Shown: one piece after another, positions 1-53,288 of the stretch | How the letters are laid out: the number at the start of each line of letters is the position of its first letter | Numbering within the stretch: position 1 is the stretch's first letter | Assembly: GCA_938045295.1 (NCBI GenBank) | Contig: CALINO010000038.1 | Span: 1 to 53,288, forward strand | DNA length: 53,288 nucleotides | Origin: an uncultured Arenicella sp. | GTDB taxonomy: Bacteria; Pseudomonadota; Gammaproteobacteria; Arenicellales; Arenicellaceae | Direction of reading: 5' to 3' | Position numbers and translations under genes: made by a program | The notes under the pieces: model-generated | Databases searched by the model: none | Told to the model about the DNA's origin: nothing | What the model saw: the letters and a program-made list of their open reading frames with translations, nothing else

Positions 1-99
1 AATAAATACGAACTTCCAGCACCGATCAGAATCAGTGCTTTCACTTCACAACAATGGAGCTTTGATTCCGGGTGGGGCTTATGGCAATCCGCCAAGTAA
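1..99 (+). CDS. DUF4390 domain-containing protein, C-terminal end (partial)
   Basis: The window opens inside a reading frame of 32 codons ending in TAA at 97-99. Its end, with SAFTSQQWSFDSG followed by WGLWQ, resembles the C-terminus of the DUF4390 family: a serine-rich strand, then two tryptophans around a DSGW core. DUF4390 genes commonly sit directly upstream of ntrY in gammaproteobacteria, and the synteny here fits. The frame overlaps the likely ntrY start at 81 by 19 nt, so translation is probably coupled. The function of the family is not established. The N-terminal part lies outside the window. Confidence 0.7.
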   Translation, partial: NKYELPAPIRISAFTSQQWSFDSGWGLWQSAK

Positions 100-2342
100 T
101 TAAATGGCTGGCCAAGCCAATACCGTTAACGGTCATCAGCACCGCCTTTTTGTTTGTTCTTTGCTTTCTTATTGTTCAATCGCTCAGCGACGACAGCCTG
201 AGCCAAAACCAACTGCAAACAATCACTATTTTAGGCGCCAGCGGCATTTTAATTTTGTCGTTGCTGTTAGCGGTGAATGTTTTCTTATTGTTGCGTCAAT
301 TTTTACGCCGCGAAATGGGCGCCCGGCTTACGGTAAAGTTGGTCGCCATTTTATTGTTTCTCACGTTAATACCGTTTTCGCTGCTGTATTATTTTTCTAT
401 TCAGTTTTTAAACAAAGGCGTAGATAATTGGTTTGACGTCCGCATTGAGCAAACCATTGAAGATTCGCTACTGCTCAGCCAATCGGCGCTTGAAGGCTTA
501 AAAGAAGAACTCACTGCCGACGTAGAGGTGTACGCCCGAAACTTACGTGACGGCCTATCCGCGAGCAGCATCTTACGCCGACTGGACGACATTCGAGAAG
601 TCGAAGGTTACTCCGAACTTTCGTTGTACACCGACGACGGCCGAGTGATTGCGTTTTCTAGAGAAAACTTATCCATATTATTGCCCAGCACACCCTCAGA
701 AGAAGCGTTTTCAGAATTGCGCTTAAACCAAACATTCACGCAGCTGGAAACCCTATCAAATGACGTGCAGCAATTTCGAGTGGTTGCGCCCATACCGATT
801 AACGATTTAGGCCGCCAGTTCTATGGCCTGCAAGCCATTAAAATACTGCCGCTGCGTTATGCCACGCTGGCCAACAGTGTGGAGTCGGCAAATAAGCAGT
901 ACAAGCAAATGGTGTTTGCCCGTGGGCCTCTCAAATTTGGCTTAATGGTGACCCTAAGCCTGATTTCGGTTGTCAGCTTGCTGTTTTCTATTTTAACCGC
1001 CGTTTATATTTCTCGCCGACTAGTGGCGCCCATTTCCAACCTAGCCTCTGGTACTCAGGACATTGCCGAAGGCAACTACGGCGCACAGCTGCCGGTTACC
1101 ACCAAAGACGAACTCGGCATTCTCACCCGCTCATTCAATAATATGAGCCACAAAATTAAAGAAAGCCAACAGGCCGCGTTAGTCAGCCAAGCCGAAACAG
1201 AACAACAACGCGGCTACTTAGACTCGGTTCTTACTAATCTGTCTTCAGGCGTATTTTCATTCAATAGCGATAAGACTCTTGAAATCAGCAACAGTGCCGC
1301 GAGCGAAATTTTAGACATCGACCTCAGCAACTCTTACGGCAACACCGCGCTTGAACTGGCGTCCATCCGAGACTACTGCAAACACTTTTTCGAAGTGATT
1401 AATCAAGGCCTCGAATCGGGCTTAGAGCAATGGCAAGACGAAGTAACCTTATTAGGCACCCACGGCCGCCAAATGCTGATCGTGCGCGGCAGCCTGCTAT
1501 CTCACCAAGGGCTGGCGGCCAATACTCACACTGGCACTCAAACCCACGTGGTGGTGTTTGATGATGTCACCAACCTAATTCAAGCACAACGAGATGCGGC
1601 TTGGGGCGAAGTGGCGCGCCGCTTAGCGCACGAAATTAAAAACCCGCTCACCCCCATTCAACTGTCCGCTGAACGTATTAAACACAAGCTGTCTAGCCAT
1701 GTGAATGAGGAGCTGCAATCCACACTAGATCGCAGCACTCGCACCATTGTGCAACAAGTTGAGTCGATGAAAGAAATGGTTAATGCCTTTTCCAGCTACG
1801 CACAGCCAGTGCGCGCCAAACTTGCGCCACTGAATTTAAACATGCTGGTCAAAGACGTGATTGAACTGCATGTTTCCAGCCTGAGTAACATAGAACTGGA
1901 ACTCTCACTCGAACAAGAACTGCCTGAAATCAAAGCCAACGCCTCCGCATTACGGCAAGTGTTAAATAACCTGTTGATTAATGCTTGCCATGCCATTGAA
2001 AGCGCGTGTGACAATGACGCCAACCACAGCGCTAAGATCTCCGTCAGCACCGCGGTGGCCACTCAGGTGGCCGGGCAATACATAGACCTGATAGTGGAAG
2101 ACAGCGGCGGCGGCATTCCTGAGGAAATTCGAGATTCATTGTTCGACCCTTACGTTAGCTCTAAGGCCAAAGGTTCTGGCTTAGGGCTGGCCATCGTCAA
2201 GCGCATTGTTGAAGAACACAGTGGCTCAGTGTGGCCAAGAGACAGCGCATTAGGCGGTGCGGCCATGGTCGTGCGCTTGCCGATGAATGCGATGCAAACA
2301 TATCGTGGCAATCGCATGCAAAATCCCTTACAGTCCGACTAA
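81..2342 (+). CDS. ntrY: NtrY-type membrane sensor histidine kinase
   Basis: Sensor kinase of the NtrY family, partner of NtrX; NtrYX pairs are linked to nitrogen metabolism, redox and envelope responses in other proteobacteria. N-terminal hydrophobic segments near residues 15-35, 50-75 and 90-110 are followed by a periplasmic stretch and another membrane segment near 285-310, then HAMP (about 310-365), a PAS-like region (about 385-490) and HisKA. The H box LAHEIKNPLTPIQ places the phosphorylated histidine near residue 517. N box NNLLINACHA, G1 DSGGGIP and G2 GSGLGLAIV are intact. A GTG at 72 is in frame, but ATG 81 is preferred because GGTGGGG lies just upstream. First complete gene of a run with ntrX, trkA and trkH. 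Confidence 0.93.
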   Translation: MAIRQVIKWLAKPIPLTVISTAFLFVLCFLIVQSLSDDSLSQNQLQTITILGASGILILSLLLAVNVFLLLRQFLRREMGARLTVKLVAILLFLTLIPFSLLYYFSIQFLNKGVDNWFDVRIEQTIEDSLLLSQSALEGLKEELTADVEVYARNLRDGLSASSILRRLDDIREVEGYSELSLYTDDGRVIAFSRENLSILLPSTPSEEAFSELRLNQTFTQLETLSNDVQQFRVVAPIPINDLGRQFYGLQAIKILPLRYATLANSVESANKQYKQMVFARGPLKFGLMVTLSLISVVSLLFSILTAVYISRRLVAPISNLASGTQDIAEGNYGAQLPVTTKDELGILTRSFNNMSHKIKESQQAALVSQAETEQQRGYLDSVLTNLSSGVFSFNSDKTLEISNSAASEILDIDLSNSYGNTALELASIRDYCKHFFEVINQGLESGLEQWQDEVTLLGTHGRQMLIVRGSLLSHQGLAANTHTGTQTHVVVFDDVTNLIQAQRDAAWGEVARRLAHEIKNPLTPIQLSAERIKHKLSSHVNEELQSTLDRSTRTIVQQVESMKEMVNAFSSYAQPVRAKLAPLNLNMLVKDVIELHVSSLSNIELELSLEQELPEIKANASALRQVLNNLLINACHAIESACDNDANHSAKISVSTAVATQVAGQYIDLIVEDSGGGIPEEIRDSLFDPYVSSKAKGSGLGLAIVKRIVEEHSGSVWPRDSALGGAAMVVRLPMNAMQTYRGNRMQNPLQSD

Positions 2343-2377
2343 CATGCCACTCAACCTTATAAGATACGATTAACCTT

Positions 2378-3769
2378 ATGTCAGAACAGCGTGCGAAGAT
2401 TTTAGTCGTCGATGACGAGCCCGACATTCGGCAGATTTTGCAAGACATCTTGCAAGATGAAGGGTATGACGTATGCGTGGCAGAAAACGCCGAGCAGGCT
2501 CGCATTCAATTCAAAGAGCATCAGCCCAACTTAGTGCTGTTAGACATTTGGATGCCGGGTGAAGACGGCATTAGCGTACTAAAAACGTGGGTTGAAAGTG
2601 AGCAACTCGATCACACACCCGTGGTCATGATTTCAGGCCACGGCACCGTAGAGAATGCCGTGGAGGCGGTTCGCCTCGGCGCGTATGATTTTCTGGAGAA
2701 ACCATTATCCACCGGAAAATTATTACTCAGTGTTGAACGCGGACTGGAAAACGCCTCTTTACGCGCAGAAAACCAACAACTTAAATCTCGTTTAAACACC
2801 AACCACAGCGTGATCAGTAACAGCGACGCCAGTCGTGAGCTTATGCGCCACGTGCAGCTGTTTAGCCCCACTGACAGCTGGGTATTTATTACCGGCGAAC
2901 CGGGCACGGGCAAGCATTTAATCGCCAAAAAAGTGCACGAGAACAGTCATCGAACCGACAAGGCGTTCGTGGAATTAAACTTGGCCGCCATGCCCGCCGA
3001 GAACGTAGCTCAAGCCTTGTTTGGCAGTGAACGCGATGGCAATGTGGTACTTGGCCGCTTTGAAGCGGCTAAAGGCGGCACACTGTTCATCAATGAAGTA
3101 CTCGACCTTACTTTAGAAACGCAAAATAAATTGTACAGCGCCCTACAAGAGCGTCAATTTTTGCGTTTGGGTGGCACGCAATACATTGAACTTGATGTGC
3201 GAGTGGTGGTCACCACCAGCGGTAACCCACAAAAGGCCGTGAGTGACGGTGCGTTTCGAGAAGATCTTTACTATCACTTAAATGTGATTCCTATTGAAGT
3301 GCCGCCACTGAGGAAACGCAAACAAGATTTACCTGAGTTGATCGCCCTGTTCATTGATGAAGCCGCGCACAAAATCAACTCGCAAGAGAAGGCACCCGAA
3401 ATCACCCCGCGAGCGCTGCAATGGCTCACTGACTACCGGTGGCCGGGCAACGTTAGGCAATTACAAAACATTATTCAGAGATTAGTGGTTCTCAATATTG
3501 GTAAAGTGATTGACTTACCTCAAGTAAAAAGCGCGCTTGGCGGTGATGCCGACATTGAGTCAGACACTGCAGCGGAAACCATTCCAGATTATTTTGATTA
3601 CGACATGCGAGCCGCCAAAGAGGCGTTTGAACGCGCCTATTTAAGTCACCACCTGACTACCGTTGATGGCAATGTCAGTGCGTTGGCTAAAAAGATTGGC
3701 TTAGAACGCACGCATTTATATCGCAAACTCAAAAGTCTGGATGTAAACTCAAAACAAGCGAAAAACTAA
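2378..3769 (+). CDS. ntrX: NtrX-type response regulator with degenerate AAA+ motifs
   Basis: Response regulator paired with NtrY. The receiver domain (1-120) keeps the acidic pair D12/D13, phosphoacceptor D56 (LLDIWMPG) and the conserved Lys (FLEKP). The AAA+ domain follows: Walker A GEPGTGKH, arginine-finger region FREDLYYHLNVIPIEVPPLR, then a C-terminal Fis-type helix-turn-helix (GNVSALAKKIGLERTHLYRK). Two motifs are altered. The GAFTGA sigma-54 contact loop is missing (FGSERDGNVVLGRF is where it would be), and Walker B reads LFINEV with Asn in place of the usual Asp. NtrX proteins often lack GAFTGA, so the first is not surprising, but the Asn is less usual. It may regulate without sigma-54 remodelling. 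Starts 35 nt after ntrY. Confidence 0.92.
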   Translation: MSEQRAKILVVDDEPDIRQILQDILQDEGYDVCVAENAEQARIQFKEHQPNLVLLDIWMPGEDGISVLKTWVESEQLDHTPVVMISGHGTVENAVEAVRLGAYDFLEKPLSTGKLLLSVERGLENASLRAENQQLKSRLNTNHSVISNSDASRELMRHVQLFSPTDSWVFITGEPGTGKHLIAKKVHENSHRTDKAFVELNLAAMPAENVAQALFGSERDGNVVLGRFEAAKGGTLFINEVLDLTLETQNKLYSALQERQFLRLGGTQYIELDVRVVVTTSGNPQKAVSDGAFREDLYYHLNVIPIEVPPLRKRKQDLPELIALFIDEAAHKINSQEKAPEITPRALQWLTDYRWPGNVRQLQNIIQRLVVLNIGKVIDLPQVKSALGGDADIESDTAAETIPDYFDYDMRAAKEAFERAYLSHHLTTVDGNVSALAKKIGLERTHLYRKLKSLDVNSKQAKN

Positions 3770-3782
3770 GGCTGATCGACAC

Positions 3783-5162
3783 ATGAAAATCCTTATTTTA
3801 GGTGCAAGCCAAGTCGGAATTTCCATTGCCGAAGTCTTGGTCGGTGAAGAAAACGACGTCACCATTGTTGATGTAAACAACAGCACACTTCAGCAATTGC
3901 AAAACCGACTTGATATTCGCACGGTGGCGGGCAATGCCGCCCACCCTTCGGTATTACGTGCCGCCGGCGCAGAAGACGCCTCACTAATACTGGCCGTTAC
4001 CAATAACGATGAAGTAAATTTAGTGGCCTGCCAAATTGCTGAAGCATTTTTCTCCACCCCCACCAAAATTGCGCGGCTACGCTCTAAAGAATACCTCAAT
4101 AACGACGCCTTATTTTCGAGTGAATCTGGCTTTCACGTTGATGTGATTATCTCACCGGAAGTGATTGTTCGTGACCACATCATTCGACTCATTGAGTTTC
4201 AAGGCGCGTCGCAAGTGCTCGATTTTGCCGATGGCCTGGTGCAATTAGTGGGGGTAAAAGCGGTGGAAGGTGGCGGCTTAATTGATTGCCCTCTGTCAGA
4301 TTTAAAAGAGCACATGCCAGGGGTAGAAACCCGAGTTGCGGCTATTTATCGTGACGGCGAGGTGATAAAACCAAAATCTGAAACGCTGATTAATACGAAC
4401 GACGAAGTCTTTTTTGTTGCTGCACGCAAACACATTAAAGCCTTGATGCAAGAAATGCGCGGCAAGACCAATAAAACACGGCGCATCTTCATTGCCGGTG
4501 GTGGCAATATTGGTCTTAATTTGGCTCGCGAATTAGAGCGCATTGGTTACAGCGTCAAGCTCATCGAATTTGACGGCAAACGCGCCGAAGCCATTGCCGA
4601 CATGGTCAGTAAAACAGTGGTGCTTAACGGCGATGCCGCCGATGCCAGCTTGCTATTACAAGAAAACATAGAAAACGCCGACGTCTTTGTTTCCGTCACC
4701 GAAAAAGACGAAATCAACATTCTGTCAGCGACTTTAGCCAAACGTTTAGGAGCAAAGCGCGTGATTGCGCTCGTCAACCGCCCAGCGTACGTTGAATATT
4801 TAGACAATAAAGACATCAATGTGATTGTGTCACCACGAGTGGCAACCATTGGCAGTGTACTGGCCCACATTCGACGTGGCGATGTAGTAGCGGTTCACTC
4901 ACTTCGCCGAGGCAAAGCCGAAGCCATTGAAGCCATTGCTCATGGCGATGAAAACTCATCGAAAGTGATTGGCCGCGGGGTGCGAGACATTCCATTTCCA
5001 CCAGGCACCGGCGTTGGCGCCATTGTTCGAAACAGCGAAGTTATTATTCCCAACGTCAACACCATCATTGAGCCCGAAGATCACGTCATTGTGTTCATGA
5101 ACAACAAATCTTGCATCAGTGATGTTGAGGCGCTTTTCCAAGTTGGCGTCACGTTTATCTAA
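3783..5162 (+). CDS. trkA: Trk potassium uptake regulatory subunit TrkA
   Basis: Peripheral cytoplasmic NAD-binding subunit that gates the TrkH potassium channel. At 459 aa it has the usual duplicated layout: TrkA-N Rossmann fold (ILILGASQVGISIAEVL, residues 2-18), first TrkA-C (about 140-220), a second Rossmann fold (RRIFIAGGGNIGLNLAREL, about 232-250) and second TrkA-C (about 370-459). The first dinucleotide motif is GASQVG, with Ser at a position often Gly. The acidic residue after beta-2 (VTIVDVN) indicates NAD rather than NADP. It lies 13 nt after ntrX and 12 nt before trkH, so the four genes probably form one operon. Confidence 0.96.
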   Translation: MKILILGASQVGISIAEVLVGEENDVTIVDVNNSTLQQLQNRLDIRTVAGNAAHPSVLRAAGAEDASLILAVTNNDEVNLVACQIAEAFFSTPTKIARLRSKEYLNNDALFSSESGFHVDVIISPEVIVRDHIIRLIEFQGASQVLDFADGLVQLVGVKAVEGGGLIDCPLSDLKEHMPGVETRVAAIYRDGEVIKPKSETLINTNDEVFFVAARKHIKALMQEMRGKTNKTRRIFIAGGGNIGLNLARELERIGYSVKLIEFDGKRAEAIADMVSKTVVLNGDAADASLLLQENIENADVFVSVTEKDEINILSATLAKRLGAKRVIALVNRPAYVEYLDNKDINVIVSPRVATIGSVLAHIRRGDVVAVHSLRRGKAEAIEAIAHGDENSSKVIGRGVRDIPFPPGTGVGAIVRNSEVIIPNVNTIIEPEDHVIVFMNNKSCISDVEALFQVGVTFI

Positions 5163-5174
5163 CGGCTCACCAAT

Positions 5175-6626
5175 ATGCACTATCAAACCGTCGCAAAAAT
5201 ACTAGGAGTACTGCTGGGCATGTTCAGTGTCACGCACCTCACTCCGCTGTTAGTCTCACTCATCTATCAAGACGGCAACGCCTTTCCGTTTTTTTTGTCA
5301 TTCACCGTCACCTTATTAACCGGCCTGTGTTTGTGGGTGCCCAACCGAAAATTACGCAAAGACTTGCGCTACCGCGATGGTTTTCTAGTGGTGGTGTTGT
5401 TCTGGACCGTGCTGGCGACCTTCGGTGCTCTGCCATTCATTTTTGCGGAAAACAATGCATTAAGCGTTACCGACGCCTTTTTTGAATCCATGTCTGGGCT
5501 TACCACCACCGGTGGCACCATATTAGTCAACCTAGACCAACTGCCCGAGTCCACCTTGTATTACCGCCAACAATTACAGTGGTTAGGCGGCATGGGTATC
5601 GTGGTTTTGGCGGTCGCCATTATGCCAATGCTTGGCATTGGTGGCATGCAGCTCTATCGCGCTGAAACGCCGGGGCCGATGAAAGACAGCAAGTTAACCC
5701 CGCGCATTACCGAAAGCGCCAAAGCACTTTGGTATATTTACCTAGGCTTAACAGTAGCCTGCATGCTGGCGTATTGGGCCGCCGGCATGAGTTTATTTGA
5801 TGCTGTCGGGCATGCTTTTTCCACCGTGGCCATTGGCGGCTTTTCAACCCACGATGCCAGTATTGGCCATTTTAATAGCGGGTTAATTGAAAGCATTGCC
5901 ATTGTGTTTATGTTAATTGCCTCGGCCAACTTTTCATTGCATTTTTTAGCCTGGCGCAACAAGACCATTTTCCCTTATGCACGTGACAGCGAATACCGCT
6001 TCTTTTTACTGGTGGTTAGCGTTGCCTGCGTCGTTACCGTCGCATTACTAATAAACCAACAGGTTTTTCCAAATAGCTTAGAAGCCATTCGCTCTGGTTT
6101 ATTCCATTTAGTGTCGGTGATTACCACCACCGGATTTACCGCCGGCGGATTTTCATGGTGGCCCGGCGCTCTGCCGGTCATGCTGATTTTATTCAGCTTT
6201 ATGGGCGGTTGTGCTGGCTCTACTGCCGGTGGCATGAAGGTCATGCGCATTCAAATTATGTACAAACAAGGGCGCAAAGAAATTGTACGGCTGGTGCACC
6301 CTAATGCGGTACTTTCAATCAAAACCGGCGGGCAAGTCATTAATGACAAAGTGATTAATACCGTGATGGCATTTTTCTCTATGTACATGCTGAGCTTTGC
6401 CTTCACTGGCTTTTTGCTTTGCCTGATTGGCTTGGACTGGATAACCGCTTTTTCAGCAGCAGCGGCCTGTTTAAACAACTTAGGCCCGGGTTTAGGGTTG
6501 GTGGTTGATAATTATGCTCAACTCAGCGATGCGGCCAAATGGATTCTGTCTTTTGCTATGTTGCTTGGCCGGCTGGAACTGTTCACCTTATTGGTGCTCT
6601 TCACCACCACTTTTTGGCGTGATTAA
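5175..6626 (+). CDS. trkH: Trk potassium transporter membrane subunit TrkH
   Basis: Integral inner-membrane potassium-conducting subunit of the Trk system, 483 aa with about ten hydrophobic segments arranged as four M1-P-M2 repeats. The pore-loop glycines are visible in each repeat: SGLTTTGGT, FSTVAIGGFST, SVITTTGFTAGG and CLNNLGPGLG. Partner TrkA is encoded immediately upstream. The gene is the last of the run that begins with the DUF4390 gene, and a strong terminator follows about 60 nt after the stop codon. Confidence 0.97.
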   Translation: MHYQTVAKILGVLLGMFSVTHLTPLLVSLIYQDGNAFPFFLSFTVTLLTGLCLWVPNRKLRKDLRYRDGFLVVVLFWTVLATFGALPFIFAENNALSVTDAFFESMSGLTTTGGTILVNLDQLPESTLYYRQQLQWLGGMGIVVLAVAIMPMLGIGGMQLYRAETPGPMKDSKLTPRITESAKALWYIYLGLTVACMLAYWAAGMSLFDAVGHAFSTVAIGGFSTHDASIGHFNSGLIESIAIVFMLIASANFSLHFLAWRNKTIFPYARDSEYRFFLLVVSVACVVTVALLINQQVFPNSLEAIRSGLFHLVSVITTTGFTAGGFSWWPGALPVMLILFSFMGGCAGSTAGGMKVMRIQIMYKQGRKEIVRLVHPNAVLSIKTGGQVINDKVINTVMAFFSMYMLSFAFTGFLLCLIGLDWITAFSAAAACLNNLGPGLGLVVDNYAQLSDAAKWILSFAMLLGRLELFTLLVLFTTTFWRD

Positions 6627-6689
6627 CATAACTAGCACACATAAGGTTTTAACCTTACAACCCAGCCAGTAAATCGCAGACATAAAAAA

Positions 6690-6714
6690 GGCCACGCTTA
6701 TCGTGGCCTTTTTT
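6690..6714 (+). terminator. Rho-independent terminator after trkH, probably bidirectional
   Basis: GGCCACG, loop CTTAT, CGTGGCC, then six T; six A precede the stem, so it can also stop the minus-strand DUF2853 transcript. It lies between the convergent trkH and DUF2853 genes. Confidence 0.92.
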
Positions 6715-6730
6715 AAAAACCCGTTACCTT

Positions 6731-7072
6731 CTATTTATAGACAGAAGCCTTGCGGAAATGCTTTACCAGCAAGTAATAAACAACCGCACGATATTTGTTA
6801 CGGTTAGAGCGGCCATATGTGTCAATCGCCGCTTGAATTCCTTCATCAAGTTTAGGAGAGTCAGACAACCCAAGTTTTTTAATTAAAAAGTTTTTCTTAA
6901 CACGCTCAAGCTCTTTCGGATCTCCAGCGGAAACCGTGCTTGCATCTTTATTATAAATCGAAGGGCCACAGCCAATTGTCACTGCGGTTAATAATTTTTT
7001 ATCTACTTTTTGGCCACACTTTTGCTCAATATCACTGGCGTACTTTTCGATCAGTTCTTCTCTTTTACTCAT
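6731..7072 (-). CDS. DUF2853 family protein
   Basis: Small cytoplasmic protein of 113 aa matching the DUF2853 family from memory: start MSKREELIEKYA, core TIGCGPSIYNKDASTVS, then NFLIKKLGL and YGRSNRNKYRAVVYYLLV near the end. Structures of the family exist, but its role is unknown to me. The start at 7072 is chosen over in-frame upstream codons because GGGAG stands 8-9 nt before this ATG and the family begins here. Monocistronic, convergent with trkH. Confidence 0.85.
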   Translation of the reverse strand: MSKREELIEKYASDIEQKCGQKVDKKLLTAVTIGCGPSIYNKDASTVSAGDPKELERVKKNFLIKKLGLSDSPKLDEGIQAAIDTYGRSNRNKYRAVVYYLLVKHFRKASVYK

Positions 7073-7328
7073 TAAAATATCTCCCATGGTTGGCGGAAAG
7101 GTAAATCCAACACTGTGACTTACCCTGTCAGTCAGGCTGTTAAAAAAATACAACCGTCATGACATTACCGCAACCGTGAGCAAAATAAAATACCATTTAC
7201 ATAATTTCACGGTTCCAGCCTGGTTATATAGTTGTTGTGGGTAAGTAATAACTAAATTACTAACACGGTCTTATTAATCACACCAACTTTGTTAGACTTA
7301 CAATCCATTGCATGAGAGGCTTTATATT

Positions 7329-7880
7329 ATGAGACGCAGAACACTACTTTCCGCCGCCGTGTTGGGCGCTTTAGGCACAGCAACATGGCTGCGCGCGCGC
7401 AATCATGACGCCTCTGAAAAACAACTAGCTGCTGGAACAGTCAACACAATGAGCGATTTAAATTTACAAACCGATGCCCACCCAGACACCATACAAGCCT
7501 GGGAACTCACTGAGCAACAATGGCAAGAGCGCTTAGATGAGTCCGCGTTTTATGTGCTAAGAAAAGAAGGCACCGAGCGACCGTTCACCAGCCCGTTAAA
7601 CGACGAAAAGCGCCCTGGCACCTTTGCTTGCGCGGGTTGCGGCTTGGCGTTATTTAACACTGAACAAAAATTTGATAGCGGCACTGGCTGGCCAAGCTTT
7701 TTTGATACGATCGAAGGCCATGTGGGCACTAAGCGTGACTTCAAGCTGATTGTTCCGCGCACAGAATATCACTGCAAACGTTGCGGCGGCCACCAAGGGC
7801 ATGTGTTTAACGATGGCCCCGCCCCCACTGGATTACGTTATTGCAATAACGGCGTGGCGCTCACCTTTATTCCAGCCTAA
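7329..7880 (+). CDS. msrB: Peptide-methionine (R)-S-oxide reductase, exported
   Basis: Reduces methionine-R-sulfoxide in oxidised proteins. The catalytic domain (about 55-183) has both zinc CxxC pairs (CAGCG and CKRCGG), the SGTGWPSF substrate-pocket motif and the reactive cysteine in GLRYCNNG. The N-terminus, MRRRTLLSAAVLGALG, is a twin-arginine-like or Sec signal or anchor, so the enzyme likely repairs envelope proteins. ATG 7329 is chosen because GAGAGG precedes it by about 9 nt; an in-frame TTG at 7308 is less likely. No MsrA or membrane partner is encoded beside it. Confidence 0.93.
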   Translation: MRRRTLLSAAVLGALGTATWLRARNHDASEKQLAAGTVNTMSDLNLQTDAHPDTIQAWELTEQQWQERLDESAFYVLRKEGTERPFTSPLNDEKRPGTFACAGCGLALFNTEQKFDSGTGWPSFFDTIEGHVGTKRDFKLIVPRTEYHCKRCGGHQGHVFNDGPAPTGLRYCNNGVALTFIPA

Positions 7881-7948
7881 ACAGCCCACCACCAGAGCTA
7901 TCGACAAAAAACCAAAGAGTTGCTGCTTAATACTTTAATAAGCAGCAA

Positions 7949-8596
7949 CTAATCCAGTACTGCCAGTTTATGTTGACTTAAATACTCGGCAAGCTCTGGA
8001 ACTTGCACGGCGACTTGCAATAAGTCTTGCCATTCATCTACGTCTTGTAATGCATCAAGTTCATGCAATCTAAGGCCAGCTTTTTTGGCTTTTACGCGTG
8101 TTAGTTCAAGCACCTGCGAGGTGCCCCACGGCATATCAGAAAATAATAACGGGGTACTTTGGCTTAAACCAATAATGTAATAGCCACCATCAAAGCTCGG
8201 GCCAATGGCCGATTGGCCACTCTCTAAAAGCTCGTGCATACGGCTTAGCGTGTCGGCTTTAATGTGCGGGGCGTCAGTTCCCATAATGGCCATGGGGTAA
8301 CCATGCTGTTCAAAGCTGGCGAGCATTTTATCTCCAAGATCACCGTCACTTTGCCACAACACAGTAGCGCCGAAACGTTCTGACAGCTCGATTAAAAACG
8401 AATTTTCTCGTTCCAACCACGTGCTAATAAACACATCGCCTGGCCAACTTTGACACGCTTTTTCCAGCGACGTTTGTAATAGAATTGCCGCAATATCCGC
8501 CGCCTGTTGCGCTGAACAATGAGTCTGCAACCGTGTTTTTACCTTACCGGCAATGGGTGCTTTGGCAAACAGAAGTAAGGGTATCGTTGAACTCAT
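7949..8596 (-). CDS. TIGR04282-type glycosyltransferase (DUF2064)
   Basis: Nucleotidyl- or glycosyl-transferase-like protein of 215 aa. It begins LLLFAKAPIAGKVKTRL, the signature start of the DUF2064/TIGR04282 group, and has MGTDAPHI and GPSFDGGYYIIGL further on. Members are usually paired, as here, with a TIGR04283 glycosyltransferase, and are associated with arsenosugar or selenium-domain radical-SAM loci. No radical-SAM gene lies in this window, so the substrate remains open. Probably cotranscribed with the gene at 8654. Confidence 0.85.
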   Translation of the reverse strand: MSSTIPLLLFAKAPIAGKVKTRLQTHCSAQQAADIAAILLQTSLEKACQSWPGDVFISTWLERENSFLIELSERFGATVLWQSDGDLGDKMLASFEQHGYPMAIMGTDAPHIKADTLSRMHELLESGQSAIGPSFDGGYYIIGLSQSTPLLFSDMPWGTSQVLELTRVKAKKAGLRLHELDALQDVDEWQDLLQVAVQVPELAEYLSQHKLAVLD

Positions 8597-8653
8597 TGCA
8601 TTTAAGAAAACGTAAACAGAATATTACTTTTCATTGTCATTAGTTGGTTGCGT

Positions 8654-9373
8654 TTAACGTACCTGACGATACGCTTTGCCTAACCAGCCTGACGGCACAC
8701 CCACAAAATAAGCAAATCTCAGCGCCCACATTAAGAGCACCGTTTTACATATGCCTTTTTGCTGCCAACGCCGAGCGCTGGTCGCTGCCTTGCGAGTAAT
8801 GCAATGTGGACGAGCATAGCGCTTTAGTTTTTTACTTAAAGCCACGTCTTCCATCAAGCTAAGATCATCAAAACCGTTTACCTGTTCAAACAACTCACGC
8901 CGGGCGTACATTGCTTGGTCTCCGGTGGCAATGCCACTGACTCTGGATCTGATGTTAATCATCGTTGCCACAACGGACAGTAAGGCGGATTTAGGGTTTT
9001 GGTTATCATGAAAGTTAATATCAAACCGCCCCCATTGCCCTACCTGAATATGCCGCAAAGCGTCGTCTGGTAAGCGTGTGTCTGCATGCAAAAATAATAA
9101 AATGTCGGCGCGTGTTTGCTGGGCCCCTAAATTCATTTGAGCGGCACGACCGCGCACTCCAGACACCAAGGTAAAGTCGCGTTGGTATTGTGGGTGACCA
9201 GTCAAATACTCAAGGCTGCCATCGTGACTGCCGCCGTCGACAAAAACCAGTTCTGCGGGTTGCAAACGTAAAAGTGCCGCCAACAAACTTGGCAGCACTT
9301 GCGCTTCATTTAGCAACGGCACAACAATGGCAACCGAAGCAGGCACATTCACAACAGTGCCTTGCTCAGCCAT
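8654..9373 (-). CDS. TIGR04283-type family 2 glycosyltransferase
   Basis: GT2 fold with nucleotide-binding start VAIVVPLLNEAQVLPSLLAA, acidic motif ELVFVDGGSHDGS and the metal-binding region LLFLHADTRLP. Later GDQAMYARRELFEQVNGF is typical of the TIGR04283 subgroup. A hydrophobic C-terminal helix near residues 210-225 could tether it to the membrane. ATG 9373 is chosen over an upstream TTG at 9391. It starts 35 nt after argG and precedes the TIGR04282 partner by 57 nt, so all three may share transcripts. The sugar donor and acceptor cannot be read from the sequence. Confidence 0.83.
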   Translation of the reverse strand: MAEQGTVVNVPASVAIVVPLLNEAQVLPSLLAALLRLQPAELVFVDGGSHDGSLEYLTGHPQYQRDFTLVSGVRGRAAQMNLGAQQTRADILLFLHADTRLPDDALRHIQVGQWGRFDINFHDNQNPKSALLSVVATMINIRSRVSGIATGDQAMYARRELFEQVNGFDDLSLMEDVALSKKLKRYARPHCITRKAATSARRWQQKGICKTVLLMWALRFAYFVGVPSGWLGKAYRQVR

Positions 9374-9408
9374 GGTTGCGTGTTGTGACAAACGAAACAG
9401 TAACGCGG

Positions 9409-10617
9409 TTAATGATTACGCTTTGCGCCAATACGCAAACGTAAGGCATTTAGCTTGATAAAGCCTTCTGCGTCTGCTTGATTGTAAGCGCCTTCATCAT
9501 CTTCGAAAGTCGCAATACGCTCATCGAACAACGAATCGGATGACTGGCGACCGGCAATAGTAACGTTACCTTTATACAACTTAATACGAACCGTGCCGTT
9601 CACGTGTGCTTGCGACTCATCAATCATGCGCTGCATCATCTCACGCTCTGGGCTCCACCAATAGCCGTTGTAAATCATCTTAGCATAACGAGGCATTAAC
9701 TCGTCTTTAAGGTGCGCAACTTCACGATCTAAGGTCAGTGATTCCATGGCACGGTGTGCGCGTAACATAATGGTGCCCGCTGGTGTTTCATAACAACCGC
9801 GCGACTTCATGCCTACATAACGATTTTCAACAATATCGTCTCGGCCAATGCCGTGTGCGCCGCCTACCTTGTTTAACCACGCCATCACAGTAGCCGGCGT
9901 CATGGCTTCACCATCAATCGCCACAATGTCGCCTTGCTTAAACTCCAGCTCCACATATTGCGCTGCATCTGGTGCCTGTTCAGGTGAGACAGACCAACGC
10001 CACATGTCTTCTTCCGCTTCTGCCCATGGATCTTCTAAGATGCCGCCTTCATATGAAATGTGCAGCAAGTTGGCATCCATTGAGTATTGCGATTTGCCGT
10101 CTTTTTTCTTTTCGACCGAAATATTGTGCTCAGCGGCGTACGCCATCAATTTTTCACGCGAATTTAAATCCCATTCACGCCAAGGCGCAATAATTTTAAT
10201 GTCTGGCCGCAAAGCATATGCGCCTAACTCAAAACGCACTTGATCGTTACCTTTGCCGGTTGCCCCATGCGAAATCGCGTCAGCGCCTGTTTCGTTTGCA
10301 ATTTCGATCAAACGTTTGGCAATAAGGGGGCGAGCAATGGAGGTGCCTAAACGATATTCACCTTCGTAAATCGCGTTGGCTCGCATCATTGGGTACACAT
10401 AATCGCGAGCAAACTCTTCACGCAGATCATCGATGTAAATACTTTTAACACCCATGGCTTCAGCTTTCGCACGCGCAGGTTCTACTTCTTCACCTTGACC
10501 AATATCGGCAGTAAAGGTCACAACCTCACAACCGTATTCTTCTTGCAACCATTTCAAAATAATTGACGTATCTAAACCGCCTGAGTAAGCAAGCACTACT
10601 TTTTTGATGTCTGACAT
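9409..10617 (-). CDS. argG: Argininosuccinate synthase
   Basis: Joins citrulline and aspartate with ATP to make argininosuccinate, the penultimate arginine step. The 402-aa protein has the ATP-binding [15 protein letters not shown] near the N-terminus, [29 protein letters not shown] and the citrulline/aspartate region that follows. This is the bacterial type-1 length of about 400 aa. ATG 10617 ([14 protein letters not shown]) matches the family start; a longer in-frame extension to 10674 does not. argD and argF are divergent across the AT-rich control region; argH is not in the window. Confidence 0.97.
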
Positions 10618-10804
10618 AGGAAAGTTGAATTCACATGAATTTTTAGTGTGCGTAGTGTCTTGGTTTCGCCCCAAAAGGTCAATATATTGAGTCTAGTTTG
10701 CTGGCTTTTTTCACCAATCCTTGGAAAATAAAGGCTTAAAGGGCAAAAAAGCACTCTGCAGATTGAAAAAAATGAAATTATTATCGATAAAACCAACTAA
10801 AACT

Positions 10805-10815
10805 GAATTTTATTC
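10805..10815. promoter_or_regulatory. Candidate ArgR operator, copy 1
   Basis: GAATTTTATTC, an inverted repeat GAAT-N3-ATTC. The ARG box has the same half-sites (TGAAT/ATTCA), usually with a 4-bp spacer, so this is a near match. It would overlap the -35 of a possible argG promoter. Confidence 0.5.
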
Positions 10816-10834
10816 TGTTTTTTAATCAAAAAAA

Positions 10835-10845
10835 GAATTTTATTC
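10835..10845. promoter_or_regulatory. Candidate ArgR operator, copy 2
   Basis: An exact second copy of GAATTTTATTC, 30 bp after the first (about three helical turns), on the argD side of the control region. Confidence 0.5.
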
Positions 10846-10856
10846 TTATTAGATAT

Positions 10857-10867
10857 TTGAAATTCAA
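10857..10867. promoter_or_regulatory. Palindrome TTGAAATTCAA, possible third ArgR half-site pair
   Basis: Perfect inverted repeat TTGAA-A-TTCAA centred 22 bp from copy 2, about two turns of helix. The half-sites resemble ARG-box halves with a shorter spacer. Confidence 0.35.
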
Positions 10868-10910
10868 CGGATAATAACGTTAGACTTAAGCCATACTATT
10901 TATACGTTTA

Positions 10911-10939
10911 AAAGCGCCAAATTGGGCGCTTTATTTTTT
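10911..10939 (+). terminator. Terminator in the argD leader (possible attenuator)
   Basis: AAAGCGCC, loop AAATTG, GGCGCTTT, followed by ATTTTTTA. It lies 51 nt before argD on its own strand, with no gene upstream on that strand since msrB. It can therefore only end a leader or small RNA started in the argG-argD gap. Premature termination controlling argD is one reading. Confidence 0.7.
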
Positions 10940-10989
10940 AGTAACACACTAAATTAAACACCGAAAAACCCTGCTGTAAGAGCAACACT

Positions 10990-12213
10990 ATGCTGAAAAA
11001 CTTATTAGACCGCTTTAATAAAAAAGCCAAAAAAAACGCTTACCCTGAACCGGCCTTAATGAACTCATACGCACGCCTGCCAGTAAGCTTTGTAAGAGGT
11101 GAAGGCGCGGCATTATGGGATGCAGACGGCAAACAATACATTGATGCCCTGGGCGGCATTGCGGTTACTTTTTTAGGCCATTGCCACCCCGACATTAGCC
11201 AAAGCATTTCTCTGCAAGCCAACACATTACTGCACACCAGCAACCTGTTTCATATTCCTGCGCAGGCAAAACTCGGGGAAAAGTTTTGCCAAATTTCGGG
11301 CATGGATAAAGTGTTTTTTTGTAACTCTGGCGCTGAAGCAAACGAAGCGGCGATAAAAATAACGCGTTTATACGCCCGAGAAAAAGGCATATCAATCCCT
11401 ACCGTTGTAACGTTTAATAATAGCTTTCACGGCCGAACCCTGGCAACACTGTCAGCCACAGGCAACACCGCCATCCAAAAGAATTTTGAACCACTGGTTG
11501 AAGACTTTATACATGTTGACTACAACGACCTTGAGGCCGTCAGCGCGTTAACTGACAACCCTAATATTGTGGCAATAATGGTTGAACCCATTCAAGGCGA
11601 AGCCGGCATAGTCATACCCGACGAAGGCTACCTAGCTGGCATTCGACAGCTGTGTGATGATAATGATTGGTTAATGATTACCGACGAAATACAAACAGGC
11701 ATGGGCCGAACAGGTGCTTGGTTCGCACACCAAAGCGACGGCATTGTGCCTGACGTAATCACCGCGGCAAAAGCACTGGGTAACGGCATTCCTATTGGTG
11801 CCTGTGCCGCCAAGGGCAAGGCGGCACACTTAATTTCCCCCGGCTCTCATGGCACAACCTTTGGCGGCAACCCTTTTGCCTCTCACGTGGCTCACAGCGT
11901 GATTGAAGTAATTGAAGACAACGACTACGTCAATAAAGCAGCAGAGCTTGGCTCATTGTTGAAAAAACAATTACAACAACACTTAGGCACCTTTGATCAC
12001 GTGACTGACATTCGCGGTCGAGGCTTAATGTTAGCCATTGAGCTGGATAAGGTTTACCCTGATTTAGCAACCGTATTTCTAGAACACGGCTTGGTAGTTA
12101 ACATCACCGGTGGCGGCAAAGTGATTCGCTTACTCCCGGCGGTTGTTACCACTGAAAAACAAATCAAAACCATCGCCAGCACCATCGGTTCGGTGGTCGA
12201 GCAGCTTAGGTAG
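10990..12213 (+). CDS. argD: Acetylornithine/succinyldiaminopimelate-type aminotransferase
   Basis: PLP-dependent class-III aminotransferase converting N-acetylglutamate semialdehyde to N-acetylornithine; ArgD enzymes often also serve lysine biosynthesis. Visible are GGIAVTFLGHCHP, the cofactor motif FFCNSGAEANEAAIK, MVEPIQGEAGI, ITDEIQTGMGRTG and the PLP lysine near residue 261 in AAKALGNG. The N-terminus carries about 20 extra basic residues (LLDRFNKKAKKN) ahead of the family's usual start. A start at the internal Met near residue 24 is possible but would remove conserved-looking sequence. argF follows by about 50 nt, the usual order in many gammaproteobacteria. Confidence 0.94.
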   Translation: MLKNLLDRFNKKAKKNAYPEPALMNSYARLPVSFVRGEGAALWDADGKQYIDALGGIAVTFLGHCHPDISQSISLQANTLLHTSNLFHIPAQAKLGEKFCQISGMDKVFFCNSGAEANEAAIKITRLYAREKGISIPTVVTFNNSFHGRTLATLSATGNTAIQKNFEPLVEDFIHVDYNDLEAVSALTDNPNIVAIMVEPIQGEAGIVIPDEGYLAGIRQLCDDNDWLMITDEIQTGMGRTGAWFAHQSDGIVPDVITAAKALGNGIPIGACAAKGKAAHLISPGSHGTTFGGNPFASHVAHSVIEVIEDNDYVNKAAELGSLLKKQLQQHLGTFDHVTDIRGRGLMLAIELDKVYPDLATVFLEHGLVVNITGGGKVIRLLPAVVTTEKQIKTIASTIGSVVEQLR

Positions 12214-12263
12214 CCGGCTTGTCGACGCCAGCCAGTTACCCTTATATTCATTTACAACACGAT

Positions 12264-13172
12264 ATGGCCATGAACACTCAACATTTTTTAACCCTTGATG
12301 ACCTTCCTGCTAACACGCTGAAGACATTGATTGACCGGGCAATTGAATTAAAAACAATGACCCGCCAAGGGCAAATTTATGAGCCATTAAAGAATAAGTC
12401 ACTCGCGATGATTTTCAGCAAGTCATCGACCCGCACACGCGTGTCTTTCGAAGTAGGTATGCGTCAACTGGGAGGCGGCACTCTGAATTTAAGCCCCAAT
12501 GACACTCAGATTGGCCGTGGCGAACCACTCGAAGACACAGCTCGTGTTATCTCCAGCATGGTTGACGGGGTGATGATTCGCACCGATGAACATGCAAAAG
12601 TAGAAACCTTTGCACAATATTCAAGCGTGCCAGTAATCAACGGCCTCACTGATGACTTTCACCCCTGTCAGTTACTGGCTGACATGCAAACACTTCAAGA
12701 AACACGCGGCGACATTAATGGCGCTACCGTGGCTTGGGTGGGTGATGGCAACAACGTATGTCATTCGTTTATGAATGCCGCTCGATTATTCGGTTTTAAA
12801 TTGCATATCGCCACTCCTAAAGGGTATGAACCCGATACCGCACTGGTGACACAAAACGAAGGGTACATTGCCTTAGTTGACAACCCTAATGACGCGGTGG
12901 CTAATGCTGATGTGGTGGTCACTGACACCTGGGCCAGTATGGGGCAAGAGAGTGAAAAGCAAGAACGTTTAACTGATTTTGACGGTTTTTGCGTGGATGC
13001 TGCGCTGATGAAAAAAGCCGACAAAGACGCCATATTCATGCACTGCTTACCAGCCTATCGAGGCATGGAAGTAACCGGCGAGGTCATTGAAGGCCCACAA
13101 AGCGTGGTTTTTCAAGAAGCCGAGAATCGACTGCATGCGCAAAAAGCACTGCTTGAGCACTTGCTCACGTAG
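12264..13172 (+). CDS. argF: Ornithine carbamoyltransferase
   Basis: Makes citrulline from ornithine and carbamoyl phosphate. The carbamoyl-phosphate loop SSTRTRVSFEVGMRQLGG, HPCQLLADMQT and the ornithine-site HCLPAYRG are all present, with about 300 aa as usual. Two neighbouring ATGs (12264, 12270) are possible; the family start is around NTQHFLTLDDL. An in-frame upstream codon at 12219 is unlikely. The next gene begins 24 nt after the stop, so the ABC ATPase and glycosyltransferase probably ride on the arg transcript. Confidence 0.95.
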   Translation: MAMNTQHFLTLDDLPANTLKTLIDRAIELKTMTRQGQIYEPLKNKSLAMIFSKSSTRTRVSFEVGMRQLGGGTLNLSPNDTQIGRGEPLEDTARVISSMVDGVMIRTDEHAKVETFAQYSSVPVINGLTDDFHPCQLLADMQTLQETRGDINGATVAWVGDGNNVCHSFMNAARLFGFKLHIATPKGYEPDTALVTQNEGYIALVDNPNDAVANADVVVTDTWASMGQESEKQERLTDFDGFCVDAALMKKADKDAIFMHCLPAYRGMEVTGEVIEGPQSVVFQEAENRLHAQKALLEHLLT

Positions 13173-13196
13173 TTGCATTCACGCACACCTGTAGCA

Positions 13197-14258
13197 ATGA
13201 AATCACCGTATTTATCCGTTGACCAACTAAGCGCGGCTTATCAACAACAAAACGTTGTTAATACCGTGTCTTTTCAGTTAGCCGAAGGTGAGCTGGGTTG
13301 CTTGTTAGGCCCCAGTGGCTGTGGAAAGACCACCATATTACGTGCCATTAGCGGCTTTCAGGCCATCAATAACGGCCGTATTAGTTTGGCCGGAAAAACC
13401 ATTTCCAGCCCCACCAGCCTGGTGGCACCAGAACAACGAAATGTGGGCATGGTGTTTCAAGATCACGCTCTTTTTCCGCATTTAAACATTGCTGCTAATG
13501 TCGCCTTTGGTTTGAAAAAATGGCCGAAGGCGAAGCGGCAACATCAAGTTGAAAAAATGTTAGCGCTGGTTGGCATGCCTGATTTTCTCAATGCTTACCC
13601 ACACGAAATATCGGGCGGTCAAAGTCAACGCGTGGCCTTGGCACGTGCACTGGCTCCAGAACCCACTTTATTGCTAATGGATGAGCCATTTTCAAATTTA
13701 GATGCCTCATTACGTGAAAGCCTAGGCTATGAGGTACGCCAGTTACTAAAAGAAACCGGCATGACGGCCATCATGGTCACCCACGACCAACACGATGCGT
13801 TTGCCTTGGGCGATAAAATTGGCGTAATCAACAACGGCGAGCTAAACCAGTGGGGCTCGGCTTTTGAGTTATACCATGCGCCGAGTAACCGCTTTGTGGC
13901 CAATTTTATTGGCGATGGGGTGTTTGTTAAAGGCGAAATCGTGGCGGCCGATAAGGTAATTACGGCCTTTGGTGAAATTACCGGCAAGATGGTCAACAAC
14001 GGCGATACATTCACTGAAGTGGAATTATTGATACGCCCAGACGACGTGCGCTACAACCCCAATGGGGCTATTAAAGGGCGTATTACACGCAAAGCCTTTA
14101 AAGGCGCGGAAACCTTGTATACTCTACAGACCCGCGACGGCGACACCTTATTAAGTTTGGTACCCAGCCATGATGACTTTGAGATTGGCGACACCATTAA
14201 TGTGGATATAGACGCCGATCACTTAGTGTGTTTTTCACTTCAAGTTAAGGATGACTGA
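13197..14258 (+). CDS. FbpC/AfuC-like ABC transporter ATPase without local permease
   Basis: ATP-binding subunit of an importer of the iron(III)/polyamine/sulfate group, 353 aa. Walker A GPSGCGKTT is near residue 38, followed by Q-loop VFQDHALFPHL, signature SGGQSQRVALARAL, Walker B LLLMDEPFSNLD and H-loop VTHDQHDAF. A C-terminal TOBE-like region follows (about 235-350) with RPDDVRYNPNG. Substrate cannot be assigned. No permease or binding protein is encoded nearby, so it must work with subunits made elsewhere or in another role. Its position behind argF and overlap by 8 nt with the following glycosyltransferase are unexpected. Confidence 0.88.
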   Translation: MKSPYLSVDQLSAAYQQQNVVNTVSFQLAEGELGCLLGPSGCGKTTILRAISGFQAINNGRISLAGKTISSPTSLVAPEQRNVGMVFQDHALFPHLNIAANVAFGLKKWPKAKRQHQVEKMLALVGMPDFLNAYPHEISGGQSQRVALARALAPEPTLLLMDEPFSNLDASLRESLGYEVRQLLKETGMTAIMVTHDQHDAFALGDKIGVINNGELNQWGSAFELYHAPSNRFVANFIGDGVFVKGEIVAADKVITAFGEITGKMVNNGDTFTEVELLIRPDDVRYNPNGAIKGRITRKAFKGAETLYTLQTRDGDTLLSLVPSHDDFEIGDTINVDIDADHLVCFSLQVKDD

Positions 14259-15000
14259 ACGAACTCATAAACCATTAATCAGCGTCATTATGCCAGTTTA
14301 CAATGCTGGCGAGTTTTTACAGCAATCCATCACCAGCGTTCTCACGCAATCATTAACTCAGTTTGAACTGATTATTGTCGATGATGGTTCAAGCGACGAC
14401 TCTCAAACGCACATTGCTCAGTGGTGCAAGGCCGACTCTAGGGTCAAGTCAATCACACACAACAAAAACTTAGGCGTTTGGGCAAGCCGAAATGCCGCCA
14501 TCAGCGCAGCCCAATGCCAATACCTCGCGTTCGTCGATGCCGACGATACTTGGCATAAAGATAAATTAGCCATTCAGTACCAATACCACCAATCAACGCG
14601 CTGCGCATTTTCTTGCACCGCGTTTGAATTTGGCAATAAAACAGTCCGAGCGAAACCGATCATTACTTACCGCGACCTATTGGCGAATAACACCGTTAAT
14701 ACTTCCAGCGTTATGCTGGACAGCCAACAAGTGACGATTGAATTTACTAATATGGACAAGTCGGAAGACTACCAGCAATGGCTGAGTGTTGCTAAACAAC
14801 ACAACATTCATACCATCAACCAGTCGTTGGTGAATCGGCGTGCGTACGGCGGTGTTTCTTCTGACAAGCTGGCGATGATAAGGCAACGTTGGCACATATA
14901 CCGCAATGTCGAAAAGCTGAGTCGAAAACAAGCGCTGTACTATTTTGCTTTCTACGCCTTCACAGGCCTAAAAAAGTATTGGCGATTAAAGACCGGTTAA
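14251..15000 (+). CDS. Family 2 glycosyltransferase
   Basis: Cytoplasmic GT-A enzyme of 249 aa. It begins ISVIMPVYNAGEFLQQSI, has the nucleotide-binding IIVDDGSSDDS and a DADD metal motif near residue 97 (AFVDADDTWH). The C-terminal half (KPIITYRDLLANNTVNTSS, YQQWLSVAK) resembles EpsE- or WaaB-neighbour glycosyltransferases that modify surface polysaccharide, but the acceptor is unknown. Translation is probably coupled to the ABC ATPase because the frames overlap by 8 nt. Its 3' end overlaps the 3' end of the opposite-strand 66-aa gene. Confidence 0.88.
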   Translation: MTERTHKPLISVIMPVYNAGEFLQQSITSVLTQSLTQFELIIVDDGSSDDSQTHIAQWCKADSRVKSITHNKNLGVWASRNAAISAAQCQYLAFVDADDTWHKDKLAIQYQYHQSTRCAFSCTAFEFGNKTVRAKPIITYRDLLANNTVNTSSVMLDSQQVTIEFTNMDKSEDYQQWLSVAKQHNIHTINQSLVNRRAYGGVSSDKLAMIRQRWHIYRNVEKLSRKQALYYFAFYAFTGLKKYWRLKTG

Positions 15001-15186
15001 ACGGCTTAAAATAAATTGATCAGAATCCGCTGAACAACGTTTAATCATGGTGTTTTGTGACTTAACCACACCACAGTGATCACACGCTTGCAATAACGCG
15101 CTGAGATTGGTCGGGTTAGGAATGGTGACCCATTCATGCATTTTTACTGGAGCTTGGCGATGAAGATGAGCTTTACTGTATAACAT
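14986..15186 (-). CDS. Small cysteine-containing protein of unknown function
   Basis: A 66-aa protein I do not recognise. It is supported by one of the best ribosome-binding sites in the window: AGGAGGG 3-4 nt before the ATG at 15186. The N-terminus is basic and His-rich (AHLHRQAPVK), followed by HEWVTIPNPTNLSALLQACDHCGVVKS and a C-terminal RCSADSDQFILSRL. C35, C38, C51 and nearby His could bind zinc. No signal peptide or membrane segment is seen. The last 15 nt overlap the end of the glycosyltransferase gene on the other strand. Confidence 0.7.
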   Translation of the reverse strand: MLYSKAHLHRQAPVKMHEWVTIPNPTNLSALLQACDHCGVVKSQNTMIKRCSADSDQFILSRLTGL

Positions 15187-15326
15187 GATGCCCTCCTGAT
15201 TTGAGTTTGTGCCTTATTTAATTAGACACGCTGACCATCATAGTTATTACACCCATTCAACAACAGGCTTTCAGACCAGGGTTTGCAAATGTTTGAACTT
15301 GTTAATATTTGTTATAGCTATTGACT

Positions 15327-15347
15327 GGCTGCTAGCTGCTGGCTGCT
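15327..15347. repeat. Three tandem 7-bp repeats
   Basis: GGCTGCT, AGCTGCT, GGCTGCT in direct succession, in the gap between the rarA stop and the 66-aa gene. Noncoding; no function is evident. Confidence 0.6.
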
Positions 15348-15357
15348 CCTTTTGCCG

Positions 15358-16647
15358 TCACTGTTTTTTATCTAGACCACGCAAGTGACGCATTTTTTCG
15401 GCGATTTTTATTTCAAGGCCGCGCTCTACGGGTTGATAAAATTCCATACCGTGCAACTCTTCTGGAAGATAAGTCTCGCCAGCGGCATACGCACCTTGCT
15501 CATCGTGCGCGTAACGATAGCCTTTACCATAATCTAACTCTTTCATCAGCGCCGTAGGCGCGTTACGCAAATGCATTGGCACTTCCAACGAACCGGTTTC
15601 CTTAACCACCGCCATGGCTTGTTTATACGCGGTATAAACGGCGTTACTTTTCGCCGCCACACACAAATACACCACCGCTTGCGCCAAGCTTAATTCGCCT
15701 TCCGGGCTGCCAACCCGCTCTTGCGCCTCCCAGGCGTCCAGTGCAATTCGAAGTGCTCTTGGGTCCGCATTACCGATGTCTTCAGACGCCATTCTAACCA
15801 CGCGGCGAGCAATGACTTTAGGGTCACAACCACCATCTAACATTCGGCATAGCCAATACAAGCCAGCATCGGGGTTCGAGCCACGCACCGATTTATGCAA
15901 TGCCGATATTTGGTCGTAAAAGCCTTCGCCTTTATTGTCAAAACGTCGAGTGGATCCGCCCGCCAAAATCAAACCAATTAACTCACGGCTAATGTTGCCG
16001 TCTTCGCTCAGGTCAGCGGCTATTTCAAGCATGGTTAACGCTCGCCGAGCATCGCCATCCACCAAACCAGCCAAGTGCTCCCTCACTTCGTTAGCCATGG
16101 TTAAATTCAGTGCCCCCAAGCCTTTGTCTGAATCAGTGAGTGCTCGATCAATCAATTGAATAATATCTTGATCATCCAGTGTTTTTAATACGTACACGCG
16201 CACCCTTGATAGCAGTGCATTATTTAATTCGAAAGACGGGTTTTCAGTGGTGGCACCAATAAACACAATGGTGCCATTTTCAATGTGGGGTAGGAATGCG
16301 TCCTGCTGAGCTTTATTAAAGCGGTGTACTTCATCAACAAACAACACCGTTTGCCCCATGCCCGCTTGCGCTCTCTGATGCGCCATATCCACCGCATTGC
16401 GAATGTCTTTCACACCGCTGAGTACGGCCGATAAAGAAACGAATTCAGCATCGCTGTTCTCAGCCACCAATTTGGCCAAGGTTGTTTTGCCCGTGCCCGG
16501 AGGCCCCCAAAACACCATTGAATGCAGCTTCCCAGATTCAATGGCCAGACGCAGTGGCTTATTAACGCCCAGCAACGCAGACTGCCCCACCACTTCACTC
16601 AGAGCGGCTGGGCGTAAGCGGTCAGCTAGCGGGCGTGTGGCGTTCAT
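15358..16647 (-). CDS. rarA: Replication-associated recombination protein A (RarA/MgsA)
   Basis: AAA+ ATPase of the clamp-loader/RuvB family that acts at stalled replication forks. It has Walker A GPPGTGKTT (residues 48-56), Walker B VLFVDEVHRF, sensor-1 IGATTENPSFELN and the C-terminal tetramerisation region with SDAGL-like (SNPDAGLYWLCRML), RMASEDIGNADPRAL and HLRNAPTALMKELDYG. The 429-aa length is typical. It starts 13 nt downstream of the NTF2-like membrane protein gene on the same strand. Confidence 0.97.
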   Translation of the reverse strand: MNATRPLADRLRPAALSEVVGQSALLGVNKPLRLAIESGKLHSMVFWGPPGTGKTTLAKLVAENSDAEFVSLSAVLSGVKDIRNAVDMAHQRAQAGMGQTVLFVDEVHRFNKAQQDAFLPHIENGTIVFIGATTENPSFELNNALLSRVRVYVLKTLDDQDIIQLIDRALTDSDKGLGALNLTMANEVREHLAGLVDGDARRALTMLEIAADLSEDGNISRELIGLILAGGSTRRFDNKGEGFYDQISALHKSVRGSNPDAGLYWLCRMLDGGCDPKVIARRVVRMASEDIGNADPRALRIALDAWEAQERVGSPEGELSLAQAVVYLCVAAKSNAVYTAYKQAMAVVKETGSLEVPMHLRNAPTALMKELDYGKGYRYAHDEQGAYAAGETYLPEELHGMEFYQPVERGLEIKIAEKMRHLRGLDKKQ

Positions 16648-16660
16648 AGGCTAAGCGCAA

Positions 16661-17533
16661 TCACTTATTTTGCGAGCGTTGCGTTTGCGCAACCTCAGAA
16701 ACAATTTTCCACTGCCCCTGCTCTTTAAGCATAATCAGGCGTTTCTGAGTAACGTCTTTGTACGTTGGAGACTGATAGGTTTGTTTAAATTGCACCAAAC
16801 TCCGTTGAGTTTCGCTATCAAACTCAACCTCCACGTTTTCTACTGTTAATTGAACTTCGGAATCTGGCTGTAAGCGTTCGGCACGTTCGGCCTTCCACTG
16901 CTCCAATGATCGCCCACTTGCCGGCTTAAATTGTTCGCTGTAGTAGGCAAAATATTGGTAAGCATCACCACGAATCCAGGCTTGCCGCCAGCCATCTATT
17001 TGATAAGCCAGCTCAGCTTCGAGCAATGACATTTCAGCCCCATTACCTTCGGCCAACAACTCATCCACTTTGGCTTGCTTACGAGCATTAAGCGCTTGCA
17101 TGTCTGCCAGCCGGGCTTTCTCAAGCCTAACTTGCTTAGCCAACTGAGAATCTGACAAGGTTTCTTCGGCCGGCCGCGTTTCATCATAAGGCAACACATT
17201 GGCAACTACCTTAGGCTCGTCATCTATCCTAAGCGTGGGTTCAATAGGCTGTTCATTAAGCTGACCAGCCGGCGCTTCAACGTCAGTCGCATCGGCCAGC
17301 GGCTCACTTGCTTCTTGCCGGTACGGGTTAATACCCACAGACGAGGGTTGCCCATTTGGACTTTGGTTGAGGCGCTGGTCTTGATTACGGTATTGGCCTT
17401 GATCAACGTCTGACGTTGTGTCCGGGCGAGTAAAGGTAATGGTGGGCGCGTTATCTTCTTTCCACAACACGCCCGTTATGGCGCCCAGCAACACCAACAC
17501 AATTAATACAATGTATTTAGAGTATGTTGTCAT
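16661..17533 (-). CDS. Membrane-anchored protein with C-terminal NTF2-like domain
   Basis: A 290-aa protein with one N-terminal membrane segment (residues about 7-24), a long Pro/Asn/Gln-rich periplasmic linker (25-125), a short helical stretch (about 125-175) and a C-terminal domain (about 180-285). The latter has the pattern DGWRQAWIRGDAYQYFAYY...EQWKAER and ends GQWKIVSE. The same domain closes the L,D-transpeptidase at 36420-37706 and the TPR protein at 37713-39185, so it probably belongs to the NTF2-like group found on some L,D-transpeptidases (Cds6/YafK type, from memory). Role unknown. A 20-bp palindrome lies 50 bp upstream of the start. Confidence 0.75.
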   Translation of the reverse strand: MTTYSKYIVLIVLVLLGAITGVLWKEDNAPTITFTRPDTTSDVDQGQYRNQDQRLNQSPNGQPSSVGINPYRQEASEPLADATDVEAPAGQLNEQPIEPTLRIDDEPKVVANVLPYDETRPAEETLSDSQLAKQVRLEKARLADMQALNARKQAKVDELLAEGNGAEMSLLEAELAYQIDGWRQAWIRGDAYQYFAYYSEQFKPASGRSLEQWKAERAERLQPDSEVQLTVENVEVEFDSETQRSLVQFKQTYQSPTYKDVTQKRLIMLKEQGQWKIVSEVAQTQRSQNK

Positions 17534-17582
17534 TTGTGTTTCAAATTCAGCTGTTTCATACCTTTAAAATCTCAAACAAACC

Positions 17583-17602
17583 TGGCCTTTATATAAAGGC
17601 CA
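17583..17602. promoter_or_regulatory. 20-bp perfect palindrome upstream of the NTF2-like gene
   Basis: TGGCCTTTAT followed by its exact complement. It lies between ilvD and the NTF2-like membrane gene (both minus). It could fold as a hairpin after ilvD or serve as an operator 50 bp before the start at 17533; there is no T-run, so a simple terminator is less likely. Confidence 0.55.
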
Positions 17603-17682
17603 CCAATATGACCACTGCGTGGATTTAAAGCAAGAACGTCAACACACTCAAAACGGCATTACGCGTTGTAACGCCAGCAGCG

Positions 17683-19365
17683 TTATTCGTCTGTAACGCA
17701 CCCCATGGAAGCGTTGGTCACGTTACGAATGTATTTACCTAATGTACCACGCTTAAACTTTAACTCTGGGGCTACCCAAGCTTTACGTCTGGCCTGTAAC
17801 TCTTGATCACTCAAATCCACTTCAATAACATTGTTAACGGCGTCTAAAGTAATCATATCGCCATCTTCAACCAAGGCAATATTGCCGCCCTCTTGCGCTT
17901 CTGGCACCACGTGCCCAACAATGAAACCGTGCGAGCCACCTGAAAAACGACCGTCAGTGATCATTGCAACGTGCTCACCCAGGCCAGCGCCCATAATAGC
18001 CGATGTTGGCTTTAGCATCTCCGGCATGCCAGGGCCGCCCTTAGGGCCTTCATAACGAATGATAATAACATCGCCCTTATTAATTTCGTTGCGCTCGAGC
18101 GCTTGAATCATAAGCTGCTCGCCATCGAAAACTTTCGCTGGGCCTACAAATTTTTCTCCTTCTTTTCCGGTAACCTTTGCCACTGAACCGTCAATAGCTA
18201 AATTGCCTTTCAGAATTTGGATGTGACCGGTTTCTTTAATCGGCTCTGAGATCGGCCGAATAATGTCTTGCCCTTCTTTTAAACCCGGTAAGTCGGCCAA
18301 GTTTTCGGCCAAAGTTTTTCCCGTACAAGTAATGCAATCACCGTTAAGCAAGCCTTCTTGCAGTAAAAATTTCATTACCGCCGGCGTGCCACCGATGTGA
18401 TGTAAATCTTCCATCACATACTTACCGCTGGGCTTAAGATCAGCAATAAATGGAATACGATCACTGACACTCTGAAAGTCGTCCACGGTTAAATCAATGT
18501 CGACAGCGCGAGCCATCGCAATAAGGTGCAACACCGCATTAGTCGAACCGCCCAATGCAATAATGACCACCATGGCATTTTCAAATGCCTCACGCGTCAT
18601 AATGTCACGCGGCTTAAGGTCAATTTCAAGCAAATGCTTAAGCGCAGCACCGGCTCGCAAGCACTCATCAATTTTTTCTTGTTCAACCGCTGGCGAAGAC
18701 GCACTGTACGGTAGGCTCATGCCCAATGCTTCAATGGCGCTGGCCATGGTGTTGGCGGTGTACATACCACCGCAAGCACCGGCACCTGGAATTGATTTTT
18801 CGATGATCTGTTGACGCTCGTCGTCACTGATTACTTCTACTAAGAACTCACCGTAGGCCTGAAACGCAGACACAATATCCAACTTTTTACCGTTGTGCAT
18901 ACCCGGTTTAATAGAACCACCATACACCATGATGGATGGGCGATTAACCCGCGCCATAGCCATCACACAACCCGGCATATTTTTATCGCACCCGGGTACA
19001 GTAATCACACCGTCGTAGAACTGCGCTGACACCACTGTTTCAATAGAGTCGGCAATAATGTCGCGCGATTGCAAAGAGTAAGACATGCCTGAGGTGCCGT
19101 TGGTGGTGCCATCACTCACGCCAATGGTATTAAACCGCATGCCCACTAAGCCCGCATCTTGCACGCCTTGTTTAATCTGCTCAGCCAACCCATTTAAGTG
19201 CATATTACAGGTATTCCCTTCCCACCAAACACTGGCGATACCAATCTGAGCCTTGCTCATATCGGCTTGAGTGAGACCCGTTCCATACAGCATGGCTTGA
19301 CCCGCGCCCTGCGATTTTTCTTGAGTGATTGTGGAGCTATGTTTATTAAGCTTATTTTCCGACAT
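17683..19365 (-). CDS. ilvD: Dihydroxy-acid dehydratase
   Basis: Dehydrates 2,3-dihydroxy-isovalerate and -methylvalerate in valine, isoleucine and leucine synthesis. Iron-sulfur cysteines are visible in [15 protein letters not shown] and [26 protein letters not shown] and [20 protein letters not shown] are also typical. At 560 aa it matches the shorter, probably [2Fe-2S], branch rather than the roughly 616-aa E. coli type. No other ilv gene is in the window. Confidence 0.97.
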
Positions 19366-19502
19366 AGTAAATTTGCTTGAGCGTAAAAGCAGTTGGCACT
19401 GCGGTTATTTTAGTGTGCAGGATTTTACACGTGCAAACGACGCAAACAAATAGAAAATCGGTGGTTATCCTGATTTCCTAAGAGAATAAAAATGGCTGTG
19501 AA

Positions 19503-20900
19503 CTACTGCAACAGCACGAACATGGCGCCATTACCCCGCACAATATTCAGCATCAACACATCTTGATTGGCAATGGCTTTGCGAAAGCTGCCTAAATCAT
19601 TCACCGGGCGTCGGTTGACCGAGGTGATTATGTCATTAGTGCGCACACCATGATCCCACGCCACGCTGCCTTTAATCACATCTGTGACCAATACTCCGCC
19701 GTTGGCCACACCGGTGGTGGCTTGCTGTGGGTCTAAATTGCCCAAGGTAGCGCCTTCGAGCTGGCGGTGAATCAATGTGCCCACCTTGGAGGCTTGCTGT
19801 GACGACTCCAATACCGCCACAAGGTCTCGCTTTTGACCTTTTCTAAGCACCGTTAGACTCAACGATTCACCCGCAAACTGCTGGCTGATCAAGGTAATTA
19901 AGTCTTTACGGTTATCAATAATTTGATTGCCCGCACGCAACACCACATCACCAACCTGCAAACCCGATTTTTCAGCGCTTGAGTCTTTTGTTACATTGGT
20001 AATCACCACGCCACCGGTTTGCTTTACATCAAACGCTGATGCCAACTGTTGTGTTAAATCTTGCACCCGAACCGCCAAAAAACCGCGCTGAGGCGTGCCA
20101 TATTTAACCAACTGATTGGTCACTTTCAGAGCCATATTTATCGGGGTTGAAAAGCCAATGCGTGAATTGGCGGCGGTTTGACTTGATTGACCAATATTCA
20201 AGCCCACTAAGCGCCCATTAAGGTCCACCAATATGCCCGAACCCACCGCCGCGTCACTTTGGATGTAATGCTGGTATTGGTTAATACTGCTGGGCTTGGC
20301 AGGAGCACTGACAATGCCGCTGACAATGGTATTTTGGTCACCCAGCGGGTCACCAATGGAAACAACAAAATCACCCATGCGCAATTCAGCGGAATTACCC
20401 AGTTCTATAGCACTTAAACCTTGTGGCTCCACTTTCACCAATGCCACATCAAAGGTGGAGTCGGTGCCAACCAATATTCCGTCCAAACTGCGCCCATTAT
20501 CCAGCATGATGGTGATTTTACCGGCACCTCTCACGGCGTGCTCATTGGTTAACACATAGCCTTGCTGTGAATCAATAATCACGCCAACTGAACGCGCTTC
20601 ACGGCGCCGAGTAGAGGCGCGGCGTTGATCAAAAAAACGACGAAAGAATGGGTCATCAAAAGGGTCTTGGCGTACATTAACAGTCGCCTCAGACACCACG
20701 GTAACCAATGACGTCTGCACTCGTTCCATCATTGGCGCTAATGATGGAACCGGCACGTCATCGACTGCCAACGGCAACGCAGCCTTGGCATTAATGGCAA
20801 CCACATTAATCACGCAACCAAAGGTGATGGCCAGAAACAACGGCAACTTTTGACAAATTTTCATACTAACTATCATGTCTCTCAGTGTTATTTTTTTCAT
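19503..20900 (-). CDS. DegQ/HtrA-like periplasmic protein with altered catalytic serine loop
   Basis: Secreted HtrA-family protein: signal peptide (KLPLFLAITFGCVINVV, ending around NAKA), trypsin-like domain, then PDZ1 (about 275-360) and PDZ2 (about 385-460). His (YVLTNEHAVRG) and Asp (STFDVALVKVE) of the triad are kept. Where the family reads DAAINPGNSGGALVD, this protein reads DAAVGSGILVD: four residues including the GNSGG oxyanion loop are lost in frame (20223-20255). The remaining Ser is displaced by one residue relative to LVD. Protease activity is therefore doubtful, and a chaperone or PDZ-binding role is possible. The start is uncertain: ATG 20900, or 20864 at MKICQKLP. Confidence 0.88.
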   Translation of the reverse strand: MKKITLRDMIVSMKICQKLPLFLAITFGCVINVVAINAKAALPLAVDDVPVPSLAPMMERVQTSLVTVVSEATVNVRQDPFDDPFFRRFFDQRRASTRRREARSVGVIIDSQQGYVLTNEHAVRGAGKITIMLDNGRSLDGILVGTDSTFDVALVKVEPQGLSAIELGNSAELRMGDFVVSIGDPLGDQNTIVSGIVSAPAKPSSINQYQHYIQSDAAVGSGILVDLNGRLVGLNIGQSSQTAANSRIGFSTPINMALKVTNQLVKYGTPQRGFLAVRVQDLTQQLASAFDVKQTGGVVITNVTKDSSAEKSGLQVGDVVLRAGNQIIDNRKDLITLISQQFAGESLSLTVLRKGQKRDLVAVLESSQQASKVGTLIHRQLEGATLGNLDPQQATTGVANGGVLVTDVIKGSVAWDHGVRTNDIITSVNRRPVNDLGSFRKAIANQDVLMLNIVRGNGAMFVLLQ

Positions 20901-20966
20901 CACTTCGCGGTGTAACCATAAAGCGAGTAATGCATTTTTTATGTAATAGATGGTAGCGATTGTTGT

Positions 20967-21881
20967 TTATGATGAGTTGGACTTAGCGTTCGCAATACCA
21001 CTGGGCACATGCCCCGTTGGCACATGTTGACGCGCTGAGTCACAGTGCCCCTGTTGATCATCAAAAAATATGTCTGCGCCAAAAGTGCGTAGAAACTCAC
21101 CCTTTGCCAAACCGCCTAAAAACACCGCTTCATCAATGCGTATATCCCAAGCACGCAAAGTACGAATAACTCGTTCGTGAGCGGGTGCCGCACGCGCCGT
21201 GATGATCGCGGTTCGAATCGGCGATTCATCAACCGGAAACTCTGACTGAATTTCGTGCAGCGCGGCCAACATATTACGAAAAGGGCCACCGGGTAACGGT
21301 TTTTTGGCCGCTTTCACTTCATGCTTGGCAAACGCCACCAAACCTTCTTGTTTGTAAACCTGCTCTGCTTCGTCGGAGAAGACCACCGCGTCACCGTCAA
21401 AGGCAATGCACAACTTGTCGTGGTTGACTGAATCTTTAGAGGTGGTGGAAGGCAGCATCGTGGCGGCCGCAAAACCCGCGTTCAGTGTGCTGGCCACATC
21501 ATTAGGGTCGCTGGATAGAAACACATCCGCGCCAAACGGCTCAACATAACGAAACGGACTGCCGCCATTGGTAAATGCGGCACGGGTAATAGGCAAATCA
21601 TGCGCTTGAATAGAGTTAAAGATACGCAAGCCAGTGTCGGCGCTATTACGCGACAGTAAAATCACTTCCACTCGCTCACGCGGCTCGCCTAAGCTGTTCA
21701 ATTCTAATAATTTTTTCACCAACGGGAAGGCCGCCCCTTGTTCTAAGGGCTCGTTCTCATGCTCCACTTGAAAGCGGCAGTAGGCTTCAATGCCCTCTTC
21801 TTCAAACATAGTATGGCTTTCCTGTAAATCAAACAGGGCTCGTGACGAAATAGCGATTACCAATTTACGTTTGTCGTGCAT
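20967..21881 (-). CDS. Cytosolic 5'-nucleotidase type I (cN-I) family
   Basis: A 304-aa protein resembling the bacterial cN-I 5'-nucleotidase family (HAD-like fold), which hydrolyses nucleoside monophosphates. Features are KLVIAISSRALFDLQES, the paired VEVILLSRNSADTGLRIF and KLCIAFDGDAVVFSDE, IRTAIITARAAPAHERVI, and ADIFFDDQQGHC near the end. The acid pair DGD matches a HAD nucleophile site. The start at 21881 (MHDKRK) is preferred over an in-frame TTG at 21905. Confidence 0.86.
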   Translation of the reverse strand: MHDKRKLVIAISSRALFDLQESHTMFEEEGIEAYCRFQVEHENEPLEQGAAFPLVKKLLELNSLGEPRERVEVILLSRNSADTGLRIFNSIQAHDLPITRAAFTNGGSPFRYVEPFGADVFLSSDPNDVASTLNAGFAAATMLPSTTSKDSVNHDKLCIAFDGDAVVFSDEAEQVYKQEGLVAFAKHEVKAAKKPLPGGPFRNMLAALHEIQSEFPVDESPIRTAIITARAAPAHERVIRTLRAWDIRIDEAVFLGGLAKGEFLRTFGADIFFDDQQGHCDSARQHVPTGHVPSGIANAKSNSS

Positions 21882-22004
21882 GACCGTATTTATAGTTTTA
21901 ACCAATTTAGTGGTGAAAAGACCGTTTTTATCCTAATTTACCCAGTTTACAAAACTATTGTATGGCCGACGTTCAAGTTTACAAAGATTTTAGGCTTCAT
22001 TTGA

Positions 22005-22550
22005 CTAATGAAAGGTATTATTGGGGTGTTTTGCAACCTGTTGCCGGCAAAATTGAACCACCTGCTCTTGATCTTCATCAAAACTGGCTAATGGCTCTCT
22101 GGAAGGCAGTATATCAAAGGTTTTTTTATCAAAGTTCGGGCCCGCCAATACAATGGGTAATTTAGCTTCTTTAGCTAAATAGTAATACCCACTCTTCAAT
22201 TGAGCTTGGTAACTGCGCGTGCCTTCAGGCGCAATCACAACCACCAACGATTCATGCTGCTCAAACATGGCGGCCGCCGAGCCAACAAAATTCGTACTTT
22301 TACGGCGATTAACCGGCAACACACCAAACCACGCACAAGCATAATTAAAAGGCCAGATAAAGAATGCGTCTTTAACAAACACTTTAAGATCCAGCTTTAA
22401 TGCCTTAACGGCCAACCAACCGTAAAAAAAATCCCAATTACTTGTGTGTGGCACAAAAACAAGTATGTATTTTTTATCTTTGGGTATCTCACCAACAACA
22501 CGCCAGCCACAAACTCTGAAAAAAAGAAAAGCGCAGAATCGTTGAAGCAT
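22005..22550 (-). CDS. PlsC-like lysophospholipid acyltransferase
   Basis: Membrane-associated acyltransferase of 181 aa, short for the family. The HX4D catalytic motif is PHTSNWDFF (H35, D40), and the acceptor motif is APEGTRS (about 107-113). A hydrophobic N-terminal stretch (FCAFLFFRVCGWRVV) and an internal one near VLAGP suit peripheral membrane binding. Probably acylates lysophosphatidic acid or a related lipid; the specific substrate is unclear. Located 61 nt after dinB on the same strand. Confidence 0.85.
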   Translation of the reverse strand: MLQRFCAFLFFRVCGWRVVGEIPKDKKYILVFVPHTSNWDFFYGWLAVKALKLDLKVFVKDAFFIWPFNYACAWFGVLPVNRRKSTNFVGSAAAMFEQHESLVVVIAPEGTRSYQAQLKSGYYYLAKEAKLPIVLAGPNFDKKTFDILPSREPLASFDEDQEQVVQFCRQQVAKHPNNTFH

Positions 22551-22611
22551 GTTAAACCTTAGTATGGCGATTAGTATGGCGATTATTGGAAATAGTGTTC
22601 AGAGTATGAGA

Positions 22612-23706
22612 CTAAAACAAGCCCAGCTGATGCCCTGATTGTTTCAAACTCAAGTCAGCCGTGGTTTTTTCTTGGCGCTCAAACAATTTAGAAACCGACA
22701 TGCCAATTAAACGAATAGGCCGACGACCAACGTCGGTTTTTTTCAATAATGGCGGCAGCAGCACTAACATCTCATCTTTAGTAACAAACGCGCTGTCATG
22801 AGTTTGACTGCGTGTATTAAGCGTAAAGTCAGCATAGCGTACTTTTAACGTTATGGTACGCGCAACCATACGTTTAGAGTCCAGTGATTTTTCCACCCGT
22901 TCAGCTAATTTTTGCAGCGTATCCCAAATCGCGGCTTTATCCAGCATATCGTGCTCAAAGGTGGTTTCGGCACCGATTGATTTTCTCACCCTATGGGTGC
23001 GCACTGGCCGTTCATCAATGCCGCGGGCAATATTATAGTAATAGTCAGCTGATCGGCCAAAATACTCTTGGAGTTTTACTTTACTGAGCTTTTTTAAATC
23101 AGCTCCGGTGTAAATACCCAGGCGCTGCATCTTTTTTTCAGTCACCTTACCAACACCAAAAAATTTTCTAATTTCCAACTGCTCAATAAAAGCTTGAGCA
23201 TTCTCTGGGCGAATCACAAACAAGCCATCGGGCTTATCCATGTCACTGGCAATTTTGGCCAAAAACTTATTAAACGACACCCCCGCCGACGCGGTTAGGC
23301 CGGTATTGGCTTTTATTTCTTTTTTAATGCGTTGAGCCACATCGGTGGCCGAACCAAGCACTTGTGCTTTTTCGGTAACGTCTAAATACGCTTCGTCTAA
23401 CGACAACGGTTCAATGTCACTTGCGTACTGTTGAAACACTTTATGTATTTCAGCCGAAGCCTGTCGATATGCGTCAAAACGAGGCGTGATAAAGACCGCA
23501 TGCTTACACAGTTTTGCTGCGCGCCCGCTAGGCATCGCCGAATGCACGCCAAACTGCCGTGCTTCATAGCTGCACGCGGCCACCACGCCGCGATTATTCG
23601 GCTGGCCGCCCACAATCACTGGCTTGCCTTGCAAACTGGGGTTGTCACGCTGCTCCACTGAGGCAAAAAAGGCGTCCATGTCTATGTGTAAAATTTTTCG
23701 CTGCAA
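22612..23706 (-). CDS. dinB: DNA polymerase IV (translesion)
   Basis: Y-family polymerase of 364 aa for lesion bypass. Catalytic Asp in HIDMDAFFASVEQRD, the active pair in LSLDEAYLDVT and AGVSFNKFLAKIASDMDKP are present. The last residues, HQLGLF, form a consensus sliding-clamp-binding peptide. Starts 9 nt after the ung stop codon, so the two repair genes are probably transcribed together. I see no clear LexA box directly before ung. Confidence 0.97.
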   Translation of the reverse strand: MQRKILHIDMDAFFASVEQRDNPSLQGKPVIVGGQPNNRGVVAACSYEARQFGVHSAMPSGRAAKLCKHAVFITPRFDAYRQASAEIHKVFQQYASDIEPLSLDEAYLDVTEKAQVLGSATDVAQRIKKEIKANTGLTASAGVSFNKFLAKIASDMDKPDGLFVIRPENAQAFIEQLEIRKFFGVGKVTEKKMQRLGIYTGADLKKLSKVKLQEYFGRSADYYYNIARGIDERPVRTHRVRKSIGAETTFEHDMLDKAAIWDTLQKLAERVEKSLDSKRMVARTITLKVRYADFTLNTRSQTHDSAFVTKDEMLVLLPPLLKKTDVGRRPIRLIGMSVSKLFERQEKTTADLSLKQSGHQLGLF

Positions 23707-23715
23707 ATCTACACC

Positions 23716-24399
23716 TTATGTGATTTGCCACTGTATTGGCGACTTACCTGATGCGCTCAGATATTCATTGGCTTGTGAAAAGTGCCGGCAACCCAAGAAG
23801 CCTCGATGCGCCGATAATGGCGACGGATGCGGCGCGTGCAACACCAAATGCTTATCACGATCAATAACTTGGCCTTTCTTCTGCGCATAAGCGCCCCACA
23901 GCAAAAAAACCACCTGACTTTGCTGCTCGTTAATGGTGGCAATAACAGCATCGGTAAAGCGCTCCCAACCCTTACCTTGGTGGCTGGCCGCTGCGGCTTG
24001 GCGTACAGTAAGCACTGAGTTTAATAACAACACCCCTTGCTTTGCCCAAGATAATAAATGCCCATGAGCCGGTATGGCACAACCTAAATCAGCGTGCAGC
24101 TCTTTATAAATATTCACTAACGACGGCGGTGTTTTCACGCCTTCTGGCACACTGAAACTCAGGCCATGAGCCTGACCGGGCCCGTGATACGGATCTTGCC
24201 CAAGCACCACTACTTTTACGTCTGGTAATGGCGTGGTGTCAAGCGCAGTGAATATGGCGTCTCCTGCAGGGTAAATAAGATGCCCAGCCGCTTTTTCTGC
24301 ATGCAAAAAATCACTCAATTGCTGCATATAGGTTTGCTCAAACTCACTGTGCAAATGCGTTAGCCAGCTCGGATGTAATTTGACTGCTCGTTCAATCAT
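23716..24399 (-). CDS. ung: Uracil-DNA glycosylase
   Basis: Removes uracil from DNA. Family-1 motifs are complete: [18 protein letters not shown] (catalytic Asp), [13 protein letters not shown] and [16 protein letters not shown] (catalytic His loop and leucine wedge region). Length 227 aa is standard. It heads a minus-strand run with dinB and the acyltransferase. Confidence 0.98.
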
Positions 24400-24811
24400 A
24401 GACTTACCAATCTCACTATTACTTCTTACCTTACATAAGACTCGACATCATAACGTTAAAGCCATAAGGCAGGATAAGAAGCGGTCTAAAAATATAGTCT
24501 CGATCGAATATTGCCATAAAACTGAGGCACCACATTAAAAAAAAGCAAGGAAATATCATCGAGCCCCTTTTGCCATTTTTACAACAACGCCCACTGGCAC
24601 GGCTCAACCACTCACTTTTACATGCGTCTATTAATGCATGGAAAGTAAATTATTGGCAATGATTTTAAAAATAGAATTACCGAAGAGTAAAACTCAATTT
24701 CCTACTGGCAAAGTTTGTCTAGACTTTCATCCTCGGTGCTACCCATTAAAAACCGAAACTCAATAAAAACCTAACCAACTACAATCTCAACCGTACAATT
24801 GAGGGACAATC
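24400..24811. other. 412-bp noncoding gap between ung and the acidic peptide gene
   Basis: Divergent gap. It holds GTCTAGAC at 24717-24724 flanked by AAAG/CTTT-like sequence, and AT-rich stretches that could carry promoters for both sides, but nothing matches a consensus promoter well. No tRNA, terminator or ORF is convincing. Confidence 0.5.
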
Positions 24812-25078
24812 ATGATTTTAACCAAAAACGTTTTGCCTAATTTTCTTAAGACTGTTCTATTTGCCGCCGCCACTGCATTCAGCATGTCTGCTTTTGCGGA
24901 TGGCCATTTGGCTGAGGAAAAAATTGGTGAACTTAAAGATATGTCTGAAGCCGCCGCCACAACAGAAGCCGATGCGGTCGTTTCAGAATTGACCGAAGAA
25001 GCCGATGCCGCCACGGATGCGACGGAAGAAGCCGTTGATAAAGCGCAAGAGCTTAAAGCTGAGATACCTGAAGGTTAA
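24812..25078 (+). CDS. Small acidic exported protein of unknown function
   Basis: An 88-aa product with a signal peptide (VLFAAATAFSMSAFA, cleaved near ADG). The mature part is about 58 aa, rich in Ala, Glu, Asp and Thr (SELTEEADAATDATEEAVDK), and likely helical and strongly acidic. No cysteine or lipobox is present. A good ribosome site (GAGGGA, 6 nt spacing) and a following terminator support expression as a single gene. The function is unknown; possible roles in ion binding or envelope stress cannot be tested from sequence. Confidence 0.75.
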   Translation: MILTKNVLPNFLKTVLFAAATAFSMSAFADGHLAEEKIGELKDMSEAAATTEADAVVSELTEEADAATDATEEAVDKAQELKAEIPEG

Positions 25079-25107
25079 CCTCTCCCTTCACTGTTCATCT
25101 CGTAAAG

Positions 25108-25131
25108 GCCCAGCAAATGCTGGGCTTTTTT
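25108..25131 (+). terminator. Terminator after the acidic peptide gene
   Basis: GCCCAGC, loop AAAT, GCTGGGC, then six T. It lies about 30 nt after the stop. Confidence 0.93.
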
Positions 25132-25211
25132 ATTGCCCACCTTTCAAACCCTGTGCATTTATCACAGCAAATATGAAAGAATAGGGCCTCCAAAAATACA
25201 GGAGACATTCC

Positions 25212-25685
25212 ATGATAAAAATCGGCGACTCTATTCCTGCTGCCAATATTACGGTAGTAACTCAAGACGGCCAGCAAACACTGCCTGCAACAGAATACTT
25301 TGCTGGCAAGAAAACGGTTTTATTTGCCGTTCCGGGTGCCTTTACACCGACGTGCTCTGAAGCTCATTTACCCGGCTATGTGGTGAAATACGACGAGATT
25401 GTGGCTAAAGGCGTTGATGCCGTAGCCTGCCTATCGGTCAACGACTCTTTTGTGATGAAGTCTTGGCAAACGCAACAAAACGCCGACAACATTGAGATGA
25501 TTGCTGATGGCGGCGCCGCGCTTACAACGGCAATGGGCTTAGTGCTGGATACCGCTGACTTTGGCGGCGTACGCTCACAACGCTACTCCATGGTGGTTGA
25601 TGATGGCAAAATCACGGCGCTGAATGTAGAAGCCGCCAAAAGCTTTGAAGTCAGTGATGCCGAAAGCATGCTTAAACAGCTATAA
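25212..25685 (+). CDS. Prx5-type peroxiredoxin
   Basis: Thiol peroxidase of 157 aa that reduces hydrogen peroxide and organic hydroperoxides. The peroxidatic Cys48 lies in VPGAFTPTCSEAHLPGYV, the Prx5/AhpC-TSA signature. Another cysteine (AVACLSVND) is near residue 74. Similar proteins use glutathione or glutaredoxin as donor, but no fused glutaredoxin is present. The start ATG 25212 follows AGGAGA. The 3' region carries a hairpin and four tandem repeats. Confidence 0.93.
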   Translation: MIKIGDSIPAANITVVTQDGQQTLPATEYFAGKKTVLFAVPGAFTPTCSEAHLPGYVVKYDEIVAKGVDAVACLSVNDSFVMKSWQTQQNADNIEMIADGGAALTTAMGLVLDTADFGGVRSQRYSMVVDDGKITALNVEAAKSFEVSDAESMLKQL

Positions 25686-25715
25686 GCTTGTTCGGCTAAA
25701 GTATGTAATATGCTC

Positions 25716-25749
25716 ATTAACGGGTTTGAGCTTGACTCAACCCGTTAAT
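25716..25749. terminator. Hairpin after the peroxiredoxin gene
   Basis: A near-perfect inverted repeat: ATTAACGGGTTTGAG, loop CTTGA, CTCAACCCGTTAAT (one bulged A). No T-run follows. It may stabilise or end transcripts from either convergent gene, and its right arm overlaps the first 21-bp repeat. Confidence 0.6.
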
Positions 25750-25819
25750 GACTTACCTTAATCAGTTAATGACTTACTTTAATCAGTTAATGACTTATTT
25801 TTAGCCAGTTAATGACTTC
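25744..25819. repeat. Four tandem 21-22-bp repeats
   Basis: GTTAATGACTTA starts at 25744, 25765, 25786 and 25808 (periods 21, 21, 22). The inter-repeat sequence is also similar (TTAATCA for the first pair). They lie between convergent genes, the peroxiredoxin and the aldo/keto reductase. Confidence 0.9.
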
Positions 25820-25833
25820 TATTAACCGCCAGC

Positions 25834-26889
25834 CTAAAACGGTTGCGGGTAATTTTTGATCACGCCTGCAATGTCGGCTTTCACCTCGTCACCCAGTGCC
25901 ACATCGTACGCATCTAAATCTTCTTTTAACTGCTCTAACGACGTTGCGCCAATGATGGTGGATGTTACTCCCGCCTGTTGATACACCCACGCCAAGCACA
26001 TCTGCGTTAACGATAATTTGTGCTTATCGGCAACCGCTTGGTAAGCCGCAATCGCGTTATGGCTGTGTGCGGTGTCTCTGAAAATGCCATTGCGTTGAAT
26101 GATGGTCCAACGTGAACCTTCGGGCTTTTGCCCATTAGCGTATTTTCCAGACAAGGCGCCGCCAGCCAACGGCGACCACGGCAAATAGGCCATGTCGTGG
26201 CAATGCGCACTCTCAATCACGTACGGCCAGTCTTTTAAGTGCAACAAGCTAAACTCGTTTTGAATGGACACCATCTTGGGTAAATTGTGCTGCTCGGCCA
26301 AACGGCGATATTCACTGATGCCCCACGGAGTTTCATCCGACAAGCCACACTCACGAATTTTGCCCGCTTTTTTGGCTTTATCTAATTCCTCTAACACACG
26401 CAGCATGTTGTCTTGCTCTTTGGGTGCGTTGATTTGAGTTACGTCAATGTCGTTTGGCCAATGTCTGGAGAAATGAGGGTTCGGCCGATTGGGCCAATGC
26501 AACTGGTACAGATCAATGTAATCGGTTTGCAGGCGCTTAAGTGAACCTTCAATGGCCGGCATGATGGCTTCTGGCACAATGCCTTCACCGTCTCGAATCC
26601 ATTTAATGCCAATGCCTGTAATTTTGCTGGCCAAAATCACTTCTTCACGTTTTCCAGGGTTGGCCGCCAGCCAATTGCCAATGTACTGCTCGGTCAAACC
26701 TTGGGTATCTTTAGAAGGCGGCACGGCATAGACTTCGGCGGTATCAATGAAGTTAATATCACGTTCATTGGTGGCGTAATCTAATTGTTCAAACGCATCT
26801 TCTTGAGTGTTTTGCGACCCCCAAGTCATGCTGCCAAGGCAAACCTGCGATACCTGAATATTACTGCTTCCTAGTGCTACTTTTTTCAT
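25834..26889 (-). CDS. Tas-like aldo/keto reductase
   Basis: NADPH-dependent aldo/keto reductase of 351 aa, most like E. coli Tas: LGSMTWGSQNTQEDA and DTAEVYAVPPSKDTQGLTEQY match the Tas-type start and loop. The catalytic tetrad is visible as Asp (FIDTAE), Tyr (EVYAVP), Lys (LASKITG) and His (YQLHWPNR). Substrate unknown. Two adjacent Met codons (26889, 26892) could start it. Single gene, convergent with the peroxiredoxin. Confidence 0.9.
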   Translation of the reverse strand: MKKVALGSSNIQVSQVCLGSMTWGSQNTQEDAFEQLDYATNERDINFIDTAEVYAVPPSKDTQGLTEQYIGNWLAANPGKREEVILASKITGIGIKWIRDGEGIVPEAIMPAIEGSLKRLQTDYIDLYQLHWPNRPNPHFSRHWPNDIDVTQINAPKEQDNMLRVLEELDKAKKAGKIRECGLSDETPWGISEYRRLAEQHNLPKMVSIQNEFSLLHLKDWPYVIESAHCHDMAYLPWSPLAGGALSGKYANGQKPEGSRWTIIQRNGIFRDTAHSHNAIAAYQAVADKHKLSLTQMCLAWVYQQAGVTSTIIGATSLEQLKEDLDAYDVALGDEVKADIAGVIKNYPQPF

Positions 26890-26950
26890 CATTTAACTGG
26901 TTACTCTTTAATTGCTCTCGTATTTCTCTTAAGCGTATCTAAGTGCTGAT

Positions 26951-29900
26951 TCAGCGATTGGGCTCATAGTCCCATATCCGCAACTGTTTTAGCAACGGAA
27001 AGTACACCGCAAGCTTAATCGGCCTCTTGTCTATTGCCTGCATCAACGCGCCGTACTTATTGAGTTGCTCTCGGTGACGCTCTGCAACTTGCTGATCGAC
27101 AAAGCTTTCTACGTCTTGATTTTTAGTGATGGTGGATTTGTAGTCAACAATCCAGCGTGTGTTGTCGTGATCCACAAAAGTGCGGTCTAAGCGGTACTGG
27201 TTAACCACGCCATTTTCCAAGGTCGACAGTGCGTATTCATTTTGCGCCACGGGGTAGTCGGCAAAGATAAAATGCGCTTGTGTGTCTTGTTGAATATTAC
27301 GCACTGCGGTCATTAGCCGCTTAAGCGCGTACTCAACCTGATTGTCTGGCACTCTTAATGCCAGTAATTCAGCTCGCCAACGTTGCGTTAACGTGTTATT
27401 CACCTCAACGGTGAGAATGTTATCACCGGCATGTTGCAGAAAATCGTGCAACGCGATGCCCACCGCGGTGGCCACTTGGGTAGCCCAATCGTAGGTCACT
27501 TGAGCCTCATCCACAGGATCGGCCGAGGTGTTTAATTGCTTCACGGGTTGCCAAGCAAAGTTTTCACCTAAATCCGCCGTATAGTCAAATGGCACTCGCC
27601 GCAGCGTTTGATTGGGTTCAAGTTCTCTGACGTCATCTAAGTGCGGCTCGGCTGGCATCAGCTCAAACTTGTCTTCCAATGCCGGCCACACTGAAGCCAA
27701 TAAACTGCTTGATTCAACCTTGCCAATCTCCCCGGTTTTATCATTTAACTTGGCCGTGGCGAGTAATACCAAACGTGCTTCGGCGCGGGTGCACGCCACG
27801 TACATCAGGCGCATTATTTCGTGATTGGCTCTGACGCTGTCTAATTTGCGCAAATAGTCGTAGTGCGACCCTTTGTCTGGATTAAATAGCAAGGGCGCCA
27901 TCAATAAATTTGTTTCACCGTAACGGCCTTGATGCTCAGCCCACATCAATACGTCACGATCACCGCTTTTCCCCTTACTGGCTAAACTTGGCAAAATCAC
28001 CGTATGGTATTGCAAGCCTTTGGATTTATGAATGGTGCTAATTACCACCTTAGCCTGTTGGCTTTGCACGTTTTTCGCACGCATTTTTTCAAGCGCACTT
28101 TGCAGCTCTTTATAGCTGGGCAAATCGCCACCACGCTGCACTTGATTGAGCACATCCACGGTTTGCCTAATATCATCAAGCTGTGTTTCCATTTGAGGCT
28201 GCATAAGCGTACTGTCACCGCCCAACTGTTGCCACGCCCAATACGTCAAACTGCCCAAATCCACCTGTTGGTATTGTTTACGGGCAGCGTGCATGATCGA
28301 CACAAACCGTTGCAAGCGCTGTACTGAGTCGGCACTTAATGTTGCCTGGTTTGCCGGCTCGTTTAATTGCCGCCAAATGGTTTGCTGAGAGTCGCGGGAA
28401 ACCGCGTGAATGTCGTTCAAGCTTAAACCACACCACGGCCCGCGCAGCAGTGCTAACCAAGCAATGCGATCGTCTTCACGGCAAATAGCCTGACACAGCG
28501 ATATCATGTCTTTAATCGCTTGCTGCTGATGCAGCGGCTGAATATCCACCGCGGTATAAGGTATATTGTTACGGTCTAACAAGGGCAGTAGGCGCTCAAG
28601 ATGCGCGCGAGAACGCACCAATATAGCGATCTGCGCGGTTTCATCAGGCAAATTTTTCAGCCCTTCTTTCACCTGCGATATCAGCGCCTGAGCTTCTTGA
28701 TCTCGGCTGCTAGCCAACACGCAGTCAACCGGCGGCAAACTGGAACCACTCTTAGATGAATGCGCCTGAGCATAGCGAATCGCGCCGGTCAGCACCGCAT
28801 CGTCTTTGGGAAAGCTTTTTGAGAACACCTCATTAAACCAAGCCACTAACATTTCAGAGGAGCGAAAGTTTTGCGATAACGCCAGCGGTGTTATCTGCAC
28901 ATTTTCGAACACCTTGGTGGTGGCATTATTCGCCACCTGCAAAAACAAGCTTACATCGGCTTCGCGAAAACGATAAATTGACTGCATGGGGTCACCCACC
29001 AAAAATAAGGTCTTGGGTGCGGCCTCAGTGGGCACCCACCCTGAGGTCAATTTTTTCAGTAATTCAATTTGCGCATTCGATGTGTCTTGGAATTCGTCCA
29101 CCAAAATGTGTTGAATCTGCCCATCCATCAACAGCCCTAAATCAGTGGGGTTATTTAATTCAGCCAATGCCATATTGGCGCGTTGAGAAACCTCACTGTG
29201 GTCGCATTCACCGGCCGCACGAAAGCGTAGTTGAAGACGAGCCGCCAATGCTTTGAGCACGGTTTCTAAGGCTAATAAGCACTGCCAATCAGCGTCACTG
29301 AATCGCACTGGTGGTACGTCGTTCACATTTGCCAACGCGTGAATAAGGTCAGTATCATCGGCGAACTCAGCCAGCAATGTCATGGCGTCTTCTTTGGCTT
29401 TATTTTTATCTGGAAAACCAATATTTTTATCCAGCCGTGCACGAATTTTATCGCCTGACTTGACCATTAAAAAGGCCACCAAACCTTGCCAATGCGCCAA
29501 ACTAAGGTCGCGAATCGTGCCGGTAAAATTAGCAAACACGCGCAGTTCTTTAGCGGCTCTAGGGCTATCAAAGTCAATGCGCTGCGCGGCACCCACGACC
29601 GTGTCTAACAACGTTTGCACAGTATGCTCAGGAAGCAGCAAACTAAGGTTGCTGATGGCTTCGTCACTCAAGTCCTGCCAAGCACGCTCAAGTTCAATGC
29701 GAATAGACGGCATGTCTTGTTGCACCAAATGCCGCAGCCATTGATCACGCTTTGCCAGCATGGATGAAAACAAACGGCGCGCTTTCGCGTAATTAAAATC
29801 GAGCTCATGCATTACGGTTTGTAATGCGCCAGCTAATTCAGTGTTATTGCCCAATAACTCATTGAGCAGTTGATCTACGGCAACGTCGTAATGCGACTGC

Positions 29901-30331
29901 GCCGCATCGGTGGTATTGGGTCGATCACCAAGGCGGCTCAACCACGGCATACTGGCAGCCAAGCGCGATGAAAATGCATCAATGGTGAGTATTTGCATTT
30001 GATGCGGCGCATCGAGTAACCGCCATTGCGATTGAGCATCACGCGCCAACACGCGCTCAGCTAAAGTAATGCCTTGCTGTTCAAACGCATCGCTGGCTTT
30101 ATGGCCGGCCTGCGCCGCCATCAACAATTCAATAATACGCTCACGCATCTCAGCGCGCGCTTTGCGGGTAAAGGTGATCGCCAGCACGTTTTGCGGTTTC
30201 TCAACTCGCGACAACAACGTTAAATAACGGTACACCAACAGCCCTGTTTTGCCAGAACCGGCCGGTGCTTGCACAATGAACGAAGCCTCAGGGTTCAGTG
30301 CCTGTTGGCGTGCCTGTAAATCGACCACCAT
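26951..30331 (-). CDS. AddA-like UvrD-family helicase-nuclease
   Basis: Double-strand-break repair subunit of 1126 aa combining a superfamily-1 helicase with a C-terminal RecB-type nuclease. Helicase motifs: Walker A APAGSGKTGLLVYRYL near the N-terminus, motif II ILVDEFQDTS, motif III LVGDPMQSIYRFREAD, motif VI RLMYVACTRAEARLV. Nuclease motifs: GIALHDFLQH and LDRTFVDHD...WIVDYKST, both with catalytic residues. Start codon ATG overlaps the stop of the upstream partner by one base (TAATG), so the two are translationally coupled. It belongs with the proteobacterial AddA-like proteins. Confidence 0.92.
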   Translation of the reverse strand: MVVDLQARQQALNPEASFIVQAPAGSGKTGLLVYRYLTLLSRVEKPQNVLAITFTRKARAEMRERIIELLMAAQAGHKASDAFEQQGITLAERVLARDAQSQWRLLDAPHQMQILTIDAFSSRLAASMPWLSRLGDRPNTTDAAQSHYDVAVDQLLNELLGNNTELAGALQTVMHELDFNYAKARRLFSSMLAKRDQWLRHLVQQDMPSIRIELERAWQDLSDEAISNLSLLLPEHTVQTLLDTVVGAAQRIDFDSPRAAKELRVFANFTGTIRDLSLAHWQGLVAFLMVKSGDKIRARLDKNIGFPDKNKAKEDAMTLLAEFADDTDLIHALANVNDVPPVRFSDADWQCLLALETVLKALAARLQLRFRAAGECDHSEVSQRANMALAELNNPTDLGLLMDGQIQHILVDEFQDTSNAQIELLKKLTSGWVPTEAAPKTLFLVGDPMQSIYRFREADVSLFLQVANNATTKVFENVQITPLALSQNFRSSEMLVAWFNEVFSKSFPKDDAVLTGAIRYAQAHSSKSGSSLPPVDCVLASSRDQEAQALISQVKEGLKNLPDETAQIAILVRSRAHLERLLPLLDRNNIPYTAVDIQPLHQQQAIKDMISLCQAICREDDRIAWLALLRGPWCGLSLNDIHAVSRDSQQTIWRQLNEPANQATLSADSVQRLQRFVSIMHAARKQYQQVDLGSLTYWAWQQLGGDSTLMQPQMETQLDDIRQTVDVLNQVQRGGDLPSYKELQSALEKMRAKNVQSQQAKVVISTIHKSKGLQYHTVILPSLASKGKSGDRDVLMWAEHQGRYGETNLLMAPLLFNPDKGSHYDYLRKLDSVRANHEIMRLMYVACTRAEARLVLLATAKLNDKTGEIGKVESSSLLASVWPALEDKFELMPAEPHLDDVRELEPNQTLRRVPFDYTADLGENFAWQPVKQLNTSADPVDEAQVTYDWATQVATAVGIALHDFLQHAGDNILTVEVNNTLTQRWRAELLALRVPDNQVEYALKRLMTAVRNIQQDTQAHFIFADYPVAQNEYALSTLENGVVNQYRLDRTFVDHDNTRWIVDYKSTITKNQDVESFVDQQVAERHREQLNKYGALMQAIDKRPIKLAVYFPLLKQLRIWDYEPNR

Positions 30332-33111
30332 TACGCTTGTTCCTCTTTATTCAGGCTTTGACTCGAGTCGTGGCTGTTTTTGCGCAATTCATCAATGCGG
30401 CACAAGGCACTTAATTCACAATATTCACACACCCGCTTATCCACCGGGTTGACCGACGCTTCACCGGCAAGAAATTGGGTGGCCAACTCCGTGAAAATAT
30501 CCGGCCACTGCTCGCGATTTTGATGCCACTGCTCTTCAATCGATTCTTTACTTTTGCTACTTTTATGAAACACGTCGGTTTCTGACAGCTCGACAAATTT
30601 ACTTTCGCCGCGGCGCACCTGAGCAAAAGCAATGCCCGACACCGGTGTTTTTTTAGCCTGGTCTCGCACTAGCGCATACAATGGCAATTGAGGCTCATAG
30701 GGGCGCTCGCCCACCCAATCGCTGCGTTGCACCTGCCCTGTTTTATAATCAACAACCACACATTGGCCTGACTCAGTAATATCCACTCGATCAAGAATAT
30801 AGTCGAACTCGATACCCGCCCACTGGCCACGGTAACGGCTCTCTCGCTCAACCACACTGAAACCGCTGGGTCGCTTACGCTCTTGTTCTAACCATTCATT
30901 TACCAATGCGGTAATTCTGTTTTTTTCTAATCGCAGCAAAGCCTGCTTTTCATCCGACAGGGTTTCAGTAAATGCCTGCAATAACTGCTCAAACGATTGC
31001 TCAACCATCTGAGTTTGCTCACCCGCGCTCAATTCAAGTAACGCTGTTTGGTTAGGCAGCTCAGCCCAAATAAGCTCCAGAATTTTGTGCACCATATTGC
31101 CACGATCTAAATGGTCCAAACCAAATTCAGGTTCGTCTTTTACATCAAACCCTAGCTGATGGGTAACAAACGCTTTAAACGGGCAATGCGACTGGTTTTT
31201 AAAAATAGCCGCACCGCCGCGCACCTTATTCATAACATCCCAAGCTGGGCCTTGGGTGTCTGTGTATTCATCCAATACCACACCTTGGTTATTCTCGGTA
31301 ACATCAGGCAACGTTGGCGCTGTGAGCTCAGCGTCTAAAAGAGATTGATAAAACAACGGGGATGGCTGACTTTGAGTTTCTGAACCGTCGCTCAAGGCGT
31401 AGCTAACATGCGCATTTTCGGTTGAAGCCAACAGGTTTTGCATCACCGCATTGGCTTGCGCGGCACTGGCCTGTGCGCTGGAGTCAGGATAACCAGTGAT
31501 TGATAAATGGTGATTAGGAATGAACGGATCACTTTTACTGGGCGGCGGGTAATCTTGCGTCATGCCAAGCAAAAAGCAATGATCGGTCTCACGCCCTAAC
31601 GCCTCTAACACGCCGCACACCAATATTGGCGAACTCACAGATTTGGGAAGAAACACGCTGTCTTTCGTTAATTGCTGCCAATGATTTAATGCGTTCTGTA
31701 TGCCAACCCGCTTTTGCACCGCGGCCAATTTAGAAAATTCATCCAGAGTCGCGTCCCAACGTTTGGCTAATTGTTGCGTGAAGGTAGATGCACTCAAGCT
31801 AATGGCGTGAGTTTGCCACTGCCATAATGCCAACCATTGAGAAAACACCCCCGCCCAATCGACAAAGCTTTGCGCCATGTAGCCTGAGTCTTGCTTTTGC
31901 TGCAACAAACGCTCATTTAATTGATGCCGGTATTCCACCAGTTGCTGAAAAAAGTCAGCCAGTTTGGGCGCCGCCAATATGTTTTTTAATTCAGCACTGG
32001 CGCCTTTTTCTGAGTTTTCATAACACTCAGCAAGCAAGGTTGGTAATTGCTCTAAAGTGACGCTTCTTATGCGCGCACGATGCAGCCATTGTTCAAACAA
32101 CCGGCACTCTTCTTGATTTTGCTGCGACACCGCCAAGTAAACCGAGCGAAGTAAAAAACCAATGTCCTCAATGCTAATGCGTGGCTTAAGCAAATTAAGC
32201 GCGCAATTGGCGGCTTCAATGGCTGGCCAATCGAACAGACTCTTACCCAAACTAAAACGCACCACCGAGTTATTTTGTTGCACCTCGGTCAACGATGCGT
32301 TGGGGTAAAATGTGCGACGCGCAATGTCTTGCACTTGTGCATAGCGGTGATGCAAATCTGGCACCACAATGCTAATGCGCTGCTGTGGTTGTTGTTCTAG
32401 CAACGCTCTGGCCTGCTCAAACACCGTATTGAGTTCCGTTGCCTGATCTTGAAAACGAACATAATTGAGTTGCGGCTGACGTATTCTAGGGCCGCCAAAT
32501 TCGCAGCCAACACCTTGGTCTTTTACCGCCAAATTAAAATCACGCTGCGCCGCCGTAATTAAATCATAGGCGTACCAAATTAAGCGTTTGGCTGGCAATA
32601 CTAGATCGCCGTTTTTGGCCAACTCAAGCACCGCGTTTTGCAACCCAGGCTCATCCAAAAGGTGCCTCGACGATAACAAAGCGTGATACTCGTCACGCCA
32701 TACCATGAACTGTTCAACATCACTGACGTGGTCCAGCCTTATCGCTTTTTCACTGCAGCGCCAGTCCGACAACAAACGATCACTGCGCATACACGCCTTC
32801 ACTGTTTGCGCCACATTAAGCAGCGTCAATTCGGCATTTTGGTATTTAGAGCGCTCAATAATCTGAGTCCATAGAAGCTTAGATTGTGACGCACTTAATA
32901 TTGAGTGCACGCCACTCATGAGCTCTCGATTGGCTTTCCAAATCAGTTTGAGCAGCTCGCCCCACATCATAATTCGCGGAGCTTCCCATACCGGAACGCC
33001 TTGAGTTAATTTTTGCGCGGCAATAACTTCATTAAGATGGTTTGCCAAACTGCCTGTTGGCACCATCAGTATTGAATCTAAGTCGAGTTGGTAAAGCGAA
33101 TCTTCATGCAT
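30331..33111 (-). CDS. AddB-like nuclease with Fe-S cysteines
   Basis: Partner of the helicase just downstream, 926 aa. The C-terminal PD-(D/E)XK nuclease has RGNMVHKILELIW, LDRVDITESGQCVVVDYKTG and four cysteines for an iron-sulfur cluster: one in SHCPFKAFVTHQLG and three in CEYCELSALC. No Walker A GKT is visible near the N-terminus (ILMVPTGSLANHL), so helicase activity is not expected. The layout fits the TIGR03623 'probable DNA repair protein' group, a relative of AddB. No recB, recC or recD is in the window. Confidence 0.9.
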   Translation of the reverse strand: MHEDSLYQLDLDSILMVPTGSLANHLNEVIAAQKLTQGVPVWEAPRIMMWGELLKLIWKANRELMSGVHSILSASQSKLLWTQIIERSKYQNAELTLLNVAQTVKACMRSDRLLSDWRCSEKAIRLDHVSDVEQFMVWRDEYHALLSSRHLLDEPGLQNAVLELAKNGDLVLPAKRLIWYAYDLITAAQRDFNLAVKDQGVGCEFGGPRIRQPQLNYVRFQDQATELNTVFEQARALLEQQPQQRISIVVPDLHHRYAQVQDIARRTFYPNASLTEVQQNNSVVRFSLGKSLFDWPAIEAANCALNLLKPRISIEDIGFLLRSVYLAVSQQNQEECRLFEQWLHRARIRSVTLEQLPTLLAECYENSEKGASAELKNILAAPKLADFFQQLVEYRHQLNERLLQQKQDSGYMAQSFVDWAGVFSQWLALWQWQTHAISLSASTFTQQLAKRWDATLDEFSKLAAVQKRVGIQNALNHWQQLTKDSVFLPKSVSSPILVCGVLEALGRETDHCFLLGMTQDYPPPSKSDPFIPNHHLSITGYPDSSAQASAAQANAVMQNLLASTENAHVSYALSDGSETQSQPSPLFYQSLLDAELTAPTLPDVTENNQGVVLDEYTDTQGPAWDVMNKVRGGAAIFKNQSHCPFKAFVTHQLGFDVKDEPEFGLDHLDRGNMVHKILELIWAELPNQTALLELSAGEQTQMVEQSFEQLLQAFTETLSDEKQALLRLEKNRITALVNEWLEQERKRPSGFSVVERESRYRGQWAGIEFDYILDRVDITESGQCVVVDYKTGQVQRSDWVGERPYEPQLPLYALVRDQAKKTPVSGIAFAQVRRGESKFVELSETDVFHKSSKSKESIEEQWHQNREQWPDIFTELATQFLAGEASVNPVDKRVCEYCELSALCRIDELRKNSHDSSQSLNKEEQA

Positions 33112-33181
33112 GCTCGGAGTTTAACACCGAATAAAACCAAAACGGTTTACAAGATTCCAAATGGGTATGAAAAGTAAAAAA

Positions 33182-33204
33182 GGCGGCCAATGGCCGCCTT
33201 TTTT
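33182..33204 (-). terminator. Bidirectional terminator downstream of cytochrome c4
   Basis: GGCGGCC, loop AAT, GGCCGCC, flanked by A6 and T6. On the minus strand it ends the cytochrome transcript before the addB gene. Confidence 0.92.
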
Positions 33205-33239
33205 ATTGTGTCTATCTGACAGCGTATTATTAGCGCTGC

Positions 33240-33851
33240 CTAATTTAGACCTGCCATATAGGCCGCCAGCTCTTTAATTTGCTGTTCTGAAAGGCCAAAC
33301 GCAATACTGTGCATTATCTCGTTATAGCCATTGCGCTCGCCTTTTTTATAAGCCAATAAGCTCTGCTCTAAGTATTCGCGATGCTGCGCAGAAACTCGAG
33401 GGTAATTTTTAGGGATACCGTGCCCGCTTGGGCCATGACAGCTCATGCAAGCCGCAATTCCACGCTCGGCATAGCCGCCACGGTAAATTGCTTCTCCGGC
33501 TTCAGCCAACTTGGCCTCTTCTTCTGTAAGCTTGACTTCTATATTGGGTTTTAATGATGAGTAGTAAGCGTCTAAATCAGCCATATCTTCGCTGGACAAG
33601 CCATTCACCTGACCCTGCATAATGGCATTATTACGCTCGCCTGATTGAAACGCAGCCAACTGTGCAGCAATGTAACCGGGAACTTGGCCTGCCAAATTAG
33701 GGTTCATAGGCAGCGCGCTAATGCCGTCATTACCATGACAAGCGGCACAAACGGCTGACTTAGTCTTGCCTGCTTCAGCGTCGCCGGCTGCATTTAGGTT
33801 GCTTGAGAAAAGCACAACTGCTCCAGCGACGATCAAAAGATTTTTCAACAT
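33240..33851 (-). CDS. Diheme cytochrome c4
   Basis: Exported electron-transfer protein with a signal peptide (NLLIVAGAVVLFSSNLNA) and two heme c sites, CAACHGNDG and CMSCHGPSG. Each half has a downstream Met ligand candidate (NAIMQGQ and NEIMHSI), as in c4. It likely carries electrons to a terminal oxidase. The ATG at 33851 follows GGAGG by about 6 nt; a longer in-frame start at 33881 is not needed. Cytochrome c4 next to divergent engB is a common gammaproteobacterial arrangement. Confidence 0.95.
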   Translation of the reverse strand: MLKNLLIVAGAVVLFSSNLNAAGDAEAGKTKSAVCAACHGNDGISALPMNPNLAGQVPGYIAAQLAAFQSGERNNAIMQGQVNGLSSEDMADLDAYYSSLKPNIEVKLTEEEAKLAEAGEAIYRGGYAERGIAACMSCHGPSGHGIPKNYPRVSAQHREYLEQSLLAYKKGERNGYNEIMHSIAFGLSEQQIKELAAYMAGLN

Positions 33852-34041
33852 TAAGGCCTCCAAACTAAGCCATAAAAGCACAACTTATTTTAATATAATA
33901 TATGGGCACTACAAACTGCTGGCTTTTTATAACATGCTACTAAAACGCTCTCAAGCCTAAGCTTAGCGTTTCCTTTAATTACCGTGCCAATTCTCGAATT
34001 AAAGCCCAAAGACTCAGCGCATTTTTTGCTAAACTACCGCC

Positions 34042-34686
34042 ATGAAAAGTGACACTGATAGAACTTCTGCCGAGCCGCATGCAATGCCCGACATATTGCG
34101 CGAACCAAAATTTATTCTGGGCGCCGCAAAACCGGCTCAATTTCCGCAAGACGAGCTGACTGAAATAGCCTTTGCTGGCCGTTCTAATGTTGGAAAGTCA
34201 AGCGCCATCAATGCCATTTGTAATAGGCGTAAGCTAGCACGAACGAGTAAAGTGCCCGGGCGCACCCAACAAATTAATTTCTTTTCTCTTGGAGAGCAAG
34301 CGCGCTTAGTGGATTTACCTGGTTACGGTTTTGCACAAGTACCACTGGCCGTTAAGAAAGACTGGGAAGCCACGATTCATAAATACCTTACTGAGCGCCC
34401 AAACCTTGTGGTGCTGGTTTTGCTCATGGATATTCGCCACCCTTTAACCGACTTAGACCGGCAAATGATTCGCTGGGCGAGTGAATCAGAGTTGCCAACG
34501 CAAGTTCTGCTCACCAAAGCAGACAAGCTAAGGCGAGGAAAAATGACCGCCGCAGTTCAGGCTGTTGAACGCGAGCTGTCTAAAGTAAAAGGGCAATTTG
34601 GCGTAGAGCCTTTTTCATCGCAAAACTATACCGGCGTCAACGATATGCGCCTCCAAATCCAAGAGTGGATTAACCACGGTTCATAA
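34042..34686 (+). CDS. engB: Ribosome biogenesis GTP-binding protein EngB (YihA/YsxC)
   Basis: Essential TrmE-Era-EngA-EngB-type GTPase needed for 50S subunit assembly. G1 GRSNVGKSSAINAI, G2 Thr in PGRTQQINFF, G3 DLPGYGF, G4 TKADKLRR and G5 SSQNYTGV are visible in 214 aa. The Met at residue 15 (MPDILREPK, 34084) is an alternative start. A structured intergenic element lies about 120 nt downstream. Confidence 0.97.
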   Translation: MKSDTDRTSAEPHAMPDILREPKFILGAAKPAQFPQDELTEIAFAGRSNVGKSSAINAICNRRKLARTSKVPGRTQQINFFSLGEQARLVDLPGYGFAQVPLAVKKDWEATIHKYLTERPNLVVLVLLMDIRHPLTDLDRQMIRWASESELPTQVLLTKADKLRRGKMTAAVQAVERELSKVKGQFGVEPFSSQNYTGVNDMRLQIQEWINHGS

Positions 34687-34806
34687 TTTCAAAAAATACA
34701 CAAATGTGGCCTTGTATTCGCCTAACTTTTACTTTATCTTAGCCGCCTGATAAATATAGTTCTGCCATTTTTTTGATAAAATCACGACTGTATTTGAACA
34801 ATTAAG

Positions 34807-34824
34807 AAAGCGTTAATTCGCTTT
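34807..34824. repeat. Small hairpin AAAGCG/CGCTTT
   Basis: AAAGCG, loop TTAATT, CGCTTT. The loop TTAATT can alternatively pair with AATTAA at 34800-34805, so two folds compete. It lies 7 nt before the long-stem element. Confidence 0.5.
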
Positions 34825-34830
34825 GCCAAA

Positions 34831-34911
34831 ATTGTCTAGGGCAGGCTGTCCCCCCCCCAAACGACATCCCCTTGGAATACCCACAAAGGTATTTCGCCTG
34901 TCCTAGACAAT
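34831..34911. ncRNA. Candidate structured RNA: 16-bp stem with nested hairpin and C-tract
   Basis: Left arm ATTGTCTAGGGCAGGC (34831-34846) pairs with GCCTGTCCTAGACAAT (34896-34911); 15 Watson-Crick pairs and one G-U on the plus strand. Inside, GGAATACC and GGTATTTC form an 8-bp hairpin (34874-34895) with a CACAAA loop, stacked directly on the outer stem. The left interior loop (34847-34873) includes nine consecutive C. Position just after engB is where Spot 42 or ErsA RNAs sit in some gammaproteobacteria, but the sequence is not recognisable as either, and no terminator follows. It could equally be a small inverted-repeat element. Confidence 0.4.
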
Positions 34912-35158
34912 ACTTTACCCACCCCCTTTGTTCCATTCTCCCGGTTAACCTTATTCTGCTTGTTAGCCTTGCAACTTAGTTCTCCCCTCAAAGTAAATGG
35001 TTTGATTTTATTTCAATCACTTTAAAAATTTACCTCCAAAGATCGGGCGATAAGTTATACTAGATGGCTAACACCCAACCATAAACGTAAATCGTTTAGC
35101 TGCTACGCTGCTGCACAAAAGAGGCCACATAAGCATTCTGCATTGGCATTCTGAGCAT

Positions 35159-36349
35159 ATGAAAATAAATCACCTCTTTCTTTCGCTGTTAGCGGCGGTC
35201 ATGCTAACAGCGTGCGAACCATCGCAGCCTCCCGCAACGCAACAAAAAAGCGACAGCGCAGAAAAAAAATCACCACCACAAGAGCCCAATCCAAGCGCCA
35301 ATGCAGCAACAGAACAAGCGCTAGAAAGCACTCAAGCATTGACCGACAACGTGTCGAACAATGGTGCGGCGGATGAGCCAAATTCTATTGAGTCAGAATT
35401 ATCGCAACAAAATGACAATGCACAATCACCGCAAACTGGCGCCGGCGATTCAATCATAGAATCAATCGGCTTTGCCGATGCTGAAACCGAGACGCCTGAC
35501 AGCGAATCAGAGCAGCAATACCAGCCTCACTGCAATACCTTTGCATCCCAAGCTAATTCAAAACAAAACACGGAAAAGGCGGCCTTTTGTGAAAAAATTT
35601 CCAACCGCCTTGCTAGTGTTAGCTTGTCAGGATGCATGAGCGCTGATCTAGTACCTTCAGGCTGCTCATCAATTGCCGGCACACCATTAATGATTACAGA
35701 GTTTGCGCCTCTTGAGAAAAAAGAACCTCTGGGGCGCGTACTTATTATTGGCGGCATTCATGGCGACGAACTCACGTCGGTCAGTGTCACCTTTCGCTGG
35801 ATAGAAAAACTCAACAAATACCATTCTGGGCTTTTTCATTGGCACATTATTCCGAGCATGAATCCCGATGGCTTACTGAAAAAAGCCGCCGAAAGAACCA
35901 ATGAAAACGGCGTGGATTTAAACAGAAATTTACCGTCAAACGATTGGACTAAAAATGCACTGGCGTATTGGGAGTCAAAAAGCGGCAAAGACCCAAGAAA
36001 ATACCCAGGAAAAACACCCAACAGCGAGCCAGAAACACACTGGCTGGTGGATGAAATTCAACAATTCAAACCTGATGCCATCATCTCAATACACGCACCT
36101 TATGGGGTGGTGGACTTTGATGCGCAACAGCTCAATACCGCACCTAAAAGTTTGGGCAAACTACGCCTTAATTTATTGGGCACTTACCCCGGCTCGTTAG
36201 GCAACTACGCAGGCATTAATAAAAACATACCCGTCATAACCTTGGAATTGCCACACGCCTGGGAAATGCCCAGCGAAGCAGAAACTGATTTGATTTGGCA
36301 AGACATTGTAAGCTGGCTGAAGAAAAACCTACCCGAGCGCAACGGTTAA
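35159..36349 (+). CDS. M14-family (MpaA-like) zinc amidase lipoprotein
   Basis: A 396-aa lipoprotein: signal with lipobox LTAC (Cys near residue 19), a long low-complexity Ser/Asn/Gln/Glu linker (20-125) and an M14 domain. Zinc ligands appear in GGIHGDELTS (His and Glu near 200) and IISIHAPYG (His near 311); substrate-binding NPDG and GVDLNRNLP, and catalytic Glu in ITLELPHAWE, are present. The NPDG/GVDLNRN set resembles MpaA, which cuts the gamma-D-Glu-mDAP bond in murein peptides. MpaA is normally cytoplasmic, so an envelope-anchored relative is unusual. Convergent with the L,D-transpeptidase gene, suggesting peptidoglycan work. Confidence 0.85.
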   Translation: MKINHLFLSLLAAVMLTACEPSQPPATQQKSDSAEKKSPPQEPNPSANAATEQALESTQALTDNVSNNGAADEPNSIESELSQQNDNAQSPQTGAGDSIIESIGFADAETETPDSESEQQYQPHCNTFASQANSKQNTEKAAFCEKISNRLASVSLSGCMSADLVPSGCSSIAGTPLMITEFAPLEKKEPLGRVLIIGGIHGDELTSVSVTFRWIEKLNKYHSGLFHWHIIPSMNPDGLLKKAAERTNENGVDLNRNLPSNDWTKNALAYWESKSGKDPRKYPGKTPNSEPETHWLVDEIQQFKPDAIISIHAPYGVVDFDAQQLNTAPKSLGKLRLNLLGTYPGSLGNYAGINKNIPVITLELPHAWEMPSEAETDLIWQDIVSWLKKNLPERNG

Positions 36350-36419
36350 AGTTAACTCCCTTAGCTGTTTGTAAAACGCGGCTTGCAACACGCAACTAGG
36401 CTTGCAATACAGGCCCGGC

Positions 36420-37706
36420 TTAACCTTCGTAGAGTATCTTCCAAACGCCACTTTCATTGCGCTTCCAGTACTGCTGTTTGCGCACCACACCTTCATAGTT
36501 ATTGCTTAAATAACTCTGCGTATAGTTAACCACAAACATGTCGTTTTCTCCTGGGTAGGAAAATAAATCGTTCACCTTAAGGTCAATTTGAATAAAGGTT
36601 TTAGATTTATTCACGGCGCGCTTTTTTTGCGCCCAACTGGAAAAGCTAGCGGCGCCGAAATTCAATTTGTTTTGCGTATAGTGCGATAAATAGGCCGACG
36701 TATCCAAACTTTCCCAATCGGTTTTCCATTTGTCCAATATGGCCAAAAACTCGGTTCGGCGCTGAACCAATTGATCTCGATCAACCCAATTAATTCGATC
36801 ACTTAAAATAACCGGAGTGCGAGCTTCAGCACTCACAAATTGAGCCGCATCAAGCAAATCATCGTTGCTTAACACAAAACAGCCTTCGCTTGTCCATGGC
36901 GCTCTGGCGTAGGTCGTAGACGGCGTGCCATGCAACCAAATGCCATAACCGGTTCTTTTCAAAAAGCGGTCATAACGATTGGGGTAATTAACCGGGAAAG
37001 CGCCTTTACCGTATAAGTCTGGCAGCCTTTTGCCCTCGATATATCGATTAACATGGTAAACGCCAACTGGCGTCTTGTTGTCGCCTTCGACTTGCTTGCC
37101 GTACCCAGCGGAACCTACCGACATATAATAATCGCGTACCAGCTCTGGACGGCCATCGTTATTTTCATACACGTACAAACGACCCTGCTTCAGATCAGCC
37201 ACCAACACATAAGGGTGATCGCCAATCTCAATCAACGATTCGGGCAGTTTCTGATGAGCGTTGACGTCTTGTTGCTGATGGTGCTCCCAACGTACTTTCA
37301 ATTGGTGTGTTAACCCGGCCAATTCTTTTTCAGGCAACGGAGAGCCTGCACCAACATCTGAAAAACCGCCGCCCATGGCCTTTAATATATCCGCTCTTAG
37401 GAAATGACCAATTCGGCTCTTAGGAAATTCTTGAATATGCGCATTAACAAGCGCCAACGCTGAACTCAACTCGCCTGCTTGTAACTTGCTCAACACTTCG
37501 ATAATCGCCGGTTCATATTCGCGATTTGCTTCTAACGCATGCACACTTTTAGATAAGGCAAGCGCGGCTGACAAGGCGGGCTGTTCAACGCTTGTTTGCG
37601 CAACACCATGCCCACCCACAGTAAGCAGCAGTGGAAATAGCAATGCATTACGCGCTATGCGTTGCGCAAAACGAGTTTTTTTCAAACTAACTACGCCGTT
37701 ATTCAT
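36420..37706 (-). CDS. L,D-transpeptidase with C-terminal NTF2-like domain
   Basis: A 428-aa exported YkuD-domain enzyme. An N-terminal signal (NALLFPLLLTVGGHGVA) is followed by a helical region (45-150) and the catalytic domain (about 165-295) with HGTPSTTYARAPWTSEGCF, giving His and the active Cys near residue 271. The last about 110 residues (WKTDWESLDTSAYLSHY) form an NTF2-like domain shared with two other proteins here. Overall plan resembles YafK-like L,D-transpeptidases, which include enzymes that cross-link peptidoglycan and some that release lipoproteins; which applies is not evident. Begins 6 nt after the upstream TPR gene. Confidence 0.9.
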   Translation of the reverse strand: MNNGVVSLKKTRFAQRIARNALLFPLLLTVGGHGVAQTSVEQPALSAALALSKSVHALEANREYEPAIIEVLSKLQAGELSSALALVNAHIQEFPKSRIGHFLRADILKAMGGGFSDVGAGSPLPEKELAGLTHQLKVRWEHHQQQDVNAHQKLPESLIEIGDHPYVLVADLKQGRLYVYENNDGRPELVRDYYMSVGSAGYGKQVEGDNKTPVGVYHVNRYIEGKRLPDLYGKGAFPVNYPNRYDRFLKRTGYGIWLHGTPSTTYARAPWTSEGCFVLSNDDLLDAAQFVSAEARTPVILSDRINWVDRDQLVQRRTEFLAILDKWKTDWESLDTSAYLSHYTQNKLNFGAASFSSWAQKKRAVNKSKTFIQIDLKVNDLFSYPGENDMFVVNYTQSYLSNNYEGVVRKQQYWKRNESGVWKILYEG

Positions 37707-37712
37707 AATTCA

Positions 37713-39185
37713 TCACAAGCTAACAATTCTTTCACTAATAATCTTAGCCGACGACCAATCTTGGTTCTCAGAAATAGCATAAGAAATTTGCTTCACAATA
37801 GAATCATCTAATGTATCAGAACGATAGTTTTGCGTGAAAGTAACCGCAAAGCCTTGAGTTGTTTTCTCCACATTGAAGTTGCTAACCGTTACCTGAATGA
37901 ATTTTTTATTCGTCAAACGAACACGGCGCTGATCTGCCCACGTTTTGTGGCTTTGATTTTCACTTGAGGAGTAATCACTCACATAATAACTAAGATAACG
38001 CGGCACATCTTGAGATGACCAAGAGCTGGCCCAGGCTTGCACCAATGCGATGGCGGTCTGCGTTTGATTTTCGCTCAAAGGCTGTTTTTTAGGTGGCTCA
38101 GTGCTCACTTGAGGAGCAATCGCCGGCGTGGTGCTTGCCGGTGTGGTGGTTAATGGCGCCTGAGTACTATTCTCATTAGAAGCCACCACCTGTGCAGCCG
38201 CCGTTTGCGCGGCCACAAGCTGGCGTGTCAAATCTTCATTTTGCGCACTTAACTCAGTCAACTGCTTCTGCAAGCCCTGTAATGCAGATTCAGAATTACC
38301 CAACTCAATACGCATTTTAGCCAACAAATCGCTTTCTGCTTTTTCCGCTTGGCTTTGCATGTTCGACAGCTGAGCTTGTGCCAATTCAGCTTGTTGGGCT
38401 TTGGCATCAAGCTGGGTCTGCATGGCTGAAAGTTGCTGCTGATACTCTAACTTAGAGGTTTCCGCCGATTCCTGAGTTTGTTGCAGTTCAACCTTTAACT
38501 TTTTAAGCTGCGGCTCAATCGCTACCGCCGCCGATTGCAAATTTTGCTGTTGCTCTAAGGCATCGGAAAGCTTTTTAACTTGTTGCGTAAGCTCAAAATC
38601 CGTCGCCAGCTGGGCGGATGTAGGCAGAGACACTTGCTCTGCAGTCACCTCACCCGATTCTAATGCGTTTTTATAGGCTTGCGCCGCCAAGGCTCCGTGC
38701 ACTTTATTAATGCTGTCAAACAACAGCTGAGTACTTTGATTGGCCCGAGTACCTTGAGCTAAGGTGCTACGCGCCTGCTCTAAATCACCGCGATTAGCGT
38801 AAGCCGCCGCTAGGTTCACATAGGGCTCAACAAAATTAGGAAACTCTTCGGTCAATGCCTTATACATTTCAATGGCTTGATCTTCATCACCTTGCACAAG
38901 CTTCTGATTAGCTTGTGTAAAACGAGCACTGAGATCTTCACTCTGAGCTTGACTTAATGTCACAGGGTTTGAAGCGGCTTGCGCCAATGCAGCAAAGCTG
39001 CCCGAAACTATTCTTTTCGCTCCTTGCTCAATATCAGTGCTTGCCAGTTCTGACGTGCCATTCTCTGACACTTGCGATTCAGCATTCTGTGAATCTGAAT
39101 TTGGCGAGTCACCCAATGGCAACAACCACACAGCTAATAAGCCTAATGCAGCGACTGCCAGAATATTTTTTGGTATTTTTCCCAT
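37713..39185 (-). CDS. Membrane-anchored TPR/coiled-coil protein with NTF2-like domain
   Basis: A 490-aa protein with one N-terminal membrane helix (ILAVAALGLLAVWLL), TPR-like helices (about 95-150: DQAIEMYKALTEEFPNFVEPYVNLAAAYANRG, written in part), a long Gln/Ala/Lys coiled coil (about 195-325), a Thr/Pro linker and a C-terminal domain beginning VQAWASSWSSQDVPRYLSYY that matches the end of the L,D-transpeptidase. It probably scaffolds or regulates that enzyme in the periplasm. Same strand, 6 nt upstream of it. Confidence 0.78.
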   Translation of the reverse strand: MGKIPKNILAVAALGLLAVWLLPLGDSPNSDSQNAESQVSENGTSELASTDIEQGAKRIVSGSFAALAQAASNPVTLSQAQSEDLSARFTQANQKLVQGDEDQAIEMYKALTEEFPNFVEPYVNLAAAYANRGDLEQARSTLAQGTRANQSTQLLFDSINKVHGALAAQAYKNALESGEVTAEQVSLPTSAQLATDFELTQQVKKLSDALEQQQNLQSAAVAIEPQLKKLKVELQQTQESAETSKLEYQQQLSAMQTQLDAKAQQAELAQAQLSNMQSQAEKAESDLLAKMRIELGNSESALQGLQKQLTELSAQNEDLTRQLVAAQTAAAQVVASNENSTQAPLTTTPASTTPAIAPQVSTEPPKKQPLSENQTQTAIALVQAWASSWSSQDVPRYLSYYVSDYSSSENQSHKTWADQRRVRLTNKKFIQVTVSNFNVEKTTQGFAVTFTQNYRSDTLDDSIVKQISYAISENQDWSSAKIISERIVSL

Positions 39186-39369
39186 TGATTGCTTAAATTA
39201 TCTACGACTACTTCCGATCTATTTTTATTATAATAGTTTTCCTAAACCCAAGTGTTCTAGCGTATGAACCCATTTAGCCCCGAAGTTTAAACCAGTTCAC
39301 CGCTAGTGTCTTGTTTTGAGACCCTATCACACTTGCCTTCATGGCAAATTTTAGCATTTTTTATATTAA

Positions 39370-42072
39370 TTAATGCGCTGCTGCCCAGTTTATAGCGGCA
39401 CCCGCTTCCACCAATAATGGCACATCAAGCTGAGTCACATTTTGCATGATTTCGCACACCTTGTCGCTAACGCTTTCAACACACGATTCTTTTACTTCAA
39501 ACACCAGCTCATCGTGCACTTGCATCACCATTTTAATGTCACTTTGACCCACTAACCACTGGTCCACCTCGATCATCGCCATTTTTATAATATCGGCGGC
39601 CGTTCCCTGCATTGGCGCATTGATTGCCGTGCGCTCAGCGTATTGACGCATATTGTGATTCTTAGATTTGATATCAGGCAGATATAAGCGACGGCCAAAT
39701 ACGGTTTCCACATACCCCATTTCATGCGCGAATTCGCGCGTACTTTGCATATACTCTTTAACTCCAGGGTAGCGCTCAAAGTACGCATCAATGTAATTTT
39801 GCGCTTGCTTTCGCTCCACATTGATTTGCTTAGCCAAGCCGAATGCCGACATACCGTAAATTAAACCAAAGTTAACCGCTTTAGCGTGCCGACGCTGCTC
39901 ATCCGATACTTCATCAAGCGGGGCATCAAAAATTTCAGCGGCAGTAGCACGGTGAATATCTAGGTTGTGCTTGAAGGCGTGCACAAGCGTTGAATCACCA
40001 GATAAATGCGCCATGATACGCAATTCAATTTGCGAATAGTCCGCGGCCAAGATCATGGAGCCAGGCTCAGCAATAAAGGCTTCTCGAATACGCCGCCCTT
40101 CGGCGGTACGAATAGGAATGTTCTGCAAATTAGGGTCACTTGACGACAGCCTGCCGGTTGCCGCAACGGCTTGATGATAAGACGTGTGCACGCGCCCAGT
40201 GCGTGAGTTAATCATCGTTGGCAATTTGTCGGTGTAAGTGGACTTCAACTTACCCAAGCTGCGGTGCTCTAAAATCAACCGTGGCAACTCATGCTCAAGC
40301 GATAATTCTTGCAACACGTCTTCGGCGGTCGATGGCGCGCCTTTGGGCGTTTTTTTCAAAATTGGCAAACCCATGCGCTCATACAGAACCTCTTGAATTT
40401 GCTTAGGCGAGGCTAAGTTAAACTCCCCTTGTGCAAGCTCATAAGCCGTTTGCTCTGCCTTTTGCATGCTCATAGCCAACTCTTGGCTTTGCTGCAATAA
40501 CATGCTGTCGTCAATCAATACACCGCAATCTTCCATGCGTGAAAGCACTGGCACCAGTGGCATTTCCAAGGTATTAAACACTCGATGTAAGGTGGGCTTT
40601 GCGGTTAACAACGGCATAATTTGATGATGCAATCGCAAGGTCACGTCGGCATCTTCAGCGGCATAATGCCCAGCCTTTTCAAGATCAACTTGATCAAAGG
40701 TGACCTGCGCCTTACCTTTGCCCGCCACTTGTGAAAACGGCACTGGCGTATGACCTAAGTACTTTTCAGATAAGGTGTCCATGTCATGCCGTGAGCTGAC
40801 ACTGTCTAATACGTACGATTCAAGCATGGTATCAAATGCCACGCCTTGCAAGCGTATGCCGTAATTGGCCAACACGCTCATGTCGTATTTTAAATTTTGC
40901 CCAATTTTGGGCATCTCTGCCGATTCCAATAACGGCTTCAGCTTAGCCAACACCCAATCTCGATCCAGCTGTTCGGGCGCGCCCATATAGCTGTGAGCCA
41001 CTGGCACGTACGCGGCATGACCAGAGTCAACCGCAAACGACACCCCAACCAACTCCGCTTGCTGAGCGTTAACTGACGTGGTTTCGGTATCAAACGCAAA
41101 ACCTTCACTGTTGCTTAACAGCGCCAGCCATTTTTCAAACGCTTGTTGCTCTAAAACGGTCTCGTAATCACCCGGCTTAAACGCCGCAATGACCGGGTCG
41201 TCTGAAGAGCTCAATGATTCGCCCATCTCACTCAACCACTTCTTAAATTGCAACGCTTGGTAAATTTCGATTAGCGCATCTTTGTCTGGCTCGCCTTGAG
41301 ACAAGTCTGTTAATGGAACCTCAAGCTCCATAGAAGAACGAATCGTGACCAGCTCTTTTGATAGCGGCAACTGCGGAATAAAGTCACGCAAGTTCTCGCC
41401 GACTTTACCGCCTATCTTGTCGGCGTTGTCAATAATGTTATCGAGCGTTTCATATTCTAGCAGCCACTTCACCGCTGTTTTAGGCCCCACCTTAGGAACC
41501 CCGGGCACATTATCCGAGGTGTCGCCCATTAACGCTAAGTAATCAATAATTTGGTCAGGCCGCACACCAAATTTTTCCACCACGCCAGCCTCATCAACGA
41601 TGACTTTCTTCATGGTATCAATCAGGCTTATATTGCTGTTAACAATCTGCGCCAAATCTTTATCACCGCTGGCCACCAGCACCGTACTACCTTGATCACT
41701 GGCTTGAACAGCGTAAGCGCCAATCACATCATCGGCCTCTACGCCGGGCGTAGCAATTAATGGAATGCCCAGTGCTTTAACCCCTTTGTGAACGTATTCA
41801 ATTTGGCTACGCAACTCATCTGGCATGGGCGGGCGGTTGGCCTTGTAGTCTTCGTAGAGCTCATGACGGAAGTTTTTTCCTTTGGCATCGAAAATTGCCA
41901 CAATATTAGAATTTGGGTATTCCAACATCAGGCTTTTGATCATGTTCATAATGCCAAACACAGCGCCTGTGGGCTGCCCATCGCTGGTTTGCATACGCTT
42001 TAGTTGCGGCACATAGAATGCACGATATAAGTACGATGAACCGTCAATCAATATCAGCTTGGGGTGTTCCAT
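39370..42072 (-). CDS. polA: DNA polymerase I
   Basis: Repair and Okazaki-fragment polymerase, about 900 aa. The 5'-3' exonuclease domain starts LILIDGSSYLYRAF; the proofreading domain keeps its acids (FDTETTS, NLKYDMSVL, HYAAEDADV); polymerase motifs A (ILAADYSQIELRIMAHLSG), B (RRHAKAVNFGLIYGMSAFG) and C (MQVHDELVFEV) are intact. ATG 42072 (MEHPKLILIDGSS) is preferred over 42117 because it matches the family start. Divergent from the DUF2782 gene, a common arrangement. Confidence 0.96.
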   Translation of the reverse strand: MEHPKLILIDGSSYLYRAFYVPQLKRMQTSDGQPTGAVFGIMNMIKSLMLEYPNSNIVAIFDAKGKNFRHELYEDYKANRPPMPDELRSQIEYVHKGVKALGIPLIATPGVEADDVIGAYAVQASDQGSTVLVASGDKDLAQIVNSNISLIDTMKKVIVDEAGVVEKFGVRPDQIIDYLALMGDTSDNVPGVPKVGPKTAVKWLLEYETLDNIIDNADKIGGKVGENLRDFIPQLPLSKELVTIRSSMELEVPLTDLSQGEPDKDALIEIYQALQFKKWLSEMGESLSSSDDPVIAAFKPGDYETVLEQQAFEKWLALLSNSEGFAFDTETTSVNAQQAELVGVSFAVDSGHAAYVPVAHSYMGAPEQLDRDWVLAKLKPLLESAEMPKIGQNLKYDMSVLANYGIRLQGVAFDTMLESYVLDSVSSRHDMDTLSEKYLGHTPVPFSQVAGKGKAQVTFDQVDLEKAGHYAAEDADVTLRLHHQIMPLLTAKPTLHRVFNTLEMPLVPVLSRMEDCGVLIDDSMLLQQSQELAMSMQKAEQTAYELAQGEFNLASPKQIQEVLYERMGLPILKKTPKGAPSTAEDVLQELSLEHELPRLILEHRSLGKLKSTYTDKLPTMINSRTGRVHTSYHQAVAATGRLSSSDPNLQNIPIRTAEGRRIREAFIAEPGSMILAADYSQIELRIMAHLSGDSTLVHAFKHNLDIHRATAAEIFDAPLDEVSDEQRRHAKAVNFGLIYGMSAFGLAKQINVERKQAQNYIDAYFERYPGVKEYMQSTREFAHEMGYVETVFGRRLYLPDIKSKNHNMRQYAERTAINAPMQGTAADIIKMAMIEVDQWLVGQSDIKMVMQVHDELVFEVKESCVESVSDKVCEIMQNVTQLDVPLLVEAGAAINWAAAH

Positions 42073-42247
42073 AATCAAAATAGTGTCTAAAATTTCAGAA
42101 AAAAGAGAGCCAGCCATATCAGGAGTGCGTCACAGGCCAGCATCAATTACCGCCCCGTTAGCATTGCCAATGCTGTCAAATCAGCCGCGTATGATACCAT
42201 GATGGAAAGTCAACAAACGCACGAGGAGCCAAAAGGGGCTGAGTCAT

Positions 42248-42679
42248 ATGAAAAGTTATACAAAAACACTGAATCACTCATCCGCACGGCCTTTAATTAC
42301 TGTGCTTTTGTTGACCCTATTGTTTAACGTTCATGCATTTGCACAAACCGCCCCACCTCCAGCTTTGGGTGAAAACACAAAAGGCGAGCCAGCACTGGAT
42401 GAACTTAAACCGATTAATTCACTGGACACCAAGCCCAGCACTAATGCAAAATCCGGCACCGATGATAAATCAAAATCATTGGCTGACAATTTGCTAGGCG
42501 AAGCCACCATTACCGAGTCACGTCGTGAAAGTGGCCAGGTTTATCAAATAGAATTGGAGCATTCGTCAGGCTCTAAACAATACATTGATGACGCCGACGC
42601 TGATGGGCAGCTCACACCCGATAATAATGCTGTGGAAGACACGCCGAATATTGCAAAATGGAAACTAGGTTCTTGGTAA
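42248..42679 (+). CDS. DUF2782 family exported protein
   Basis: A 143-aa protein with a signal peptide (TVLLLTLLFNVHAFA) and a short conserved region near the C-terminus: EATITESRRESGQVYQIELE, then YIDDADADGQL and a WKLGSW end. This fits DUF2782, a small family usually found beside polA in gammaproteobacteria, as here. The linker (35-80) is low complexity. Function is not known. The stop overlaps the next gene by 22 nt. Confidence 0.72.
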   Translation: MKSYTKTLNHSSARPLITVLLLTLLFNVHAFAQTAPPPALGENTKGEPALDELKPINSLDTKPSTNAKSGTDDKSKSLADNLLGEATITESRRESGQVYQIELEHSSGSKQYIDDADADGQLTPDNNAVEDTPNIAKWKLGSW

Positions 42680-43128
42680 AAACAATCGCCGCTACGGTTC
42701 TCGTAGCCACCGCACTGCTGGGCTTTAATACGGCCACTATTGTGTCGGCCAAAGAGCGGCAAGACCTGCGCTTATACCGCGTTAACAAAGACGGTATTTC
42801 AGATCGTTTTTGGTTTACCCGAGGCAAAGCACGCAACCCTGGCTGCCATAATATTTTCAAAAAGTCGCGCCTGCATCGCGCGGTTCAATACGGCTACCCA
42901 GTGTGCTACATATTTAGTAAAAAGAATTGCCCACTTGAATCCGCTCTAACCTTTACCCGAGAAGACGAAGACACTCCTCAACTAGCGCTATCTCAAGGCT
43001 ACAGCTGGTTCACAGTGAGCGAACATAAGCGCGGTGAACGCGTTAAGAGTTGGCATTGTGGCGACCCGATTACTGAACTTGAGCAACAACAAGTCGAATT
43101 GAACGCTCAGAATACGGATGAGCAATAA
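42658..43128 (+). CDS. Exported cysteine-containing protein of unknown function
   Basis: A 156-aa product that begins inside the end of the DUF2782 gene (ATG 42658). N-terminal signal: KTIAATVLVATALLGF, cleaved near SA-KE. The mature protein has four cysteines (GCHNIFKK, VCYIFSKKNC, WHCGD) that could form two disulfides in the periplasm, with many basic residues early and an acidic tail. No family is recognised. Coupling to DUF2782 by overlap supports expression. Confidence 0.65.
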   Translation: METRFLVKTIAATVLVATALLGFNTATIVSAKERQDLRLYRVNKDGISDRFWFTRGKARNPGCHNIFKKSRLHRAVQYGYPVCYIFSKKNCPLESALTFTREDEDTPQLALSQGYSWFTVSEHKRGERVKSWHCGDPITELEQQQVELNAQNTDEQ

Positions 43129-43197
43129 CACTCTCGAACCGCAATACACCCACAAATGGTAAAAGCCCGCGGTAGATGGCAAAAGAGCCCCGAAGTG

Positions 43198-44301
43198 TTA
43201 TTCGGTTTTATGCTCTAAAGCCAGATAATCGTGCGATTGCATTTCTTGTAAGCGACTCATGGTTCGTTGAAACTCAAACGCATTTCGCGTGCCAGCGTAT
43301 AAATCGGCGACGCCCACATCCGCGGCAATAATCAATTTCACATTATGATCGTAGAACACGTCGATCATATTAATAAAACGTCGAGCTTGATCTTCTTTCA
43401 AACGATCCATAACCGGCACACCCGACAACAGTATTGAATGAAAACACACGGCTAATTCTATGTAATCGGCTTGCGATCTTGGGCCATCACACAGTTCTAA
43501 AAAGTCAAACCAAATGACCCCATCAGCGCGGCGAATGAATTGTAGCTGGCGCCCTTCAACTTCAATACTGGCATCAGCCACGCCTTGATCGGGAGCCAGA
43601 TGGTCAAAGTTGTATTGCATGCCTTGTTGAGCCGCTTCATTTTGCGGCGTAAAGTACGTTTCCGCCTTGTCTAAAAAACGCAAACGGTAATCAATGCCTG
43701 AGTCGATGTTAACCACATCAGTGAATTGGTAAATCATGTCGATGGCCGGCAAAAACAATTCACGCTGCAAACCGCCCTTGTACAAGTTTTTTGGCTCCAC
43801 ATTACTGGTAGCCACCAAGCTTACGCCATGCGCAAACAACACCTTCATTAATCGAGCTAAAATAACGGCGTCGGCAACGTCGTGCACCACAAATTCATCA
43901 AAACACAAGACTCGGGTTTCTTGCGCTAAGCGCTCGCCGATAATCACCAAGGGGTCGCTTTGATGACGCAACTGCTTGCGTTCGGCGTGTACTCGGTGCA
44001 TAAATCGATGAAAGTGCATTCGCCGCTTTTGTTCAAACGGCAAACAATCGAAGAAGGTGTCAACCAAATAGGTCTTACCACGCCCCACGCCACCCCAAAA
44101 ATACAGCCCTTGAACTGGGCGCTGAGGTTTGTCTTTTTTAAGCCCAATTTTACTGAAAAAACTGACCGGTTCTGGCTTAAAATTAACCAAATCATCGTAC
44201 AGCCTCTGTAAATTTTCCACGGCAAGCTGCTGCGCCGGATCGGCTTCAAAATCAGGCTTTTCTAAATCTTCTTGGTAACGAGAAAGTGGCGTATGACCCA
44301 T
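43198..44301 (-). CDS. zapE: Cell division ATPase ZapE (AFG1 family)
   Basis: AAA+-like ATPase of 367 aa; ZapE associates with the Z-ring in E. coli. It starts SRYQEDLEKPDF, and has Walker A FWGGVGRGKTYLVDTF, RMHFHRFMHRVH, Walker B RVLCFDEFVVHDVADAVIL, VATSNVEPKNLYKGGLQRE and DVFYDHNVKLIIAADV. All are typical of AFG1/YhcM. Divergent from the carbonic anhydrase gene by 68 nt. Confidence 0.96.
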   Translation of the reverse strand: MGHTPLSRYQEDLEKPDFEADPAQQLAVENLQRLYDDLVNFKPEPVSFFSKIGLKKDKPQRPVQGLYFWGGVGRGKTYLVDTFFDCLPFEQKRRMHFHRFMHRVHAERKQLRHQSDPLVIIGERLAQETRVLCFDEFVVHDVADAVILARLMKVLFAHGVSLVATSNVEPKNLYKGGLQRELFLPAIDMIYQFTDVVNIDSGIDYRLRFLDKAETYFTPQNEAAQQGMQYNFDHLAPDQGVADASIEVEGRQLQFIRRADGVIWFDFLELCDGPRSQADYIELAVCFHSILLSGVPVMDRLKEDQARRFINMIDVFYDHNVKLIIAADVGVADLYAGTRNAFEFQRTMSRLQEMQSHDYLALEHKTE

Positions 44302-44369
44302 ACAAAAGCTTACTATATGATTTATATTTTCGCGCAGTGTAACTCAAACAAAGCCAACCACTAAACGCT

Positions 44370-44918
44370 ATGAACTCAAAAACAACCATTCAAGGTAATA
44401 TTTTACCTTACCGCGGCATCTTGCCAAGCATTCACCCCAGCGTCTTTGTCGCTCAAAATGCCACTATAATTGGCGACACCACCATCGCCGAAGATGCCAG
44501 CATTTGGTATGGCTGCGTGCTGCGAGGCGATGTGAACGATATTCGTATTGGCAAGCGCACCAACATTCAAGACATGACCATGATTCATTGCGCCGAACTT
44601 GGCCAAGGCACTTATTTGGGTGATGACATTACAGTCGGCCACAGTGCCGTGCTGCACGCCTGCACCGTTGAAGACAACGCCCTGATTGGCATTCAAGCCT
44701 GCGTAATGGATGACTGCATTATTGAAAATGGCGCCATTGTTGCCGCCGGGGCCTTAGTAACGCCGGGTAAAATCGTCAAAGCTGGCGAAGTCTGGGCTGG
44801 CAGCCCAGCCAAAAAAATTCGCGATGTGTCTGAGAAAGATTTGTCTTTTCTAGCAATAAACCGTGAACGCTACGTTCGTTTGGCTCATGAGTATCGCGCA
44901 GAGCAATACGGAGAATAG
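44370..44918 (+). CDS. Gamma-type carbonic anhydrase (YrdA-like)
   Basis: Left-handed beta-helix hexapeptide protein of 182 aa. The metal-binding histidines are placed as in the family (MTMIHCAE and ITVGHSAVLHA), with the hexapeptide rhythm from IHPSVFVAQNATIIGD onward and SPAKKIRDV at the end. Catalysis of CO2 hydration in YrdA-like members is often weak or unproven. tspO starts 3 nt after the stop. Confidence 0.92.
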   Translation: MNSKTTIQGNILPYRGILPSIHPSVFVAQNATIIGDTTIAEDASIWYGCVLRGDVNDIRIGKRTNIQDMTMIHCAELGQGTYLGDDITVGHSAVLHACTVEDNALIGIQACVMDDCIIENGAIVAAGALVTPGKIVKAGEVWAGSPAKKIRDVSEKDLSFLAINRERYVRLAHEYRAEQYGE

Positions 44919-44921
44919 ACC

Positions 44922-45395
44922 TTGAAGCTAAAAACAACATTGTCACAACCGGCCTCATTCTATGTTCTGTGTTTGCTGGTTTTTTTATTCGGTGGCTTAT
45001 TTCAACCCGGTGACTGGTACACGCAACTGAATAAAGCACCATGGACACCGCCCAACCTTGCTTTTCCTATCGCTTGGACCATTCTGTATGTAATGATTGC
45101 TATTGTTGGTCACCAAATTTCAAAATTGGGTGACTCGTCATTATTAATCTTATGGTTCTTACAACTTGGCGTTAACGCCCTATGGTCTTGGGTGTTTTTT
45201 GGCCAAAATTGGACAGTTGTCGGCTTAATTGACCTACTGCTGCTGTTCTTGATTGTGGCTATTATGGCGTATCGTTTAGCAACAATGAACTCGAACACGG
45301 TGAACACCAAATTAACGGCGTGGCTACTGGCGCCTTACCTAGTTTGGCTCAGCCTAGCAACGTCATTAAACGCCTTTATTGTGTTAAATAATTAG
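44922..45395 (+). CDS. tspO: TspO/MBR family tryptophan-rich membrane protein
   Basis: Five-helix membrane protein of 157 aa that binds porphyrins and other small ligands in related bacteria. Characteristic residues: WYTQLNKAPWTPPNLAFPIAWTILY near the first loop (in part), NALWSWVFFGQ and a Trp/Leu-rich end. Its start is an unusual TTG (44922), supported by GGAG about 8 nt upstream and 3-nt spacing from the carbonic anhydrase gene. Its 3' side has two palindromes, then a strong terminator. Confidence 0.93.
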   Translation: MKLKTTLSQPASFYVLCLLVFLFGGLFQPGDWYTQLNKAPWTPPNLAFPIAWTILYVMIAIVGHQISKLGDSSLLILWFLQLGVNALWSWVFFGQNWTVVGLIDLLLLFLIVAIMAYRLATMNSNTVNTKLTAWLLAPYLVWLSLATSLNAFIVLNN

Positions 45396-45414
45396 CCAAT
45401 GCGCGACTTAGTTA

Positions 45415-45427
45415 AGATACGGTATCT
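45415..45427. promoter_or_regulatory. Palindrome AGATAC-G-GTATCT
   Basis: Perfect inverted repeat with a single central base, 19 bp after the tspO stop, directly before a longer palindrome. Function unknown. Confidence 0.6.
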
Positions 45428-45431
45428 ACTA

Positions 45432-45453
45432 ACCATTACTGCGCAGTAATGGT
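45432..45453. promoter_or_regulatory. 22-bp perfect palindrome after tspO
   Basis: ACCATTACTGC joined to its exact reverse complement, no spacer. Centres of this and the preceding palindrome are about 21.5 bp apart. A hairpin with no loop is unlikely; a protein-binding site or recombination remnant is more plausible. Confidence 0.65.
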
Positions 45454-45503
45454 GCCGAATAATGATGAGTGAAAAATAGGTTAGGAAGAAGAACCAGGAA
45501 GTG

Positions 45504-45548
45504 AAAAACTGAGAAGCCCAAAGCAGTTGGACTCTCTCAGTTTTTTTT
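45504..45548 (+). terminator. Terminator of the carbonic anhydrase-tspO transcript
   Basis: AAAAACTGAGA pairs with TCTCAGTTTTT; the loop continues with AG/CCAA against TTGG/CT. Eight T follow the stem start. Confidence 0.9.
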
Positions 45549-45783
45549 ACTCCCCCCCAGGAATAAATAGAGTCCGTTCTAAATACACACCACCCCCTAA
45601 AACCGAAACACGACATCAATGAATAATTGACGTCTTTTTGCGCTTAGGCCCCTTTTGCAGTGCTTTACAGTGATGCAGGCAGACACATTTAAAACATGTC
45701 TTATACAACACTTACAAACAGTCTACCTTAATAACATCTAATTGATATAACCCGTTTGGGTGAAATAACGGACAATACGGTAA

Positions 45784-46344
45784 TTAATTGGCGGTTAATT
45801 TGTCTCTAAAGCGCTGAGCGGCCTCAGAATTACCCATAGCATCGTGCGCATTTGCCATCAAATACCAATTTCTGCGGCGCAATTGTTTATTATCAGCTGA
45901 CAGGGTATTGGACTTTGCCGCTACTTGAATCGCCCCTTTCCAGTCGCCTTGCTCGTACTTGATTTCCGCCAAGTTAGACCACAGCTGTGCATTGCGAGGC
46001 TCAATACGCAAAGCCCGCTCTATGGAACCCGATGCGCGATCCCAATTGCCGGATTGGCGATCTTGCTGCGCTGACGCCATTAACCGGCTAACCACCGGCG
46101 AGGCCTGTTTTGAGTCCTCCATTTGCTCTACCGACAAGTTAGGCTCGTCAGGCAGGGGCAAGGCTTGCCCATCCACCACCGCCCGCTCTTCAACCACGGC
46201 GGGTTCTTGCGTGTGCACATCAATTGTTTTGGTATTAATACAGGCAGGCAACACAACACACATTGCCAACACCGCAATCTTGGCATTAATACTAGGTTTG
46301 GCTTCGATACAACTGTCAGCTTGCGTATTCATTGACTCACTCAT
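45784..46344 (-). CDS. TPR lipoprotein beside PBP1b (LpoP-like candidate)
   Basis: A 186-aa lipoprotein with a long signal ending in lipobox LPAC (VLAMCVVLPAC), a disordered acidic linker (40-80) and TPR helices (about 85-185: WDRASGSIERALRIEPRNAQ, LAEIKYEQGDWKGAIQVA). Small TPR lipoproteins encoded next to PBP1b in Pseudomonas (LpoP) activate that synthase from the outer membrane; the same position and layout here suggest this job, but sequence identity was not checked. It lies 56 nt after mrcB on the same strand. Confidence 0.78.
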   Translation of the reverse strand: MSESMNTQADSCIEAKPSINAKIAVLAMCVVLPACINTKTIDVHTQEPAVVEERAVVDGQALPLPDEPNLSVEQMEDSKQASPVVSRLMASAQQDRQSGNWDRASGSIERALRIEPRNAQLWSNLAEIKYEQGDWKGAIQVAAKSNTLSADNKQLRRRNWYLMANAHDAMGNSEAAQRFRDKLTAN

Positions 46345-46400
46345 TTGTAATTAGTGTGTTCGTTATCACATTAAAATTAACGGGCTTAACTCTCTGAAGA

Positions 46401-48995
46401 TTAACCGAAAATTCGTTTCCATAACGATTTTTTCTTCGGTCGACGCTTAATAGGCTGCTCTTCATTAGCCGGTTCAAAATGTAACTGCTCGTCGTTACTC
46501 TCATCATCATACTGGAAATAATCCACGCACGAAATATTACTCAAATCAAACGAATCAAATAACAAAGGCAGTGCACGCGATAGTTGGCAGTCTTTACTGA
46601 ACGGTTCAGACGAGTAGCGCACTTGTTTTGACACAATTCGCTCACTGTAGCCAAGCTCTAAACGCTGCAAAGGTAACTGACGCATGATGTTAGACCACAC
46701 TCTGGCAGCGCCGCTTGCGCCAGTTAAGCCGGTTGACTTGTTATCGTCGCGCCCCACCCAAACCACGGTTAAATAATTACCACTAAAACCAGCAAACCAA
46801 CTGTCTCGGTAATCGTTCGTGGTGCCGGTTTTACCCGCCAAACCATAATCGTACTTAAAGCCTGACAGCACAGCCCGCCCGGTGCCATTACGAATAACGT
46901 CTTGCAAGGCATAGTTAATTAAATGGGTGTACTCAGGCTCGACCACTTGCTCAATATCCAAAGCATAACGCGACAACGGCATGTCTTCTTTGCTCAGTAC
47001 TGAGCGCACCCCTTTCACCGGCGTTTTAAAACCACCAGAGGCAAGCCCTAAATAAAGCTGACTGACGTCCATCACGCTCATGGGCACGGCGCCCAACAGC
47101 ATTGATGGCAATTCATTAATAGGCCGTTGATACCCCATGCGCTTGAGTGTGTCGGTGACGTTGGCTAAACCCAACGCCATACCCAGGTTTACGGTCGCCA
47201 AGTTGTACGACTGAGATAGGGCATCAACCATCATCACATCGCCGTGTGGTTTGCCGTCGTAATTTCTGGGTCGCCAATCGGGGCTGCCTTTTTGCGACAC
47301 CGTGATCGGCATATCACTAATGATAGAGGCCAATGAATATTGCTCTGGAGACTCTAACGCCGTTAAATACACAAACGGTTTTAACAACGAACCAACCGGG
47401 CGACGCGCCTTTAATGCTCGGTTATAACCGGCAAAGCTTGGGTTGCGGTCACCCAACATACCCACCACTTCGCCGTTATCTGTGCGCAACACCACCGCCG
47501 CCGCTTGCAGACTTCCACGTTCAATATCACGTTGTTGCTCAATTTTTGCCAACTCAGAAGAAACCACCGTCTCTAACACCGACTGAATTCGGGGGTTCAA
47601 TGTGGTGTGTATTTGCAAGCCTTCGCTCATTAAGTCATCTTGCTGATAACCGTCTTTCAAGTTCTCTCGCACATAGCCCAAAAAGCTTGGGTAGGAAAGC
47701 GTGGCCGCTCGGCTGGCAACGGGGCTTAACTTAAGTGCTTGTGAGCTGGCAATATCAAATTGGTGCTGATCGATCTTGCCGCTATCAAGCATGGCTGTTA
47801 ACACCACGTTGCGCTTTTTCATTACCCTTTCTGGGCGCTTTAACGGGTTGTAACGGCTCGGTGCGTTATTAATGGCAACCAAGGTGGCCATTTCATTAAG
47901 CGACAACTCATTCAATGGCCGCCCGTAATAATACCGGCTTGCCAACCCAAAACCGTGAATAGCGCGGTTGCCGGCCTGCCCTAGATTCACTTCATTAATA
48001 TAAGCTTGCAGTATTTCATCTTTGCTGTAATGAAACTCAAGCAATACGGCCAAGATCATTTCAACCAGTTTGCGCCGCACGCTGCGCTCAGACGTCAAAT
48101 AATAATTTTTGACCAATTGCTGAGTTAATGATGAACCACCGCCGCTAACCCGACCTGATTTTACCGCTTGAAATAACACACGAGCCAAGCCCCTGAAGTT
48201 GACGCCAATATGCGAATAAAACTGACGGTCTTCGTAGGCAATTAAGCCATCAATCAATGGCTGCGGCACATCTTCCAAGCGCACCAAGGTGCGATCTTCA
48301 TGCTGCATCGGCGATACGCTGCCAAACAAACGGGGCTCTAAACGAACGATTTCTGTTTGCTCGGCCTGCTTCAACGCATTAATAATTTCGATTGCCGCTA
48401 CGCGATTGTTTCTAATTGCTAATTTAATGACTTGTTGTGGGCGCGCTTCGTCCCAAAAGCGGAACGCACGCTGATGAATCGCCAACTCCAAAGAATCTAA
48501 GCGATAGGTGCCAACACGGTTCACGTCTGGGCTTTTTAGATAGCCCAGCTCTTGCAGCTCTGTTTCAACCAGCTGCGCATCAAAGTCTTGCCCTAGATAT
48601 AACTCCAAAGGTCGAGTGTAAACGTGTGCAGGCAACGCCCACTTTTGCCCTTCAAACTGCTTGCGTATGGTAACGTCCAAATACGCGGTGTAACCCAAAA
48701 ACAAAACAAAAACGGCCAATGCCGCACGCCAAAAAACAAACTTAAAGCCCGACCAGAACCAACGCACGGTACGCTTTGGCACCGAATTCGTTGAACCACC
48801 TGCTCGCCCACCAACCGACGCCTGAGCCGTTACTTTTTTGGTCGCTGCTTTTTTAGCCGTTTTCTTTTTTTTACGGCCACCGCCGGACGAAGCTGCCGCG
48901 CCTTTCTTATTCGCCACTTTTTTATTCGCTTTATTCGCCGTTTTAGGCGTCGCAGGCTTTTTTGTTGCTTTTTTACGAGTCTTCTTCTTTGTCAC
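46401..48995 (-). CDS. mrcB: Penicillin-binding protein 1B with Lys/Ala-rich cytoplasmic tail
   Basis: Bifunctional peptidoglycan synthase, 864 aa. After a cytoplasmic tail of about 80 residues rich in Lys, Ala and Thr (TKKKTRKKATKKPA...), there is one membrane helix (about 88-110), a UB2H-like region, glycosyltransferase GT51 (EDRQFYSHIGVNFRGLAR, GGGSSLTQQLVKNYYLT) and transpeptidase with SLLK (GSLLKPFVYL), SYN and KTG (AGKTGTTNDYRDSWF). Start is GTG 48995. The tail resembles histone-H1-like sequence and is longer than usual. A TPR lipoprotein follows. Confidence 0.95.
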   Translation of the reverse strand: MTKKKTRKKATKKPATPKTANKANKKVANKKGAAASSGGGRKKKKTAKKAATKKVTAQASVGGRAGGSTNSVPKRTVRWFWSGFKFVFWRAALAVFVLFLGYTAYLDVTIRKQFEGQKWALPAHVYTRPLELYLGQDFDAQLVETELQELGYLKSPDVNRVGTYRLDSLELAIHQRAFRFWDEARPQQVIKLAIRNNRVAAIEIINALKQAEQTEIVRLEPRLFGSVSPMQHEDRTLVRLEDVPQPLIDGLIAYEDRQFYSHIGVNFRGLARVLFQAVKSGRVSGGGSSLTQQLVKNYYLTSERSVRRKLVEMILAVLLEFHYSKDEILQAYINEVNLGQAGNRAIHGFGLASRYYYGRPLNELSLNEMATLVAINNAPSRYNPLKRPERVMKKRNVVLTAMLDSGKIDQHQFDIASSQALKLSPVASRAATLSYPSFLGYVRENLKDGYQQDDLMSEGLQIHTTLNPRIQSVLETVVSSELAKIEQQRDIERGSLQAAAVVLRTDNGEVVGMLGDRNPSFAGYNRALKARRPVGSLLKPFVYLTALESPEQYSLASIISDMPITVSQKGSPDWRPRNYDGKPHGDVMMVDALSQSYNLATVNLGMALGLANVTDTLKRMGYQRPINELPSMLLGAVPMSVMDVSQLYLGLASGGFKTPVKGVRSVLSKEDMPLSRYALDIEQVVEPEYTHLINYALQDVIRNGTGRAVLSGFKYDYGLAGKTGTTNDYRDSWFAGFSGNYLTVVWVGRDDNKSTGLTGASGAARVWSNIMRQLPLQRLELGYSERIVSKQVRYSSEPFSKDCQLSRALPLLFDSFDLSNISCVDYFQYDDESNDEQLHFEPANEEQPIKRRPKKKSLWKRIFG

Positions 48996-49209
48996 TGTTA
49001 TTTGTCTACTAATTCAAGGTTCGAGGGCTCGCCTGAGTACCCCAAACGACCAACATACCAAACTTGATTAAACCATATTGACGCATTTCTTACCGGCAAG
49101 GTAACCCTGTTGTAACTACCAAGACAAGAATGCGGCATCAGGCATCGAACGCAATCATTATAAATCATAGACTTAACGTATTTAGATAAAAAAATGCTTT
49201 AGCATTCAA

Positions 49210-49239
49210 TTGACACTAAATCCGCTGTCACGTTATGAT
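49210..49239 (+). promoter_or_regulatory. Sigma-70 promoter of the dynamin-like gene
   Basis: -35 TTGACA (49210-49215), 18-bp spacer, -10 TATGAT (49234-49239). The transcript would start about 18-20 nt before the GTG at 49265, with GAGGG as ribosome site. Best promoter match in the window. Confidence 0.75.
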
Positions 49240-49264
49240 TAATTATTGATGCGAGGGTATTACA

Positions 49265-51316
49265 GTGACAACAACAATTTTAGACACTGAAATAGAACAA
49301 TATTCCGGCTGGCGCACGCGCGTCAGCGAGGCTGTGCAAGACCTTAGTCGCTTTTTAAAAGCGAATAATGTTACTGACCTGCGCACTCACCACCAGTTCG
49401 AAACCGTGCTGGGCTCATTGATTGATGACAACCTGTCAATCGCCTTTGTTGCTGAGTTTTCACGCGGCAAGTCAGAGATGATCAATACTCTGTTTTTTGG
49501 TAACTACCCACGCCGCATATTACCATCAGGCACGGGCCGCACCACCATGTGCCCCACTGAATTACTTTACGACCCTAATCGCCCAAGCTCAATTCGCTTA
49601 TTGCCTATTGAGTCACGTCAAGACGAGCGCCCATTATTCGAACTGAAAAAAGACGACGCGCTGTGGCAAGAAATTGAGTTCGACGTAGACGATGTGGACA
49701 GCATTGTTGACGCGTTTAGCAGCATGACCAACAACAAACTGGTCAGCAAAACTTACGCCACCAAACTTAAATTTGACCTATTAGAGTCTGACGAATCAGA
49801 ACTCGGCCTTCCGGTTAACGAATACGATGAAGTGGAGATCCCCAGCTGGCGCCACGCCATCATTAACTTGCCACACCCGTTGTTAGAGCAAGGCTTGGTT
49901 ATTCTCGACACCCCGGGCTTAAACGCCATTGGTGCCGAGCCGGAGTTGACCATTAATCAACTCTCTACCGCGCACACCATTATTTTCATCTTATCTCAAG
50001 ACACCGGCGTAACTTCGACCGACTTAGAGCTGTGGGAACAGCACATTGGCGGTGAAACGCACAAAGGCAAGTCGAAGAAAAAGAAAGCCGAAGCAGCGCA
50101 ACGCAATCAACGCAAACTGGTAGCGCTGAATAAAATAGATTCGTTGTGGGACGGCATTCGCAGTGAACAAGATATTGAAGATGAAATAGCCGCACAGGTA
50201 TCCAGCACCGCCAAAGCACTGAATTTAGATAAAGAGAATATTTTCCCTGTCTCGGCGCAAAAAGGGCTACTGGCAAAACTTAATAACGACACAGAATTAC
50301 TGGAGCGCAGCAATATTGGCGCGCTTGAGCACGCCATTGCTGAAAAATTGGTGCCTGAAAAACGCCGAATCGTGGTTGAAAAAGTTAGCAATTCATTGGC
50401 AAGCATTTTGGAATCGTCTGATTCTATTTTAACTAAACGACTGCGCGATGCCGATGAACACATTGACGAGCTGCAGCAAGTAAGCAGCAAGAACACCGAT
50501 GTGATTTCACACATCATGCTAAAAGTGCAAGCCGAAAAGTCAGCACTGGAAGTCGATATGCAGCGCTATCAAGCGTTACGCTCGGTATACGCCAAAGAGA
50601 CCTCAAAACTGACGCGCATTCTGGCACCAGAACGGCTGGAAAAGTTAATCGCGGTCACCAAGCACAATATGGCCAAGTGCGCGAGCTCAATTACGCTGCA
50701 AAAGACCATTTCAAAATATTTTGAACGCTTGAATTACTACGTAAACTCAGCCATTGAGCAATCGAACGAAATCGCCGTACTTTGCGAAAACATCACCCGT
50801 GATTTTGAGCAAGAACACGGCATTGCCAATTTCAAAGTGCGCCGTTTGCGCCTTGAACGTTACCAGCAAGACATCAGCCGACTTGAAAGTAAGCACAGCA
50901 ACTTGAAAGAAACTCGCACCTTGTTCTTTAAAGAGCAAATGTCGATCACCAACAAGTTTTACGAGTCTGTCTGCACTGCCTCGCGCAAAATCATCCGACG
51001 CGCGCAACGTGATGCCAATAATTGGAATAACAACCTAATGGTTCCAATGGAAACTCACGTACGAGAGCACCATACGCAACTTCGCCGCCGCTTAGAAAGT
51101 GTTAAACGTATTCACAAAGCCTCAGACACTGTTGAAACAAGACTGTCTGAGTTGAATATTCAGCACGCAATGCTGGTTGAAAAAAACGACGAGTTTGCAG
51201 CGCTCAAAGAACACTTGCTTGAATTACTGACGGTGGCTGAAGAACACAGTGAAGACACTACCGATGACAGCAAAAATGCTGAAATTTTGTACTGGGAACA
51301 CAATTCACAGTTCTAA
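49265..51316 (+). CDS. Dynamin-like GTPase
   Basis: A 683-aa large GTPase. P-loop AEFSRGKSEMINTLFFG (residue 55-75; the first P-loop Gly of the usual GEFSRGKS is Ala), G2 region SGTGRTTMCPTEL, G3 ILDTPGLNAIG, G4 ALNKIDSLWD. After residue 370 the sequence is mostly long helical coiled coil with no membrane segment visible. Bacterial dynamin-like proteins remodel membranes or act in stress and chromosome handling (for example CrfC). GTG start with GAGGG upstream. The C-terminus is acidic (EEHSEDTTDDSKNAE). Confidence 0.86.
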   Translation: MTTTILDTEIEQYSGWRTRVSEAVQDLSRFLKANNVTDLRTHHQFETVLGSLIDDNLSIAFVAEFSRGKSEMINTLFFGNYPRRILPSGTGRTTMCPTELLYDPNRPSSIRLLPIESRQDERPLFELKKDDALWQEIEFDVDDVDSIVDAFSSMTNNKLVSKTYATKLKFDLLESDESELGLPVNEYDEVEIPSWRHAIINLPHPLLEQGLVILDTPGLNAIGAEPELTINQLSTAHTIIFILSQDTGVTSTDLELWEQHIGGETHKGKSKKKKAEAAQRNQRKLVALNKIDSLWDGIRSEQDIEDEIAAQVSSTAKALNLDKENIFPVSAQKGLLAKLNNDTELLERSNIGALEHAIAEKLVPEKRRIVVEKVSNSLASILESSDSILTKRLRDADEHIDELQQVSSKNTDVISHIMLKVQAEKSALEVDMQRYQALRSVYAKETSKLTRILAPERLEKLIAVTKHNMAKCASSITLQKTISKYFERLNYYVNSAIEQSNEIAVLCENITRDFEQEHGIANFKVRRLRLERYQQDISRLESKHSNLKETRTLFFKEQMSITNKFYESVCTASRKIIRRAQRDANNWNNNLMVPMETHVREHHTQLRRRLESVKRIHKASDTVETRLSELNIQHAMLVEKNDEFAALKEHLLELLTVAEEHSEDTTDDSKNAEILYWEHNSQF

Positions 51317-51437
51317 GTTAACGACTGATTACAGTTATATTCACCTCCTCTATAAACCGCCAAGCTATGCTATAGTTCGCCGGATTATATGAAACCGAAG
51401 TATTTCTAAACCACACCACTCTGACAACTGCGCCAAC

Positions 51438-51770
51438 ATGCAAAAAAATATTATTAAGTTAGTTATTACCTTGTTTAGCATCAGCCTTTTAGCGGGCTGT
51501 GCGTCTCACTATGGCGCAGCAAAAATTGTGTCTCAACCGGCGGGAGCCGAGGTTATCAATCTCGATGACGGCAGTGTTATTGGTGTTACTCCACTAACAA
51601 CCTGGTGGAAAGATTCCAATGATAGCCGCCAATACATTGCGCTACGTATCAAAAAACCCGGTTTCGAAGAAAAAATATCGCACTTCTGGCTCAGCATGCG
51701 TCATAAGTCAGAATCTTCAGCGCGCGAGAATCCTCAGCTGGTTGAAATGATCCTTACCGAAAAAAAATAA
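51438..51770 (+). CDS. Lipoprotein with PEGA-like domain
   Basis: A 110-aa lipoprotein (lipobox LLAGC, Cys near residue 21). The body, KIVSQPAGAEVINLDDGSVIG followed by VTPLTTWW, resembles the PEGA domain (surface-associated, 'SxPxGAxVxxDGxxxGxTPL'). Function is unknown. A similar small lipoprotein follows 27 nt downstream; both have a KKPGF/KPGYHE segment, suggesting gene duplication and divergence. Confidence 0.75.
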   Translation: MQKNIIKLVITLFSISLLAGCASHYGAAKIVSQPAGAEVINLDDGSVIGVTPLTTWWKDSNDSRQYIALRIKKPGFEEKISHFWLSMRHKSESSARENPQLVEMILTEKK

Positions 51771-51797
51771 AATTAAGCTCTTATTAGGGTTACTACA

Positions 51798-52139
51798 ATG
51801 AAAAATACATTAATAATTTTACTACTCGCATCATTCCTTGGCGCTTGTGGCACCAGCAAAAAAAGCATCCCCCTGAAAGTACACTCTGACCCATTGGGTG
51901 CCTATGCGTTGATGCAAATAAAATACAAAGGCGAAGAAGACGCCGACTGGATCTTTCTTGGTCCAACACCAGTGGTACTCGACAAACAAATCAAAATGAG
52001 CGGCGCCTCATCGGTATCTCTCAAAATGATTAAGCCTGGTTATCATGAACAGACCAAAACTTGGTCAGCGAAAGACTTTACTAGAGAGTATCGTAAGCAA
52101 CGAAAAATTTCCTGGGTACCAGCATTGGTAGAGCAATAA
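51798..52139 (+). CDS. Small lipoprotein, PEGA-like, paralogue of the preceding gene
   Basis: A 113-aa lipoprotein (lipobox FLGAC). Mature part has HSDPLGAYALMQIKYKGEED, then LGPTPVVLDK and SLKMIKPGYHEQTK, the same order of elements as the 51438 product (dPlGA, GxTP, KpGy). Role unknown; likely outer membrane on the inner leaflet. Strong RBS is not visible (TTAGGG 12 nt upstream). Confidence 0.73.
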   Translation: MKNTLIILLLASFLGACGTSKKSIPLKVHSDPLGAYALMQIKYKGEEDADWIFLGPTPVVLDKQIKMSGASSVSLKMIKPGYHEQTKTWSAKDFTREYRKQRKISWVPALVEQ

Positions 52140-52183
52140 TTAAGTATTTGCCCCTACTCTAAAAAACCAAACAACCTCTTCTT

Positions 52184-52216
52184 AAATCGGTGCAACTTCA
52201 TCTGTTGCACCGATTT
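52184..52216 (+). terminator. Hairpin after the PEGA-like lipoproteins
   Basis: AAATCGGTGCAAC, loop TTCATCT, GTTGCACCGATTT: a perfect 13-bp stem about 45 nt after the stop. The T-run is only three bases, so termination efficiency is uncertain. Confidence 0.75.
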
Positions 52217-52425
52217 CAATGTTCAAGCTCATTCACCGCTTCATCGAGTATTTATCCACAAAATAAATACCTCTTGGATTTAATTATTCAAATTGTTATG
52301 ATCGCGCTCGGTCATACGCCAGTCATTAAGGATGATCAAATTTACATGGAGTTATATCCAAAAAAACTAGCTCCTTACTTGGGATGTTGCTTCACAAATC
52401 AACAAATTTAATGAAGAGTAAGTTT

Positions 52426-53061
52426 ATGAAAACCGCATTAAAAATATTTCTTTTAGTTAGTCTTTTTTCTATTGTTAACTCCGCATATGCCGGAAATTGG
52501 AAAATAGGCGCGTTTTTAGGCCAGTCGTCATTCGATGAACTAAATGATGTTTGCACTGAGGCAGAAATGGCTGCAAACAGCCTTATAGGGCCAGACTTTA
52601 GTTTCCTTATCAATATAAACTGTTCAGCTGATGACAGCGATAGCGCAATCGGCTTTAACATTGGCTATCAATTTAATAACTACTTAGGTATCGAAACTGG
52701 CTACGTAGATTTAGGCGAATACGGCCTTGAAATGTCAGCCAGTTCAAATGACCCTCGAGTAACCATATTCTCGCCTTCAAGCCAGTTGAACATTAGCGCT
52801 AGTGCGCTTTATATCGCTGGGGTAGCGACATGGCCATTCAGCGACAAACTGTCGCTTTCAGGGCGCATGGGTGCGGTTGAGATCAGTGCTGACGTTTCAG
52901 CAACCGGTGGTATTTTTTCTGATGTCGAATCAGACCCAGAACTTATGTATGGCGCATCTCTGGATTATCAAATTTCCGATTCAATCAGCCTAGGCCTACG
53001 TTCTGATGTATTCGATGGCACTTTTGCAACTTACGGCATTGGCTTAAACTACCACTTCTAA
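52426..53061 (+). CDS. Small outer-membrane beta-barrel protein
   Basis: A 211-aa protein with a signal peptide (IFLLVSLFSIVNSAYA) and an eight-strand OmpX/OmpA-like barrel pattern: NWKIGAFLGQSSF, AIGFNIGYQFNNYLGIETGYVDL (in part), ALYIAGVATWPFSDKLSL, YGASLDYQISDSISLGLRSD and the final aromatic GIGLNYHF. Two cysteines in the first loop region may form a disulfide. ATG 52426 is chosen for the signal peptide; in-frame ATGs at 52384 and 52411 are longer. Function unknown. Confidence 0.83.
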   Translation: MKTALKIFLLVSLFSIVNSAYAGNWKIGAFLGQSSFDELNDVCTEAEMAANSLIGPDFSFLININCSADDSDSAIGFNIGYQFNNYLGIETGYVDLGEYGLEMSASSNDPRVTIFSPSSQLNISASALYIAGVATWPFSDKLSLSGRMGAVEISADVSATGGIFSDVESDPELMYGASLDYQISDSISLGLRSDVFDGTFATYGIGLNYHF

Positions 53062-53100
53062 GTCAGATGCTCGCCACCACAAACCGGTGGTAAAAACTAA

Positions 53101-53129
53101 AAAGCCAACGGTTATCTGCCGTTGGCTTT
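53101..53129 (+). terminator. Terminator between the barrel gene and the next gene
   Basis: AAAGCCAACGG, loop TTATCTG, CCGTTGGCTTT. An 11-bp stem with A/T flanks; may serve both convergent genes. Confidence 0.88.
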
Positions 53130-53163
53130 CTTATAAATACCTGATTTAGAAAACTCAACCACA

Positions 53164-53286
53164 TCAAAACGCGGTGTCTTTTTCCGCTTCTTTAGAATAA
53201 GCCTGCCCTGTTAAACCGGTGTATTTAGTTTGTAATTGATCTTGGCTTTCGGTGTGTTCTGGGTCAACCAAAATGCAATCCACCGG
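53164..53286 (-). CDS. C-terminal end of an unidentified gene (partial)
   Basis: An open frame of 40 codons enters from the right edge and ends at TGA (53166-53164). Residues include VDCILVDPEHTESQDQLQ and TGLTGQAYSKEAEKDTAF. The composition looks coding and a terminator lies just beyond, but the product cannot be identified from this fragment. Confidence 0.6.
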   Translation of the reverse strand, partial: PVDCILVDPEHTESQDQLQTKYTGLTGQAYSKEAEKDTAF

Positions 53287-53288
53287 GC

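Follow-up and report, generated by a model that had tools for sequence, protein, structure and literature searches.

Genes and domains at the locus

The window analysed here is a stretch of 53,288 nucleotides from an uncultured Arenicella sp., and an ORF check found three intact ORFs in the region under study. These encode an M14 zinc peptidase (35159..36349, + strand), a protein with a YkuD and an NTF2 domain (36420..37706, − strand, hereafter LDT) and a protein with TPR, coiled-coil and NTF2 parts (37713..39185, − strand). The LDT start lies 6 nt from the TPR stop on the same strand, and the M14 and LDT ORFs are convergent with a gap of 70 nt. The original prediction had described this arrangement, and the co-conservation counts given below disfavour its being due to chance. 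Scans of the locus for promoters (4 sites against 7.1 in shuffles) and terminators (6 against 6.3) showed no excess, and regulation is therefore left out of our claims. All domain calls are matches above the Pfam cut-offs.

The M14 protein matches PF00246 Peptidase_M14 (1.9e-17) and, in the PDB, MpaA (4.5e-17); the only other Pfam match above cut-off is the overlapping AstE_AspA. Against the NCBIfam MpaA model it scores 96.1 bits, which does not reach the cut-off of 157 and places it outside the MpaA equivalog. The predicted likeness to MpaA thus holds as a relation of sequence, but the family is distinct from MpaA and is exported. The predicted lipobox is also there: the hydrophobic signal sequence (35159..35215, +) ends in LTAC (residues 16-19; MKINHLFLSLLAAVMLTAC-E in the sequence), which is the pattern of a bacterial lipoprotein. 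The +2 residue of a lipoprotein bears as a rule on its sorting, and the Glu at this position suggests outer-membrane sorting of the M14 protein. A low-complexity linker of ~120 residues follows (35216..35575, +; mean pLDDT below 60 in each ten-residue block of residues 21-130), and the catalytic motif lies at residue 197 as against 82-121 in most lipobox-free relatives. A predicted N-terminal export signal is a general trait of the M14 family, seen as a hydrophobic stretch in all 50 frames with a choosable start (53 frames in all), and predicted lipidation is nearly limited to the window's order, to which the combination of lipobox and long linker is almost exclusive.

The M14 alignment consists of 35 sequences (the window and 34 loci, L035 being excluded). 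Two Cys, C144 and C159 (35588..35635, +), are present in 35/35 and may form a disulfide; C144 lies upstream of the part alignable to MpaA, which begins at residue 155 by fold and 170 by sequence. The catalytic core (H201, E204, H312, R246, N255, R256 and E363; 35759..36247, +) is likewise invariant, except that R246 is found in 34 of 35, the remaining one being an X, and it has the full pattern of an M14 zinc carboxypeptidase (HxxE...H, Arg/Asn-Arg and a Glu base). By homology to M14 enzymes, H201, E204 and H312 would be metal ligands, R246, N255 and R256 would form the carboxylate/oxyanion side and E363 would be the general base; their counterparts in Csd4 have been described (PMC4220969). 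The protein is predicted to cleave the gamma-D-Glu-mDAP bond, i.e. to be a D,L-carboxypeptidase/amidase.

The LDT protein has a YkuD catalytic domain (36807..37214, −; PF03734, 5.8e-19) with H259-G260 and C276, and a Cds6_C NTF2-like domain (36426..36749, −; PF24125, 5.3e-24) that had been missed in the original prediction, as had a second one in the TPR protein. In the alignment of 74 sequences (the window and 73 of 80 loci, with L033, L060, L064, L095, L096, L101 and L109 excluded) H259, G260 and C276 are found in 74/74. The residue at C+2 (V278 in the window) is Val in 39, Ile in 16, Ala in 8, Ser in 6, Thr in 5 and Arg in none, whereas Arg occupies this position in most transpeptidases, Ala in Csd6 and Pgp2 and Val in Bd1075 (PMC8938487). 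Residue mapping places Y339, K362, K410 and E427 at the Pgp2 pocket positions Y233, K257, K307 and E324; K362, K410 and E427 occur in 74/74 and Y339 in 68/74, and the only pocket residue not kept in the window is F242 of Pgp2, which is L348. In Pgp2 the NTF2 domain is involved in sacculus binding, and proteins with pocket substitutions did not rescue helical shape (PMC8038945). The best PDB sequence matches are Bd1075, Pgp2 and Csd6 (2.4e-34 to 2.5e-23). Fold matches to the same three proteins (Z 26.8, 25.9, 25.6 and 24.7) cover 259-267 residues and both domains, and these are the only two-domain matches among the 50 listed; the next ones lack NTF2 (B. subtilis YkuD at Z 17.5, DpaA at 15.2 and other L,D-transpeptidases at 14.8 or less). 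Four helices are predicted in the N-terminal part (residues 46-146). Taken together, these sequence and fold features make L,D-carboxypeptidase activity, with tetrapeptides shortened to tripeptides, the most likely function of the YkuD + NTF2 protein, and not 3-3 cross-linking.

The TPR protein, which is membrane-anchored or secreted, has a TPR region (38736..38927, −; PF14559 TPR_19, 6.1e-9, residues 98-151, with PDB TPR chains matching from residue 87). Its NTF2-like Cds6_C domain (37731..38045, −; PF24125, 3.9e-13) was also aligned with that of LDT. The pocket residues here are Y397, R420 (Lys in Pgp2), K465 and E485, the last three being present in 16/16 sequences and Y397 in 15/16. The TPR protein of the original prediction is not a plain anchor, as it carries an NTF2 domain with peptidoglycan-pocket residues, and we predict it to be a peptidoglycan-binding partner of LDT.

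Conservation and linkage of the three genes

Among 369 genomes of the window's class, M14 was found in 38, LDT-NTF2 in 60 and both in 33, and in 25 of these 33 the two genes are neighbours, convergent in every case (25/25) and spread over 15 families. Co-occurrence across genomes, which the original prediction had made its test, is thus present. These counts were compared by Fisher tests that ignore kinship, for which a count on the LDT tree is the better control: the M14 label changes 4 times as against 24.5 when shuffled, and 0 of 500 shuffles gave so low a count. The tree is of LDT only and was built by a quick method, with L060 and L064 (contig ends) omitted and 6 of 79 rows unlabelled (flank below 1500 bases).

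The YkuD-NTF2 type was confirmed at at least 586 places in genome_contigs, the best 80 of which include Zoogloea, Azoarcus, Aromatoleum and Azospira, genera described as rods. In 78 of these 80 loci LDT is preceded by a TPR-family gene, with both TPR and NTF2 parts visible in 73, and M14 matches occur in 35, 34 of them intact and one (L035) degraded. In one genome of the window's own genus LDT and TPR are retained next to what is left of a decayed M14 gene. M14 is absent from 27 of the 60 LDT-bearing class genomes, and in 20 of these 27 the LDT locus was inspected: a TPR partner was seen in 16, of which 5 gave no more than a partial or weak match, and none in 4. M14 without LDT occurs in 5 class genomes at the threshold used. 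The trio is real and widely conserved, M14 is dispensable and the TPR partner is not universal.

M14 is also linked to other NTF2-domain genes. In the g8 genomes it still adjoins the TPR-NTF2 gene in 6/6, with LDT located elsewhere, and in 12 of 18 loci of family f211 it is paired, in the same orientation, with a gene for an NTF2-domain protein, which in 5/5 scanned has Cds6_C and SPOR. Among the M14 loci examined outside the class, none of 8 from families other than f211 has an NTF2 neighbour. Also, in 47 of the 48 genomes outside the class with both genes, M14 and LDT are far apart or on separate contigs; in this count 13 of 92 M14 genomes were set aside as belonging to an MpaA-like band (E 1e-21 to 1e-28), the window's M14 family scoring 1e-40 or better. 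It may be noted that the M14 and LDT 3′ ends overlap in 15 of 35 loci, which may in part lock their adjacency.

Proposed trimming of stem peptides and other readings

Our model starts from what is described above: which genes and domains are present, how far they and their catalytic residues are conserved, how the proteins are predicted to fold and how the genes are linked. We judge it somewhat more probable than otherwise that the locus is a periplasmic module in which stem peptides are trimmed first by an L,D- and next by a D,L-carboxypeptidase while the NTF2 domains read the wall; the editing of peptidoglycan in the original prediction is, at the level of homology, borne out. The YkuD + NTF2 protein would strip the terminal D-Ala off tetrapeptides to give a tripeptide with an mDAP end. 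The M14 enzyme, which because of its residues should require a free mDAP carboxylate, would then cleave the gamma-D-Glu-mDAP bond of this tripeptide, and the resulting dipeptide stem would allow no further cross-linking. We infer the sacculus to be the target: in the window's order the M14 enzyme would be tethered to the outer membrane, with the long flexible linker permitting it to reach the sacculus. The TPR protein would hold peptidoglycan in its own NTF2 pocket, while its TPR and coiled coil would contact the L,D-carboxypeptidase and place it. The likely role would be to soften or pattern the wall locally, with effects on shape or elongation. A tripeptide to dipeptide conversion is known for Pgp1, whose authors state likewise for MpaA (PMC3310789).

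A salvage role in the periplasm, in which the substrates of M14 are peptides already freed from the wall and its adjacency to LDT reflects a scavenging route and not sacculus editing, appears unlikely but is the best of the alternatives. The genome has no cytoplasmic MpaA that we could find, its only further M14 gene being a large secreted carboxypeptidase-like frame. MpaA, the nearest solved sequence relative of M14, is cytoplasmic, without export signal, and works on free peptides. Also, elsewhere in the genome an ElsL-like protein adjoins a beta-N-acetylhexosaminidase gene, and therefore a recycling route is present. As against this, M14 is linked to three kinds of NTF2-domain protein (LDT, TPR-NTF2 and NTF2-SPOR), the Pgp2 domain of this type helps bind sacculi (PMC8038945), and the tether and long linker in the window's order would fit a wall-bound substrate.

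It is improbable that the YkuD protein acts like DpaA, freeing outer-membrane proteins from mDAP instead of removing D-Ala. DpaA/LdtF is its best NCBIfam model, and a non-Arg C+2 is common to YafK-like enzymes (PMC8938487), but that match is weak (7.4e-6; 25.3 bits vs a cut-off of 365) and the DpaA fold match has Z 15.2 vs 24.7-26.8 for the NTF2 carboxypeptidases, a difference that arises partly because DpaA has no NTF2 domain. The original reading, in which an L,D-transpeptidase and an M14 amidase cut and re-link mDAP into 3-3 cross-links or protein attachments, is very hard to sustain because, although the YkuD fold is common to transpeptidases (B. subtilis YkuD above), its C+2 residue and two-domain matches assign the protein to the L,D-carboxypeptidase type, and Csd6 was shown to be a carboxypeptidase only (PMC4599014).

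Coming back to the trimming of stem peptides, several observations speak against it. M14 is dispensable and in 5 class genomes occurs without LDT; outside the class it lies apart from LDT in nearly all genomes with both and has no NTF2 neighbour in the 8 loci from families other than f211; the TPR partner is not universal; the overlapping 3′ ends may account for part of the adjacency; and M14 is closest in sequence to MpaA, with no sequence match to Csd4. Also, in Aeromonas a Csd6-like mutant had altered cell length with unaltered initial muropeptide profiles (PMC4398505). A broader proposal can be offered only tentatively: that this is a third, independently assembled wall-trimming pathway, made of an NTF2-guided L,D-carboxypeptidase, an exported MpaA-derived D,L-carboxypeptidase of its own and dedicated, wall-reading NTF2 adaptors (TPR-NTF2, NTF2-SPOR), common in beta- and gammaproteobacteria and found in further proteobacterial classes, which might give dipeptide stems and patterned walls in non-helical bacteria too.

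Comparison with known systems

In the open-licence literature no described M14/YkuD-NTF2/TPR trio was found by title or abstract start among the publications listed, which comprised the known work on Csd, Pgp and Bd1075 together with reviews and papers on other matters. A gammaproteobacterial Csd6 homologue, AHA0618 of Aeromonas caviae, affects cell length and motility and differs from HP0518 (Csd6) by extra domains on the HP0518 side; the excerpted text makes no mention of a trio (PMC4398505).

The window M14 shares its catalytic core with MpaA at 26% identity over 211-215 aligned residues, and its family, unlike MpaA, has the export signal, the two invariant Cys and the N-terminal extension. 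Csd4 and Pgp1 are also M14 enzymes, with a proposed tripeptide to dipeptide step after Csd6 and Pgp2. A PDB sequence search gave no match of either to the window M14 at E up to 1, and Csd4 is absent from the 50 fold matches listed for the window protein. Csd4 has three domains, of which the C-terminal one is Ig-like, and Gln46 as a metal ligand (PMC4220969), whereas the window M14 has His201 instead and, by Pfam, nothing beyond the M14 domain.

Csd6 (Helicobacter pylori), Pgp2 (Campylobacter jejuni) and Bd1075 (Bdellovibrio bacteriovorus) have YkuD followed by NTF2, as in LDT, and share with it the non-Arg C+2 and the fold of both domains; the Pgp2 pocket Y, K, K and E recurs in LDT. The Cys/His/Gly triad is common to LDT, Csd6 and Pgp2, with Ala in place of Gly in Bd1075. 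LDT differs from all three in its longer helical N-terminal part, in a gene paired with a TPR-NTF2 gene and often adjoining an M14 gene, and in its range, which takes in beta- and gammaproteobacteria as well as other classes.

The route proposed for the trio parallels the Csd6-Csd4 and Pgp2-Pgp1 two-step scheme, but differs in its gene linkage and in having an M14 enzyme derived from MpaA. The NTF2 domain has been said to appear confined to helical-shaped cells (PMC8038945, Discussion), and Csd6, Pgp2 and Bd1075 together with Csd4 and Pgp1 determine the shape of helical or curved bacteria. The enzyme type extends to the rod genera named above, which makes the trio a candidate for stem-peptide trimming in such bacteria and for the recognition target of the NTF2 domain. 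The trio probably forms a two-step wall-trimming system, akin to the enzymes responsible for cell curvature in Helicobacter, Campylobacter and Bdellovibrio.

Layout and conservation of the trio

The three genes are flanked by a YihA/EngB GTPase gene and polA, in a window of 47% GC (source assembly of 92 contigs, 2.99 Mb, completeness 99.4%). The gene of the MpaA-related M14 zinc peptidase (35159-36349, +) is convergent to a two-gene unit, in which the gene of the TPR protein (37713-39185, -) precedes that of the YkuD protein LDT (36420-37706, -), their ORFs separated by 6 nt. This is the layout of the original prediction, which overlooked that both proteins of the unit end in a C-terminal Cds6_C NTF2-like domain, as found by domain search. 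The co-conservation that it proposed to check was borne out in a class sample of 369 genomes, where M14 is found in 38, LDT in 60 and both in 33 (M14 without LDT in 5; Fisher p 2e-25, kinship ignored); the two are adjacent in 25 of the 33 and convergent in all 25, spanning 15 families. Also, among the best 80 of at least 586 confirmed stretches in named genomes, a same-strand TPR-family gene lies upstream of LDT in 76 loci by phmmer and 78 by profile. TPR and NTF2 parts are both visible in 73 of the 78, the NTF2 part alone at a contig end in 4 and the TPR part alone in one (L048), while in the 2 remaining loci LDT starts 2 or 137 bases from a contig end. A convergent M14 gene lies beside LDT in 34 of these loci intact and in one as a remnant. 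It may be noted that this decayed remnant (L035, 7626-7930; also L012) has an in-frame stop and has lost one metal ligand, yet still occupies the syntenic position, next to LDT and TPR genes that are intact. A congener's LDT reading frame (G002; L018, 1501-2631) contains one in-frame TAG.

In the window's order (109 genomes) LDT was found in 69, the TPR-protein query in 66 and M14 in 28, all 28 having LDT. Reading of coordinates gave 21 convergent M14-LDT neighbours, 1 pair split by contig ends and 6 genomes of one genus (g8) with M14 next to a TPR-NTF2 gene and LDT elsewhere; at the g8 loci L126, L127, L128, L130 and L131 M14 faces the TPR-NTF2 gene directly. Within the same family, genome G033 carries the trio plus a second LDT. 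M14 is dispensable: 27 class genomes have LDT without it, and in the 20 of these whose loci were fetched a TPR-NTF2 gene upstream of LDT was full in 11, partial or weak in 5 and absent in 4. On the LDT tree, built by a quick method and with its root not fixed, the M14 label changes 4 times vs 24.5 in shuffles, which suggests that the trio is old and inherited mostly vertically. With the same reservation on the root, loss is the simplest explanation for the lack of M14 in betaproteobacteria and in one clade of gammaproteobacteria.

M14 and LDT share bases at their 3' ends in 15 of the 35 loci (L046, L055, L057, L059, L063, L068, L074, L076, L077, L080, L082, L084, L087, L100, L103), with an identical offset in 12, and this may help keep the pair together. 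This tail-to-tail overlap is a constant 16 nt of sense codons at 12 of these loci and 13 nt at the other 3, the two protein ends being mutually antisense.

A phylum sample of 299 genomes has M14 in 79 (family matches of 1e-40 or better, besides 13 MpaA-like genes at 1e-21 to 1e-28), LDT in 85 and both in 51 (Fisher p 1e-15, kinship ignored). Outside the class, 48 genomes have both, on one contig in only three and within 6 kb in one. TPR-NTF2 is upstream of LDT in 5 of 6 LDT loci fetched there, with none in view at L158. In one family (f211), 12 of 18 examined M14 loci (L160, L169-L171, L173, L174, L176, L178, L179, L182, L184, L185) have a neighbour on the same strand that matches NTF2 but lacks the YkuD motif; all 5 such neighbours scanned carry Cds6_C and SPOR, and none YkuD. 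The 8 M14 loci examined in further families beyond the class showed no NTF2-domain neighbour. The link between the M14 family and NTF2-domain proteins therefore takes more than one form and is not universal.

The LDT and TPR proteins

By sequence, the closest PDB entries to LDT, originally named an L,D-transpeptidase, are the L,D-carboxypeptidases Bd1075 (2.4e-34), Pgp2 (1.1e-25, 5.6e-25) and Csd6 (2.5e-23), DpaA (8ikr) being much weaker (3.6e-4). An AlphaFold model built from 74 sequences (pLDDT 88, pTM 0.83) matches the same three across both domains at Z 24.7-26.8; next come folds that all lack the NTF2 domain, namely B. subtilis YkuD (17.5), DpaA (15.2) and other L,D-transpeptidases (14.8 or less). 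All 74 aligned sequences have the catalytic H259, G260 and C276, and two residues past the cysteine are found V (39), I (16), A (8), S (6) and T (5) but R in none of the 74. Csd6 is described in PMC4599014 as solely an L,D-carboxypeptidase. The Pgp2 pocket residues required for helical shape include, according to PMC8038945, Y233, F242, K257, K307 and E324; residue mapping places Y339, K362, K410 and E427 of LDT at the first and last three, and L348 at F242. The one further YkuD protein in the genome (180 residues, ElsL-like at 177 bits, where the cut-off is 270) is encoded beside a beta-N-acetylhexosaminidase gene and has no evident signal peptide, so no second exported YkuD protein was found in the genome.

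The TPR protein combines a single TPR region with a coiled coil, recognised by eye, and the second NTF2 domain. In an alignment of 16 sequences the pocket residues R420, K465 and E485 of this domain are kept in all and Y397 in 15; Pgp2 has Lys where R420 stands. The most fitting description is a partner that is predicted to bind peptidoglycan and presumably contacts LDT.

A third Cds6_C NTF2 protein of the window (16661-17533, -; 7.1e-19, residues 175-280) is encoded between the gene of a RarA-like ATPase and an ilvD-like gene (the latter by eye), and its pocket positions W, Y, K and E are retained. Elsewhere in the window, a TPR lipoprotein gene (45784-46344, -) adjoins a class A penicillin-binding protein gene (46401-48995, -), both by eye, a pair that may be similar to LpoP-PBP1b of Pseudomonas.

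The M14 protein

MpaA is the closest solved relative of M14 by sequence (4.5e-17, PDB), and the NCBIfam MpaA equivalog model scores 96.1 bits, below its cut-off of 157. Fold matches to MpaA (Z 22.4, 22.2) are on par with those to pancreatic-type carboxypeptidases (up to 23.9), and the model predicts an ordinary M14 enzyme. Metal ligands, the Arg/Asn-Arg residues and the Glu base are conserved in the alignment, and all 35 sequences share the cysteines C144 and C159.

A hydrophobic N-terminal stretch is present in 50 of 50 frames with a choosable start (53 frames in all), a generous figure, as the start-choosing script preferred hydrophobic starts. A strict lipobox is found in 10 of 13 proteins of the window's order with a visible N-terminus; L036 gives an eleventh form on an N-terminus longer than the script's choice, and two more have Cys at the lipobox place. 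Outside the order 1 of 37 has a possible lipobox (L118); a second regex match (L068) was rejected, its Cys being the conserved C144. By these counts, an export signal is general to the family and lipidation nearly confined to the window's order. The catalytic motif starts at residue 123-274 in the eleven lipobox forms and at 82-121 in 35 of 36 others where it was found (exception L117, at 165); the linker of the window protein is predicted disordered. The genome that holds the window has a second M14 gene (L155, 949-3828; frame 1494 aa) for a large secreted carboxypeptidase-like protein.

Proposed two-step trimming and known systems

The enzyme activity, the substrate (sacculus or free peptide) and the shape effect of the trio are what we infer. 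An Aeromonas homologue mutant had altered cell length with muropeptides unchanged in initial studies, according to PMC4398505. In Csd4, a D,L-carboxypeptidase, the free mDAP carboxylate is bound by Arg94 and Asn93, as stated in PMC4220969; the window M14 keeps the like N255 and R256. By analogy, an M14 enzyme of such residue make-up should need an L,D-carboxypeptidase product, and from this need comes a two-step model, whereby LDT would first act as the L,D-carboxypeptidase and M14 would act on its product. Such an order is described for Campylobacter in PMC3310789 and PMC8038945, where tripeptides from Pgp2 are converted to dipeptides by the M14 enzyme Pgp1.
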